This document shows, piece after piece, positions 1 to 64,000 of a stretch of DNA of 64,000 nucleotides. Source of the DNA: Buxus sempervirens. Its lineage: Eukaryota; Streptophyta; Magnoliopsida; Buxales; Buxaceae. The first letter of the stretch is position 1, and every line of letters starts with the position of its first letter. The stretch covers positions 32,964,213 through 33,028,212 of the forward strand of contig OX387185.1 of assembly GCA_947561395.2 (NCBI GenBank), given 5' to 3'. Made by a program: the position numbers and the translations under genes. Under the pieces are notes generated by a model. That model worked only from the letters and a program-made list of their open reading frames with translations. It did no database searches and was not told the DNA's origin.

Positions 1-2491
1 AATATTCCTTTTTTTAATACAGGATTAACTAATTTTGAGGAGGAAAAAGAAGAATAAATTTGACATATTCAACCAATCATTGCTCTTCTTTCTCTTTTGT
101 GTGTCTGTTGTATGTTTAATTCTTGATGTCATTCATTCTTGATTCTCATTTGGCGCTTACATTTGATAATAACCTTAGTATACATCCATGAGTTTTCTAG
201 TGGATGAAGCCAAAAACTTTTCTCAAGAAATACCAGTGAGGATTTAATAGCTCATCATCAAAAGCATTTTGAGGTTTTCATATGATTCCAACAAGAACAT
301 ACTCAAATAAATTGGCTTGTATTGTTTGAAATGATCTTGTACAAAATGCCTAATAAGCTAATTGGTTTGAAGTCTTTGATATTGATTGTCCCAGTCCTCC
401 TTAGGTTAAGTTTTATTAAAGGTTCATAGGTTCAGTGCACAGCTGACATTTCATTGAATTAGGAGAAAATATTGATGCGGTTGACACTTTTGAAATTTAG
501 ACAGTACCCAAATTTTGATAGAAACCATTTTCTTTTTGTTTTTGATTCCAAAAAATCAAAATAAATGATTACAAATTAAATATATATGATAAATATGAAA
601 TTGAGTAATATAACATGAATATATAGCCATTTATAATAGAGGAGTTGTAGCATTTTGAAGAAAGAAGCTTGGGTTGTCTTAGTGTCTATCTTCCTTTGTT
701 CCATTGACAACAATATCCAAGGAATTTCAATAGGTAGAGTTTAGGATTTCTTTGATTGCTTTCATCATATTTAATTTTTTGTGACTTGATTAGTTATTTA
801 TTGGCCTTTCCAGTTTACATTACTTGTAAATTGTGATAAAAATTTTGCTTTTTAGGAGAAATCAATCTTTATCTTATTCATGTCTATTTACTGAAGTTAG
901 CCACATATATGAAGGTGAAAGAAGAGTGTATGGTTTATATGATTGGTTCATTGTTTGCTAGCTATGTTACATGGACACTTTACACGACCCCAAAATACCT
1001 AGGTTGCCATGATATGGTATGGGTATGGGTATAGCCTATAGGATATGTGTCAAATCCTTCACATATTCTCTTGGACACGCAATCCAAGATCAAAGAAAAA
1101 TAAGAAAAGAAGCAGCAAGTAACCAGCTTGCAAGTAATGAATAAAAAAAGATAGCAGTTTTTACAAAAAGAGAATACATATTCTCATATTAAAAAATTGC
1201 AAGCAATGAATAAAAGAGGGGGTAAAATCAAGAACTGAGCGTTGTGAATTAATTGTACCAAAAAAAAAGAAAGCATTGTGACCTGCCTTATTGACATTTA
1301 TTGACACTTTTTTTCTGAATCCTAGTATTCGTAACCAAATTTTGGAGACTTCTCAACCGAGTCCTTGTATCCTAATTTTTGGGGGGTCAAGTGGATCCAG
1401 CTCCTAGATACATAAGTGCACTTGGCACTTGTACCAAAGTCCATGTAACTTAGTTGCTATCTCATTGGGATGGATGCAATCATTTTTAGATAGCATGTGC
1501 AATATATGGGACCAGGGCGTCCTTGTATGTGTGATTGGATATGAAATTTGGCAATTGTCTAGATTATTAAATCCCTCATCATATATAAAAAAAAATTTCT
1601 AAAATATGAAATATCCTTTAAAAGGATCATAACTTGGTGTAAGTTATCTTAGAAGCAGGGTCCTAGGTCAGGTTGACTAGCAATGGATCTAAATTTTGGT
1701 ATTTTATTTAAAATGGCTTTGCCCAAATTAAAACTTGCATTTTCATGCTGGCAGCCTGAGGCAAAGCTTATGTGTATATAGGGAAGGGAAGGGAAGTATC
1801 GCTTGATATATGAAGGCAAATATCATTATTTGAAGAGATTTGCTATTATATAACTTGAAATATTGCCCAATTAGCATAAATTGTAATTTTTTCTTTTTCT
1901 TGTGAATTGTCTATTAATAAGAAAACACTTTTAATAAGTAGTATAATCTTAAATATATGTTTACAAGAAAAGTTTATATAATTTTTTATCCGTCTATCCG
2001 TATAAGTACACACACACACACACACAAACAAATATTTCGTGCTTCTAACAAATTTTGTTAGAACAAAATTTTGTCCAACATATTTTAAGATCTCTCTCCG
2101 TGCATTATAACTTCTGTCCAATAAATATGTAGTTTCATTGTTTTTTTTTTATATCTTTTCACATTTTTTATCAAGGGTAAAAATGAGAGAACTCCTGAGA
2201 CTAATATGAAATTCAACCTTAGATAGTCAGCTTGGAAGCTGAAAAAGGATGTATAATTTCAGATTTTGGATACCAACATATGAGAATGCACGTTGGAGTT
2301 GGTTTTTCTTCAACTTGGGGATTCATGCTACTTGAGTTTTAGCTTGTTAGGGAGGATAAGGCACTGATATCTGGACTCTATTGCCAAAATTTTTGAAGTA
2401 GATTTTTTAGACTGTGAAGCTGGAATTGGGATTTGTGCTGTTGAGGGACATAGCATTGTGAACTAACCGTATCTTGTTTTTCATACTTTAG
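1..2491. other. Intron or upstream sequence of the DONSON gene, no exon recognised
   Basis: AT-rich sequence without a supported exon. The base pair before 2492 is an AG acceptor after a pyrimidine-rich run, so at least the 3' part is intron. The N-terminal part expected for a plant DONSON protein (roughly 200 residues) was not found here in any frame and presumably lies upstream of the window. A (CA)8 run sits at about 2010-2026 and a short GGGAA repeat near 1780. Confidence 0.5.
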
Positions 2492-2700
2492 GTGTCATAG
2501 ATTGAGTAGTACTTGCCGTTCTGCAGTCCAATTAGCATCTCAATTTAGTCACTTTGGGGATGAAAATGCTTGCCACTCATCAAGGCTATCATCTACAGCA
2601 GAGACCTTGTATTCTCATGCTTTATGCACATGGGTATACCCACAGTCTGTTCTACCACCTTCTGTCATATCAGCATTGAATTCGTCTGCTGCGGAGGGAG
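2492..2700 (+). CDS. DONSON: DONSON internal exon (first in window)
   Basis: Acceptor AG at 2490-2491, donor GT at 2701. It begins with one base of a split codon and reads CHRLSSTCRSAVQ through WVYPQSVLPPSVISAL. Matching intron phase with the next exon supports both edges. No initiating ATG is present, so it is internal. Confidence 0.85.
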
Positions 2701-5700
2701 GTTTGTTTACTGAAACTGTTTTCTTTTCCATTTTCATTCAATGGTTCCTGTTAATTTGCAGCTTTTGAATCAGCAGAAAGTGATTTCCTATTGAAGCGAC
2801 AATTGGCTTGGGAGGATTCATTTCGAAATCTTTACTACATGCTTCGAAAGAACTTTTGTAACCTCTTTTATGGTAATTACCTTGCATGGTGCTAGAAAAT
2901 ACTCTTGCTTTGTTTGGTTGGGATTTAGATGCAGCTATCTAACTGCCCAATTTTGTTCATCTCTTTTTTTGCTAAAAACTTATTTGAGTTTTTTGAACTA
3001 ATGAAAAAAGTGTATTGATGTTAAACTTAAAAGTCAAGTTCTTAGGATTCCTAACAAGATGTTCTGTATGAAAGAAGTTTGTCTTCTTTTTAATCCTTAA
3101 AAAGACTATTGTAACAGGAAAATTGGTTAAAGTACTCAGTAGTGACCTATTTAGTCCTGAAGGGAGAGAAATCCAATTGTGCTAGGAGATGTCAAGATAC
3201 TATGAATTGGGTATTATAAAGGAGAGACTTGCTATCGGAAGCAAATAGGAAGGAGACATTGTTAATTGCTTCTCTCCGAAAGTTGTATATCTTAATTTCT
3301 AAATCCAAATTGAGCTGTAAAATTGTACCTATGTGGAGTTGACTAGAACTCAAGGAACATATCTAAAAGCTATAAAAATATGCTAAATTTACAAGAAGAA
3401 AACATAGATATAGTTTGTTCAATTTAAGGCTGTTAATGAGTAATTTCTCAATTATGATATATGTATAATGCTCAAAATAATAGTCAATCCACATAGGCTC
3501 CTTAGCAACACTAAGGTTGACTTCTCATGTTTGGCTGTTTTTTTATAGCATTAACTTGGAACATGATAAGGTTTGATAACCTTATCGCCAGGAATTTTTT
3601 CAATTGTTTGTTTTCTTGCAAATTATTGTGGCATGCCCCATAATTACTAAGTTTGGGAACAGATTGAAAAACATTCAAGAACAACTTGGTTTGTATCATT
3701 GAAGAAATACATTTCAATTTCTGCCATAGAATATGAGCATGTTGAAAAGTTGGAGCCAATTACATTCCTATTTAATACCTTCGAACTTCAAAAGTTTTTG
3801 ATTGAAAATTCAGATATATCGAGACTAATATATATCTGGTGAACTATTGGAAATTATTTTTTTTATGTCGTACAAAATGTTGCAAATATTTTACTGTTTT
3901 CTGAATTCTAAAATAAATTTATGACTATGAGAGAGATTGTATAACTATAAACAGAAGAAAATTAAATTTCTTATTTAAAAGAATATGGATGGCTACCTTG
4001 GAATCGGAATGTTTTAAAATAACTTGAAATAGGACCAATATTGTGGAGTTTAACTTAAGCACAACTAATAATGGAGATGACATAGTGATAAGAATCAAGA
4101 AATAAGAGCTTCGTAGAAGCAATTAATTTTGTTATCTTAGGTAAATTATGCATAAAGGGGATGCTAATGTGAATGTCACACATGGATATAGAGTAGTATG
4201 TGATTGATGTGTTTTGCTTGTATCAAAGAGAAAGTTTTACAAGACGATCATGAAGTCCATTGTGGTGTATTGATTGGAATGATGGGTGACAAACAAGCAA
4301 CTTGTGCATAGGATGAACTTTCTAGAGATAGAGTTGTTGAGATGGATGCTTGGGAAGACAAGGTAAGGAACAAATATATCTAAAAGTGTCTAGGGGTTTC
4401 TTAAATAGGAGATTAGAAGAACAAGTCTAGGTTAAGATGGTTGTGGCATGTAAAGCAAAGACTTATGGAGGCATCTGTGAGAAGTTATGAAGATTTAATT
4501 ATTGAATGATCGAAGAGGGTGAGAGAAAGAATGAAAAATAACTTCAACGGAGTTAGTCAGAAAGGGGATTTGAATGCTTATAATCTAATTGAAGTGGTTT
4601 TTGATAATAGGGATAGAAGGACATGATTTGTATTATTGACCTCAACTAGTTGGGATATGGGATTTTGTTATTTTTGTTTGTTGCATAAAAAAAATATAGA
4701 TAGTGGCCATATATTGAGGATAAAGAAGAAATATATTTCTTTTGTGTGAAGGAAAAAACATGTCCTATATTTTTTTCAAACTAAAACATAAATTACATAG
4801 AACAAAATGGAAACATGGGGAGAGTATAGTAACCAATCTACCATTGTTAACATCAGAAAGGGAAAAACACGTTTTGTAGAAAAACAAACAAGTGGAACAT
4901 GGTTCTAAAATTTGATTTTTAGGGAATTTTGTACCTCCAAAACTAGAGAATTGTGCTTATTTGCACAATTTCGTGGTAAGAACTCCATAAAATTTCAAGG
5001 ATATGGAAATATCAACTTGGGGAAATTTTGGTGCAGTTTAGAAGGGGGAAGGTTTGCTAGCCTTGAGACAATTTAAAACTACACATATGGTGAGAGTTCC
5101 CTGGTGTATATCTATGTAAATCAAAGTTAACATTGAGATCTCATGATCATGCACCTATATGCTTGCACTAAGAGAGGAAAATTGTATAAAATCAAGGGTC
5201 AGGAAAGGAAATACCTTGTAAATTTTGTGAGGTTAACTAATGAAGAGTTCTCTCTCTCTCTCTCTCTCTTATCATCTTTCAGAAGTCTTTTTGAAATTAT
5301 GGGCTTTTAATTTCCACATTTCTTTTAGTTTGTTTTGTATTCTTGAAATATATTACTTGTAACTTTCACATTCTCTTAATTTTGTTGTGTTTTAGTGTGT
5401 TACATGTTTTTATTCTTATTCATCTATCATTCAAGCATTTTTTGTGCAAAGTTGGATCACATATGGTGTATGGAAGCTTTTTTCATAAAGACATATATCT
5501 AGATGGATGCATAATTTCTAACTAGGTTGAGCTCTTAATTGGGCTGATTCAGCTCGAAGCATTCTTCAATGTCCATAAATTATAGCCAGTTTACAGAATG
5601 GCTTTGTTATCGATATAATGGTCAGTTCGTTCATCTATAAACAATTTTGTCAGACGATATTCTTTCAGTAACAAGTATTATAGACATTATTCTTTATTAA

Positions 5701-8700
5701 AGCCTTTTGTATAATAGTTGTGGGAAGATTGTGCCATGGTTTAATGTAGCTTTCTTTCTGACATCATCGACCAGCTTAATGCCATATTTATTCCAAACAT
5801 TCATTTTAGCTTCATTTCCAATTTTTAGTATGTACCTCACAATTCATCGTGATGTTTACTGGCGGTGACTGCTGTGGAAAAATGAAGCGCACCTGCAATG
5901 CTTATGTTTCCCAATCAAGTAGAGGCCTACGGTCATTGCTGAGAGAGTATGTAAGATATACTGCCTTTTACTTATTAAGTTCCTACTTGTACCTGGGCTT
6001 ATGAATTTTGCATTATTGAGTTCCTTTTTCATATTGCATAGAGGATCTGTTATTGGATGATAATTATGCAAAATGGTTATCCCCGAATCTTGTTGCCAGC
6101 TTGATTTTTATAATCTTGAATTGTATGTTTACCTTTTAGTTTCTTGAGTGCATATTAAATCTTGTTTAGTAGATTGTTAGCTTTGGTAGGTGTTATGTTC
6201 AAGACTAATTGTTGTAGGGGAAGGTGGCATGAGATTTGGCTGTAGCTTATAATGACCATTATGAGTTGAAGAAGCAGAGTCAGTGCTTAAATTATTGAGG
6301 ATATTTATATTAGGGTTTCTATAACAAATAGGTTTTGTAGTGATACCCCTTAGGTTAGAGGCTGTTTGGTATAAACTTTTCAAAGTTACTTTTCAAAGTT
6401 ACTTTTCAACTTTTCGAAGTAGAAACGAAGTAGAAAAGTTAAAAATTTCTACGTTGAAAAGTTAAAATGTAATTTTGAAAAGTAATACCAAACAGCCTCT
6501 TACTAATGGGCTTAAAACCTAGGTTATCGGACTTAAGATCCAATCCATATTTAAATTGGATTCTTAGGCTTGGTAAGTCTATTAATTAATGGGGGATTAT
6601 TAAAATAACTAGTGAAATGCCAGTTTTGACTTTACTTAGTCCTAGGTCATTACATTGAAGCTTGTTAGATTTATTAATTATTTAGGAAAGTCTTGCAGCG
6701 CAAGAATGAGAGAGCAAGGAGGGGTAGAATTTGAAGGTGGAGTTCGGTGGTTGCTTTTACTGAAAACCTATGATCAAAATCTTGAAACTATTGTCTAATT
6801 TCTTTATCACTTATTTGATATGTGATTTTTTTTTTTTTGTTGATCATTTAAGTTCAAGCCATTTATTTTCAGCTTTTATCTATATTTTGGCAAATTATAT
6901 TAGTATTCAGTGGAATGGTCCTAGTCCGACATCAACAAGTTATGCACACTTGGAACATTTTCTCTTTGCCTCTTCATAGGAAGCATATGTTCTCTATTCT
7001 TAGTTTGCATTCTCTCAAGCAGCACACTTAGCTCTTCCACAATATTGTGCATAAAAGTATTTAATAATGGAGAAAGTAAGGAGAATAAACATTGTTGAGA
7101 TAACAATAAAAGAAACAAATTCCTGAGAATCAGGACCTAATATCTCCTAAACAGAATCTACCTAAAAAATAGAAATCTACAGATTTGTACAGCTGTCTAC
7201 AGATTTGATTTCTACAAGATTTGAATAGTTGTGTACAGATTTCTGCATCCCCTCTCAAGTTGGATCATAGATATTGATCATGCCCAATTTGCATATGAAA
7301 TCATCAAAGCTTTGTCTAGACAGTCCTTTGATGAAGATGTCAGCCGTTTGCTCTTATGTGGGCACATAAGTCATACAAATAGTCCCATCTTCAACCTTTT
7401 CCTTGATAAAATGTTGGTTTACGTCTGCGTTTTGTCCTGTCATGCTGAAATGGGTTGAGAGATATGCTAATGGCTGCTTTATTATCACAGTAGAGTTTGA
7501 TAGGAAACTCCAACATGATCTGTAATTCTTCCAAGAGTCTCCGTATCCATAGTCCTTCACACATCCCTTGTGCAACAGCTTTAAATTCAGCTTCAGCACT
7601 ACTACTTGCTACAACATTTTGTCTTTTTACTTCTCCAAGTCACCAAATTTCCCCATATGAAGGAGCAATATCCAGTAGTAGACCTTCTATCTTCTGCTGA
7701 ACCTGCCCAATCAGCATATGCAAAAATTTCTATTTACTTGCTTCCCCATTTTTGAACAATAGGCTTAGCTTGGGGAGCCTTTAAGATATCTCAGAATCTT
7801 GTATACGGCCCTCGTATGAGCATCCTTTGGTGAGTGCATATGTTGACTTACTACACTCACCACAAACGCAATATTAGGTCTGGTATGTGAAAGATAAATT
7901 AATTTGCCCACTAATCTTTGATATCTTTCCCTATCAAGTATCAACTGCTTTTCTAGTTTCTTCTGTTCTCTTTCTTGGTTCAATAGGCGTATCACTTGGT
8001 TTGCAACCAAGCATGCCCGTTTTAGTTAATAGATCAAGGACATATTTCCGCTGGAAAACACTAATACTCTTCTTTGATCTGGCCGCCTCCATTCCTAAGA
8101 AATACCGAATTTGACCCAAGTCTCTAACTTCAAACTTGGTAGCCAAGACCTCCTTCAATCTCTTCATTTCCAATGTATTATCACCAGTGAGAATGATGTC
8201 ATTGACGTACACAATCAGAATTGTCTTCTTTCCATCTCCGGATTGCTGGAAAAACAAGGTGTGATCTGGTTGCCCTTGCCAATATCCTTTTCCTCTAACC
8301 ACCTTTGCAAATCTGTTGAACCAAGACCTTGGAGATTGTTTGAGTCCATATAGGGACTTCTTGAGTTTGCAGGCTTGATTTTCTTCACCAGTCTTACAGA
8401 ATCCTGGTGGTAATGTCATTTAGACCTCTTCTTCTAGCTCTCCATTCAGGAAAGCATTCTTGATGTCTAGTTGCTAAAGTGGCCAATCAAGGTTGGCTGC
8501 CAAAGAAAAGAGAACCCGGATAGTGTTTAATTTTGCCACTGGTGCAAAGGTCTCTTTGTAGTCAATGCCATAGGTTTGAGTGAACCTTTTTGCGACCAGA
8601 CGAGCCTTGTACCTCTCTGCTATGCCATCAGCTCTATACTTCACTGTGAACACCCATTTGCAGCCCATTGGTTTCTTATCTCTTGGTGGATCCATCATTT

Positions 8701-11700
8701 CCCAAGTTCCATTCTTGTCCAATGCTCTCATTTCCTCCATTACTACCTCTCTCCATTCAAGAATCTCCAAGGCTTCCTGAATATTCTTAGGAATTTTTAT
8801 GCTGTTAAGATTAGAGGTAAAGGTATGACATCCTGTAGACAAAGCATTATATGATGCAAATTTTGAAATTGGATGGAGTGTACATGAACGGGGTTGTTTT
8901 ATGAGAGCAATAGGCAAATCAATATCATCAGGATTAGATGTGTTTGAGAGAGATTCTATCACCTGATTTGGAATTGAAGAGGGCTCATGGTTTCTTGCAT
9001 GTATCACTGGATCTGATTTTAGTGATGCTTCGGGTGTGAGGTTCTCGTGAGACTTTGATTTCTGCTTCCTTGAGTAAACCAATATTTCCTTGTCACTTTG
9101 TTTTTTTTCATCTCCCCTTGAATTCAAGTGTTCTTCGGTACAAGGTGAAGGAGAGGATGATGTTATAATAGTAGTTTTTAAAGGAGAATCAAAGTCCAAA
9201 ACAAAGTCGAAGAAACGAGTCCGAGCTTCATTGATATTCTCCCCTAGAAGTAAGGTTTGCAAAAAAGAGGGAGTGTTTTCAAAGAAGGTAACATCAAGGT
9301 TGACAAAGAGTTGTGTGTAGCTGCCTAGCTGGATGATAGCATTTTGTAACCTTTCTGTGTAGGAGAGTAGCCAAGGAACACACGTTTGAGAGCCCGAGGA
9401 TCCAACTTACTGTGATGATGCACATGGACAAATGCTGTACAGCTGAACATTTTGAGAGGAAGAGAGGAGCTTAACCGAGTAGTAGGAAAAAAACTTTGAA
9501 ACTTTTGGAGAGGTGTAGCAAAGGATAGGACTCTACTTGGCATACTGTTGATGAGATATGTGGCTGTTAGGATAGCATCGCCCCAAAACGTTGGTAGTGA
9601 AGAGCAAGGCACGGGCGACTTCAAGAATGTGTCTATTTTTTCTTTCATCTACCCCATTTTGTTGTGGGGTGTCAACACATGAACTTTGGTGTATTATACC
9701 ATGTTCTTGAAAATAGATACCCAAAAAATGATTGAAGTATTTAGTGCCATTATCAGTACACAGGATTTGGACTTGTGTGTGAAATTGCCTTTGAATCATG
9801 GAGTGGAAATTGATAAACACAGAACAAACCACAGTTTTGTCATGTAATAGATAAACCCAACAAATGTGAGTGTGGTCATCAATGAAAGTAACAAACCACT
9901 TTGTGTGTGTCCGGTTAGGGGTACGAGATGGCCCCCACAAATCACTGTGGATCATAGCAAAAGGCATGTAGGGTTTATATGTGGATTTGGGAAAAGAGGT
10001 GCGTTGGTGTTTTGAAAATTCACAAGACTCGTATTGTAAATCAAATGACATTTTATTCGAACAAATGGAAGGGAACAAACGTTTCAAATATTGAAAGTTT
10101 GGATGGCCTAGTCTAGAATGCCATAACAAAAGTTCACTAGTATTAGGAATAGACGCTAAATTACAAGTCACAATGTGACATTGATCACTCATATTAGCTT
10201 TTGCAAAGTAGTAGAGGCCCTCACATTCCTTATTACTGCCAATTGTTTTCCTCGATGATAGATCCTGAAAAACACAATGTGAGGAAAGGAATCTAGCAGA
10301 ACAATTGGAGGTTTTTGTTAACTTGCTAATGGACAACAGATTGCAAGATAGGTTTGGGACATGAAGGACATATTCTAATGTGATATAATTTGAGATATGA
10401 ATACTCCCTTTTCTGGCAACCGAGGTGAGTGACCCATCTGCGATTTTAACTTTCATATGGCCAGCACATGGTATGATGAAAACAAGTGATAGGCATCAGT
10501 TATACGGTCCAAAGCCCAGGAATCAATAACCCAAGGGGTGTTAGTGCGGAAAGTGGTACTGAAGGCTTGTGAAAAATTACCTCTTTGGGGTATAAGGCAG
10601 GGGGATCCATTATCCCCCTTTTTATTCACTTTGGTAGCAGAGGTGTTGCATAGCTTTATCATGATTGGCAGGAGTCAGGGCTTGATTAAAGGTTTCAAGG
10701 TTGGAAGGGATGAGGTAATAATATCCCACCTACAGTTTGCGGATAATACCTTGGTATTCTTGGAAGCTTCTAAGGACCAAATGATCTGGCTGAAGAGCAT
10801 ATTGCACACATTCCATATGATATCAGGTCTAAAGGTGAATTGAGAGAAAAGCTCAATTGGGGGTTTGAACGTAGATGAGGATGAGGTTCGGTCTTTTAGT
10901 CGGATTTTGGGGTGTCAGGTGGGTAGTTGGCTGATGTCGTACCTTGGTCTTCGTCTGGGGGCTTCCCCTCGTAATCTTAGCTTTTGGGAGCCAGTCATTG
11001 AAAGAGTGGAGAAGCATCTAGCATTATGGAAGAGGAACTACTTATCTTTTGGGGGGAGAATTGTCCTAATCAAGGCTGTGCTTGCAAGATTACCCAAAAA
11101 AAAAAAAAGGCTGTGCTTGCAAATCTCCTTGTTTATTTCATGTCTCTGTTTAGGATGCCTAGGAGGGTTGTGGCCATTATTGAGAAAGTCCAAAGGGACT
11201 TTTTGTGGGAAGGTGGGGGGAATAGGAAGTGTCACTTAGTTAGGTGGGATAAGGTTTGTCTTGATAAGGAGATGGGAGGGATTGGGGTGGGTATGATAGC
11301 CCATTGTAACTCCTCTCTTCTTGCTAAATGGTTGTGGCGTTTTAGTACTGAAAAAGAGAGTTTGTGGCATTGAGTGATTACAAGTAAATATGGAAGTGAT
11401 AATACTGGATGGTTTATAAACTTGAGCGCGCGACCTTCAGGAATCTGCCCGTGGAAGGTCATTATGAAACTTACACCATTGTTTTACCCTCATATTAGGT
11501 TTAGCATTGTATCTGGATCTTCGATTTGCTTTTGGCATGATCTGTGGTGGGGCAATAAGAAGTTATCTACCCAATTTCCTCGTTTATTCTCCTTTGCCCT
11601 TCTTCCTAATGCTTCTGTGGCTGATACCTTGCATTGGTCTTCTTCTAGTTCCTCTTGGAATCTTCCACTTCGGAGAAATCTCCGCCCTCTTGAAATGGAA

Positions 11701-14700
11701 GAGATCTCTTTACTCATTGATGGTTTAAAGGATGTGTTTCTTGACCCCCTAGGTTCTGATAAGGTCTCTTGGTCTCTTTCACCTAATAGTATGTTTTCTT
11801 GTAAATTCTTCTTCAAATTGGTTTCATTTGGCTCATCACATCCTAGTGTATCCTTCCCAGTACGTCAACTCTGGAAGCCTAAGGTCCCTCTAAAGATTAA
11901 GGCCTTTTTATGGACTGTCATTCTTTACAGGATAAACACGGCAGATCTGATCCAAAGAAGATGGAAAGGGATCGCCTTATCCCCGCATGTTTGCTTCATG
12001 TGTATGCATTATGGAGAGAGCATTGATCATCTTTTTCTCCATTGTTAGTTCGCCAGTTCTATGTGGATGTTGGTGTTTGAGATGATCGGAGTTTCTTGGG
12101 TGCTACCAGATACTCTTGAGGCATGGATTACTCAATGGTGTGTTGCGGGCTTGGGTAGGAGGGGCAAATTGTTATACGACATGTTATTCCATACAGTTGT
12201 CTGGTTCATTTGGTTGGAGCGTAATAGTAGAATCTTTAGGGATATCAGGGCACCGGTGGATCAGGTGTTTGATTTTATGTTGATTGTTGTGGCATCATGG
12301 GCTTCGGTTCTACCAGAATTCCAGGGGTTATGGCCTACAGAGATTGTGAAGGATTGGAAAGAGTTGTGTTTTTCGACTCTTATTTGGAGGATGGCATGAT
12401 GTGAGGCTTGAGCGCAGTTATGTCCTAGGTGATGATGGGTTCGGGAGTGCGAGGGTTGGTGGTTTTAAGCTGAATAGCTTGTTCAGCTTGGATCATGGAG
12501 TTTTGTGTGGTGTTCCTATGGTATGTTATGTACAGTGCCTCGTCAGTGTTTTGAGTTTATGGCAGAGTGGGGGACCATGTGGTCTTTGTAGAGTGGTCGT
12601 TTCTTTTTGGTTACACTTGTATACCCCACACTCCATACTCCATACTCCATACTCTATACTTTTTCCTTTCCATATAATATATATACTCACTTCATTATTT
12701 ATCAAAAAAAAAAAGATTACCTCTTTGTGCTAAAGAGCCAGAAGGAACAATGGTAGTAGGCTGGCCAGAAGCTTGGAAGCTGGAAAAGAGTTCATAGAGT
12801 TTTTCTAACTGTTCGGGATTGAAGCCACCGCTAATAGTAGATTGAGTGCTCTTCTCCCCTTGAGTTTTCTCAGTCTAGAAGTCGGCAGTAGCCTGATAGC
12901 CTGGAGTTTTAGCGTTCTGTCTAGGCTTCCAGTCTGCTGTCTTCCCGTGTATCTCCCAACAAGTGTCCTTGGTGTGACCCGTTTTTTTTCAGTGTTTACA
13001 CCAGGGACGTCCTTTCTGCTGCCTTGTGCCACAAATAACCAAGGCTGATATTTCAGGGCCAGGAGATGTATTCTCCTTCAGCATTACCTTCCTTCTATTC
13101 CCTTCTCGCCTAACCTTTGAAAAAACCTCCCGAGTTGATGGCAAGGGGCGTCGTCCAAGGATCCTTCCGCAAACATTATCTAAGTCGCAGTTAAGTCCCG
13201 CAAGAAACTCGAATACCCTTTCATTTTTGAGTTTCTTTTTATATTAGACACTATCACCCAAGCACTCCCATTCTTCTTCATAGCTCAGATCAAGTTCCTG
13301 CCATAGAGAAGTCATCTCCATATAGTAGTCAGTCACCTCTCTTTCTCCTTGCTTTATCTGCCATAGTCGGGTTTTAATCTTGAAGATCGATGAAGAATTT
13401 TTAGTATCTGAATAGGTTTCACGGAAAGCCTCCCTAACGTCCTTTGCTGTTGGTAGAAATAGGTAGGTTTTCCCAATCGATGACTTCATGGAATGCACTA
13501 GCCATGAAGTCACCATCGAGTTTTTTGACCTTCATCGTTGGTGAGCATCAGCATCAGTGGAAGAGGGCTGCTTTGTCTCACCTGTAAGATATCCCAGCTT
13601 GCCTTTGCCGTCAATGACCAAGTTAATGGATGCACCCATTCGCGAAAATATCTTCCATTCAACTTCTTGACGGTTAGTTGAATGGAGGTATCCAATCCTA
13701 TTGGACCCGTGGAGGAGCTGACTTCTCCTTCAGCTTCATGAATTCCAGACATCATGGACCCTTGACTGGGATTAGCCGCCATGAATAGCTAGGTTTCAAA
13801 AGAACCTGGATATAATACCTTGAAATTAGAGAAATCTCTTCTGTATTTCTTAATTAATTGATACATGCTGTTCACCTATATTTATAATACAATCAGGTAA
13901 CAATAAAAGAAACAAATTCCTGAGAATCAGGACCTAATATCTCCTAAACAGAATCTGCCTTAAAAATAGAAACAAAAATCTACAGATTTGATTTCTACAG
14001 GATTTGTACAGTTGTCTACAGATTTGATTTCTACAGATATATATAGTGGCACCTTCACCTATCAGTTTAAGCTTTTACGTACAATGGTTGTTTAACATAG
14101 TATCAAAGCAGGAGGTCTTGTTGTATTCAACTCCTAGGGGTGAGTTTGCCTTTCCATTTACTTGTATCCAGAATGCCCTATGTTTGCTCTTCCCATCTGT
14201 GCGAAGAAGCACGTGCGTAAGAGTGTTTAGATATTGTATTTTGGCCCTTTGATATACATACTTGCACCTTCACCTTTCAACTTAAGCTTTTAGGTGCGAT
14301 GGTTGTTTAACATAGATAAAAGAAAAAGAAAAAAAGGATGTTGAATGAAGAAGAGAGAGGAACCACAAGAGAAATTTAACCTGGTCACTTATCTATTATC
14401 TTTTATATTTTTATTATTATTAAATTGAAGGAAAAAAAAGCCCTTTATCACTAATAACAAAATCAAAACATAGGAAATTGTTGGAATATTCAAACTGTGT
14501 GTTAACTAAGAATGATCAAGCAGAAAAACTGTGCGAAAAGATTTGTGGTTTGGATTTGTACCTACGTCTATGGGAGAAAGAAGAATCCACTATTCAGAGA
14601 AAAGTTACATCATTAGGGTTACAAATTTTGTCTTGTACCTAGACCCCTGTTATAACACTACCTCCGGAATATTAGAGAAGATTTACTAATATACCCTTGC

Positions 14701-17700
14701 CGTACTGCAAGGGGCTTTGCCCTCCGCACCCCACCCCACCCCGGCCATTGGTTCGAGCCCCAACAAATGAGTTAACCTCTTCATGGAAGGGGCCTCTTCC
14801 CGCGAGAATCGCCCATGGGGCTTCTCAGGCCTCTCATTTTTTTGGCCCAGATGTAAGTATGAGCCACAGTCCAATAGAAATACACACTTCTAACACTCCC
14901 TTCCAAGCTGGAGCATGCAAATCATATATTCCTGGCTTGTTGCTTACAAATATAATCAACTCTTGCCAGACTTAATGATTTAGTAAACAGGTCAGTAACT
15001 GATTTTCTGAACTAATTAAAGGAGTGCAAATCACACCACTAAATACATTTTCTTTTATAAAATTATTATTCACTTCATTATACTTGACAAGGTTTGAAAA
15101 AACAGGTATCGGCTGTGAATGATTCCGAGTTGTACTCTCTGGTACCAGTTCAGGACGGTTCTGATTTGTTCTTATCTGGAAGACTCAGAAACGGCCAAGT
15201 TCTAATACCATGATACTTGGTCCATTTCATTAAGGACTGGGTTCAATGCAATGTGAACAAACACTTGATTATCGCAATAAACTCTCATTGAACTTTCAAC
15301 CTGAAAACCTGTAGTATTTATTTATTGTTATCCTTGTTAATAATTAGCATGTTATATTTATTTAATGCAAGTAGAGGGAATCTGGGCCGTTCATGACGAA
15401 AATCTTAGGTTTGATGATCTGGCTCGGCTTGCATGATTTTTTCTTAAGGTGGGTTTGGTTTGAATCGTGTGAGTTCGAGTGACTTTTATTCACTGCCCAT
15501 CTTGCCTGAGCTTGTTTGGTGATCGGCTTTATCAAATGGAGTTGTAAAAGTAAATTATGTTGGCAAGTTAGCTCCAAAATGGAAAGGAAAATTATAAAAA
15601 GAGGGTATTATTTGGCATGTGCTTTTTTTTTTTTAACTTGATAGAGTGAGCAAAATGAGAAACAACAGGTAGATTTACATAAAGCCTTCAACTTTGTTGG
15701 GTTTGCCAGCTTGCCAGCAATTGTGTAAACCTCCATCTCATTTGGTTCTAAAATGATTACATTTGTCCCTTGGGCTCTGGGGCCCTGTTATCATGTGTAA
15801 GTTGTTGATTGCTGTATACCTTTTAGACCTTGGTGAAACTAATATCAAATAATTATTAATTGATAAAATAAGAATTTAATACGTATCGTGGTAGAAGTTT
15901 GTATTGGTCTTTGCCAAGATCAAAAAATAGGTTGATACAATAATTTAAAGCTTGAAACCATGATTGTGGGAGAAACATGTTCTTAGGATGTATCTGAAAT
16001 TGTTTACAATAATACAATAGTGGATTTCTTTACAGGTTTCATATTTTTAATGTATAATCTGATGTCTACGTTTTTTTGATCTGAAGTTGACACTGTTTTT
16101 GCATGCCATTAAATTAGGATATTTGTTTTTCTATGCCCCTTTGTCAATCTGAGGTCGAGCAATTCAGTGTAGAAGACCTGGTTGAACTCTCAGAGATGGA
16201 GAAATGCAGCCTGGGCCAGGTTTCACCTTTGGCTTACCATCCTTCAGCATTTAATTTTTCATTCTTATTTTTCTATACTCATGCCAAGATTGAGGAATGG
16301 AGAGGAGCTATCGCGCGCACACACACACACACACACACATATATATGACACATCTCTTATATATAAAGGAAACTAGGCTTCTTTGAGATGCAAGACTGTG
16401 GTGGAAGGTTAGTTGGGTAAGCAATATGCAGGAAAATTTATGTAAACTTGGAAAGTAATACCATAGAAAATGGAGTGTAAGCCATTTGATTTTGCGAGAA
16501 TATGCTGGAAGCTAAATGATGTGATGTTATTTTGATAAACATGAGAATAAGGAGCATTTTAAGTATCAAATGAGGGACAACAAATATTTCTGGATTTATT
16601 TTCACAACCATTTTCAGCCTGCTTTCCTTTTTAGAGGTTGTGGGAATGAATTGGAATATGATTTTTGTGAAGTCCATGTTTAAATAATGCTAAATAACTT
16701 ATTTATTCAGTGGGAAAGTTTGTGTCCTTTGCATGTTCCCATTAAATCCTGTTATCAGAATGGGGCCTGAGGACATTACCAAATCAAGTAATCAATAGTT
16801 TTGCTTCTCATAACTCTTCAATCTGTTACACTTCTGGATGGTAAAATAAAATATAAATGAGTATTTTTGAGTTGGAGTCTACATTTACACCAGTATAGGG
16901 TATATATGATCTTAGTTGTGGACTTAAATTCATCCGCCAGAATGATTTCATTATTTTTGCTATGTGTTCATACATAGAGTTCTGGCATGTATCTTTTGTA
17001 TTTCTTATCATTTATTCCTAGACTAACTTGGTTGCTCTTTTTTGTCTTGTTATTTTTAATGTAGACCCGTCGTCTGAGTTCTAGTGATGTTGATAACAGC
17101 CCACAATCGCTGCTGGCATTCTATGGAAATGAAAATGTACATGGATTATATGATTTTTTGTTAAATTACAGGTAAATGTTCATTTGATCTTTGGATTAAA
17201 TTTTGGATCTTTTGTAAGTCAAGTAAAAGTTTGATCTTTAATAACTGAACTTCTAATTGTTTTATGCAAGAGTAATATAAGGCTGCTGTATAAGTATTTA
17301 TGTATGTATATATGTGTGTATATGTATTATCTCATTGGAGGATATTATAATGGTCTATTTAAACGGCAAGATGGTCATGGTGTGTATGTGTGCCGAGTTA
17401 TAGGAAACAGCCTCTCCACTTGCAGGGGGTAAGGCTTTGTATATCAGACCCTCCCTAGACTCCATGCAGTGGCGGGAGCCTCATGCACTGGGCTAGCCCT
17501 TATTATGTATATTTATTTTGTCACTGCATCTTCAGTTTGCTGTTGTGACAACCATTTTTTGTAGGTTAATTAATGATATGGCCAATTCAAAGTTTTCACT
17601 TGACAAGGGATCTTTTTGGATTATTCCAATGTACAATATCTTGAGTAAACTCAATAATATATTCTTCTTGAGTTTTTTTATTTGCATAAAGGTTGTCCAA

Positions 17701-20700
17701 TTTTTTAATTTCTCTGAGTTTGTAGAGAGACACATTGATTTTAGATGTGACCTTTATGCAGCATGGAAAAAAGTGTGTGTGTGTGTGTGTGTGTATATAT
17801 GTCTGTATGTATGTAAGTATGTATGTATATATACAGGTACATGACTTGGTATGTAACTTAAGGTTGCTCTATAATATATGTGAAGAGGTGGGGCTGGAGC
17901 ATTGTCTAGACATGGTTACCCACTTCTTCGCATATATTTTAAACCATCCTTATTGAAATACTAAGTTTCAAACCATAATAAAGTTTTCATATAGCAGAAA
18001 GGGCTCACCTAAAATTAATGTTTTTCTCTGGATGGCCACTATGTGACAACCTAATTCAAATTAATTATTTGGGCATATATAGGTTTATATTGTCAAATGA
18101 ATGGTTAGTGTGGCCATTCATCCACATGACATAATTGTTTGGCACAACAGCAACTAAAGCCTTTGTGATATAAGAAAATGTCTTTTGCAGTATGTTTGTG
18201 TGTAAAGTGCTGTCTCTAGATCTAATTTCTTTTCCTATGGGTTTTACCAGGTCTCTATTAAATTCTATGACTGGTGTGGATGTTCCTCTATTATATTCAC
18301 CTGTGCTGTTCCAAAATGCTGCTCTTTGTACTCCAGAGGTGGGTTGGTGTTACACGCGGTTACAAGAGAAAAAATATCCATTTGACTTTTGCCTTCACCT
18401 GCTAATCTTTCTTCTGAGCAACAATTGGAATAAGTTTAACTGTTACTTGGTTCTACATAATCGTGATGCTTTTGAAGACTAAATACATCTTTTTAGCTTG
18501 TTTATTATATATATGTATGTATGTATGTATCAGATCTGCTTGTTTATCAGTCATTGAAACCATTTAGACACGATTTAATACTATCTAAAATAATGTAAAA
18601 CCAATAATACCAATTTCATAGACAAACCAGTTACTTCTGAAAATCTTTTACTCTTATATGATGTATTGTGAATAAGGAGAGTATGTTAATAATGGTGTGC
18701 TGTACTGGCAATAATTGATAGTTAATCCAAAATATCTGATTTTAACATATATCATTGATTTAAATTTTCAATACAAAATATATTTCTTTAATTATTTGCA
18801 CAAAAACGAATTCTAAATAAAAATTCATAAGAATGTGAAAGATTTCCTAAAAAACTATAATATGTAATTGAACAACAACATAACATTGATCATTGGCATT
18901 TTCGGCCATAAAAGCAATTTAAGAAAGTGGTTGATGTTTATTTTGACAATAATTTAGAATTGAAAGATATTTAAAAAATTACAAAGTTTCAAAAAATTGT
19001 AGAAATATTAATAAAAGAATGTGGGATTTTGTGAAGGTCATTTACTCATCTAAGTACACCTCAGACAATTGATTATTCAAGTAATAATCTAGTATTAAGA
19101 ATAATAGAAATTTTAAAAAATTTAGTGAAGTCTTTGATTGTCTTTCACCATAATACTATTTTTATAAAATGAAAAGTTTCCCTTTTTTTTTCTAATTACA
19201 TTTTTTTGGATTTTTATATGTTTTTCATGTTTTTAAAGATTTTAAGAATTTCTTGGCACAGTAGCATGAAAAATTCAGCTGCATCCTGGTGAAACTTACA
19301 AGACACGGAACAACAGGCCCCTATGAAATGGTGTCGAAAGTGGCACAGCAAACCTTGATGCTATGTATTAGAAAGTTACCAATATGATTTAAGAACGGTA
19401 TATTGATTAGCAATTTATATTGTGACTAAGACTCTGAGAAAACTTCAATTATACAATGACAAATATTATGGAGGTCTAGTAGTGCATCTCCGCCAACTTC
19501 CCTGCCTGCCACCCCATCCACCCACCCACACACACACGCACACACACATGCACCATCATCTTTAAGTTGTAGGTTTAAATTAAAGATCCATATGATTGCA
19601 TGTCTCACAGGTGAGATGCAAGGAGATGAAGAGAGTGAATGCTGTTGCTCTACATGCAGGAGGACAGTCTGGTGAGAGTCGTGAATCTGAACAAGATTCA
19701 TCAGCTTGCTTCTGTTACAGCATTGAAATAAAGGACACATTTCTTCCACCTTGGATTATCTGTGGTGTATGTGCCTCCATGGGTGGGGAAGGGAGTTTTG
19801 AAGCAAGGTATGGTAAAATCCCTCATGAAATTGTCCAGATTTGAAGGACCAGAAACTTTACCACAGAATTTGCTGTGGTAGTGCTGAATTTTATTACATG
19901 TGCTTGTTTTCGTTCCTGTTCTTGATCTGCATAGGTACATGAGAAAATACATAAGATATTTACTAAATAGACAATATTGTAAGTTGTAACCATCTAATTA
20001 TGATCTGTAGCAATCAACATCCACAAACTGTGGGTTTTAGGTTTTCTAAATGGTGCGAATTATATTTTCTGGAATATTCATGCTTTGGCTTTCTTAACTT
20101 TTATATCAACTAATTTTACTAGATAATAATTCATGACCGTATATTTTGATTCTTTTGTTTGATACAAAATGTTCTTTCACAGTCCATCAAATACAGGTTT
20201 CATAGTTTCTTTTTTCTTGCTAGTGTTCAATGTGCTAAACCTAAATAAAGGAAAGTACCATTTGCCCTTCATCACTTTCTTGAGCGGCTAGAAAGTCTAA
20301 TGTTTGCTTTCTTGATATCACCATTTATACTTATGTTTTTATTTTTACTTTTGGTGAGAAAATTTAGTTACAAGGCATGTCTGTGGATATGAACTTTTTC
20401 TAAGATCGTACATTTGTTTAAAGTGATTAATGCTGCTCTGAAGCCACAAACTAATTAATTATGTCATTATCACCTCATAACATAGAGAGAAGCTATTTTT
20501 TTTGTCATTCAATACCACATAGTTCTCTTCCACTATCTCCTATTCTTGATATTTAGATATTAGTATATGGTTCAATGGCTGAAAAATAAACAGATACATT
20601 CTCTTACCAAAGAGAGAAAATAAAATACAAATACTTTTTCAATATGTTATGCCTTTAAGTTGTGTCTTGAACAGGACATATATGCTACCATAGTTTGTAT

Positions 20701-21184
20701 TTCTTAAAAATAGCATCAGTTAGAACCCCTTTTCCAGCCAACCAGGAGCAACTCAATCCTATGACTTAAACTTGGCATTTGTTGCATTATGATTGTAGGT
20801 CATCTCATCTATTTCACCATGCATCTGATAGAATGTCTGAAGTAATACTTAATGATCACCTTTAAAAAGTGTTGCTACTCCCACAGATATATGTCCATTG
20901 TTATGCACAAATACTAGTAGATCTATCTGTGCTGATATATATTTTATGGCTATTGCAGCTTTACAACTGAACCTACTTCAGTTGGCTTGAATGTTGCTCT
21001 TGAAACCGTTTGCCCAAAATCTGATCCTCCAACAGAAGCAGAAAAATGCCCAGAAAGCCTACCAACCAGCAGCTATGCCTTTGGTGTTCCAGAAGCTGTT
21101 GTTGCTCAATGCTTGCAGTTTGCCTCATTAAGAGGCCTGAAGTATTGCAATGGTTCTTATACAGCTGACATCTCACCCATATAA
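2492..21184 (+). CDS. DONSON: DONSON (downstream neighbour of SON) homologue, 3' eight exons
   Basis: Replication protein of the nucleus. In animals DONSON helps load GINS onto MCM during CMG helicase assembly and protects forks; the plant homologue is assumed to act similarly (established for the family, inferred here). Join: 2492-2700, 2762-2872, 5829-5950, 16118-16219, 17065-17171, 18251-18338, 19611-19807, 20959-21184. All introns are GT-AG, and the summed exon length gives an open frame of 386 residues ending in TAA at 21182-21184. Family blocks seen in order: WVYPQS, LAWEDSFRNLYYMLRKN, FYVCTSQFIVMFTG, RGLRSLLRE, FSMPLCQSEVE, VEDLVELSEMEK, NSPQSLLAF, NVHGLYDFLLNYR, LTGVDVP-like (here MTGVDVP), YSPVLFQNAAL, LPPWIICG and the C-terminal LKYCNGSYTADISPI. 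No stop or frameshift, so the gene looks functional. The first exon(s) are outside the window. The 10.2-kb third intron is filled with transposons. Confidence 0.87.
2762..2872 (+). CDS. DONSON: DONSON exon with the WEDSFRNLYYMLR block
   Basis: It follows a 61-bp intron (TGCAG acceptor) and encodes the most conserved DONSON stretch, LAWEDSFRNLYYMLRKN. It ends one base into a Val codon at donor 2873-2874. Confidence 0.87.
2873..4214. other. DONSON intron, no feature recognised
   Basis: AT-rich intron sequence. The short open frames on either strand show no family resemblance. Confidence 0.5.
4215..4680 (+). mobile_element. Degenerate RTE-type LINE 3' fragment
   Basis: Broken + strand translation resembles the C-terminal end of plant RTE non-LTR retrotransposons: MKSIVVY, then LLRWMLGKTR, a tract like the usual RLRWFGHV motif, KGDLNAYNLIE, and a closing stretch that looks like the DPTxLGWD motif followed by a T/G-rich tail (4655-4685). 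Many stops; long dead. It lies in the intron 2873-5828. Confidence 0.55.
4690..5828. other. DONSON intron, low-complexity only
   Basis: No gene or element boundary recognised. A (TC)n tract lies at about 5249-5271. Confidence 0.5.
5829..5950 (+). CDS. DONSON: DONSON exon, CTSQFIVMF to RSLLRE
   Basis: Acceptor TTTTTAG at 5822-5828. It completes the split Val codon and reads CTSQFIVMFTGGD, then SSRGLRSLLREY. Donor GTAAGA at 5951, phase 0. The next exon is 10.2 kb downstream. Confidence 0.86.
6358..6499. mobile_element. PIF/Harbinger-type (Tourist-like) MITE
   Basis: A 142-bp element with terminal inverted repeats GAGGCTGTTTGGTAT at 6358-6372 and its complement ending at 6499. It is flanked by the 3-bp duplication TTA at 6355-6357 and 6500-6502, the target preference of PIF/Harbinger. 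The interior is made of CTTTTCAAAGTTA-like words in both orientations. It cannot encode a transposase. Confidence 0.85.
6503..7100. other. Intron sequence, nothing recognised
   Basis: Contains a run of 13 T followed by GTTGAT near 6826-6845, similar to a LINE tail on the - strand, but no target duplication was found. Confidence 0.4.
7101..7247 (-). repeat. Copia A 3' LTR, truncated
   Basis: Matches 13898-14035 over about 140 bp, starting at TAACAATAAAAG. Its inner edge is TGCA, next to the polypurine tract. The part equivalent to 13821-13897, with the TATA region of the 5' LTR, is absent. Confidence 0.75.
7270..7800 (-). pseudogene. Copia A RNase H region
   Basis: Minus-strand frames read LIYLSHTRPNIAFVVSVVSQ, YADWAGSAEDRRSTTGY, HFIKEKVEDGTICMTYVPT and a C-terminal LSRQSFDDF-like end typical of copia RNase H. 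Interrupted by stops and frameshifts. Confidence 0.75.
7934..9262 (-). pseudogene. Copia A reverse transcriptase region
   Basis: RNA-directed DNA polymerase remnant. The - strand shows EALEILEWREVVMEEMRAL, GCKWVFTVKYRADGIAERYK, YGIDYKETFAPVAKL, a stop near 8474, then CKLKKSLYGLKQSPRSWF and the catalytic box at 8198-8209 reading YVND (YVDD expected), followed by LGQIRYFLGMEAARSKK. The Asp to Asn change and the internal stops mean no polymerase activity. Confidence 0.85.
9325..10587 (-). pseudogene. Copia A protease end and integrase
   Basis: Minus strand shows WVIDS (protease active-site region near 10520), a VLHVPNLSCNLLSISKL block, integrase zinc-finger WHSRLGHPN, the catalytic-core pieces IHSDLWGPS and CTDNGTKY, and QQNGVDERKNRHILE. 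A frameshift near 9600 moves the end to another frame (TYLINSMPSRVL). The codons left of 10587 continue at 12728 across the inserted LINE. Confidence 0.82.
10576..10587. repeat. LINE A target-site duplication, left copy
   Basis: ATTACCTCTTTG, identical to 12716-12727. Removing one copy plus the LINE restores the copia frame on the - strand. Confidence 0.92.
10588..11375 (+). pseudogene. LINE A reverse transcriptase (C-terminal half)
   Basis: Plant L1-type RT: GIRQGDPLSPFLF, then HLQFADNTLVF where FADD is expected (10736-10747, last Asp to Asn), SYLGLRLGASPRN, WKRNYLSFGGRIVLIKAVLA. A 35-bp insertion at 11088-11122 shifts the frame; the reading resumes with NLLVYFMSLFRMPRR and FLWEGGG. Everything N-terminal of the fingers (endonuclease, start) was never copied. 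Not functional. Confidence 0.88.
11088..11106 (+). mobile_element. Micro-retroinsertion: 8 nt plus poly(A) in LINE A
   Basis: GATTACCC followed by a run of A lies between two copies of AAGGCTGTGCTTGCAA (11072-11087 and 11107-11122). Without this 35-bp gain the LINE RT frame is continuous. It has the form of an extremely 5'-truncated LINE/SINE insertion with a 14-16-bp target duplication. Confidence 0.7.
11374..12399 (+). pseudogene. LINE A C-terminal zinc-binding (zf-RVT) region
   Basis: Open from 11374 to 12048, then continuing after a stop at 12061. It contains SGSSICFWHDLWWG, LWKPKVPLKIKAFLWTVI, CFMCMHYGESIDHLFLHC (the zf-RVT cysteines) and TVVWFIWLERNSRIFRD. Typical C-terminus of plant L1-type ORF2. 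A few nonsense changes. Confidence 0.87.
12716..12727. repeat. LINE A target-site duplication, right copy
   Basis: ATTACCTCTTTG directly after the poly(A) tail; it pairs with 10576-10587. Confidence 0.92.
12728..13782 (-). pseudogene. Copia A gag
   Basis: Retrotransposon capsid protein. It starts at MAANPSQGSMMSGIHEAEG (ATG at 13780-13782) and continues through LDTSIQLTVKKLNGRYFREW, TRLWQIKQGEREVTDYY and MTSLWQELDL. A CCHC knuckle lies at about 12951-13010, in which the second Cys codon has become TGA (WCKH*KKTGHTKDTC). Frame changes occur near 13510 and 13240. The C-terminal end abuts the LINE A insertion. Confidence 0.82.
13821..14035 (-). repeat. Copia A 5' LTR
   Basis: A 215-bp LTR with TG...CA ends, reading TGTAGAAATC inward from 14035. 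A TATAAATA box lies at about 13878-13886 on the - strand. The next internal bases resemble a degraded TGGTAT-type primer-binding site. Confidence 0.7.
14036..14312 (+). mobile_element. Remnant of a small LTR element (two LTR 3' ends)
   Basis: A 60-bp segment ending in GGTTGTTTAACA occurs twice in direct orientation (14036-14097 and 14252-14312). The first copy is followed by TAGTATCAAAGCAGG (14098-14112), a good match to an initiator-Met tRNA primer-binding site. Only about 150 bp separate the copies, so this looks like a TRIM-sized or heavily deleted element whose 5' part was cut by copia A. Confidence 0.6.
14479..15310 (-). mobile_element. Ty1/copia fragment: 3' LTR plus RNase H end
   Basis: A 417-bp LTR (14479-14895) with TGTTAGAAG...ATTCCAACA termini on the - strand, preceded by a GGAAGGGAG polypurine tract. 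Upstream on the same strand, broken RNase H sequence reads MRVYCDNQVFVHIA, FIKENVFSGVICTPLISSE and a degraded DLFTK-like end. About 110 bp inserted near 15100-15210 separates the blocks. The rest of the element is missing. Confidence 0.72.
15311..16117. other. DONSON intron, nothing recognised
   Basis: AT-rich sequence up to the acceptor at 16116-16117; no element boundary seen. Confidence 0.45.
16118..16219 (+). CDS. DONSON: DONSON exon, FSMPLCQSEVE to SLGQ
   Basis: Phase-0 exon after acceptor TTAG at 16114-16117. It encodes DICFSMPLCQSEVEQ and VEDLVELSEMEKCSLGQ. Donor GT at 16220. Confidence 0.86.
16220..17064. other. DONSON intron, (CA)n only
   Basis: Intron of 845 bp with a (CA)n/(TA)n tract at about 16316-16346; nothing else recognised. 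Confidence 0.6.
17065..17171 (+). CDS. DONSON: DONSON exon, NSPQSLLAF to LLNYR
   Basis: Acceptor TGTAG at 17060-17064. It encodes TRRLSSSDVDNSPQSLLAF and NVHGLYDFLLNYR, ending two bases into the Arg codon at donor 17172. Confidence 0.87.
17335..17503 (+). mobile_element. Au-like SINE
   Basis: The core GGAAACAGCCTCTCC...GCAGGGGGTAAGGCT...AGACCCTCCC...GGCGGGAGCCTCATGCACTGGG (17403-17492) is the well-known body of the plant Au SINE family. A degenerate tRNA-type B box (CCGAGTTATAGG) lies just upstream, and the 3' end runs into a T-rich tail. The 5' boundary and target duplication are not clear. It lies in the DONSON intron 17172-18250. Confidence 0.75.
17774..17830. repeat. (TG)n / (TATG)n microsatellite
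   Basis: A (TG)11 run followed by TATGTATG-type repeats, in the intron 17172-18250. Confidence 0.9.
18251..18338 (+). CDS. DONSON: DONSON exon, TGVDVP block
   Basis: Acceptor CCAG at 18247-18250. The first G completes Arg; it then reads SLLNSMTGVDVPLLYSPV and FQNAALCTPE. Donor GTGGGT at 18339, phase 0. Confidence 0.87.
18339..19610. other. DONSON intron, no element recognised
   Basis: AT-rich intron of 1272 bp with a TATG repeat at about 18511-18532 and a (CA)n tract at about 19527-19550. Confidence 0.6.
19611..19807 (+). CDS. DONSON: DONSON exon, VRCKEMKR to GSFEA
   Basis: Acceptor CACAG at 19606-19610. It encodes VRCKEMKRVNAVALHAGG, an acidic/serine linker, and YSIEIKDTFLPPWIICG. It ends two bases into a Ser codon at donor GTATGG (19808). 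Confidence 0.86.
19808..20958. other. DONSON last intron, nothing recognised
   Basis: AT-rich intron of 1151 bp with GT-AG ends; no element or ORF supported. Confidence 0.6.
20959..21184 (+). CDS. DONSON: DONSON terminal exon
   Basis: Acceptor TTGCAG at 20953-20958. It encodes SFTTEPTSVGLNVALETV, then YAFGVPEAVVAQCLQFASL and the C-terminus GLKYCNGSYTADISPI, stop TAA at 21182. No clear AATAAA was seen just downstream. Confidence 0.86.
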
Positions 21185-22426
21185 CTTTCTGTTCTCATAT
21201 AGCTTATGCAAATCGAATTTTTATTCATTTTGCCTTAATTTTTCTTGTTTGCTCTGTTTATGAACCTTCGAAAGCGTGCTTGTACAATCATATTTGAATA
21301 CTTCATCTGACCCAACATCTGGGGAACCCCATTCAAATGGTCTGATAGCTTAAGCTGTGGATGTAATCAGAACTACTCATAAATTATCAAGTTGAATTAG
21401 TCTACCAACTGAAAATTCAAATCTAATTGTCTTAGTTGCTCAGTGGTCAGTTGCAATATCAAACAAAATAGGGATGGCAACATTCTGTTCAAACAAACCA
21501 GCTAGGTGCACATGTAATATTGCACTTATTAAGAAAGAGGTAAGATAGAGGGAACAGTTTTGCAACTGATTATTAGTTTTAAAAAATTGAGGCGATTTTG
21601 ACTATTGTACCTATTTATTAATGAATCTTCCCAATGATATACAAGGATGTTTTCGGAAAATCCCATATTTTGGTTGGTGCAATTCCCAAGGGAGTGGCTT
21701 GCGTTATATATGGTATGGATAAACCTAACTGAACCAGACCTATTCGGCTCAGTTTTGGGTTGTGATTAATTGATTTCGGTTCCATTTTCATTTATACTTT
21801 ATAAAACCCATTTGGTTTTGGTATTGGTTTTAAGTCAGACCGAACCGGTTAAAAGATAAAACCAATGAACCTAAAAAACTGATTCAGTTTTGGTTCGGTT
21901 TCCTCTTGTAGTATATACAATTTGGTTCACTTTTGGCTTTTCTGGCAGCTGTTTCAAACTAACATAAAACAAGTCAGAGTAAGATGGATCTTAATAGGTC
22001 ATTAAATTTTAATTGCACTAGCAGTTTATTCTAAACAGATAATAGATAAGATGTTAAAAGTCCATTCCCTCTTAATAGCAAAAAATAAAAAATTATGTCT
22101 AATCAAAGTAAATAGGATTCCGATGATCTGTTTTGCAAGATGAAATTAACATATTTAACTAAATGGGATCATATGAAAATATTTCTAACTTTAAATCAAG
22201 CAACCTTAAATCAGATCCTATAAATGGTCCATTATGTTAGTCCAGGTTGAACCTTAGAATTAAAAGCCCATCCCATCAGATTTCTGTGCCGTATTGTGAC
22301 ATGCTTTGTACTGTTCCATGCATCAAGTGGGGCTCATGCCATGCTTGAGATCAAATCATGCTTTGGCATGGCCTATTGATATGGTACATATAAATCATGT
22401 TTTAATAATAATAATAATAATAATAA
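21185..22426. other. 3' flank of DONSON
   Basis: AT-rich. At about 21735-21935 it is dominated by GGTTCGGTTT-like and AACCGAACC-like words, a common degenerate plant repeat. An (AAT)n microsatellite begins at about 22402. No gene seen. Confidence 0.45.
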
Positions 22427-22748
22427 TCTATTACTATTATAAAAGGAAGAGGGGGTTTTCTGTTTGATATTTTATACTGAAAATGCCATCCTAGTAATAT
22501 TCATTTTACAGTTTTGTTACTGCACGTCCTTTTTTTTTTGATTTGACACCCGATGTCACCACATAATTGATAAAATCATATGCGATTTGGGGCTGCCTAA
22601 AACGCACTTTACTTTTTATCAAATTAACTCCTATATTTATTTATTAATGCCAAGTGTATCAATAACTAACTGCCTAACTTTTTAATATCCAAAACACCTT
22701 CAATTCTCTTTCAAATTTGCTACGTGTATAGCGCGTGCATTCCCATAG
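22427..22748 (+). mobile_element. Non-autonomous Helitron-like element
   Basis: The 5' end TCTATTACTATTATAAAAGG follows an A. Near the 3' end a hairpin ACGTG/CGCGT (22722-22726 with 22732-22736, one G-T pair) lies 12 nt before ATAG, followed by T. This is the Helitron arrangement, though CTRR would be the canonical end rather than ATAG. Both flanks are (AAT)n, so it sits inside a microsatellite. No Rep/helicase coding capacity. Confidence 0.55.
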
Positions 22749-23455
22749 TAATAATAATAATAAACCATGTTATGAGATTATGTATATAAATATTAGAAGT
22801 TCATTCTTATGAAACTCTATTTACAACTCATTTAGGCCAACACATTGTTCATAAACTCTAAATTATAGACTTACATACATCAATGAACCTATGATTCCTA
22901 GCATTACATCATTTTTACCAAACTGGTCGGAACAAGTGTGTATTTTGCTAAATTTCTTGTATATGGAGATCATGAGTTGAGTCATTTAGACTTGTATAAT
23001 TTATTTATAATAAGTATAAACTAAGTATATATATATCCATTTATAATATACAGGCACTCATTAAGTATTTGTTCAGTCACTTAAATATAAATATTTGCCA
23101 GTGTATGTCATAACTTGTACCTTAGTAATGGAATTGAACTAATTAAACAAGGGCAGGTACTTGATTGTTTCATTTGAGATGTGGATTTCAACTTACAAGC
23201 CAAAATCATGTGGGAATTGGATAAGATCAGTTTAATGATAGGAAAATGTATCATGTTGCACCGTGCACCCTGATATTATGGTGGACCTTTTGTCTACATT
23301 GAAATTTTTGAGTAATGAGATATGGCCCACTTTTCCTTTTCCCATACCTATAAAAAAAATTATAATTATCAACTTGATTGCATAATATAGTGATTTAGAG
23401 CTTTAGTTTAGGCAAAAGGTTATGGTCCCTGAAGGGTGGCCGTGGCTCTGTTAAA
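22749..23455. other. Intergenic AT-rich sequence
   Basis: No gene, element end or long repeat recognised. Confidence 0.45.
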
Positions 23456-23626
23456 TATCACACACGCTCGTATGCACACGCGTGCGCACACGCACACACA
23501 CATACACAGACACACACAGACACATATACACGCATGTGTGCGCACACATACACACACGCACACACACGTGTTCACACACACATGCACACACACGCGCACA
23601 CGCGCGCGTGCGCACACACACACACT
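23456..23626. repeat. Complex (CA)n / (CG)n microsatellite
   Basis: About 170 bp of alternating purine-pyrimidine sequence, mainly CACACA with CGCGCG and CGTGCG interruptions, then (TA)n to 23636. Open frames over it on both strands are repeat artefacts (His-Thr or Cys-Val runs). Confidence 0.95.
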
Positions 23627-23643
23627 ATATATATATTTTTGGT

Positions 23644-23908
23644 TTGTGTCCATTCCCCAGGACCCCATCACAAGAGGCATGAAAGATATTGGGACCCCTA
23701 TTTTCCTTGTAGGATCATCTACACTTATAGAGGAAGCACTAACGAAAGCCCCAAAAGCCACATCACTGAGATATATTTGGTGTTGTGTCCATTCCCCAGG
23801 ACCCCATCACAAGAGGCATCAAAGATATTGGGACCCCTATTTTCCTTGTAGGATCATCTACACTTACAGAGGAAGCACCAACGAAAGCCCCAAAAGCCAC
23901 ATCACTGA
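23644..23908. repeat. Tandem duplication, 139-bp period
   Basis: Sequence from TTGTGTCCATTCCCCAGG to CCACATCACTGA occurs at 23644-23769 and again at 23783-23908 with only a few differences. Unknown origin. Confidence 0.92.
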
Positions 23909-24107
23909 TAAGAAAGCTTTGAATTCAAAATAATAATATTAATAAATAAAAATAGAAGCTATCTCTAGAGTGGCCTCTAAGGGCAAAAAAGGCTTCAAGA
24001 ATTTCTAAAGCCAAGAAGGTTATAAAAAAGCCTACTAAGGAAAAGCCATTAATTAGAACATATATGGGATGTACCAGACAACCAAATCATGATTGGCAAA
24101 TTATGAT

Positions 24108-24126
24108 TTTTTTTTTGTTGATAAAA
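24108..24126 (-). mobile_element. Micro-retroinsertion: poly(A) plus about 9 nt
   Basis: A T-run followed by GTTGATAAAA (on the - strand TTTTATCAAC plus poly(A)) lies between two copies of TGGCAAATTATGAT (24094-24107 and 24127-24140). The TTTATCAA-A(n) end resembles the 3' end of LINE A (ATTTATCA then A-run at 12698-12714). Confidence 0.65.
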
Positions 24127-24257
24127 TGGCAAATTATGATTGGGACTATCCCAATTAAGATGGTCCCTAGTGTTTTTTCATGGTGTCCCAGAGTAAAGAT
24201 GGAAGGAACATTTATCTAATCAACTTTAAAGTTCAAAGCAGAAGCTGATTGTAATTG

Positions 24258-25244
24258 TATTTACTTCTCAAAACAGCATGGCAGATGAACAAAGGGCAGC
24301 AAGGAATGTGGGGGAAGGTGATGAAAGAAAAATATTTTCCACATGGAAGTTTTCAGAATGCTATTTTCAGGAATAGGCACTCTTTTGGTTGGAAACAATT
24401 ACAATCTGTTCAAGAGGAAGTGAAAGAGTGTAGTTTTTGGAGTATTGCTAGTGGCCAGCAAATCAGTATATTGGATGATAGGTGGGTTGAAAGAAGCACA
24501 ATGAATTCACAGGTCCAAGAGAATGGGAACAATTTCAATCTTCACACAGTAAACCAACTCATTGATATTGGCACAGGAATGTGGAATCGTGATTTGTTGA
24601 ACACCATCTGGGAATCTGGCACAGTCAAACAAATAATTGCAACCCCTATATCCCCTTCTATGAGGACTGATTGTTGCAATTGGATGGGAACAAGTAATGG
24701 TCTTAGTAGCATCGGCATATGATTTATTGTTGGGAGCACAAGACGAAAGGTTTGAACATGTATGGTTAACGTGCTGGAAGCTGCGATGTCCAAGATGTAC
24801 GTCTACAGATGTTCATGTGGAAGTGCCTAAACAGAGTGATAAAAACAGCTGAATTTATCCAAAACAGTGTTGGAGGGGTGGATAGAAATTGTGTACTATG
24901 CTCAGACAAGTCAGAATCTATAGGACATATCCTTCTCCAATGTCCTTTTTCTCGTGCAGTGTGGTTTAGGACCATAGATGGCTCTGCTCAAATGGTGGGT
25001 AATCAAGAATCCTTTCTCTTATGGTTTGATCGGATCATGAAGTTGAAGATTAAAGGTTAGGATCAAGAACCAATTGACTTTCTGTCTGGGATAGAAAATT
25101 TTGTATGGGTAATATGGAAAATCCGAAATGAGTTGTGGCATAACTCAAGACAACATCGATTGAACAGGCATGCCAAATGTACAACAATCTTCAGATCGAT
25201 TCTAAACTAATTAGGAAGCACTTTCTAGATAAGGCAAAAGTTAA
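24258..25244 (+). pseudogene. LINE B RT C-terminus and zf-RVT
   Basis: Reads KTAWQMNKGQQGMWGKVMKE, SFWSIASGQQISILDDRW, then after frame changes FMWKCLNRVIKTAEF and CVLCSDKSESIGHILLQC (zf-RVT cysteines and His), PFSRAVWF and FVWVIWKIRNELWHNS. Stops at 24720 and 25058 and a frameshift between. It continues in the RNase H piece at 40034. Confidence 0.82.
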
Positions 25245-25734
25245 TGTAAAACCCCAACCCTAATAATATCTTAATTTATAAGTTTAATTATTTAAAGTGG
25301 GATTATTAGACTAATTAAGCACTTGTGAGATGAAAATGAGGTGGATGTGGGTTATGCCTAAGAATTGGGGAAAACAAAGTGAAGTATGTTGAAGGTTCTA
25401 TTAAAGTAAGCTTAATTAAGGTTATGTTTAAATTTCAATTGGCTAAGGTATCCTTCAATTAGTTTTAGTGAATTGAAAATTAAATTCTGAAAAATTGATG
25501 TTAAATGTGAAAATTTAGCCTTGATGTGCGGACCTTGAATCGTGTGTTGAGCTAAATACCGCAGAAACCATTTGATAAAGGTTCAACGTCCGAACGTACA
25601 ACCTTAACGTTCGCGTGTCCAGTACAAAATTCACAGATTTATTGTTTTGTGACCAGATTCGAATTGCAATATTTCTGGATCTTTCTTAAACCCTTAGTAA
25701 CACCAATTTGGGCCAAGAGTACTTAGGGCACACC

Positions 25735-26480
25735 CCCAAGTAAATCTAAAGTATACCCTCCCAAGTATACTTAAAGTACACCCATGTATTACCCAAGGTA
25801 CCCCCCAAGTATACTTAAGGTAAGGTACACCTATGTATTACCTAAAGTACACCTATGTATTACCTAAAGTATCCCCTAACTATACCTAAAGTACCTCAAA
25901 GTGTTACCTAAAGTATCCCTCAATACCTAGGATACCCTCTCAAATATACTTAGAGTACCCTCTTGTATACCTAAGGTACCCTCCCAAATATACTTAAAGT
26001 ACCCCCAAGTGTTACCTAAAGTATTCCCCAATTATACCTAAGATACCCTCCCAAATATACTTAGAGTACACTCTTGTATACCTAAGATACCCTCCTAAAT
26101 ATACTTAAAGTACCCCCTTTGTATACCTAAGGTACCTTCTCAAGTATGCCCAGAGTACCCCCTTGTATACCTAACGTAAGCTCCCAAGTATATCTAAAGT
26201 ATCTCCTTGTATACCTAAGGTACCCTCTCAGGTATACTTAGAGTACCCCCTTATATAACTAAAGTACACCCCCAATTATACCTAAGGTACACCCCTAATA
26301 TAACTAAGGTACACCCCCTAATATACTTAAGGTACCCCCTTAATATAACTAAGGTACACCCCCTAATATACCTAAGGTATTCCATTAATATAACTAAGGT
26401 ATACCCCTAATATACCTAAGGTACACCCCCAATATAAGAGTACCCCTCTTGTATTACCTAAAGGTACCCCCTCACATAAC
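25735..26480. repeat. LTR tandem array, 20-22-bp unit (outer LTR)
   Basis: About 35 degenerate units of the form ACCTAAAGTACCCCCAAGTAT, rich in GTATAC, GGTACC and AAGTAC half-palindromes. The same array on the opposite strand in the inner LTR is at 32820-33210, 35625-36072 and 38580-38640, cut by two insertions. Confidence 0.92.
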
Positions 26481-27164
26481 TAAGGTATACCCAAGTGTTT
26501 AGTGGAATAAAAAATTTGTTGAGAGGCAACTTTGATAAACAAAAGAAAGGCATATAAAAGTATGCCCTAGCTAAATGTTTTGAGTGTTTTGAATACCCCT
26601 TCTTGTGTTCTACGTATAGAACAAGGGAGAAAGAGAGAGTGTAGAGGGCTTAGAAGCTTGGTGAAAAAGAAGAATGAGGAAGATTGAAGAGAAGTTGTGC
26701 TCCTCCATTAAACAAGTAAGTAGCAAACCCTTCCAATTAAAATGAGTTTACTAAATTTTTGAATTTCTCTCTCATAGGGTTTGGTTAAGCTGAAAATTTA
26801 CTTTCATGTTGGTTTTTGCTTCTAAAATTCGTAGGGTTTTGGTGGTACAACACTTCTGTATGGTTTTATATTGATTTGCTATGGATTTCCAAGCTACATT
26901 GATTATATTTCAGTTTTGGGTTTGAGTTTGATATGTTAAATGAGGTTTCGTGTGTTTAGATTTGTATTCATGTGGATTTGAGATGGATTTCTGTTTTAGA
27001 AGGTTCTTTTGAGCATGATTGGGATGTTTTGTGATCATCCTATTTGGTGTTGGGAAGGTTGGAAATGGTTTGTATGGATTTGGTGTTGGAAAATAGCCAA
27101 CCCAAGCTGGTGAATAATCTTGGAATTTGGTGATTAATCCTAAGCTTGAACACCCGAAAAAGTC

Positions 27165-27275
27165 ACTGTAAAGGCTAATCGCGAGATAGGATTAGCTCAG
27201 CGATTAATCGTGGACCTAATCGCAAAAGTAATCGCCCAGGGGCGATTAATCATGGAGCTAATCGTTAGCCCTGTT
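27165..27275. repeat. ATTAATCGC/GCGATTA word cluster (outer LTR)
   Basis: The words GCGATTAATC, CTAATCGC and TAATCGCCC recur about seven times in about 110 bp. The inner LTR carries the equivalent at 29605-29745. Confidence 0.8.
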
Positions 27276-28789
27276 TTTGACAGTTTTTCACCTTTTCTTC
27301 TCCAACAGCTTCCTAAACAACCTGAACCTCCTAAGTCTTTACTTAAGTCTTGTGTATTTAATGTTTCCATTTAATTAAGTCTTTATATGTAAATAAGGTT
27401 TTACACCCCATTTGGAACCACTAAAAATACTCCAAAGACCTAATTCTTTACCAATAAAAAGTCAACTTTCAAGTTCATGCCTAAAATTTCAGTTTTGCCC
27501 GATTTTTATCAAAAACCACTTTTGAGTTTGATACTCAAATGAAGGATTCAGAAGCTCATAAAATTACAAAAATTTGTCAACCCTTCACTAGACTACAATC
27601 CAAATTTGAGCCCAAAACTCCTAGTAGATTCATCGAGAAAAATCATATATCCAAAAAGTCAGCTTTTTTAACCAGACTTGGACTATTTCTCAAGGTCGAA
27701 AACTTTTTGTCTCGGAATCCATTGATTTTTGGTATGGTGAACTTATTGGGAATCCTAAGACTATCGCACTTGTCAAATATGTGTTTGGTGGATTTTATGG
27801 CTATCGTTTTGCTTGATTGAGATTTATGAAAATAAGGTTGAGATCTCTTATGTAATTTAACAAGGTGCTTAGCCTTGGTTTGATTGGCAGTGAATGGGTA
27901 ATCTCACTTGGCCTTGGTTGAATGGCAGTGGATGGAGAATTCCATACAACCCTGGTTTGTATTTTGTGGACTTCATGGTGTGTGTATTTTACTTTGATTT
28001 GGCTTTGGATGTGAAGTGATTATTGATTTATCTTACACTTATGAGTATTGATTTGATTTGGTAAAGGTATGATGTAGCGCCTCGGAACTGGGTTTGCCCA
28101 TAAGGGGCACTGATCTGTCCCCGAGCCCTACTTATATGCCCAAAAGAACCTAACTGATACAATCAAGGGCAATTACATAGTAATCATCAGAGTGCAAATA
28201 AGCATAAGAAGCATGGAATAAAAATTTTCTTTGTACAAAAGTCACTTATATAATAATCTCAAAGATGTGATACCTGTGTATAACAAAAGGGTAACTAAAT
28301 GCTTACAATATCTCTGTCATATGTACAATCACATACTAAAATCATAATCCAAAAGAGAGTTATTATATTCCCATTTACAATTCCCAAAAAAAAAAAACTA
28401 GCAACATATGGAGAACCCTACTATGGGCAATAGTAGTCCTCAGGCCTATACTCAGGCTCTACCTTTGGCTTTGCCCTATATCGTGCTCACACAGAGGATC
28501 TCAAAACAAATCCGGTAAAACAAAACATGGGTGAGACTTAAAGTCCCAGTAAGCAGCAAACATGCGTGAATAGAAGCAGTTTATGCAAGTTTATGACATC
28601 ATGATAATATTCTCAGATATAGGGTATAATCTCAAGTCAAAGCATCTAAATCGGATAACACATAGAATTAGTTCGATAGACCCAATCATTTACTACAAGC
28701 ATATCTTGGTAGGACTCATAATGTAAAACAAACCATTCGCGTCGTTTACTAGAACGAATGCCTCAATGCACAAACCAAGTGAGATTACT

Positions 28790-29075
28790 CATTCACTATC
28801 CAGTGAGATTACTCATTCACTGCCAATCAAACCCTAGGCTAGGTGCTTGGTCAAATCACATAAGAGAGCTCACCATACCTTTACCAAATCAAATCAATAT
28901 TCACAAGTATAAGAGAAATTAATAATCACTTCACATCTAAAGCCAAATCAAAGTAAAATACATACACCATAAAGTCCACAAAACACAAACCAAGGCTGAG
29001 TGGAATTCCCCATCCACTGCCATTCAACCAAGGCCAAGTGAGATTACCCATTCATTGCCAATCAAACCAAGGCTA
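28790..29075. repeat. Repeated short hairpins in solo LTR 2
   Basis: Units such as AGTGAGATTACTCATTCACT and AGTGGAATTCCCCATCCACT (28784-28845 and 28994-29070) pair their ends (AGTGA/TCACT or AGTGG/CCACT). Solo LTR 1 has a larger set at 39150-39300. Confidence 0.7.
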
Positions 29076-31954
29076 AGCACCTTGTCAAATTGCATAAGAG
29101 GTCTCAACCTCACTTTCATAGATCCAAATCAAGCAAAACGAATGCTATAAAATTCACAAAATACATAATTGAAGAGTGGGATGTTCTTAGGATTCCCAAT
29201 AAAGTCACCATATCAAAAATCAATGGATTCCGAGACAAAAAGTTTTCGACCTTGAGAAATAGTCCAAGTCTGGTTAAAAATGCTAACTTTTTGGGTATAT
29301 GATTTTTCTATACAAATCTAATAGTAGTTTTTGGCTCAAATTTGGATCATAGTCTAGTGAAGGGTTGACAAATTTTCTATAATTTATGGGTTTTTTAATC
29401 CTTTATTTGGGTATCAAACTCAAAAAGTGGTTTTTGATGAAAATTGAGCAAAACTGGAATTTTAGGTATGAACTGGAAAGTTGACTTTTATTGGTAAAGA
29501 ATTAGGTCTTAGAAGTATTTTTAGTGGTTTCAAATGGGAGGTAAAATCTTATTTACATGTAAAGACTTAAGTAAATGAAAACATAAAATACACATGATGG
29601 CCCTGGACGATTACCTCTATGATTAATCGCCAAGCTAATCCTGATTCGCAATTAGTCAACGAGATTAATCCTAATTTGCGATTAGCCCTTACAGTGACTA
29701 TTTTTGGGTGTTTTGGCTCAATATTAATCACCAAATTCTAGGATTAATCGCCAGCTCGGGTTCTAGAATTTTTTTTGACTATTTTCCAATACCAAATCCA
29801 TAAAAACCCCATTTTAATCTTTCGAATACCAAATGGGATGACCATAAAGCATCCCAACATGCTCAAAACACCTTCCAAAATAGGAATCCATCCAACATAC
29901 ATATAAACACAAGTCCAACCTGTGAGACATGGGAAAAATCAATCTCGTGACTTTCCGATCATCACACGAGATTTGAAAAATGGGAGAGTCGCTACCATTC
30001 TTTTTAGGTGTGAATGGACACCAAAATCATCAAAATAAGCAAAAAAGGTAAATCTAGATTAAAAAGAATTCCACTTTAAAATAAAAAATCCAGAGATGGG
30101 TAAGGGGATTAGATTATGAACGGGGGAAGGTGTTAGGCACCCTCATTCACCCACACAAGGTGGTTGCCAAGTGTTGTTCATGCTCAAAATAAAGAAAGCT
30201 TGCTAATTAACATAATAATAAAAACTTGAAAAAGGATTCAACACATGTATGATCCCTCCACATGAGAAGTCCAATGAATCTTAGACTTTCTTTTATGGAA
30301 GTATCACTTCTGGGACATCACCATTTAAATGGAAATCAAAGCAAAACTTGAACACAAACAAGTTTAAGACAAATCCGGAAAATTCGGTAAAAGATGAAGC
30401 CATTTGACCATAAATCATTCAAATCAAATTCAAATTGAATCAAACCAAATACATTTGAAAGATTATGATAAATAGAAGACTTATGAAAATTTTCAAGTAG
30501 ATCCGGTTAAAACCCTAAGAGTTATGCTCATTTGAAATCTGCTGTTGTAAATCGATAAAAGTAATAAGTGGGCAACTTTGGAAATTCATTTGGGGAGATT
30601 GGCTCCATATAAATCCGTGAAAAATTTGCATGAAGGAAGTATGTAGTGCCATCTTTCAAATGAAATAGGCTTCACACCCAACTCCATTCGGATGTGACTT
30701 GTGTGACCTCACGAACATGCCCAGAGGATCACAGATCAGCACAGAATTGTGCTATAGAGCAGTTCTGAGTAAATTAGTCACACAAGACACAAATAAAATA
30801 AAAAAATTGTAAAACCAACTGGATTTGAAATTAGACTCACAAAGGAAGACACAGAAATCAAAATCACTTAAATCAGACTTAAATCGAGCAGATGGTGGTC
30901 ATTCAAAGTGACAGGTTCAGCAATCTGGCTTGAATTGACCTGTCGACTTTGATCGAATGGTGTCAAAAATCCACTCCATAAAAATTGATAAAATTTTACA
31001 AACAAGAACTAGATAGTCTCACCTTTCACATGTCTTTGGAATCACTCCAAAATTCATTCGGATGATGAAGTTATGAGTGTCTGAAGTTAGGGTACAGATG
31101 CTGTCCAGTTTTGCCATTTTTAAGTAAAATCAACCCAAAACAGTGATCAAGTGTATGTAATCCATGCTATCCAAACCAAAATCATTTGAAAAAGTATTGA
31201 AAACCCTCCAGGAGGAAATAGGGTACGAAATTGGCTCACCATTCTCTTCGATTGGAGAGAATATGCCAAAAACCCTAAAATGGAGCAAAGATGCCCAAAA
31301 CCGAGAGGTTAGACCATGAGGTCTTTTATACTCAAAGATAAACTTGCTGGAAAATCATTAAGAAATATCCCAGAAATGCTTGTGGCCATTTATTTCAGAT
31401 CTATCACAATGAATAAGATAGATCCAAAATACAAGCCGATTCCGACAAAACGAGTGCTATGTGTGCATGTGTAAAAATCATCTCTCTAATCACAACATAT
31501 AGCATTCAAAGTACAATAATCAAATGGGGTTTTATGTCTAGGGTTCCATTCCCATTCTCGTTTCCCTTAGTTCTTTCTTCGCCTTTTTCGACTAGAAATA
31601 ATCTTAGGGTACTTTGAGTAGGGAATGGGGTTTCACACAATCATAGGCCATTCAAGAGGGTTCTATGACTAAGGGTTAACTCCCATTCTCGTTTCCCCTA
31701 GATCTCTCTTCACGTTTTACGGCTAGAGAGAGTCTCGAGGTACTTTGAGTAGGGAGAGGGGTTTCAAGCACAAACATTAGGCCATTATTCTACAGAAAGG
31801 TAGAAGAAGAGAACTGTTTCTAGAATTTAAGAACATAAAAGAAAAGGGGTTTTAGGCTTATCTGGGGTGCTGAAAGCAATGGGGCAGAGGTTTCCCTTCT
31901 TCACTTGGAGCTTTTCAATCTCCAACTCTTGGCCATTTGTTTGAGGAGAAGCCT

Positions 31955-31966
31955 CCTATTTATAGG
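31955..31966 (-). promoter_or_regulatory. Putative TATA box of solo LTR 3
   Basis: CCTATAAATAGG on the - strand, downstream of the palindrome island 32128-32280 in the LTR's own direction. Confidence 0.65.
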
Positions 31967-32127
31967 CAAATGCTAGGGTTAGGGGGAACTCTAATAGTAG
32001 ACACAAGGAAGTGTCTAGCATTATCCCACTTAACCCTAAGGTTATTTCTGAGATTTCCACTTCTTAAACAAGGGATAAGACAGTAAAAAGTGAAAACTTT
32101 CGAAAAACCCTAATTTTGAGCAAAATC

Positions 32128-32280
32128 CTTGTATCCGACAACTCAGGTCGGATACAAGCAATAATCTTTGTATCCGATGAAATACATCGGATACAATAAA
32201 AGTTATTTGTATCCAATAAAAGTTATTTGTATCCGATGAATTTTGTCGGATACAAGGAAAAATCCTTTTATCCGAATTTT
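32128..32280. repeat. Palindrome island of solo LTR 3, word TTGTATCCGA
   Basis: CTTGTATCCGAC (32128-32139) pairs perfectly with GTCGGATACAAG (32147-32158). Two more TTGTATCCGAT...TCGGATACAA hairpins and isolated half-words follow within 120 bp. Confidence 0.88.
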
Positions 32281-33344
32281 TGTGTTGGCTGCAAGAAAAC
32301 AAACTGTTTTTTAATGTTTTGGCCAATTATTCATCATTTTCGCGGTGCAATTTGGAGTGTCTACACAACCATATGAAACCTCATTCAACCCACCAAACTC
32401 AAACCAAAAACTGAAATGTGATCAATATAGGTTGGAAATCCATGGCAAATCAACAGAAAACTAAACAAGATAGTTATACAACCAAAACCTTATGAATTTT
32501 AGAAGCAAAAACCAACATGCGAGTTATTTTCCAGTTTAACCAAACCTTAGGAGAGAGAAATACGAAAATCTAATAAATTCATTTTAGTTGGAAGGGTTTA
32601 CTACTTGTTTAATGGAGAAGCACAACTTCTTTTCAATCTTTCTCATTCTTCTTCTTCTTCTTCAACAAGATCTTAAGCCCTTTACACTCTCTTTTTCCCT
32701 GGTTCTATACGTAGAACACAAGAATGGGTGTTCAAAACACTCAAAATATTAAGCTAAGGCATCCTTTTATATGCCTTTCTATTGTTTATCAAAGTTGCCC
32801 CTCAACAAGTCTTTTATTCCACTAAACCCTTGCGGGTACCTAAGGGTTATCAAAGGGGTACCTTAGTGTTATGAAGGGGGTACCTCAGTGTTATTTGATG
32901 GGGTACATTGGTGTTTCAAGAAGGTTTACCTTAATTATTCTAAGGGGTATACTTTAGGTATGCTTGAGGGGTGTACTTTGGTTATACAAAGAGGGGTACC
33001 TTAGTTATAGAAGGGGTATACCTTTAGGTAATACAAGGGGTGTACCCTAGGTAATATAAGGGTTGTACCTTAGGTATACAAGGGGTGTACCTTAGGTATA
33101 TTAGGGGGTGTACCTTAGTTATACAAGGGTGTATCTTAGTCATATTAAGGGGGTACCTTAGGCATAATTGGGGGGTACCTTAGTTATACTTGGGGGTGTA
33201 CTTTACTTATTGTAGACACCTGATTTTTGCACCCCCAAAATAAAGAAAAATGAAAAGTCAAATTAAAAGTCAAACCCTGAGGGGGTCAAAAATTGACTTT
33301 TTGATTCAAGTGAATTTGGCCATCAAATTTCATCTCATTGAAAA

Positions 33345-33565
33345 GAGCATTTCGACACGATTCCAACGCAACTGAATTTGCTGGAATCGGAGTCCAGATG
33401 AAAAAGATATGAGCTGGTCAAACTTTTGAGGAGCAAAAAGTTGACTTTTTGCTCGACCCCAATTCAACTGCCCAATTTGATCCCAGTGGATAGTATGTTC
33501 CGAGTTGATTCCAACGACACCAAATTTGCTAAAATCGGACATCAGACGGAGAAGTTACGGGCAGT
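33345..33565 (+). repeat. U3 sub-repeats of solo LTR 4
   Basis: Two copies, about 150 bp apart, of a segment like GATTCCAACGCAACTGAATT...AATCGGAGTCCAGATG. Related sub-repeats occur at 55920-56285 (- strand) and 60665-61045, and are a signature of this LTR class. Confidence 0.8.
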
Positions 33566-33771
33566 TGAAGTTTCAAAGAAAGCTGCCCATGTGGCAAAAC
33601 AGCAGTAAAAAAGCAGAATAGATGAATTAAATAAATAAAAGTAATCTTTTAATATTATTTTAATAAGAGAATCTCGTTTTATAATAAAATAATCAAAAAA
33701 TCGGATAAAAATCTTTAAATAAACCAAATTGAATAAAGGTTTGAAATCCAAACATTTTAAAAACGTGCTGG

Positions 33772-33947
33772 ACCGTATTTGAAGTACGGGTGAGGCATGC
33801 CCGTACTTCAACTACGGGCAAGCTTCTAGAAGAGGACGCGTGGCGGGACACGCGTCCCGTACGGAAGAATCTGCGATAATTGCAAATATTCGTTTTTCGC
33901 CCGTACTTGAAGTACGGGCAAGGCATGCCCGTAGTTCAAATACGGGC
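33772..33947. repeat. Palindrome island 1 of solo LTR 4, word CCGTA/TACGG
   Basis: Four hairpins: 33772-33791, 33801-33818, 33899-33919 (10-bp perfect arms GCCCGTACTT/AAGTACGGGC around one base) and 33927-33947. The TATA box follows 14 bp later. Confidence 0.9.
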
Positions 33948-33960
33948 ACGAAAATTTTGC

Positions 33961-33970
33961 CTATAAATAG
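33961..33970 (+). promoter_or_regulatory. Putative TATA box of solo LTR 4
   Basis: CTATAAATAG directly downstream of palindrome island 1; a pyrimidine-rich leader follows. Confidence 0.7.
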
Positions 33971-34745
33971 AGAGGCCACCCCCCTCATTTGAACAAGCCT
34001 TCTCCTTGGCCGTCCCCCCTCTCCTTCCTCGACGTTTCCACGTCCAAACTCTGCCCAAACCTTGCCACCCCAATACCTAACCCAAAAAAATACCCATTTT
34101 GCCCCTGGAGTGCTGCCCAACCTCCTCTTTCATATTGTAAGCATAATCAACCCATCAGAACCTTTGCCAAAACCAAGTTCAAGAATTCAAGGGGACGCGG
34201 AAGCGCTGCCAGGATTCTCGGAGGACCTCAATATCATCCAAACAAAGAGATAAGAGTGTGGTAATGTTTTCTTTTAAATTTCATTTCAATACATACATAA
34301 ACTTCTTTATTTAAAGAGTATTAAATTTCTGTTGCTTTATTACATTGTCTACTAACCCTTTTGTTTGTTGTTGATAAGATTCCTCTATACAAGTTTTAAT
34401 GTCCATATAAAAAGAGAAAGAGGAAATACAAAGAGAAAGAATGAAAATGTTATAAGATCCATTCAATGGATCCATTTGGAAGGACAAGAAGAATCCATCC
34501 TCCATGAACCATCCCCTGTAATTTTCCCTTTCCTTCCCTTAAGATTAATCATGAATCACTATAGGAAGGTGTGGTTTTCCAAATAAAAAAAAAAGGGGGA
34601 CAAAAGGAAGAAGAAAAATGACATTTTGAAACAAATGAAGTAAGCACAGAATCTGGAGAAGCTGGAAACTTCAACCTCAATTGCAGAAAGCTCCTAAGAA
34701 GGCTACGGGATTGATCCCAAACAGAATCGGCAGCAAAAGTGCAGA

Positions 34746-34866
34746 ATAAGCCTCGCCCGTATACTCAGAGCGGTTCAGGCCTGCCCGTAGTTAACCTACG
34801 GTCCGACCTGAACCGTATTAAAATTACGGTTCAGCCCGGACCGTAAATGAAATACGGTCAAGACTG
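34746..34866. repeat. Palindrome island 2 of solo LTR 4, same word
   Basis: CCCGTAGTTAACCTACGG, ACCGTATTAAAATTACGGT and ACCGTAAATGAAATACGGT lie in succession, re-using the CCGTA/TACGG word of island 1 about 0.8 kb downstream of the TATA box. Confidence 0.87.
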
Positions 34867-36662
34867 TAAATAACTTAAAAAATGTAATTTTCCGGCCCGG
34901 TTGAACCTAAACCGGCCTGAACCAGTCCCTTAAACAATTTGGGCTATCTTAAGCCCATATTTGGACCATGGGCCCAGATGGGCCCACCAAGACCACCCTA
35001 GGCCCAACTGTGGAGCCCAATTCGGACCGGCCCAAACCAGGCCCGTTTTCAATAAACGCCCAAAGCCACTTGACTTTGGCTAATGGGCTCATTCCAAGCC
35101 CACTAAGCCCAAACCTAAAGTGTAAATAAATAAAATAATAAAATAACCAAATGGGTTACCCAATAACCCAACTGGGCCCAAGGCCCAACCATGGCAGCCC
35201 ACGGGTCTTCCAACGGGACCCGGGTCCGACCCACCTCACTTAGATAAACAAAAAAGATAAAATTAAAATAAAAGGGACCCACACCTTCAGACGGTCCCCA
35301 CCAGACCAAATAAGTGTGCATGTTGGCTTAGGAATTGGGTGAGAACTAAGTTGACTCAAGACCAAGGAGACCCATGGGACCTGTCAATCGACAGGGCGGG
35401 CTAGGGTGTCTTCGGACTTCCCTAGACGTAACCGAGAACTTACTCAGAACTCTAAAAAGCCGCAGACCAGATTAATTATGCCCGGATAGGTGCCCTTTGT
35501 GTCTGCCTGCACATCTCAGGCAGTGGCGACTCCAAACTCCAAATCAGTCCCGAGGCGAGCATCACTCTTTGCATGCACCTCGTCGTGCGGCCCGAAACCG
35601 GAATCGGGGGGTGCGCACACTTATATAAGGGGGTACTTTAAGTATACTTGGGAGGGTACTTTAAGTATACAAGGGGATACTTTAGATATACTTGGGAGCT
35701 TACTTTAAGTATACGAGGGGGTACTCTATGCATACTTGAGAGGGTACATTAGGTATACAAGGGGGTACTTTAAGTACATTTGGGAGGGTACCTTAGGTAT
35801 AATCAGGGGATACTTTAGGTAACACTTGGGGGTATTTTAGGTAACACATGGGGGGTACTTTAGGTATAATAGGGGGATAATTTAGGTAACACTTGGGGGT
35901 ACTTTAGGTATAGTTGGAGGATACTTTAGGTAATACATGGGGTACTTTAGGTATAATTGGGGGATACTTTAGGTAATACATGGGGGTACTTTAGGTAATA
36001 CCTGGGGGTACTTTAGGTATAGTTGGGGGATACTTTAGGTAATACATGGGTGTACTTTAGGTAATACATGGGTGTAACGCCCCGGATCCGTGTTGTTCAT
36101 TAAAGATATAACACGTCTCACGGAGGTTAGGCAAGGATCGTTAATCAATTTATGATCGCTGGATAGTCATACATCTATAACCTGACAGAGTGCACATTTC
36201 CATTTATGCAAAGTTGTAACATTTAAACTGAACTGAAATCATATGGTTCATCCCCAATTTACTTTAATACATCTCAATTAATTCAAGTTCTCAAATTCGG
36301 AACAGATAACCTACAAGTCTAGGGAAGGTAATAGTAGTCTTCCTCCCTATATGCCTCAGCAGGATCTACCCCAGTAATCGCCTCACCACGAGTATCTGAA
36401 AAAAACAGAACAACAACATAGTGAGATACAAATATCTCAGCGAGTAGCACATGCATGCAGAAATAGTTGATCACATTTTAAAACTATGCATCGACAACAC
36501 TACAATACGTTTAAACAACCAACATCAACTTCCCAAGTTCAAATCAAACAAATCACATCTCAGTTAAGTACAATAACACATCGATTGGTCAATGTCATGA
36601 CTATCGTTTAGTTGATAAATTAAGCATGCCAAGTAGACACTCCACACCTCCATGTACACAGT

Positions 36663-36785
36663 TCCGGCCTACTCAGGGTTTCGGATACTCTGAAATGACG
36701 GCCTACTCAGGGTTTCGTCATCCAATGCAGGCCTACTCCCCGGGTTTCTGCATTGACAACCAGGCCTACTCAGGGTTTCTGGCTG
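36663..36785. repeat. Four hairpins with constant core and variable stems
   Basis: The core GCCTACTCAGGGTTT (third copy GCCTACTCCCCGGGTTT) occurs at 36667-36681, 36701-36715, 36731-36747 and 36764-36778. Flanks are complementary within each copy but differ between copies: TCCG/CGGA, ATGACG/CGTCAT, CAATGCAG/CTGCATTG, CCAG/CTGG (the last extends after one mismatch). Confidence 0.92.
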
Positions 36786-37389
36786 CTCTACACCGGTCGT
36801 GGCAACACACAAGGCCATGCAATTCCAACAACCAACAATAACATCACATTACTAAGCTTAAACATCTGGATCCAGGACAAGCTAGACCAAAACAGTAAAC
36901 ATCGTATAATCTCAATTTCAATACGGCATAAAAAAACCATTCATCCCACATCATGTAAAAACTCATCACAATTCATCACCTGTCCCTCTGGACCAAGCAG
37001 TACCTCAAGTACATTCAGTAATTTCTCATTTCCGTAACACAATTCATATGGAAGTAAAACTCAATGCATTCATACCAAGGAAATCCTTTCAATACATTTA
37101 AAGTTTCCAACAAGCGAAACCAGAAATACAATAACTTCTCAATCAAAACCGTGTATAGAACAAGGAAAAGCAACTGGTAACTCTTACTAGTTTGGTGTCC
37201 GGCACAATACTCATAACTAACCTAAACTCAACTTAAAAACTCTTAAGAGGTTCACTAATTTTTCCTCTAATAATTTCATAGGCAAAATGGTTTTTCAGGT
37301 TCCTAACCAAGTTAATAGTGAAGTGGTTTAACCCTTAAGTAATGCAAATACTCTTGGTCAAATCAGAAATTCCATTTCAGTAAGCAAAA

Positions 37390-37665
37390 TAGGTCTGCCG
37401 CTCACCTACTGAGGTGGGCGCGAGGTGAGCGCCGGTCGGCGGTGAAGAAAAAGGGCAAAATCGACCTGCCGCTCACCCGACGCTAGGTGAGCGGGAGATG
37501 AGCGCGAGATGGGCGTGAGGTGGGCGCGAGATTCGCGCGAGATGGGCGCATCGTTTTCCGCTGAGCGCGAGCTGAGCGGCAGCCGGGCGCGAGATGAGCG
37601 GTGGGTCGTTTTTAATGGGGCGCCTACCTCTGAGGTGAGCGCCGGTGAGCGCGAGGTGAGCGGAT
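37390..37665. repeat. CpG-rich GGTGAGCGCG word cluster
   Basis: About 275 bp of degenerate 10-11-bp words (GGTGAGCGCG, AGATGGGCGC, GAGATGAGCG), far richer in G, C and CpG than the surrounding sequence. Confidence 0.88.
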
Positions 37666-39445
37666 ACCCCCTGTGATTTTCATTTCTCTGTTATTTTGAG
37701 ATCTACATGACTGGCCGGTTTGTGAAGGTCTGTAATTACTCCAATACACTCCTAATACTCCCAGAAGACTTCCCAACCATATTTGGAATTAATCTAAACA
37801 CTTTCATTTTCAATTATAAAATTAAATCCGGAGACTCTGTTCATGTAACTTCCCGAAAACCCGAAAACCAGAAAAACTCATACTATCAGTTGATATATAA
37901 ACCATGCATCAGAATAATCTCGAGAGAAACATAAAACACAAAACCCAGTTGTAAATCAGTGCTACTCACCTGAGTGTGCTTATTCCCGAATGGTAAAACC
38001 TCGGTCGATCACTTCTCCGGCCACGCACGCGAATGAAAAACCTACCGAAACAAATCTTCTCGAGCAGAGACAAATAGCCCACTGAACTTCAGCTCCGAAC
38101 TCCTTCTTCCAGCACTTGCGATTTATGGTTCTTCACGAACAGAAGCCCTAGTCGCCACTCCAGCCGAAATCGCGAGTTCTCCTGATGTCCAGACTTAACG
38201 AAATGTTTCCGTAAGTATACGCGTATTTCGTTTAAAACCAAAAACCCTACTTTCCCTTATTTGCTCATTTAACATTTACCTTGCGAGATGTATACGCCGG
38301 TCGATCAACCCTTTTAACCCCTTGATCCTATACATGCTCGCCCACCGAAGATACTACATGTTCAGCATCTATTCGCGTTAATAATCACATAACTATACTT
38401 TAATAATACCAATGATAATACTACGATTTTTCAGAAAAATGGCTATATAACGCCTGTACATACGAGTATGGGCTAAGCCCTCAAACCACAAAATAACCTG
38501 ATAAAACACAGTTTATACATCAGAATAAATAACTAAATAAATAAATAAATAACTCACAAAATCAGGGTCTTACAATGGGGGTGCCTTAGGTATACTTGGG
38601 AGGGTATACTTTAGATTTACTTGGGGGTGTGCCCTAGGTATTCTTGGCCCAAATTGGTGTTATTGAGGGTTTAAGAAAGGTCCAGAAGTGTTGCAATTCG
38701 GATCTGGGCACAAAACAATAAATCTGAAAATTTTGTATTCGACACGCGAACATTAAGGTTGGACGTTCGAGCGTTGAACTTTTATCAAATGGTTTCTGCA
38801 AAATTTTACTCAACGCTTGATTCAAGGTTTTCATGCGAAGGCTAATTTTCACATTTAACATCAATTTTTCAGAATTTGATTTCCAATTCACTAGAACTAA
38901 TTGAAGGATATCTTAGCCAATTGAAATTTAAACATAACCTTAATTAAGCTTATTTTAATAGAACCTTCAACATACTTCACTTTGTTTTCTCCAATTCTTA
39001 GTCATAACTCACATCCACCTCATTTTCATCTCACAAGTGCTTAATTAGTCTAATAATCTCACTTTAAATAATTAAACTTAATAATTAAGATATAATTAGG
39101 GTTGGTGTTTTACATATGATGAGCTCTCTTATGTGATTTGACCAGGCACTTGGCCCAAGATTTGATTGGCAGTGAATGAGTTATCTTACTGGGTAGTGGA
39201 TGAGTAGTTCCACTTGGCTGTGAATGTGTAATCTTACTTGGCAGTGAATGTGTAATCTCACTTGGCAGTGAATGAGTAAACTCGCTAGGTTTGTGCATTG
39301 AGGCATTGGTTCTAGTAAATGATGCGAATGGTTTGTGTTACATTATGAATCCTACCAAGATATGCTTGTAGTAAATGATTGGGTCTATCGAACTAATTCT
39401 ATGTATTATCCGATTTAGATGCTTTGACTTGAGATTATACCTTAT

Positions 39446-39575
39446 ATCTGAGAATATTATCATGATGTCATAAACTTGCGTAAACTGCTTCTATTCATGA
39501 GTTCTATATTTAACATCAGTGAATGTTATCTTGATGTTATCTGAATTGCATAAACTGCTTCTATTCATGTATGTT
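39446..39575. repeat. About 70-bp tandem duplication in solo LTR 1
   Basis: The segment containing GCGTAAACTGCTTCTATTCATG is repeated as GCATAAACTGCTTCTATTCATG. Solo LTR 2 has it once, which accounts for most of the net length difference between the two LTRs. Confidence 0.75.
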
Positions 39576-40033
39576 TGTTGCTTACTGGGACTTTAAGTCT
39601 CATGCGTGTTTTGTTTTCAGATCGTCTGTGTGAGCACGATATTGGGGCAGAGCCTGGGTATAGGCCTGAGGACTACTATCACCCATATTAGGGTTCTCCA
39701 TGTGTTACTGGTTTTTTTTGGGAATTGTAAATGGGAATGTAATAACTCTCTTTTGAATTACGACTTTAATATGTGATTGTACATATGAGAGAGATATTGT
39801 GAGTATTTAATTAACCCTTTTGTTATACATAGGTATCACATCTTTTAGATTATTATATAGGTGACTTTTGTTAGATGGAAATTTTTATTCCATGCTTCTT
39901 ATGCTTATTTGCAGTTTGATGATTACCATGTAATTGCCCTTGATTGTATCAATTAGGTTCTTTTGGGCTTATAAGTAGGGCTCGGGGACGGGCCAGTGCC
40001 CTGTATGGGCAAACCCGGTTCTGGGGCTCTATA

Positions 40034-40573
40034 GTTAAGGTTCCACATCTCATATCCTGGGTTCCACCACCTTCCCCGTTTATCAAATGTAATTTTCATG
40101 GGGCATTTAGAAGAAGTGAAGGTAGAGCATTAGTTGGTGGGGTTTGTTGGGATCATGAGGGCAGGCTTTATGTGGGTGTTGTAGCCGAGGTTCAAGTGTC
40201 TTCTGCAATCTATGCTGAAGCAATGGCTGCGTTGGAATGTCTAAAATTGGCTAAATCTCTCAATGTAAGATTCTTGACAATGGAAGGGGATGCCCAGGTT
40301 ATTATTTCATTTATGAATGGAGTGGGTGCTGATCTACCTTGGAAGATACAGGGTACCATTTTACAGATGAAGGATATCTGCTCTTTCTTCTCGGAGTGAG
40401 ATGGGTTCATGTTTGGAGCGAGGCCAATAACATTGCAGATATCTTGGCGAATCACGCTTTAGACATGTTCTCTTGTCTATGGTTAAAGACCCCTCCTTGT
40501 GTCATTTCTTTAATGTTGTTGGATGATCCCCGTAGTAGGCCTTTCTTACATTTGAGTTAATGGATGAAGGTTT
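40034..40573 (+). pseudogene. LINE B RNase H domain
   Basis: Plant-LINE RNase H at the C-terminus of ORF2: PPSPFIKCNFHGAF, GGVCWDHEGRLYVGV, AIYAEAMAALECLKLAK, TMEGDAQVIISFMNG, then after a frame change WVHVWSEANNIADILANHAL. The usual first catalytic Asp of the CNxDGA motif reads as His (CNFHGAF), and a stop follows SFFSE. Normally such a domain degrades the RNA strand during retrotransposition; this copy is dead. Confidence 0.83.
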
Positions 40574-42851
40574 TGTAAGACCCCAAAATTTTCAAAAATT
40601 TTTAATTAAATAAATATTTGTATTTTTAATGTGTTCCTTACTGAAATTTGTAATAAATTACATAAGTGATCACATGGATGAGGGAGATCTGGAGTATCAT
40701 GCAAATCCAACCATTGGATCATGGGATATTGGGGTGAGTATAATGTTAAGAGTTATTTAAATCTGATTGGTTAATTGTATGGTAGTTGGTAGAGATGAGA
40801 TGCATGGGATAGCTTGTATTAAAATAGGGTTTCTTATTGTATCATACGCCTAAATCGTATAACTACGTAGCTTTGTCTCTGGCGGCTAAGAAAGGAGAAG
40901 AAGAGGCGAGAGAAGGAGAAGAGAAATTTTGGAGTTTTGCTAGACTTGGAGAGTTCTGTATTCTAGAAGGATCTCTGTGTTGCTGAAAGGGGAGAGATCA
41001 GATCCTATGCTAAGAAGACAAAAGAGGAAGAAGGAGAGACAACATTCTCTCGAGTGAACAGAGGTAGGTAGCACACCGATTAGTCGTTAAACATTATCTA
41101 ATACTGTTTTGATCAAATGGCTTGATTTGGAGTATTACATATATGATTTTGGATGTTATTAGAGATGATTATAATGTATAGAATAGGTTTTATTGCCTTG
41201 AATGCATGTTTCGAGTTTCTGGAATTAGCTGCTATTTGACGAGCGCTCGACACAATCGCTTGAGCGATCTTGTTAGGTGATTCGCTTGTAATTTCTATTT
41301 AATCAGTCGCTCAACTCATTGCTTAAGCAACTAGGGTTGGGTGACAGTTCAAACCTCATAAATTATTTAGGTTGCCCAACATGACCGCTTGAGCACCCAT
41401 GTTATTCTCTAGTCCAAATTAGATACACAATCACCAACCATTTCGCTTGAGCGCTTGGGTCGAGAGATCAACACAAATTCCTGAGTTTTCTGAATTTTGA
41501 GGAAAATTTCATTATAAAATGATTTTTAAGGATATTAAACCTTTGAACCAACAAATATTAAGTGTTTACGAACTATTTTCATTTATCGTTTGATTAAAAA
41601 CAATTTAATGAGTATTAGGGGTGTGTTTTGCTACAATATGTCTTACTTTGGGTATTCATGGATTTTGATTATTTCACAAACCGATTTGAGTCGAATGGGA
41701 TAAAACTTACTCCAATTAAGCATGTTTTAAAAATGTTTGATCACTTGTATTTGTTAGAAAAACTTCACACCAGATTTAGTAGGTTGAGTTACTTATTGGA
41801 AAGTGTATGAGCTTTGGAAAACCCTATATGCCACTAGGCACTATTTCTAAATTTCGTTGATATTGAGTGAATTATTACTATTGGTGTCTAGTAGACATAG
41901 CTGCATATAGATCCATAAAGTTAAACTAGAGAGTGAACAGGTTTTACTTTGGTTGGGTACTCCTAGTTTGCGCTCACACTTCCTTTGTAAGTTAGTTTGC
42001 ATTGGGGGGTCTTCATGTCAATAGGGTCTCATTTTAGATTCCAGTTGCTGGTGAGGTGCCCTGTATGTGTCGATTAGCGGCCATCCCCATGTTCAGATTT
42101 TAGGGGCTACATGCTTGGGTGGTACATGCCAAATTCCGTATGTGTCTCATTTCAAATTCTAGTTGCTGGTATGAGGGTTATTATTTCTAGCTTCACTTAT
42201 AAGTCGCATGGTGGCGTAGTGAACGAAGAGTTCTTTTTAAAGGCTTGCTTTTCTTCATGAGTCCTACAAATGTTATAGATGGTTGAGTTTTGGTTTTGCT
42301 AATTGCACTTATGTGTTGAGAATCATGTTGATGAGATAGTTCTTATTTGACAAATTGCTTTTAATTGAGCATTGTTTTATCTATCGTGATTGTACCATGA
42401 TTATTCATTTAGTTTATCGAGCATGAAAGCATGATTATTTTTATGTATATAAACTGTCTGTTCATGCACAGTGTTACCTACTTGGATATTCGTATCTTAT
42501 CCGTGTTTTGTTTTTTAGCTGATCCACGTGAAGGCGACTTGGGGGTTGGTTCTCAGGGAGAGTTTGCTGATTTTCATCCGAAGGATTATTATTATCCTGA
42601 GTAGATTTACTTTTATTAGAGGTTGTTACAGATGAGACATTCATTTGATACTATATGTTTTATTTTGGATGATTATGAGAGTGAGAGTGATAGAACCCAT
42701 CTTACCAGACTTATGATTTATTTGTGATGTGATGGTTTGGATGATATTTCTATCCACGCTTATTGATTTTATTGATGTTAGATTTCTGCACTTTGATATT
42801 AAATGTTAGATTTCTGCTTGGTTTGCATTGACCCGGGTTCGAGGTGTTATA
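40574..42851 (-). mobile_element. Solo LTR 6 in the tail of LINE B
   Basis: Minus strand starts TATAACACCTCGAACCCGGG at 42851 (TGTAAC expected, one transition) and ends GGGGTCTTACA at 40574. Target duplication GGTTT at 40569-40573 and 42852-42856. 2278 bp. The start matches the LTR at 48279. A CGCTTGAGCG word cluster lies at 41235-41470. Confidence 0.87.
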
Positions 42852-43112
42852 GGTTTGAACACCCAAAAAAAAAAAGAAGGTATTTAAATCTTTATTGGAT
42901 AAGTGAAAAGAGCTGTTGTGATTTGGTTTATCGTGAATGCTATTTGTAAAGGTCTGATTATGCTTCCAAAAGCAAAGCCATCTCTACCTTCTTCTTTTTT
43001 TTTCACTCTTCTCTCTTCTTTAATCTGTTCATTATTTACAATAACTAAGAAAAGGATAGAAGAATGTGGTCTTTTAGGGTCGCGGTCTGTATGAGGATTT
43101 AGAATCATATCA

Positions 43113-43128
43113 TTTGGTATCAAAGCTG
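43113..43128 (+). promoter_or_regulatory. Primer-binding site of the gypsy-like element
   Basis: TTTGGTATCAAAGCTG directly after the LTR end ATATCA; complementary to an initiator-Met-type tRNA 3' end. Confidence 0.65.
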
Positions 43129-43129
43129 G

Positions 43130-43740
43130 CAACTTTAGGAATGGGTCAAGGCACTCTTCCAAAATGGAAGACAATGAAGAATCAAATGAGCTCAAAACAA
43201 CAAGACCATCAACTAAAGAGCTTCATGTATGAAGACCTTGCTAGAGCCTTGGCTACACTAATACAAAACTCAACAGTAAGAGATTATCAAAGCCAATTTG
43301 AACATTTGGCTAACTGGATCCACCATCTTCAAGAAGACTTCCTTGTTAATTGTTTTGTTTGTGGGCTAAAGGATGAGATTAGACTAGAGGTACAAATGTT
43401 TGATAATACCTCACTAGCTACTGCGATTAGTTGTTGGCACGGTTGCATGAAAAGAAGGTGGTTGTTCATGATTATATTATATAATCAACAAGTACTAATA
43501 GAATTTTAACCATGATAAAGAAGAGGGATTACCTCCTATCAAAAGAATCTCAACTTCTGAAGCCAAGGAAAGACGAGAACATAGACTTTGTTATAATTGT
43601 GTTAAAATGTTTTTTTTTCTTGGCCATTGATATGGAAGTAAAACTTTGTTTCAAATTGAAGGAGGTTGGATGAAAGATAACGATGAAGAAGTTCCAGAAT
43701 TTGTTAGAAACTAGAAGGGGACAGCCCCTCAAAGATATAA
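43130..43740 (+). pseudogene. Gypsy-like gag fragment
   Basis: Capsid-type sequence: FEHLANWIHHLQEDF, VNCFVCGLKDEIRLEVQMF, then in another frame AKERREHRLCYNC, the start of a gag zinc knuckle. Degenerate, and followed directly by the polypurine tract, so protease to integrase are deleted. Confidence 0.65.
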
Positions 43741-43959
43741 GTTTAATCGTAGGGGGAGGATTGATATGTACATATACTTGGAGTATTTTTTAGGACTTTT
43801 ATTACATTTTCTCATTTTTTGGGAATTATGTACAATTACTTTGGTAGCATTGAGTGTAGATCATGTTAGCAGTTGAGCGTAGTTATTATGTTGTAAGTGT
43901 TATTGTGTGTTAATAGGAATCTAGGTTATGGCAAAAGTGGGTTACGTGAGAGTTGTGAT

Positions 43960-44296
43960 TGTTGTATTTATTTATGGACTAATATTACATTTATCTATTG
44001 GGCCCATAATGGGATGGGCTAATTTTTAGATACATGTGGAGACCCCTACTCTCACCCCACTTTAAATGGAGCTAGCCCATTGAGTTCTATTTGGTTGTTG
44101 TAGTTGCTCTATCTCTCTCTCTTAGGGCACACAAAGGGGTAAAGAGTAGTTTCTCCATATACCATTTTTCATTTTTCCACATTTTTGCAGAAACCTAAAG
44201 TCTACAATGGAGAACTCATCTCACTCACAAACAAGTATGAGTTATTTCAGCTTTGATTAACATGTGCTATGTTTTAAGAGAAGTCTTAATCTATCA
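43960..44296 (+). repeat. Copia B 5' LTR
   Basis: 337 bp, TGTTGTATTTATTTATGG...TCTATCA, followed by the primer-binding site. Confidence 0.95.
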
Positions 44297-44297
44297 A

Positions 44298-44311
44298 TTG
44301 GTATCGGAGCC
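44298..44311 (+). promoter_or_regulatory. Copia B primer-binding site
   Basis: TTGGTATCGGAGCC, the usual copia site complementary to the initiator Met-tRNA. Confidence 0.85.
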
Positions 44312-45555
44312 TTCTTCTCTTTATTCATGGTTGTATATGTTTCAATTCATTGAAATATCTCTCTCTCTTTTTATTTTGGTTAAGTCGTTAAAGAGAGAGA
44401 TAGCATGTAGCTTTTCTTTTTTTTAATGGTTTCGTCTTTTATGATTGAGACGAAACCATAGTTTTTTATGATTTCATCCTGTCTTGTTTTGAATGAAACT
44501 GTAGTTTTTATGGTTTCGCCCTTTTTGAAGAAACCATTTTTTTATGAGAAAGATAGCATGAAGTTTTTTTTTTGTTGGTCTTTTGTGGCAACAGACTCAC
44601 CTTTGGGATCATTTGCTTCTTGTTAATACTCATATTATTTCTATTCAAATTTGCTGTTCAAATTGTTATCTACTTTGTTTGCAAGTCGTACCACCATGAG
44701 AACATTGACAAGTTTTCCTTTGTCTTTTGTGGGCTGGTTTCGTCTTTTATGGCTGGTTTGTTCTACTGATAATGGATTGTGGTTTCTGCGTTATATTCCA
44801 AAAGGGAATTCTTGACAAATCGCATGAAGTTTTATGGTTTTGTCTTTTACGGAAGTAATTTGTTGATTTGCTACTAATGTCTTCAATTTCTTCATAAATT
44901 TGACTTGTAGCATGACTTGTTTTTACCATTTTATTTATTTAAACAAATGGTTTCAAGTCTTAATGTGTTCTTGAATTGAATAGAGTATTAAGTTTTGATG
45001 TGTTCTTTTTTTTTGGGTGATATTGCTCTATTTGTGGATTAATGTAGACATGATATGAGTAAATTATTATTTATTTATTTTTTGTGAATAAATATTTGGT
45101 TCACGTGGGTTATATTATTTATTGAAAATCGATATTTTTTCTTCAATGGTTATGTACCCACCTCTCGTGGGACTAGTCATGATAAATTATCGATGTTGTT
45201 ATATATTGATTATGCTTCCACAATAATATTATAATATGATCCATACGGATAGTGAATTTGTCCTGTCGGAAAATCACTATTTTGGTAGGATGCTTAGGAT
45301 GTTAAAGAGAACAGTTAAGTGCTTGGTGGCCTAGTCCTATCCTCTCGATAAGGGGTCATTTTAAGTCCTTGTATTTGACTATTTTGCTTTATTATGTGTA
45401 AGAATCCCTTGTATATATCTTGGGCTCTAGCATAGTGCGTACGAGTTCCTTTTGAATTGAACTCTAGTATGGACATTCTTGCCTAATGGAAATATTTATG
45501 GGTGCATGTTTTTGTTTTACATGCATAATAAATTCTGTTATATTCTCCTCAGCTT

Positions 45556-46440
45556 ATGGCAAGCGGCTTTGTCTCTTTCTTTATCTGCCATCAAAAGTTT
45601 AATGGGAACCAATTATGAGGATTAGTATGAGTCTTTCACTATTAATCTGGCAATCATGAATTTGGATTTGGCTTCGAGGGTTGATGTGCTTGCCGAACCC
45701 ACTAGTGAAAGTTTTGTAGCTGATAAATCTCATTATGAGCAGTGGGTACATTCTAATAGGACTTGTCTTAAGATTATGAAGTATACTATTGATAAGACTA
45801 TTAGGCAGAGTATAGCTGATACAGAAAGTGCCAAAGACTACCTTGATGCCGTTGGAAAGAAATTTACAAAGTTCAACAAGGTAGAAAAGGGATCTCTATT
45901 AAAACTCCTTACTACTACAACCTATGATGGGGTTAGTGGAGTTAGGGCGCACATCATGAAGCGTACTCATTTCTTCAACAAACTTAAGGGGATGAGACTT
46001 ATGTTGTCAGATAGCTTTCTTGTTTGGAAAGTGCTTGAATCTTTGCCAAGTCAATTTGATGCACTGAAGACCACTTATAATGCTCAGAAAGATGAATGGA
46101 ACTTGAGTGAAATGACTGCTATTGTAACTTAAGAAGAGGAGATGATGAAGAAGGGTAAGACTCATGCTGCTCTTATGGTGACCCATGAAAAAGGGAAGAA
46201 GAAATTCTTCAAAAAGAATAGCAGCAAGTTTCATAACATGAAGAGATCTTTGAAACCTACTCAACAAGCTGATGTGAGTATTCCACCTAGGCCCAAGACT
46301 AAAGGTTTTAAAGGAAAGTGTAACTTCTGTCATTTGTATGGTCACAAGAAGGCAGATTGTAGGAAGTTTAAGGCCTGGTTAGATAAGAAAGGTACACATT
46401 CAATACTAGTGTGTTTTGAGTCTAATATAGTGGATGTGCT
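45556..46440 (+). pseudogene. Copia B gag
   Basis: It starts near ATG 45556 and shows KFNGNQL, INLAIMNLDLASRVD, ESLPSQFDALKTTYN and the CCHC knuckle CNFCHLYGHKKADC (about 46319-46360). Stops occur early (TGA near 45615) and at 46130 (TAA, probably from CAA). It forms the particle capsid in intact relatives. Confidence 0.88.
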
Positions 46441-47740
46441 TTCTGATTCTTGGTGGCTAGATACTGGTGCAACCATTCACACTACAAATTCTTTGCAGGA
46501 ATTAAGCAACTTCATAAGACCAAGTGATACAGAGATAGTAGTAAATATGGGCAATGGTGTGAAGGTCAAAGTTGAACATATTGGTACAGTAAGACTTGTT
46601 TTGGCCTCTAGGCATGTTTTGAACTTGTCTGATACTGCTTATATACCTTCCATTAGGAGAAATCTTATCTCTGTTTCTATTTTGGACAAATGTGGATATG
46701 ATTTTCTTTTTGGAAATGGAAAAGCTACTATTTATTATAATTCTGTTGTGGTTGGTTCAGCTACTTTATATGATGGTTTGTATAGAATTGACTTGCTTCC
46801 TACTCTAGATAATGCTTCTCTTTGTATCCCTACTGGAATGTTGTAGTTGGTTCTAAATGCAGTCGAATGACTAGAAACTCTTCTATGTTGTGGCACAAAA
46901 GATTGGGTCATATTTCAAGAGAAAGAATGGAGTGGTTGGTTAAAGATGGCATTCTGGTTGACTTGGACTTTTCTGATTTTGAAACTTGTGTTGATTGTAT
47001 CAAAGGGAAGCTTCCAACCAAGACAAGGAAGCAAAATGTTGGCAGAAGTGTGGATATTTTAGATTTAATTCATACTGATGTCTGTGGTCCCATTATCCCT
47101 ACTGTTGTGGGTAATTATAGGTACTTCATTACATTCATTGATGATTTTTCTTGCTATGGTCATGTTGAGCTCATTCGTGAAAAATCATATTCATTGGAAG
47201 CCTTTAAGGTTTTTAAGGCTGTAATGGAGCTTAAGAAAAATAAGAAGATCAAGGCAGTAAGATCAGATAGAGGTGGTGAATATTATGGGAGATATGATGA
47301 GACTGGTAGAAATCCAGGACCTTTTGCTAGGTTTCTAGAGGCATGTGGTATTGAGGCTCAGTACACAATGCCTGGAACTCCTGAACAGAATGGTACTATA
47401 GAAAGAAAAAACCGTACTCTTATGGATATGGTGCGGTATATGCTCAGTCATTCTATTTTGCCTGAATTCTTGTGGGGTGAAGCTTTGAAAACTGCTGAGT
47501 ACATTCTGAATCAAGTACCAAGTAAGTTAGTCCCCAAAACTCCTTATGAGTTATGGTTATGCAAAAGGCCTAGTTTGAATCATTTCCGTGTTTGGGGTTG
47601 CAAAGCGGAAATAAGGCCTTATAATCCTCAATAGAAGAAACTGGATCCTAAGACCATTTCTGGTTATTTTGTTGGCTATTGTGTGGGATCAAGAGGCACT
47701 AGATTTTATTGTCCTTCTAATGTCACTAAAGTCATTTAAT
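46441..47740 (+). pseudogene. Copia B protease and integrase
   Basis: Protease active site WWLDTGATIHTT at about 46452; RNLISVSILDKCGYDF leads to integrase. A frameshift near 46840 moves integrase to another frame: [15 protein letters not shown] (zinc finger His), [51 protein letters not shown] (catalytic Asp-Asp-Glu all present), [14 protein letters not shown] at 47632 and a TAA near 47737 break the end. Confidence 0.9.
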
Positions 47741-47951
47741 TTGATCGAGCCATTTTCTTTGAGGATATCACTGATAGTGGAAGTTCTGCACCATATGAAG
47801 TTGTCTTTAGGGAGGAGCATGTTGTTATACCTGTTCAAGTTACTCCTCCATCACTGGTTGCACCATCATTAATAGAGAGAACCAATACTGTTTCCCATGA
47901 TCCTGTTATTGACACTGTAGTAGATGTTGATATGGGACAAATGATACTGTT

Positions 47952-48278
47952 TTGAGGAGATCGGAGAGGACTTGTAGACCAGCAATATCTGATGATTACA
48001 TTGTCTATTTACATGAGCATGAGTTTGATGTTGGTATGTCTTTTAGTCTAGGTTCTTTTAAGGAGGCCATTGATAGCCCCCAGTCTTCATGTTGGTTAGA
48101 TGCTATGCATGATGAGATGGCGTCAATGTGTCAAAATGGTGTATGGGATTTGGTTGAACTACCTTGTGGCTATAGGCCAATTGGTTGCAGATGGGTCTTT
48201 AAGACCAAGTATAATTCTCAAGGTCAGGTAGAAAGGTATAAAGCTAGGCTTGTTACGAAGGGTTTTAGCCAAAGAGAA
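47952..48278 (+). pseudogene. Copia B RT N-terminal part
   Basis: SERTCRPAISDDYIVYLHE, then SSCWLDAMHDEMASMCQNG, GCRWVFKTKYNSQGQVERYK and LVTKGFSQRE, where the solo LTR interrupts the frame. The RT core continues at 50640. Confidence 0.9.
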
Positions 48279-50634
48279 TGTAACGCTCCGAACCCGGGTC
48301 AGTGCAAACCGGCACCCGACCCGAACCCAGTTCGCTACTGTAACAACCCGAATTCAGTTCAACAACCAAATCCGAGGTGTAACTGGCCCATATCAAATAC
48401 ATCATCAATAATATACCAGACCAAAGAATTAAAAATCCATTCACTTTATTATACCATCAGAGTTACGGAAACAAGTATGTGCGGAAGTGTAGTCTAAAAT
48501 CCTCAAATAAACATTTAAGTTGATCATCAATCATTAATATCAAAGTCTGGTAAAATAAAATGGTTACTATCTCTCTCATCTTTCTAGTACATCAAATCCA
48601 AATGAAAAATAGTGTATCAAATATGACTAAGTCTAAATCAATCATCCACCTCAAACAAGATCCGGATAAAAGTAATCCTTCGGTGTATACTCAGCTACCT
48701 CTCCCTGGAAATCACTAAGATCCCCCTCTTGCGTATCAGCTGAAAAATGAAATGAAAGTAGGGTGAGATACGAATATCCCAGTAGGTAACACATGCATGA
48801 TTAAACAATTCATATAAGTAAAATAACAGTTCATGCACGATTAAGCAATATCGACTAAGCAGGCTCATATAATCATTCGTATCATTTATGAATACAAAAC
48901 AGTATGATAAACAGTTCTAGAGATGAATTTCAGCAAGTTCTATTATAAGAATCCAATATCCAAATCGATAGCATAATTCATAATTTGCTAGGATGCACTA
49001 AACAGTCACATCCGGCCAATATCTCAATCACATGCTTCCAGCATGTATACAATAATAATAACAAGTGTTGTGATTTCAGTGTCATTTGTAGGACTCACGA
49101 AGATAGATAAACCTTTTGAGATGATTCTCAACCAATTGCTATACCACCGTGCAGCTTAGGAGCAATGCTACTAATGATACTCAAGTCCCATGCAGCGCAG
49201 CTTAGACAAGAGCCGTAGTCACTGACTTATTGCACACGTACCCATCAGAGTTGGCTTGTACCACCAGCATGCAGCATCAGAATCAATACATGGAGATGGT
49301 CGCTTATCCACATGTACAGGGAATCACCAGCGGCTCACCGGGGTGTTCCTCTAGACATAGGACCTTCCCAGACAAACTAACTTTCAAAGGAAGCGCGTCG
49401 CATATAGGAATAACTCAACCCAAATGACATATCCCTCAACTACCTAGCAACAACTATAGATCCATAACCAGCTATGCCCACTAGACTCCAAAATTCCGTA
49501 AAATATAATATTTCTATAAGGATTGGTGCCTAGCGGCATATAAAGGTTAAATCTGTCAATTACTTCAATATTCGGGTCATCTGAGTTCTGAATTCTCTTT
49601 ATGAAGTTTTCTGGTTTATAGTATAGTTTAAAAGATGTTCTAGTAATTAAATACTAGTTAGGTTTTCCAAAAACTAGGTTTCTCCATTTCTTTCAAAGTT
49701 TAACAACTAATGTCCTAAATATCTTCCTAATTTATTTTTCTGTAAAACAGGAATTAGATAATTTATTTTGGTCTTAAAACATCTTAATTAATCATTAAAA
49801 TTGTCTAAAAATAGTTTGGAATTGAATCAGGGTTTGAAATTACGAAAATTTGCAAAATCTGAATAGAGCGCCTAGGATCGCTCAGGATCACCCCGGCGGT
49901 TTGTGGTCGGCGGTAATTCAAAATCAAATGTCGACGGTACGTCTTCCAGCTGTCTTCGGCGGTCTAATATTTTTAACTAGAGCCGAGGATCGCCGATGAT
50001 CGCTGAGTACAGTCGAGGTCGGCAGTCATCCAAAAACAAACAGAAACACTTCCAAAACGTGATTTTTCCTATTCTAAGCAATCCCATAATACTTATAATG
50101 ATTATATCATGCATCATACATATATCTACATCATAAAAACATGGTTTGAAGATTAAACGAACGTTAAATACAAAAACTAGTGTAAACGGTGTCATCTACC
50201 TCTTGAACGAACGTTCCTCTTCCTCTCTTCTCTAAACAATGATTCTCTATCACCCAGCAATACCCTGGACGATGAAAAACTCCAAAAACCAGACCTTTCT
50301 TCCTCCCTCTTCTTCTTCCTTAGTCGTTCGGTCTCTTGTCGCTTGCGGATGAAGTAGACGAGCGAAAAATACAACGTGTACGTGTTTAGGTTATTTAATT
50401 GATATATATACTTCTTGATCCCATGTATCTCACATACACAAAACTCCATACACACGCCCAATCAGAATACATACCTCGATATCTTATGATTGGACGGTCA
50501 GTTCTGCGTCTAATTCTGGATCTCCACTAAATAGATCATCCCCTACAATAATAAAATATTTCCATCAATTATAACTCTCAATAATATTATTTATTAATTT
50601 AATTTATTATTTAAGGAAAATTCAGGGTTTTACA
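48279..50634 (+). mobile_element. Solo LTR 7 (TGTAACGCTCC class) inside copia B
   Basis: Starts TGTAACGCTCCGAACCCGGG at 48279 and ends TTCAGGGTTTTACA at 50634. Target duplication GAGAA at 48274-48278 and 50635-50639. 2356 bp, no coding region. Removing it with one GAGAA restores the copia RT frame. A GGCGGTCGGCGG word cluster lies at 49860-50025. Confidence 0.94.
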
Positions 50635-50639
50635 GAGAA

Positions 50640-51677
50640 GGTATTGATTATAAAGATACTTTCTCACCTATGTCTACCAAGGATTCTTTTCGGATTATTA
50701 TGGCACTTGTGGCTCACTTTGACCTTGAGTTGCATCAAATGGATGTCAAGACAGCTTTCCTTAATGGACATTTATTTGAGGATGTGTACATGACACAACC
50801 AGATGGTTTTCAAGTGGATGGAAAGAAACATATGGTGTGTAAGCTTAAGAAATCCATTTATGGGCTTAAGCAGGCATCAAGACAATGGTACCTGAAATTT
50901 GATGAGATTGTCACCTCTTGTGGTTTCAAGGAGAATGTTGTCGATCAATGCATATACCTGAAGGTCAGTGGGAGTAAATATATCTTTCTTGTTCTTTATG
51001 TTGATGATATATTATTCGCCGCAAATTACATGGAGCTTCTGATAGAGATAAAAAGCATGTTGTCATCTCATTTTGACATGAAGGATCTTGGTGAGGCATC
51101 TTATGTCTTGGGCATCCGGATTATTCGTGAAATATCTGGTGGCATTCTTGGATTATCTCAAAAATCCTACATTGATAGAGTTCTAAGTAAGTTTAATATG
51201 CATTCTTATTCTCCCGGGAAAGCACCTATTGTGAAAGGTGATAAATTTTCGAAGTCTCAATGCCTTCAGGATGATAGTGAAAGGACTCAAATGCAGACGA
51301 TTCCTTATTCATCGGTTATGAGTAGTTTGATGTATGCTCAAGTATTTACACGACTTGATATTGCTTTTGTTAGTAGTGTCCTTGGGAGATACTTGAGTGA
51401 TCCTGGTTTAGCCCATTGGAAAGCTGCAAAGAAAGTACTTAGGTACTTGCAAGGCACTAAAGATCTAGTGCTTACATATCGGCGATCTGACATTCTTGAT
51501 GGAACTGGATATTCTAATGCTGAATTTTCAGGCTATCCAGATGATAGGAGATCCACTTTTGGTTATGTTTTTATGATGGCGGGAGGAGCCGTTTCTCAGA
51601 AAAGTGTCAAACAGACACTTGTAGCTTCATCTACAATGGAGGTAGAATATGTTGCTTGTTATGAGGCTACGTGCTAG
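50640..51677 (+). pseudogene. Copia B RT core and RNase H start
   Basis: IDYKDTFSPMSTKDSFR, MDVKTAFLNGHLFEDVYM, CKLKKSIYGLKQASRQWY, and the intact catalytic box YVDD at 50997-51008, MKDLGEASYVLGIRI, AKKVLRYLQGTKDLVL, DRRSTFGYVFMMAGG, TLVASSTMEVEYVA. The frame is open for 335 codons from the first Met, then TAG at 51675 (probably from CAG). It looks fairly young compared with copia A. Confidence 0.93.
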
Positions 51678-51989
51678 GCTATATGGTTGCGAAATTTTAT
51701 CTTAGGGCTAGGTGTTGTGAACACCATCTCAAGGCCGTTGAAGATATTTTGTGACAATTCCGCAGCAGTTGCATTCTCTCGAAACACTAGGAGCTCTTTT
51801 CGCTCCAAGCATATTGATATTAAGTATCTTTTTGTTAGAGAGAAAATAGCCGAGTCTTATATTTGTGTTGAGCATATTTCCACAGAACATATGTTAGCTG
51901 ACCCACTAACTAAAGGTTTAGCTCCAAAATTGTTTCAGGAGCATGTGACTCATTTGGGATTGTTAGAGTCTTCTGCTGTATTTAGTTAG
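51678..51989 (+). pseudogene. Copia B RNase H C-terminus
   Basis: Same frame after the TAG: RNFILGLGVVNTI, IFCDNSAAVAFSRN, KHIDIKYLFVREKI, EHISTEHMLADPLTKGL, ending at a natural TAG at 51987. Confidence 0.92.
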
Positions 51990-52479
51990 TGCGAGTTCTG
52001 TAAATATTGACTATATGGCTATAATTTTTATGCTCATATTCTATTTTGATAAATATAGCGATGTCAATGTTAGGCCTAGGTCACGCGCATTATGGACAAG
52101 GCATACTTTATGTATTGAGACATTTTGATTGGTTTCATGCCTGGGTCACGGGCATTATGGACAAGGTGTACTTTATGTATTGAGACATTTTGATTAGTCT
52201 CGTGCATGTGTATTTTCTACAAAGAGACAATATGTTTTAGTCTATGCCTGAATCTAGTGATTGTTAGTATAAGGTTGGTTGCATATTTCCTGTCGTTATA
52301 ATCACTAGACTGGATGCTTACAATCACATTTTGGATAAGGCTTGTTGTTTTAAAGACACTTGTAGCTGTCTCTTGGGTTTCGTATGAAAACAAGTGTTTA
52401 TCACCATATTGATTTTGGTTTTGAAATGCTTGTTTGTGTTTATGTTATGATTAAATGTAATGTTGTCCAAGTGGGAGAT

Positions 52480-52814
52480 TGTTGTATTTATTTATGGACT
52501 AATATTACATTTATCTATTGGGCCCATAATGGGATGGGCTAATTTTTAGACACATGTGGAGGCCCCTACTCTCACCCCACTTTAAATGGAGCTAGCCCAT
52601 TGAGTTCTATTTGGTTGTTGCATTTGCTCTCTCTCTCTCTTAAGGCACACAAAGGGGTAGAGAGTAGTTTCTCCATAGACCCATTTTCATTTTTCCTCAT
52701 TTTTGCAGAAACCTAAAGTCTAAAATGGAGAACTCATCTCACTCACAAACAAGTATGAGTTATTTCAGCTTTGATTAACATGTGCTATGTTTTAAGAGAA
52801 GTCTTAATCTATTA
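52480..52814 (+). repeat. Copia B 3' LTR
   Basis: 335 bp, homologous to 43960-44296; ends ATTA where the 5' copy has ATCA, then GTGAT. Confidence 0.94.
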
Positions 52815-53049
52815 GTGATATATTGTATTTAAATCTTTATTGGATAAGTGAAATAGGTTGTTGGTGATTTGGTTATTTGCAGAGGTTTGGATGTCCTTGC
52901 AATAGCCGAGCCATTATCTACATATTTTTCCTTCACTTTCCTTTCTTTTTTAATTTATTCATTATTTATAGCAACCATTCCTTGAAAGGAAATATTGAAC
53001 GACGTGGTCTTCTTGGCCACAATCCACATGGGGATTTAGGATCATACCA

Positions 53050-53275
53050 AAGATAGAGAGAGAGAGAGAGATAGATAGACTCCCCCTATTATATTTTCAA
53101 GATAATATTAATTCCTATTTCTTTAAATTAACAGTAACTTCTTAATGTTTCTTTCAATGTTAAATTTTAGTTCCTTATAAAATTTAAAATTACTACTATT
53201 AGGTAAACTATATTTAAAAAATACTATTGTTATGTAACTAAAATTTCATTAATTAAGCTTATCCAAAATTATTAT
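53050..53275. other. AT-rich spacer with (GA)n
   Basis: A (GA)n tract at about 53053-53072, otherwise AT-rich; no gene. Confidence 0.6.
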
Positions 53276-54058
53276 TGTGCAAATGGACTTTCGCACGGGC
53301 GAGGCCCACGTGGAGTGCGTGCCTCGGGGGATTTGGAGTCGCTACTGTTTGATGGGGTGTAGACAGACACCTGGGTGCCTACGAGGATCTATTTGAAGGG
53401 TCTACGGCTTTTTAGAGATTTTGGCTAAGTTCTCAATTACGGTCCGGGGAAGTCCGAAGACACCCCGGTCCGCCTTATCGGTTGACGGGTCCCTCGGGTC
53501 TCCCTGGTTCGAGTCAACTTAGTTCTAATTCACTATTTTCCTAAGCCAGTATGTACACTTATGTTAGGTTTGCGTGGGGACCACCAAAGTGGTGTGGGTC
53601 CCCTTCCTTTTTATTGATTTTATCTTTTTTATCACAAATGAGATGGGTCTGAAGTGGGCCCCGTTGGAAGGCTCATTGGATACCATGTAGGGCTTAAGTC
53701 AAGCCCAAGTCCCATTTAGGGTTACATTGGATAACCCCTTTTTGTTGGATTAGGTTATTTGATTTGAGATGGATTAAATGTACAAAATTTGGTGGGTTCA
53801 GATTTTTAAGGCTCATTGGGCTTGGTATTGGCCCATGGGAATTAATCAAATTGCCCTTGAAGCCCATTGTTGAAATGGGCCCTGGTTTGGGCTGGTTGGG
53901 ATGTGGGCCCCGTTGGAAGGCCCACAAAGCCTTTTTGGGCCCTAGTCTCACAAAAGAGGGCTTGGGTTGACCCAATGGCCCAAAATGGTATGATTAATCT
54001 AACCGGGTTAAAATGGGTGGGCCTAGGCCCAAGAAAACATGAAATGGGGTCTTATTGG

Positions 54059-54135
54059 GTCTGTCCGCTAATCTTATGCAGACAAGGCCTGTCCGCACAT
54101 ACAATGTGGGCAAGCCTAATCCGCACTGCGTCTAG
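54059..54135. repeat. Palindrome island 2 of LTR 8, word TCCGCA
   Basis: GTCCGCACATACAATGTGGG with further TCCGC and GCAGAC half-words, the same words as in island 1 of this LTR. Confidence 0.78.
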
Positions 54136-55488
54136 GGATCCGGCCCGAAAACCCAAAAACATTGAAATCAGCAAGGGGTTCTGGTCACCTCCTCCCCTAG
54201 AGTCCTTGTGCACTGTAGTGGGTCTTTGAGCAGACCCACCGTGGTTTCCAAGCACCATTTTCTGCTAAAACATGCTTTTCTCGTTGGGTTTTCAGAAGGG
54301 AGAGGAAGGGAGAAACTTGAGGCTTCTCCCTCCTATTTGGACATATAACTAGGGTCCATAGTAGGGACTCTAGAACTCCCTACTTCTGGTATTGCTGCAG
54401 GTCTCCAACCTTTTCCTTGGGAAGAAGAGACATGGCCCAAAAGGCCTTGAACGCATCAATCCATTTGACTAAACCACAAAAGCATCAAGCAAATTAAATT
54501 AGCAACTTATAGCACATACCAGTGTCTAAAAAGATATGTAAAGATGGCTTGATGCATGAGGGAAGAACGGTGATGGGAGAAGGGACCTCAAGGATGTCTA
54601 ACATGCCACCTAAAGGAATTCATGCATATACACCATAACAAAAACAGTTGCTTTAACATGCTAAATAAAAAGGCCATGCTAATAGACTCATGGTCATGCA
54701 AAGGGGGGGGGGGGTGGTGGGTGGAGGAAGAGTGGACACCAATATAGGCTGTGAAATGCTATATGTATGTGCAAATGAAGACCTTTAGCCCTTGATCTAA
54801 AAATGCATCAAAATAATGAATAAAGGGGGTGGAGAGGTGCCATGTATCATGAATAAGATCAGAGAAATCATATGAAGCAGCCAAGTATGCAAACAAATAA
54901 AGAAAACATAATAAAGAAGAAGGGAAAGGTGGGGATTAAGGGTACATTAGATTATCCAAAACAGGGAACATGCTCCCCTCAAATAAGTGCATGAACATCT
55001 CATGAATGAGCTCACTTAACTAACCAAACGAGGTCTCTTTCCTCCCATTCGAAGTGATTGACTCCCTTTACCATGGGATTTTTGAAAACACGAATAAATT
55101 GAAGGGGAATAATAATAAAATAGCTAAGACAACATACTCAAGACAATACAAAATAGATGCAATCTTATCCAGTCTTCATTTTCACATATATTGAGTTAAA
55201 CAAGATGACAAAGTATACCTTAGTGTTATTTCTTCCTCTGACAAAGTGGTGGTCCCCTAAGGCACACAAACAGCAACTTGGAGCTCTCTTTCTACTCCCA
55301 AAACAGCCCCTTCCTTGTTCTCTTGTAGGTGAGAAAGAAAAGGAGAAGAAAAGATGGTCTGAAGGGGTATTTTGGGTATTTTTAAGGGTTTGGGTGAGAG
55401 GGGAATGGTATAGGAGGCCTCTGGTTGCAAGGGAGTGATGGGGAAGAAGAAGATAGAAGAAGAGTCCCAAACAATGGGGCTGGAGCCC

Positions 55489-55498
55489 CTATTTATAG
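55489..55498 (-). promoter_or_regulatory. Putative TATA box of LTR 8
   Basis: CTATAAATAG on the - strand, directly downstream of the palindrome island 55505-55735 in the LTR's direction. Confidence 0.65.
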
Positions 55499-55504
55499 AG
55501 AGAA

Positions 55505-55735
55505 AGTCCGCGTCCGCACTTAGTATGCAGATCGGCTTAATCAGCATTTAAAGTACGGATGTACCTGATCCGCATTTAAAGTGCGGACGTGCCTGATCCG
55601 CATTTAAAGTGCTGATGAATTTTTCTCATGTGCAATCAGAAAATATTTGCCATGTGGCTATTCGGATAAGGTCGGATCCGCATTATATGTGCGGACACGA
55701 CATGTCCGCACATACAATGTGGACATGCACATTTT
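55505..55735. repeat. Palindrome island 1 of LTR 8, word TCCGCA/TGCGGA
   Basis: TCCGCATTTAAAGTGCGGA (55569-55587), TCCGCATTATATGTGCGGA (55676-55694) and GTCCGCACATACAATGTGGAC (55704-55724), with several half-words between. Confidence 0.85.
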
Positions 55736-55919
55736 TTAAATGCGCGGATTTCAAATTTCTCCCCATTTTGACGAGTTTTTCCGATTTTATTTGATTTTCT
55801 ATTTATTTAAAATGTAAAAATCAAGATATTTTTAAAAATGATTATTTTATTCCCGATTTTTATTTGTTTCGTCCTTTTCTGCTGCTTTACCACGTGGGCA
55901 GTTTTTCTAAAACTTTGAC

Positions 55920-56285
55920 TTACCATACCTTTCTCATTTGATGTCCAATTTTAGCAAACTCAATGGAGTTGGAATCATGTCAAGATTTTCTATCCATTGA
56001 GCTAAAGTTTGATAGCAAATTCAGGGTTTTAGCAGAAGTGCAAAAGTGCGTCCCAGAATCCAGTTTTGCTTATATATTTTTCTCCGGGACTCCGATTTCG
56101 GCAAACTCAGTTGCGTTGGAACTGTGTCGAGATCTTCTATCTTTTGGGAGTAAGTTGGGCAGCTGAATTAGGCTTGAGCAGAAAGATAATTTCTGCTCCC
56201 CCCAAGTTTGACCAACTCATAACTTTTTCATTCGAATTCCGATTTGAGCAAACTCAGTTGCGTTAGAATCATGTCGGAATTTCAT
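55920..56285 (-). repeat. U3 sub-repeats of LTR 8
   Basis: Three copies, 110-190 bp apart, of a segment like GCAACTGAGTTTGCCGAAAT followed by TCGGAGTC-like sequence on the - strand. Confidence 0.75.
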
Positions 56286-56386
56286 ATTCAACGGGAAGAA
56301 GTATGGTGGTCAATTTGCACCAGAACAAAAAGTCAAATTTTGGCTCCCTCAGGGTTTGACTTTTCAGTTGACTTATATTTATTGAC

Positions 56387-57636
56387 TAGAGAGATGATTC
56401 AAAATTTCATAGCCTTACTATCTCAGTTGTAATCGTTTATTACAAATCCATTATAGTAGGGATTTTTTTTTTTTATGAATTTTAATTATTTTATACCTCA
56501 AAGTTTAGAAGACATCTTATGTATAGGGCTATTATATTTCTTGATCTCCTATTATTATTTCTGATTGAGTGTGTTTGTGTTCTCTTACTATTGCTTTGCA
56601 AAGATAAATATTGATAGTAAGATTAATTGCTCAATTATGATTTTGGATTTTTATAAATTATTTTTGGGTAGATTGGATATAGGAACACATGCTCATGCCA
56701 ATCAAATTAATTTTCTTTTAAAAAATTTTTGGATGGGGCATGCAGACGAAATCGTCTTTTTGATATAGTGGGATGCTTCTACTTCAAGTTTTTTTCTAAG
56801 TGGGTCCCACATAAAACATTTACACAAAGTGAAAAACACTAGTCATAGTATGCTCCAAGTGGAAGCATCCCACTTCAACAGCAAAAAGCAAATCACTCAA
56901 CAATTGCGGACAATTTTATCCCCTTTTTTGGGAAAAAACTCCACCAAAATAAATAAAATATTCTCATTTAAAAAACAAAAATAATTGCAGTGGAGATCGA
57001 AGTGAAATTGTCTGTTGTATGGTATGTGTCGCAGACCTTGCAGCCTACATGAGATACTACCACGTGCAGCATTTCACGATCTCTGTGTTTTCATATTTTT
57101 TAATGTGAACACACTTTTCACATTGAAAAAGCAGAGTCCATGAGATGATGCATGTTGCAACATCGCACGTCGGTTGTAGGGTTTGTGACACAAACCCTGT
57201 CGCAAACAATTTCATTTTGTGGAGATCCGTGCGCTTGTGCTTAAAAACTCATGGGTCCACTACCACAAGACACATAGACGCAACCCACAGTGTAAAGAGG
57301 TGTGAGGGTTGCCTATAGACCCGTGCACAAGCCCAGGATTTGGTTTGGGTTGGTTTTGGTGTGGGCTTGCATTCTAAATCGCACTACGTCATGTGCATGC
57401 GCCCGCTCAAGCCTCTTGGGTGCACATGTCTGGGCCAAATAAGGGAGCACATGCCCCATTTAGATGCACACCATGCCTGGAAGCCCAATTAGGTTGCACA
57501 AGCTTACTTTTTGTGATTTTGCATACCCAATTGGCCAATGAAGGCCCTATAGTGCCAATTTTGACATTTTTACCTGTTTATAAAGGATTTTTCACACTCT
57601 TGAAAGCAAGTGCAAGTGTTAGACCTATTTTTGAAC
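56387..57636. other. Intergenic sequence with one MITE-like repeat
   Basis: No coding region recognised apart from the inverted repeat at 56767-56874. A word like CACGTGCAGCATTTCACGAT and GTTTGTGACACAAACCC palindromes occur near 57060-57210. Confidence 0.45.
56767..56874. mobile_element. MITE-like inverted repeat
   Basis: AGTGGGATGCTTCTACTTCAAG (56767-56788) is the near-complement of 56853-56874 (ends GCATCCCACT); total 108 bp. No convincing target duplication, so the superfamily is unknown. Confidence 0.55.
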
Positions 57637-57699
57637 TATTTTTTTTGTAGGAAACTCAAAAAAGGGTATTACTAAGTAGTATATCTTACAAAAGAACCT

Positions 57700-58059
57700 C
57701 CCAAGTATTTAGTACTGAGAGATCTAGCCAAAAAGTCAGGACACTTGCCAACCCACAAACACGGGAAGTGGTCGAGGGCATGGTTGGTAAGGTAGTCTGC
57801 AAAGCTGTTTACTTCTTTATATAGATGAAGAATAGAAAAAAATTTAAAACACTTTTGATCTCCTTAACTTCGTCAATAATGCTGGATACTCTCCATGGGA
57901 TGCTATCAATGTTTGCGTTCCTGATTCTTGCTACAATCATTGAATATGTTTCCATTTTGATTATTTTGAAGTTCATTGCTTTAGCCATTCTCACCCCTTC
58001 TAACAGTCCATATGCCTCAGCCACCAAGGCCGAAGTTTTACTAACAGCAGAGTTGCTGT
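57700..58059 (-). pseudogene. LINE C RNase H, C-terminal part
   Basis: ALVAEAYGLLEGVRMAKAM, KIIKMETYSMIVARI, IPWRVSSIIDEVKEI, and in another frame NSFADYLTNHALDHFPCLW. It belongs to the domain that starts at 58536-58640 on the other side of the TRIM. Confidence 0.8.
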
Positions 58060-58535
58060 TGTGATATCCCAATCCCACATCGGAAACGGATAAATGCCCA
58101 GTAAGGTATAAGAGTCAGGGAGAACACTCTAACTAGTAAGGCACCTTTTGAGGAAAAAGCCGTATGGGCTGAGGCCCAAAGCAGACAATACCTTGCTGGG
58201 TTGGGTCGTTACAAATGGTATTAGAGCTGGATCCGGGTCCAGTAGTCCGTGGCTAGTGTGGGTCCTAGCGTTGCCCAGGAAAGATGGTTGGACCGATGAG
58301 GGCGGGCCATGAAGAGTTGGCGGGCTTCTAGGTGACCATTGCATGAAGCCCTAGAGGGGGGGGGGGGGGGGGAGAGGTGATTGTGATATCCTAATCCCAC
58401 ATTAGAAACAAAAGAATGTCCGGTAAGGTATAAGAGTCAAGGAGAATACTCTAACTAGCGAGGTGCCTTTTGAAGACAAAATTGTGCAGGTTGAGGCCCA
58501 AGGCAGACAATTCCTCATTGGGTTGGGTTGTTACA
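58060..58535 (+). mobile_element. TRIM (terminal-repeat retrotransposon in miniature)
   Basis: Two LTRs of 154 bp each (58060-58213 and 58382-58535) with TGTGATATCC...GTTACA ends, a primer-binding site at 58216-58228, and a polypurine tract with 16 G (58357-58372). The interior is only 168 bp and has no coding capacity. Flanks GCTGT (58055-58059) and GTTGT (58536-58540) agree at 4 of 5 positions, a decayed target duplication inside the LINE C RNase H. Strand taken from the primer-binding site. Confidence 0.88.
58216..58228 (+). promoter_or_regulatory. TRIM primer-binding site
   Basis: TGGTATTAGAGCT two bases after the LTR end; initiator Met-tRNA type. Confidence 0.75.
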
Positions 58536-58700
58536 GTTGTTGCTTTGAATTCTCCACTGCTACCTTTGAAAACAACTCCACAGGATGCCCATCCACTTAT
58601 GCTCCTTGAAGCCCCATCAATATTTAATTTTACATTATCTCCTTTCAGTCTCTCCCATTGATGATATGTCTCTTCCTTTCTACTGTTAGCCCCTTATTTT
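58536..58700 (-). pseudogene. LINE C RNase H, N-terminal part
   Basis: VKLNIDGASRSISGWASCG then VVFKGSSGEFKA on the - strand: the start of plant LINE RNase H with the first catalytic Asp present (NIDGA). The frame is cut by the TRIM. Confidence 0.8.
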
Positions 58701-58878
58701 TCATACATAATCTAGAATCTTCTTGGTATTTGTTGAATCTAGAAATGTCCTTTTTAATGCTCAATCTTGTGCCTTCAAATATTAGTTGATTTCTCGCCTT
58801 CCATATCATCTAGCTCAAGTTTGCCCAAGTAACTTCTCTTTCACTATCCCCATTGGCTTCCTTTAGTCTATCGAACCA

Positions 58879-59148
58879 TTACTCAGCTATGTTATCTCTT
58901 GCATCTATACTGTCAAGCCTCCTCCCAACTGCTGCAAACCAAATAGCCATGGTGTAGTCACATTCTCTGAATAGATGGAGAGCCGACTCCATGTTGCTAT
59001 TGCATAGTATGCATTCTTGAAAAAGTGCTCCTAATCGTTTATGGAATAATTCACTTGTTGGGAGTCCATCTTGTATTGTCTTCCATATGAAGAATCTTAT
59101 TCTTTGAGAATATGGAAGTTTCCAAACTCTGTTCCACAACCTGTTCAT
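58879..59148 (-). pseudogene. LINE C zf-RVT domain
   Basis: WNRVWKLPYSQRIRFFIWK, GLPTSELFHKRLG, CILCNSNMESALHLFREC and TMAIWFAAVGRRL: the zinc-binding region between RT and RNase H of plant LINEs. Confidence 0.87.
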
Positions 59149-59456
59149 TGGTAAATCACATTTGTTAGTATTAAGATCATAAGCAGATTTAACAAAGAAA
59201 TTACCTTTATTTCCTTCTTTCCCAATGATTTCATCATTTTATCTACCATTCCCAATGTGAATAGTGCGTATGATTTCTGCTACTTCTTCATTTTAGATCC
59301 TTGTAATCAGATTTATGTTCCATGTCCTAGAGTCAGGTAATACCTGATCTGAAACTTTCTTGACTTGCTCTAGCCCATTTAAATTTGGATTCTATAAAGC
59401 GCCTGTGTTTCCAGGGATCCAACTAGTCTCTGCAATAGGAATTGCTTCCCCATTTG

Positions 59457-59992
59457 CTATGCCCACCCCATTCCCTGTCTTATTAATTGTTTGGCATTCG
59501 ACATCTGTTTCCATGCATGGTAGTCGGTAGTTCTTTTGCCACTCTCCATGAAGTTTTTGTCATGATAATACTTTGACTTAAGGACTTTGACCCAAAGCCA
59601 GTCTTCCTCTACAGTGAAAGTCCAGTCCCTCTTTGTTAGCAATGCTTCATTGAATGCATTAAGATCTTTAAAATTAAGCCCACTAGTACATCTTCACTTG
59701 TAGATTTTGTCCTCTCCTTATTAGGTTTTGCCCATAAAAAATTTCTTTCGTCTGTCTCAATGCATTCCATAGATTTTTTGGTCATATTTAAACATGACAT
59801 GTAATGCACAGGCATGCCCATGATCACAGAGTTGATCAGGGTGGTTCTGCCTGTTTGAGAGAGAAGATTTGCCTTCCATGCAGCAAGTTTATTCTTGATT
59901 CTATAGCTTATCTCATGGAATAGACCAGTGTTAACTCCCCTTTTAGGAATAGGGCTTCCTATGTATTTATGAAAATTGTTCTTGGCCTTCAT
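59457..59992 (-). pseudogene. LINE C RT C-terminal (thumb) region
   Basis: IGSPIPKRGVNTGLFHEI, KLAAWKANLLSQTGRTTLIN, MGMPVHYMSCLNMTKKSM, then in another frame WLWVKVLKSKYYHDKNFME. Broken by a frameshift near 59640. Confidence 0.85.
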
Positions 59993-60099
59993 ACCAAATA
60001 TGTGCCTGAGGCTACCTTTTTTTTGCCTTTAATATTAGGGGTAATTACAAGTTTAGATTTATCCAAATTAGTTTCATGCCCACCAAGCCTATAGAATTT

Positions 60100-60580
60100 C
60101 TATAAGACTTTGAGAGATTCCATACCTTTTTTTGGAGAAGCTTTGCCAATGATGAGAAGGTCATCAGCAAACATAAGGTGGCTTATGGCAGGGCTCCTTC
60201 TACAAATCTGTATCCCCTTCATTTTACCCATATTTTTAGCCTCATGAAAAGCTCTTGATAACACTTGTTGAATGAGAATGAACAGGTAGGGTGATAGTGG
60301 GTCCCCTTGCCTAATACCCCTCGATGGTTTAATGCAACTAGTGGGGACTCCATTCACTGGGATGGAATATGTCACCATGGTAACATATTGCATTATGAGG
60401 AAAATCCAATGTTGATTAAAGCCCGCTGCAGTTAAAGCCTTCCTTATTAAGTCCCACCTTAGTCTATCATATGCCTTTGAGAGATCTACCTTAAGGGCAA
60501 ATCCATCATTTTTTTTCCAGATTTTTTCTTTTTGATGTGATGAAGGATTGCATGAGCTAATAGGATATTATTATGAATGC
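60100..60580 (-). pseudogene. LINE C reverse transcriptase core
   Basis: ALKVDLSKAYDRLRWDLI, CIKPSRGIRQGDPLSPYLF, AISHLMFADDLLIIGKA with an intact FADD box at 60160-60171. It is interrupted at 60580 by the solo LTR, and the missing upstream motif begins at the very end of the window. Confidence 0.88.
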
Positions 60581-60664
60581 TGTAAGCACCTCATTTTTGC
60601 ACCACCCGGAAGGGACAAAAGTTGACTTTTTGATCAAGTGCTAGTTTGCTACCTTGTCTTATCC

Positions 60665-61045
60665 CGATGGATAGAGATTTCCAACATGGTTCCAACGCAA
60701 CTGAGTTTGCCGGAATCGGGGTCCAGATGAAGGATTTATGGGCAGAACAAGTCTCGGGGGAGCAGAAATTGACTTTCTGCTCAAACCCAGATTAACTGCT
60801 ATTTCTTTCCCAAAAGAAAGAAAATTCCAATACGATTTCGACGCAACTGAGTTTGCCAGAATTAGTGTCCGGACCAAGGAGATATAAGCAGATTAAGATT
60901 TCGGATGCGGCTCGACTTTCTATTAAAAACTTGAATTTGCTATAAAACCCTGTCTCAATGGATAGAGGATCTCGATCTGGTTCCGGTGCAACTGAGTTTA
61001 CCAGAATCGGAGCTCGGACGAGAGAGTTATGAGCAGTTCAGGCTC
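60665..61045 (+). repeat. U3 sub-repeats of solo LTR 9
   Basis: Three copies of a segment containing GCAACTGAGTTTGCCGGAAT and a following TC(C/G)GGAC, spaced 140-170 bp. Confidence 0.82.
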
Positions 61046-61373
61046 TAGGACAGAACTGCTGGAAGCTGCCCACGTGGCAAATGGGAAGAAACCTGCCACG
61101 TGGCGGAAAAAGGACAGAAAGGACAGCCAATAGAAAATATCTCGAATAAAATAATATTTGTTCTCAAAATATCTTGATTTTTGAATTAAAATAAACAAAA
61201 AATCAGAAAATCCAGATTTTATCATCAAGAGAAAATCCAGTCAAATCAGGCAAATCCGGAAAAAATCCTAAAATAACCGAAATTAATTTTCAGTTCATAA
61301 AGTAAAACCCTAAATTCTCCGACAGATTCTCTACTCTCGTACCTGCCAAATCATGATTGTGAATTTGATTTAA

Positions 61374-61478
61374 GTGTAACTGAAATTAATTTTCAGTTAC
61401 ACCTAAATAATGGTATAACGAAAATTATATTTCAGTTATACCTAAAAAATGGTATAACCGAAATATAATTTTGGTTAC
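61374..61478. repeat. Palindrome island 1 of solo LTR 9, word AACTGAAATT
   Basis: GTGTAACTGAAA/TTTCAGTTACAC (61374-61385 with 61391-61402, 12-bp perfect), GGTATAAC/GTTATACC (61412-61419 with 61435-61442), and a third imperfect copy GGTATAACCGAAA...TTTTGGTTAC at 61451-61478. Confidence 0.9.
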
Positions 61479-61487
61479 TTTTTGTTT

Positions 61488-61497
61488 CTATAAAAGG
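61488..61497 (+). promoter_or_regulatory. Putative TATA box of solo LTR 9
   Basis: CTATAAAAGG directly after palindrome island 1; a C/T-rich leader follows. Confidence 0.7.
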
Positions 61498-62838
61498 GGT
61501 AGCAGCCCCCCTTTGCCAAGGGTTGCTGGCTTTTCCCCTCTTCTCTCTCCTTACCCTTGCACGACCACCTCTCCCCCACCCTTTCATTCCCTTCTAAGCC
61601 TACTAAACCCCTTCCAAACCCCATCCCTCTTTCTTCTTTCTTCTTTCTTCTTCCCCCTTGCATCAAAGACCTTGGAGGAGGCTTGGAGGACTTGGTGGAG
61701 CAAAAGAAGAGGGCCTTAGGTGTTGTTTTGCCTCAAGAGAGCTCAAGCACATTTCAAAAGGGATTTTAAACCCCAAGGTAAGAATCCCCACCACCTTTTA
61801 TTTGACATATATAGAAATGGGTTCATTTAGAGCATGTTGAGTCTCTACATGTTGTATACTTCTTCCTTTATGCATGATTTTTTTGTTTTCTTCTTCTTCT
61901 CCTCTCTTTTTTGTGTCCCCACAAGGGTGGTCCAACTCCCACGGTAAAGGGAGAGTGTTCGGTCGATGTAATGAGAGGATGAGGGTTTACTCTCCCATTG
62001 TTTTAAGGGCTCTTAGCTATGGTTGCCTTTTCATCCAAATGGGGGGGAGCATGTTCCCCCTTTCTCTCATCCAATGTACCCCTTCTATTAACCCCCATTA
62101 TCCCTTCTCTTAGTGTTCCTTTTTTACTTTCATGATTGCTGATTTTTGTGATGTTTTATATGATATAAAGTATGCATGTATATACTCATGAAAACCCAAT
62201 ACCATGCTCCCCTTTTCCCCCCTTACTTACCTACTGTTTTGTGTCCATAGCATGATCCTCGTCATCCATATAGCTACTAGTTAGAGCCTTCACATGCTCC
62301 CACACCCCCCAAGTACACCCAGTCTAGACCATGCATGTCATGCTAGGAAGCATGTTAGGCCCTTTAGTGATTGACCCTATTCATGTGCCTTTGAACATAT
62401 GCACACATTTACCTTCTCTTACCTAATGTTTCTTCATGTTTTGTGCTTCATTTGACCTGTTTTGCATGATTGATTTGCTGGTTTTTGAAATGTATGCAAT
62501 GGTGTGGCCGTGAGACTAAGGCAAAGGCCGATTGGGCCCCTCTCTTCTTCCTCCTCATGGAAGGGAGAGAGATGCCTTGAATACCATAACAGGGACTCCA
62601 ATGGTCCTTGTTATCTTTGAGTTTCAACTCAAGAAGAAGGAGGGAGGCCCCTAGCCTCATCCCCCTTCTCTTTGATTCCAAAAAGTCCCAAAAATGGCCA
62701 ATAGGGGTCATTCCCCCCATCCATGAACCATTGTGGGCCCACACAAGTCCTAGGCAACCCTAAAACCCCAGGAACTGAATCCCTCATAAAAAAAAGGGTG
62801 TTTTCTGTGTTTGCCCGAAATCTCTGGTCGGCAAACAC

Positions 62839-62915
62839 ATTTTGTACATAACCAAATTATATTTCGGTTATGTACAAAATATAACATGACCAAAATTGAA
62901 TTTCGGTCATGTTAT
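62839..62915. repeat. Palindrome island 2 of solo LTR 9
   Basis: ATTTTGTACATAACC/GGTTATGTACAAAAT (62839-62853 with 62866-62880, 15-bp perfect) and ATAACATGACC/GGTCATGTTAT (62881-62891 with 62905-62915). Their loops AAATTATATTTC and AAAATTGAATTTC echo the word of island 1. Confidence 0.92.
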
Positions 62916-64000
62916 ATATTGGTGAATTCCCCAGTTTCAGCCCTTTTGCCAATTTTTGATCCACTTTCAAGTGAACCAAACAAACCAATAGGATTTCCAA
63001 GTCAACCGGAAACCCAATGTGGGCCCTGGATCCATTGGGTCCAATTTGATCTCATGTGGGCCTTCCAACGGGGCCCACCCAGCCCAAATAGCACACTTGC
63101 CCTTAAATAAGACAATTAAGCTACTCAAACGGGACACACCATCCGAGGCCTAGCAAAAGCCCAATTTGAAGCATGCTGGATAGGCTAGGGTTTGGTTTGG
63201 CCGAAACCACGGGCTTTGGCCTATTGGACCCTACTCCCTTCCAGGGAAGCCCACAAACCAAAGAGAAAGGAGGGGATCCATCATCTCCAACCCTAATGCC
63301 TTGGGCTTTCAAGCCCGAGCCTAGGTTATGGGCCCCAAGCCCATTCCTAGCCTGTTCTGGAGATGAATTTAACAAAGATAAACAAATTTTAAAGCAACCT
63401 TTGTGTGGCCCAACCAATGGGCCCACAAACCATTCAGGCCCACCATAATAAATTTAATCCTTTATCTGAACCCTAAATAAAAGCAAGCGAAATTAGCCAA
63501 AACCCAAAGGGCTTTTAGGGTTAGACTCATGCCTAACAAGGGGACATGCTTGGTCCACTAGGGGATCTATGGGCCTTCCAACGGAGCCCACCCAATTAGA
63601 CTCAGATCACTCAAATAAAGCAAGATAAAACCAAATAAAAGGGGACCCACACCACTTTGGTGGTCCCCACCAGACTTAACAAAATATGCATGTTTTGGCT
63701 TAGGAATTGGGTGAGTAGACAGACCAAGTTGACTCAAACTAGGGAAACCCGTGGGACCCGTCACCCGACGGGGCGGACTGGGGTGTTTACGGATTTCCCC
63801 GGACCGTAAATGAGACCTTAGTTAGAATCTCAAGCTGCAGACCAGCCTAAATAGACAAACCTAGACACCCAGGTGTCTGCCTGTACCCCATCAAGCAATG
63901 GCAACTCTGATATTTCTCGATTTACCCCGAAAAGGAGGCACGCACTCCCGTGCGCCCCGCGGTGCGGCATTCTCGCGACGTGCGCACAAATGGATCTTTT

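Follow-up and report, generated by a model that had tools for sequence, protein, structure and literature searches.

The LTR and its hairpin array

The window, which is the whole 64,000-nucleotide stretch of Buxus sempervirens DNA analyzed here, contains a complete LTR of 2502 bp at 36073-38574. The target duplication ATGGG lies on either side of it, at 36068-36072 and 38575-38579, and because of this 5-bp duplication and the lack of an adjoining internal region it is identified as a solo LTR. The sequence-only reading had placed a series of hairpins inside a plant LTR, and this is confirmed. The main features are as follows:

36073-38574, minus strand (sense): solo LTR of a Ty3/gypsy chromovirus, assigned from the target duplication together with the primer motif and the domain matches in a relative
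36660-36689, minus strand: hairpin unit 1, AGTTCCG/CGGA(T)ACT around a core at 36667-36681
36695-36721, minus strand: hairpin unit 2, ATGACG/CGTCAT around a core at 36701-36715
36723-36755, minus strand: hairpin unit 3, CAATGCAG/CTGCATTG around a core at 36731-36747
36760-36782, minus strand: hairpin unit 4, CCAG/CTGG around a core at 36764-36778

The strand was assigned from two other loci, L002 and L003, where the tRNA-iMet-type primer motif TGGTATCAGAG, which we take to be the primer binding site, adjoins the LTR end. The sense strand is therefore the minus strand. The element is a Ty3/gypsy chromovirus, presumably of the Tekay clade. In a relative (L140), one ORF matches RT_RNaseH (2.1e-34) and Integrase_H2C2 (3.4e-19), with rve under its cut-off, and a match to Chromo (4.9e-06, 26.8 bits against a cut-off of 25.1) lies in the stretch past an in-frame stop. 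The arrangement of chromoviruses, with RNase H before integrase and a C-terminal chromodomain, is thus found in a relative. On contig C21 the RNase H/integrase ORF sits between two LTRs, and the chromodomain lies beyond an in-frame stop.

In the internal region beside the L002 LTR (L139), the 7 kb behind a primer motif hold only two stop-to-stop ORFs of at least 120 codons, and Pfam gave no match for the sense-strand ORF; L139 is probably a decayed or non-autonomous relative with the same LTR. Tandem repeats were also noted at the locus. At 35622-36076 there is a minisatellite (GGGGGTACTTTAGGTAATACAT type) whose units measure about 22-25 bp, and it resumes beyond the solo LTR at 38579-38647. 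GC-rich repeats of roughly 11 bp (GCGCGAGATGG type) lie at 37400-37670, a part of the LTR that also falls in the putative intron described below.

The four units span 36660-36782. Each has the core GCCTACTCAGGGTTT, which in unit 3 is longer by two bases (the CC/GG form), and the perfect stems beside the cores measure 4, 6, 8, and 4 bp. In these respects the sequence-only reading was accurate: the four units, the shared core with one expansion, and the lengths of the stems, complementary within each unit, are all as it described them. It also held that the flanks are unrelated between units, in agreement with the finding that the 5' arm of one unit pairs with the 3' arm of another over 1-3 bp only. 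The length of 4 bp for unit 1 is correct for a perfect stem, but becomes 7 bp if one bulged base is allowed (36660-36666 paired to 36682-36689), and relatives carry the unbulged form AGTTCCG/CGGAACT. When hairpin positions in this LTR were drawn at random 200,000 times, with the real sites also eligible, a summed stem of at least 22 was reached once. The core with up to three mismatches matches 7 times in the window, compared to 1.37 expected from shuffles.

On the minus strand, units 1, 2, and 4 read as stem, GAAACCCTGAGTAGGCC, stem, where the first G and last C of the central sequence are stem bases. When folded as the sense strand, three units form an outer stem, an internal loop, a CCU/AGG inner stem and a GAGU loop, and the inner part of unit 3 is weaker than in the other units. 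The folding energy of the 146-nt array is ordinary (z of -0.70 for the sense strand and -1.19 for the plus strand). An Rfam covariance search of 36000-38700 gave no match to the array, which is thus not recognized by Rfam as a member of a curated RNA family, including hammerhead retrozymes; the sole match up to an E of 5 was at 37526-37550, under its own gathering score. Two other identities were considered and rejected. A hairpin source of small RNA was rejected by reasoning, because the longest stem is 8 bp, and a telomere box, which we take AAACCCT to represent, was rejected as this motif is absent from lineages with a GTAT core.

Conservation and variation among genomic copies

A search pattern whose anchors lie outside the stems, and which ignores both stems and cores, was found at 1932 genomic places, its gap excluding the exact spacing of the window itself; the reversed control gave 0. 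The hairpins recur in the family. A related array, type 2, was found at 57 places and a third anchored pattern at 147, again with 0 for each reversed control, and the matches listed for the third pattern include more than one form of unit 1. L010, L016, L019, L028, L034, and L036 each have a pair of arrays, whole or partial, separated by about 270-330 bp.

The loci were sampled in several ways. L001-L008 were picked for their identity to the array and L009-L038 for a change in the first stem pair, which biases both sets; L039-L138 are the first 100 of the anchored-pattern matches listed, all from one contig. Of these, the 30 loci L039-L068, chosen by 19 anchor bases and their spacing only, were used to measure conservation, and gave one further feature:

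36633-36890, minus strand: conserved island holding the array, from sliding identity in 30 loci

The LTRs of these 30 loci align poorly over much of their length. The interior of the array has a mean pairwise identity of 0.910 (435 of 435 pairs), against 0.631 in the nearby LTR upstream, 0.577 downstream, and 0.610 further on. The loci were found by anchors at both ends of the array, and the island is thus measured in a sample chosen at that place; the anchors favor conservation nearby, yet barely that of the intervening 120 bases. Within the family, variation is alike in stems (0.061), cores (0.062), and spacers (0.056), which implies that the whole stretch is kept, rather than the stems in particular.

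Changes in the stems were analyzed using 154 distinct arrays out of 160, comprising the window, L039-L138, the 57 type 2 arrays, and two members of the biased set, L014 and L036. Watson-Crick pairing in register is 83.9%, compared to 11-22.5% when the arms are slid. In-register pairing therefore persists, and inheritance alone can explain the difference. At 36729/36749 in unit 3, a two-sided transversion relative to the window is present in 142 of the 154 arrays (111 C-G, 17 C.A, and 14 T.G) and a one-sided one in 4. Unit 3 has further forms at its sixth pair, namely A-T, A.C (G.U on the sense strand), and G-C. At 36762/36780 in unit 4 the numbers are 60 two-sided (39 C-G, 9 C.A, 9 T.G, and 3 T-A) and 6 one-sided. 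The two-sided transversions probably represent few events, passed on to many copies. Among copies, unit 4 has the stems CCAG/CTGG, CCCG/CGGG, CACCG/CGGTG, and CATCG/CGATG, and unit 1 has AGTTCCG/CGGAACT, ATATCCG/CGGATAT, and AATCCG/CGGATT. For unit 2, no alternative paired form was seen within the family beyond single copies. Related families have other matching stems, some of different length.

The tests for double changes gave no excess. On a tree built from the same 154 arrays, there are 5 same-branch changes from one pair to another, against 6.3 expected from non-partner combinations and 10.3 by permutation. Genome-wide, CpG double changes number 112 for partners (79 + 33) and 102 for non-partners (56 + 46), so pairing has no visible influence on how resident copies decay. 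Covariation by a G-test with APC, on the same arrays, was rejected as a measure because its signal is dominated by clade structure and by a shared change from GTTT to GTAT in the core. This change is common to units 1-3 of the same copies (units 1 and 2 are both T at the site in 105 of 154 arrays and both A in 42). It is expected if one factor reads all units, and conversion between units fits it too.

The compensatory evolution proposed in the sequence-only reading is consequently supported only in part. Some stem pairs differ between families with pairing kept, but the two-sided transversions are probably few inherited events and the double-change tests show no excess; moreover, the unlike stems in the four units of one element do not by themselves demonstrate compensation. 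Within the family, inheritance accounts for most of the stem pairing. Nor is the core as constant as was claimed, given the GTTT to GTAT change in units 1-3 and the different inner part of unit 4 in type 2, which is ACTA/TAGT or AACC/GGTT instead of CCT/AGG.

Strand-specific wobble pairs were counted on a tree of 131 of 139 sequences (L012, L019, L022, L032, L034, L045, L050, and L061 were dropped), a set that includes biased rows, some of them chosen for stem changes. No preference was seen on terminal branches (82 for the plus strand and 81 for the sense strand), and internal branches gave 5 and 9. Type 2 arrays likewise show no strand preference (120 plus and 127 sense), and CpG pairs are 56 of sense type and 46 of plus type. 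The wobble counts do not decide between RNA and DNA, nor between the strands.

The putative intron

On the sense strand the array is located between two further conserved islands, about 260 nt before the second of them. These islands resemble 5' and 3' splice sites, and for this reason the array is suggested to lie within a putative intron of the LTR:

36396-37969, minus strand: putative intron around the array, with donor GTGAGT at 37964-37969 and acceptor TTTTTTTCAG ending at 36396
36423-36438, minus strand: small hairpin, GAGATA-loop-TATCTC, shortly before the 3' splice site

The donor-like island reads GTGAGTAGCA or GTGAGTGGCA, and GTGAGT is present in 24 of the 25 loci that have sequence there, out of the 30. 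The acceptor-like island, a polypyrimidine tract followed by CAG, is present in 25 of 29. The loop of the small hairpin is TTTG in the window and TTCG in most aligned relatives. The place of the array as a conserved island in this putative intron is a stronger result than the compensatory changes, and one beyond the reach of the sequence-only reading.

Exon 1 is followed by an intact donor at 646 genomic places, and the same exon 1 runs directly into exon 2 at 0, a comparison that overstates its power because the junction pattern demands 15 exact exon 2 bases, which only part of the family could match. A first junction pattern, also with 0 places, was discarded as uninformative, since the donor pattern made to accompany it fits just 1 of the 68 loci L001-L068. 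If the putative intron is spliced, the spliced RNA would rarely or never be copied back; a count of 0 would equally result if splicing never took place. A similar argument, that spliced RNA is rarely or never copied back, has been made for BARE (PMC3735527).

No consistently open phase was found for an ORF joining exon 1 to exon 2 of the LTR. Behind the putative 3' splice site, at 36319-36393 on the minus strand, there is an open tail of 24 codons and a stop (TRGEAITGVDPAEAYREEDYYYLP in the window). It is open in 30 of 69 sequences, with a nonsynonymous/synonymous ratio of about 0.30 per site over 27 distinct forms, calculated from pairwise single-step codon differences. The tail appears to behave as if coding. 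No upstream exon in consistent phase was found for it, and other lineages have no such tail.

Proposed function and comparison with known systems

What is observed is a set of conserved hairpins located between islands resembling splice sites, and from this we suggest that the array acts as a conserved cis-acting RNA module in the unspliced transcript of this chromovirus family. We give this putative function a probability of about 0.5. The array would be transcribed and folded, and the unspliced genomic transcript would present the apical motif (sense CCCUGAGUAGG) repeatedly to one factor, while the spliced transcript would be without the hairpins. The likeliest use would be the marking or management of unspliced RNA, whether through packaging by Gag, in the manner of retroviral packaging signals, through export of RNA that retains the intron, or through restraint of splicing.

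Alternatively, the core could be a protein-binding site in the LTR DNA, such as an enhancer or silencing target, with the inverted flanks aiding dimer binding or a cruciform. The fourfold presence of the core would be natural in such a site, as would a GTTT to GTAT change common to several units and wobble counts that favor neither RNA strand. We nevertheless consider it improbable, as a binding site leaves unexplained why four unrelated stems each pair with their own partner, and the island sits between splice-site islands of the sense strand.

Two explanations that dispense with selection seem to us less probable again. The arms may be a mutational by-product, made or repaired by quasi-palindrome template switching or by copying between units during reverse transcription. 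Unit 2 of L045, L050, and L061 is GACGAAC/GTTCGTC, as if one arm had been copied onto the other, and L022, L010, and L036 have duplicated units or arrays; template switching of this sort has been described for RNA genes (PMC8794818). Such a process would not account for an island of 91% identity in LTRs that are about 60% identical, and the CpG double changes reveal no repair of arms in resident copies. Recombination may instead have spread one array among diverged LTRs, with no selection holding it. L001-L006 and L008 are identical to the window over 36623-36772 although, in an alignment that excluded L007, their LTR stretches show 8-12% difference overall, which is what such sharing would produce, in loci that were chosen by this very stretch. 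Conservation is otherwise concentrated in the splice-site-like stretches and at the LTR end, a distribution that function fits better than random exchange.

It can be suggested, although we think it rather unlikely, that plant chromoviruses keep an LTR intron and that the array is a repeated signal labeling unspliced RNA for packaging or export. If true, the LTR itself would carry the switch between spliced and unspliced RNA that retroviruses place downstream of the LTR. In a variant of this reading, the sense apical sequence UGAGUAG would make each hairpin a decoy for U1 snRNP and so restrain splicing; UGAGUAG shares seven bases with the 5' splice site of the window LTR, GUGAGUAG, and five in GUGAGUGG lineages.

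The element resembles Tekay/Del chromoviruses in its Ty3/gypsy integrase, the chromodomain match ending pol, and the iMet-type primer motif. No hairpin array is mentioned in the sections consulted of PMC6317226. Little seems to be known of cis-acting RNA signals in plant Ty3/gypsy elements: the term "packaging signal" was searched for in one review and not found (PMC12786077). In open-licence papers, the core occurs as text in 11, none of which concerns LTRs by its title, and among the titles listed by searches of such papers none names an array of constant apex and variable stem in a putative LTR intron of plant chromoviruses.

Hairpin signals in retroelement RNA are of a known kind. The packaging and dimerization signals of retroviruses and retrotransposons (HIV-1 and MMTV psi, and the Ty1 5' region) similarly consist of several hairpins in the 5' genomic RNA, and in retroviruses part of the packaging signal is missing from spliced RNA. 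Here, in contrast, four hairpins share one apical sequence and lie inside the putative intron of the LTR, and they are not known to bind Gag. The closest parallel for the intron is with the facultative introns of plant LTR retrotransposons (Ogre, EVADE, and BARE1), which also have splice sites in an element that needs unspliced RNA. A review that names EVADE states that plant LTR elements are generally without introns (PMC12786077); the BARE1 splice junction is at the end of gag and the Ogre intron is between two ORFs (PMC3735527, PMC6317226). The putative splice sites described here differ from those of BARE1 and Ogre in being within the LTR, and the array between them is a small and testable candidate for a signal that keeps full-length RNA apart from spliced RNA.
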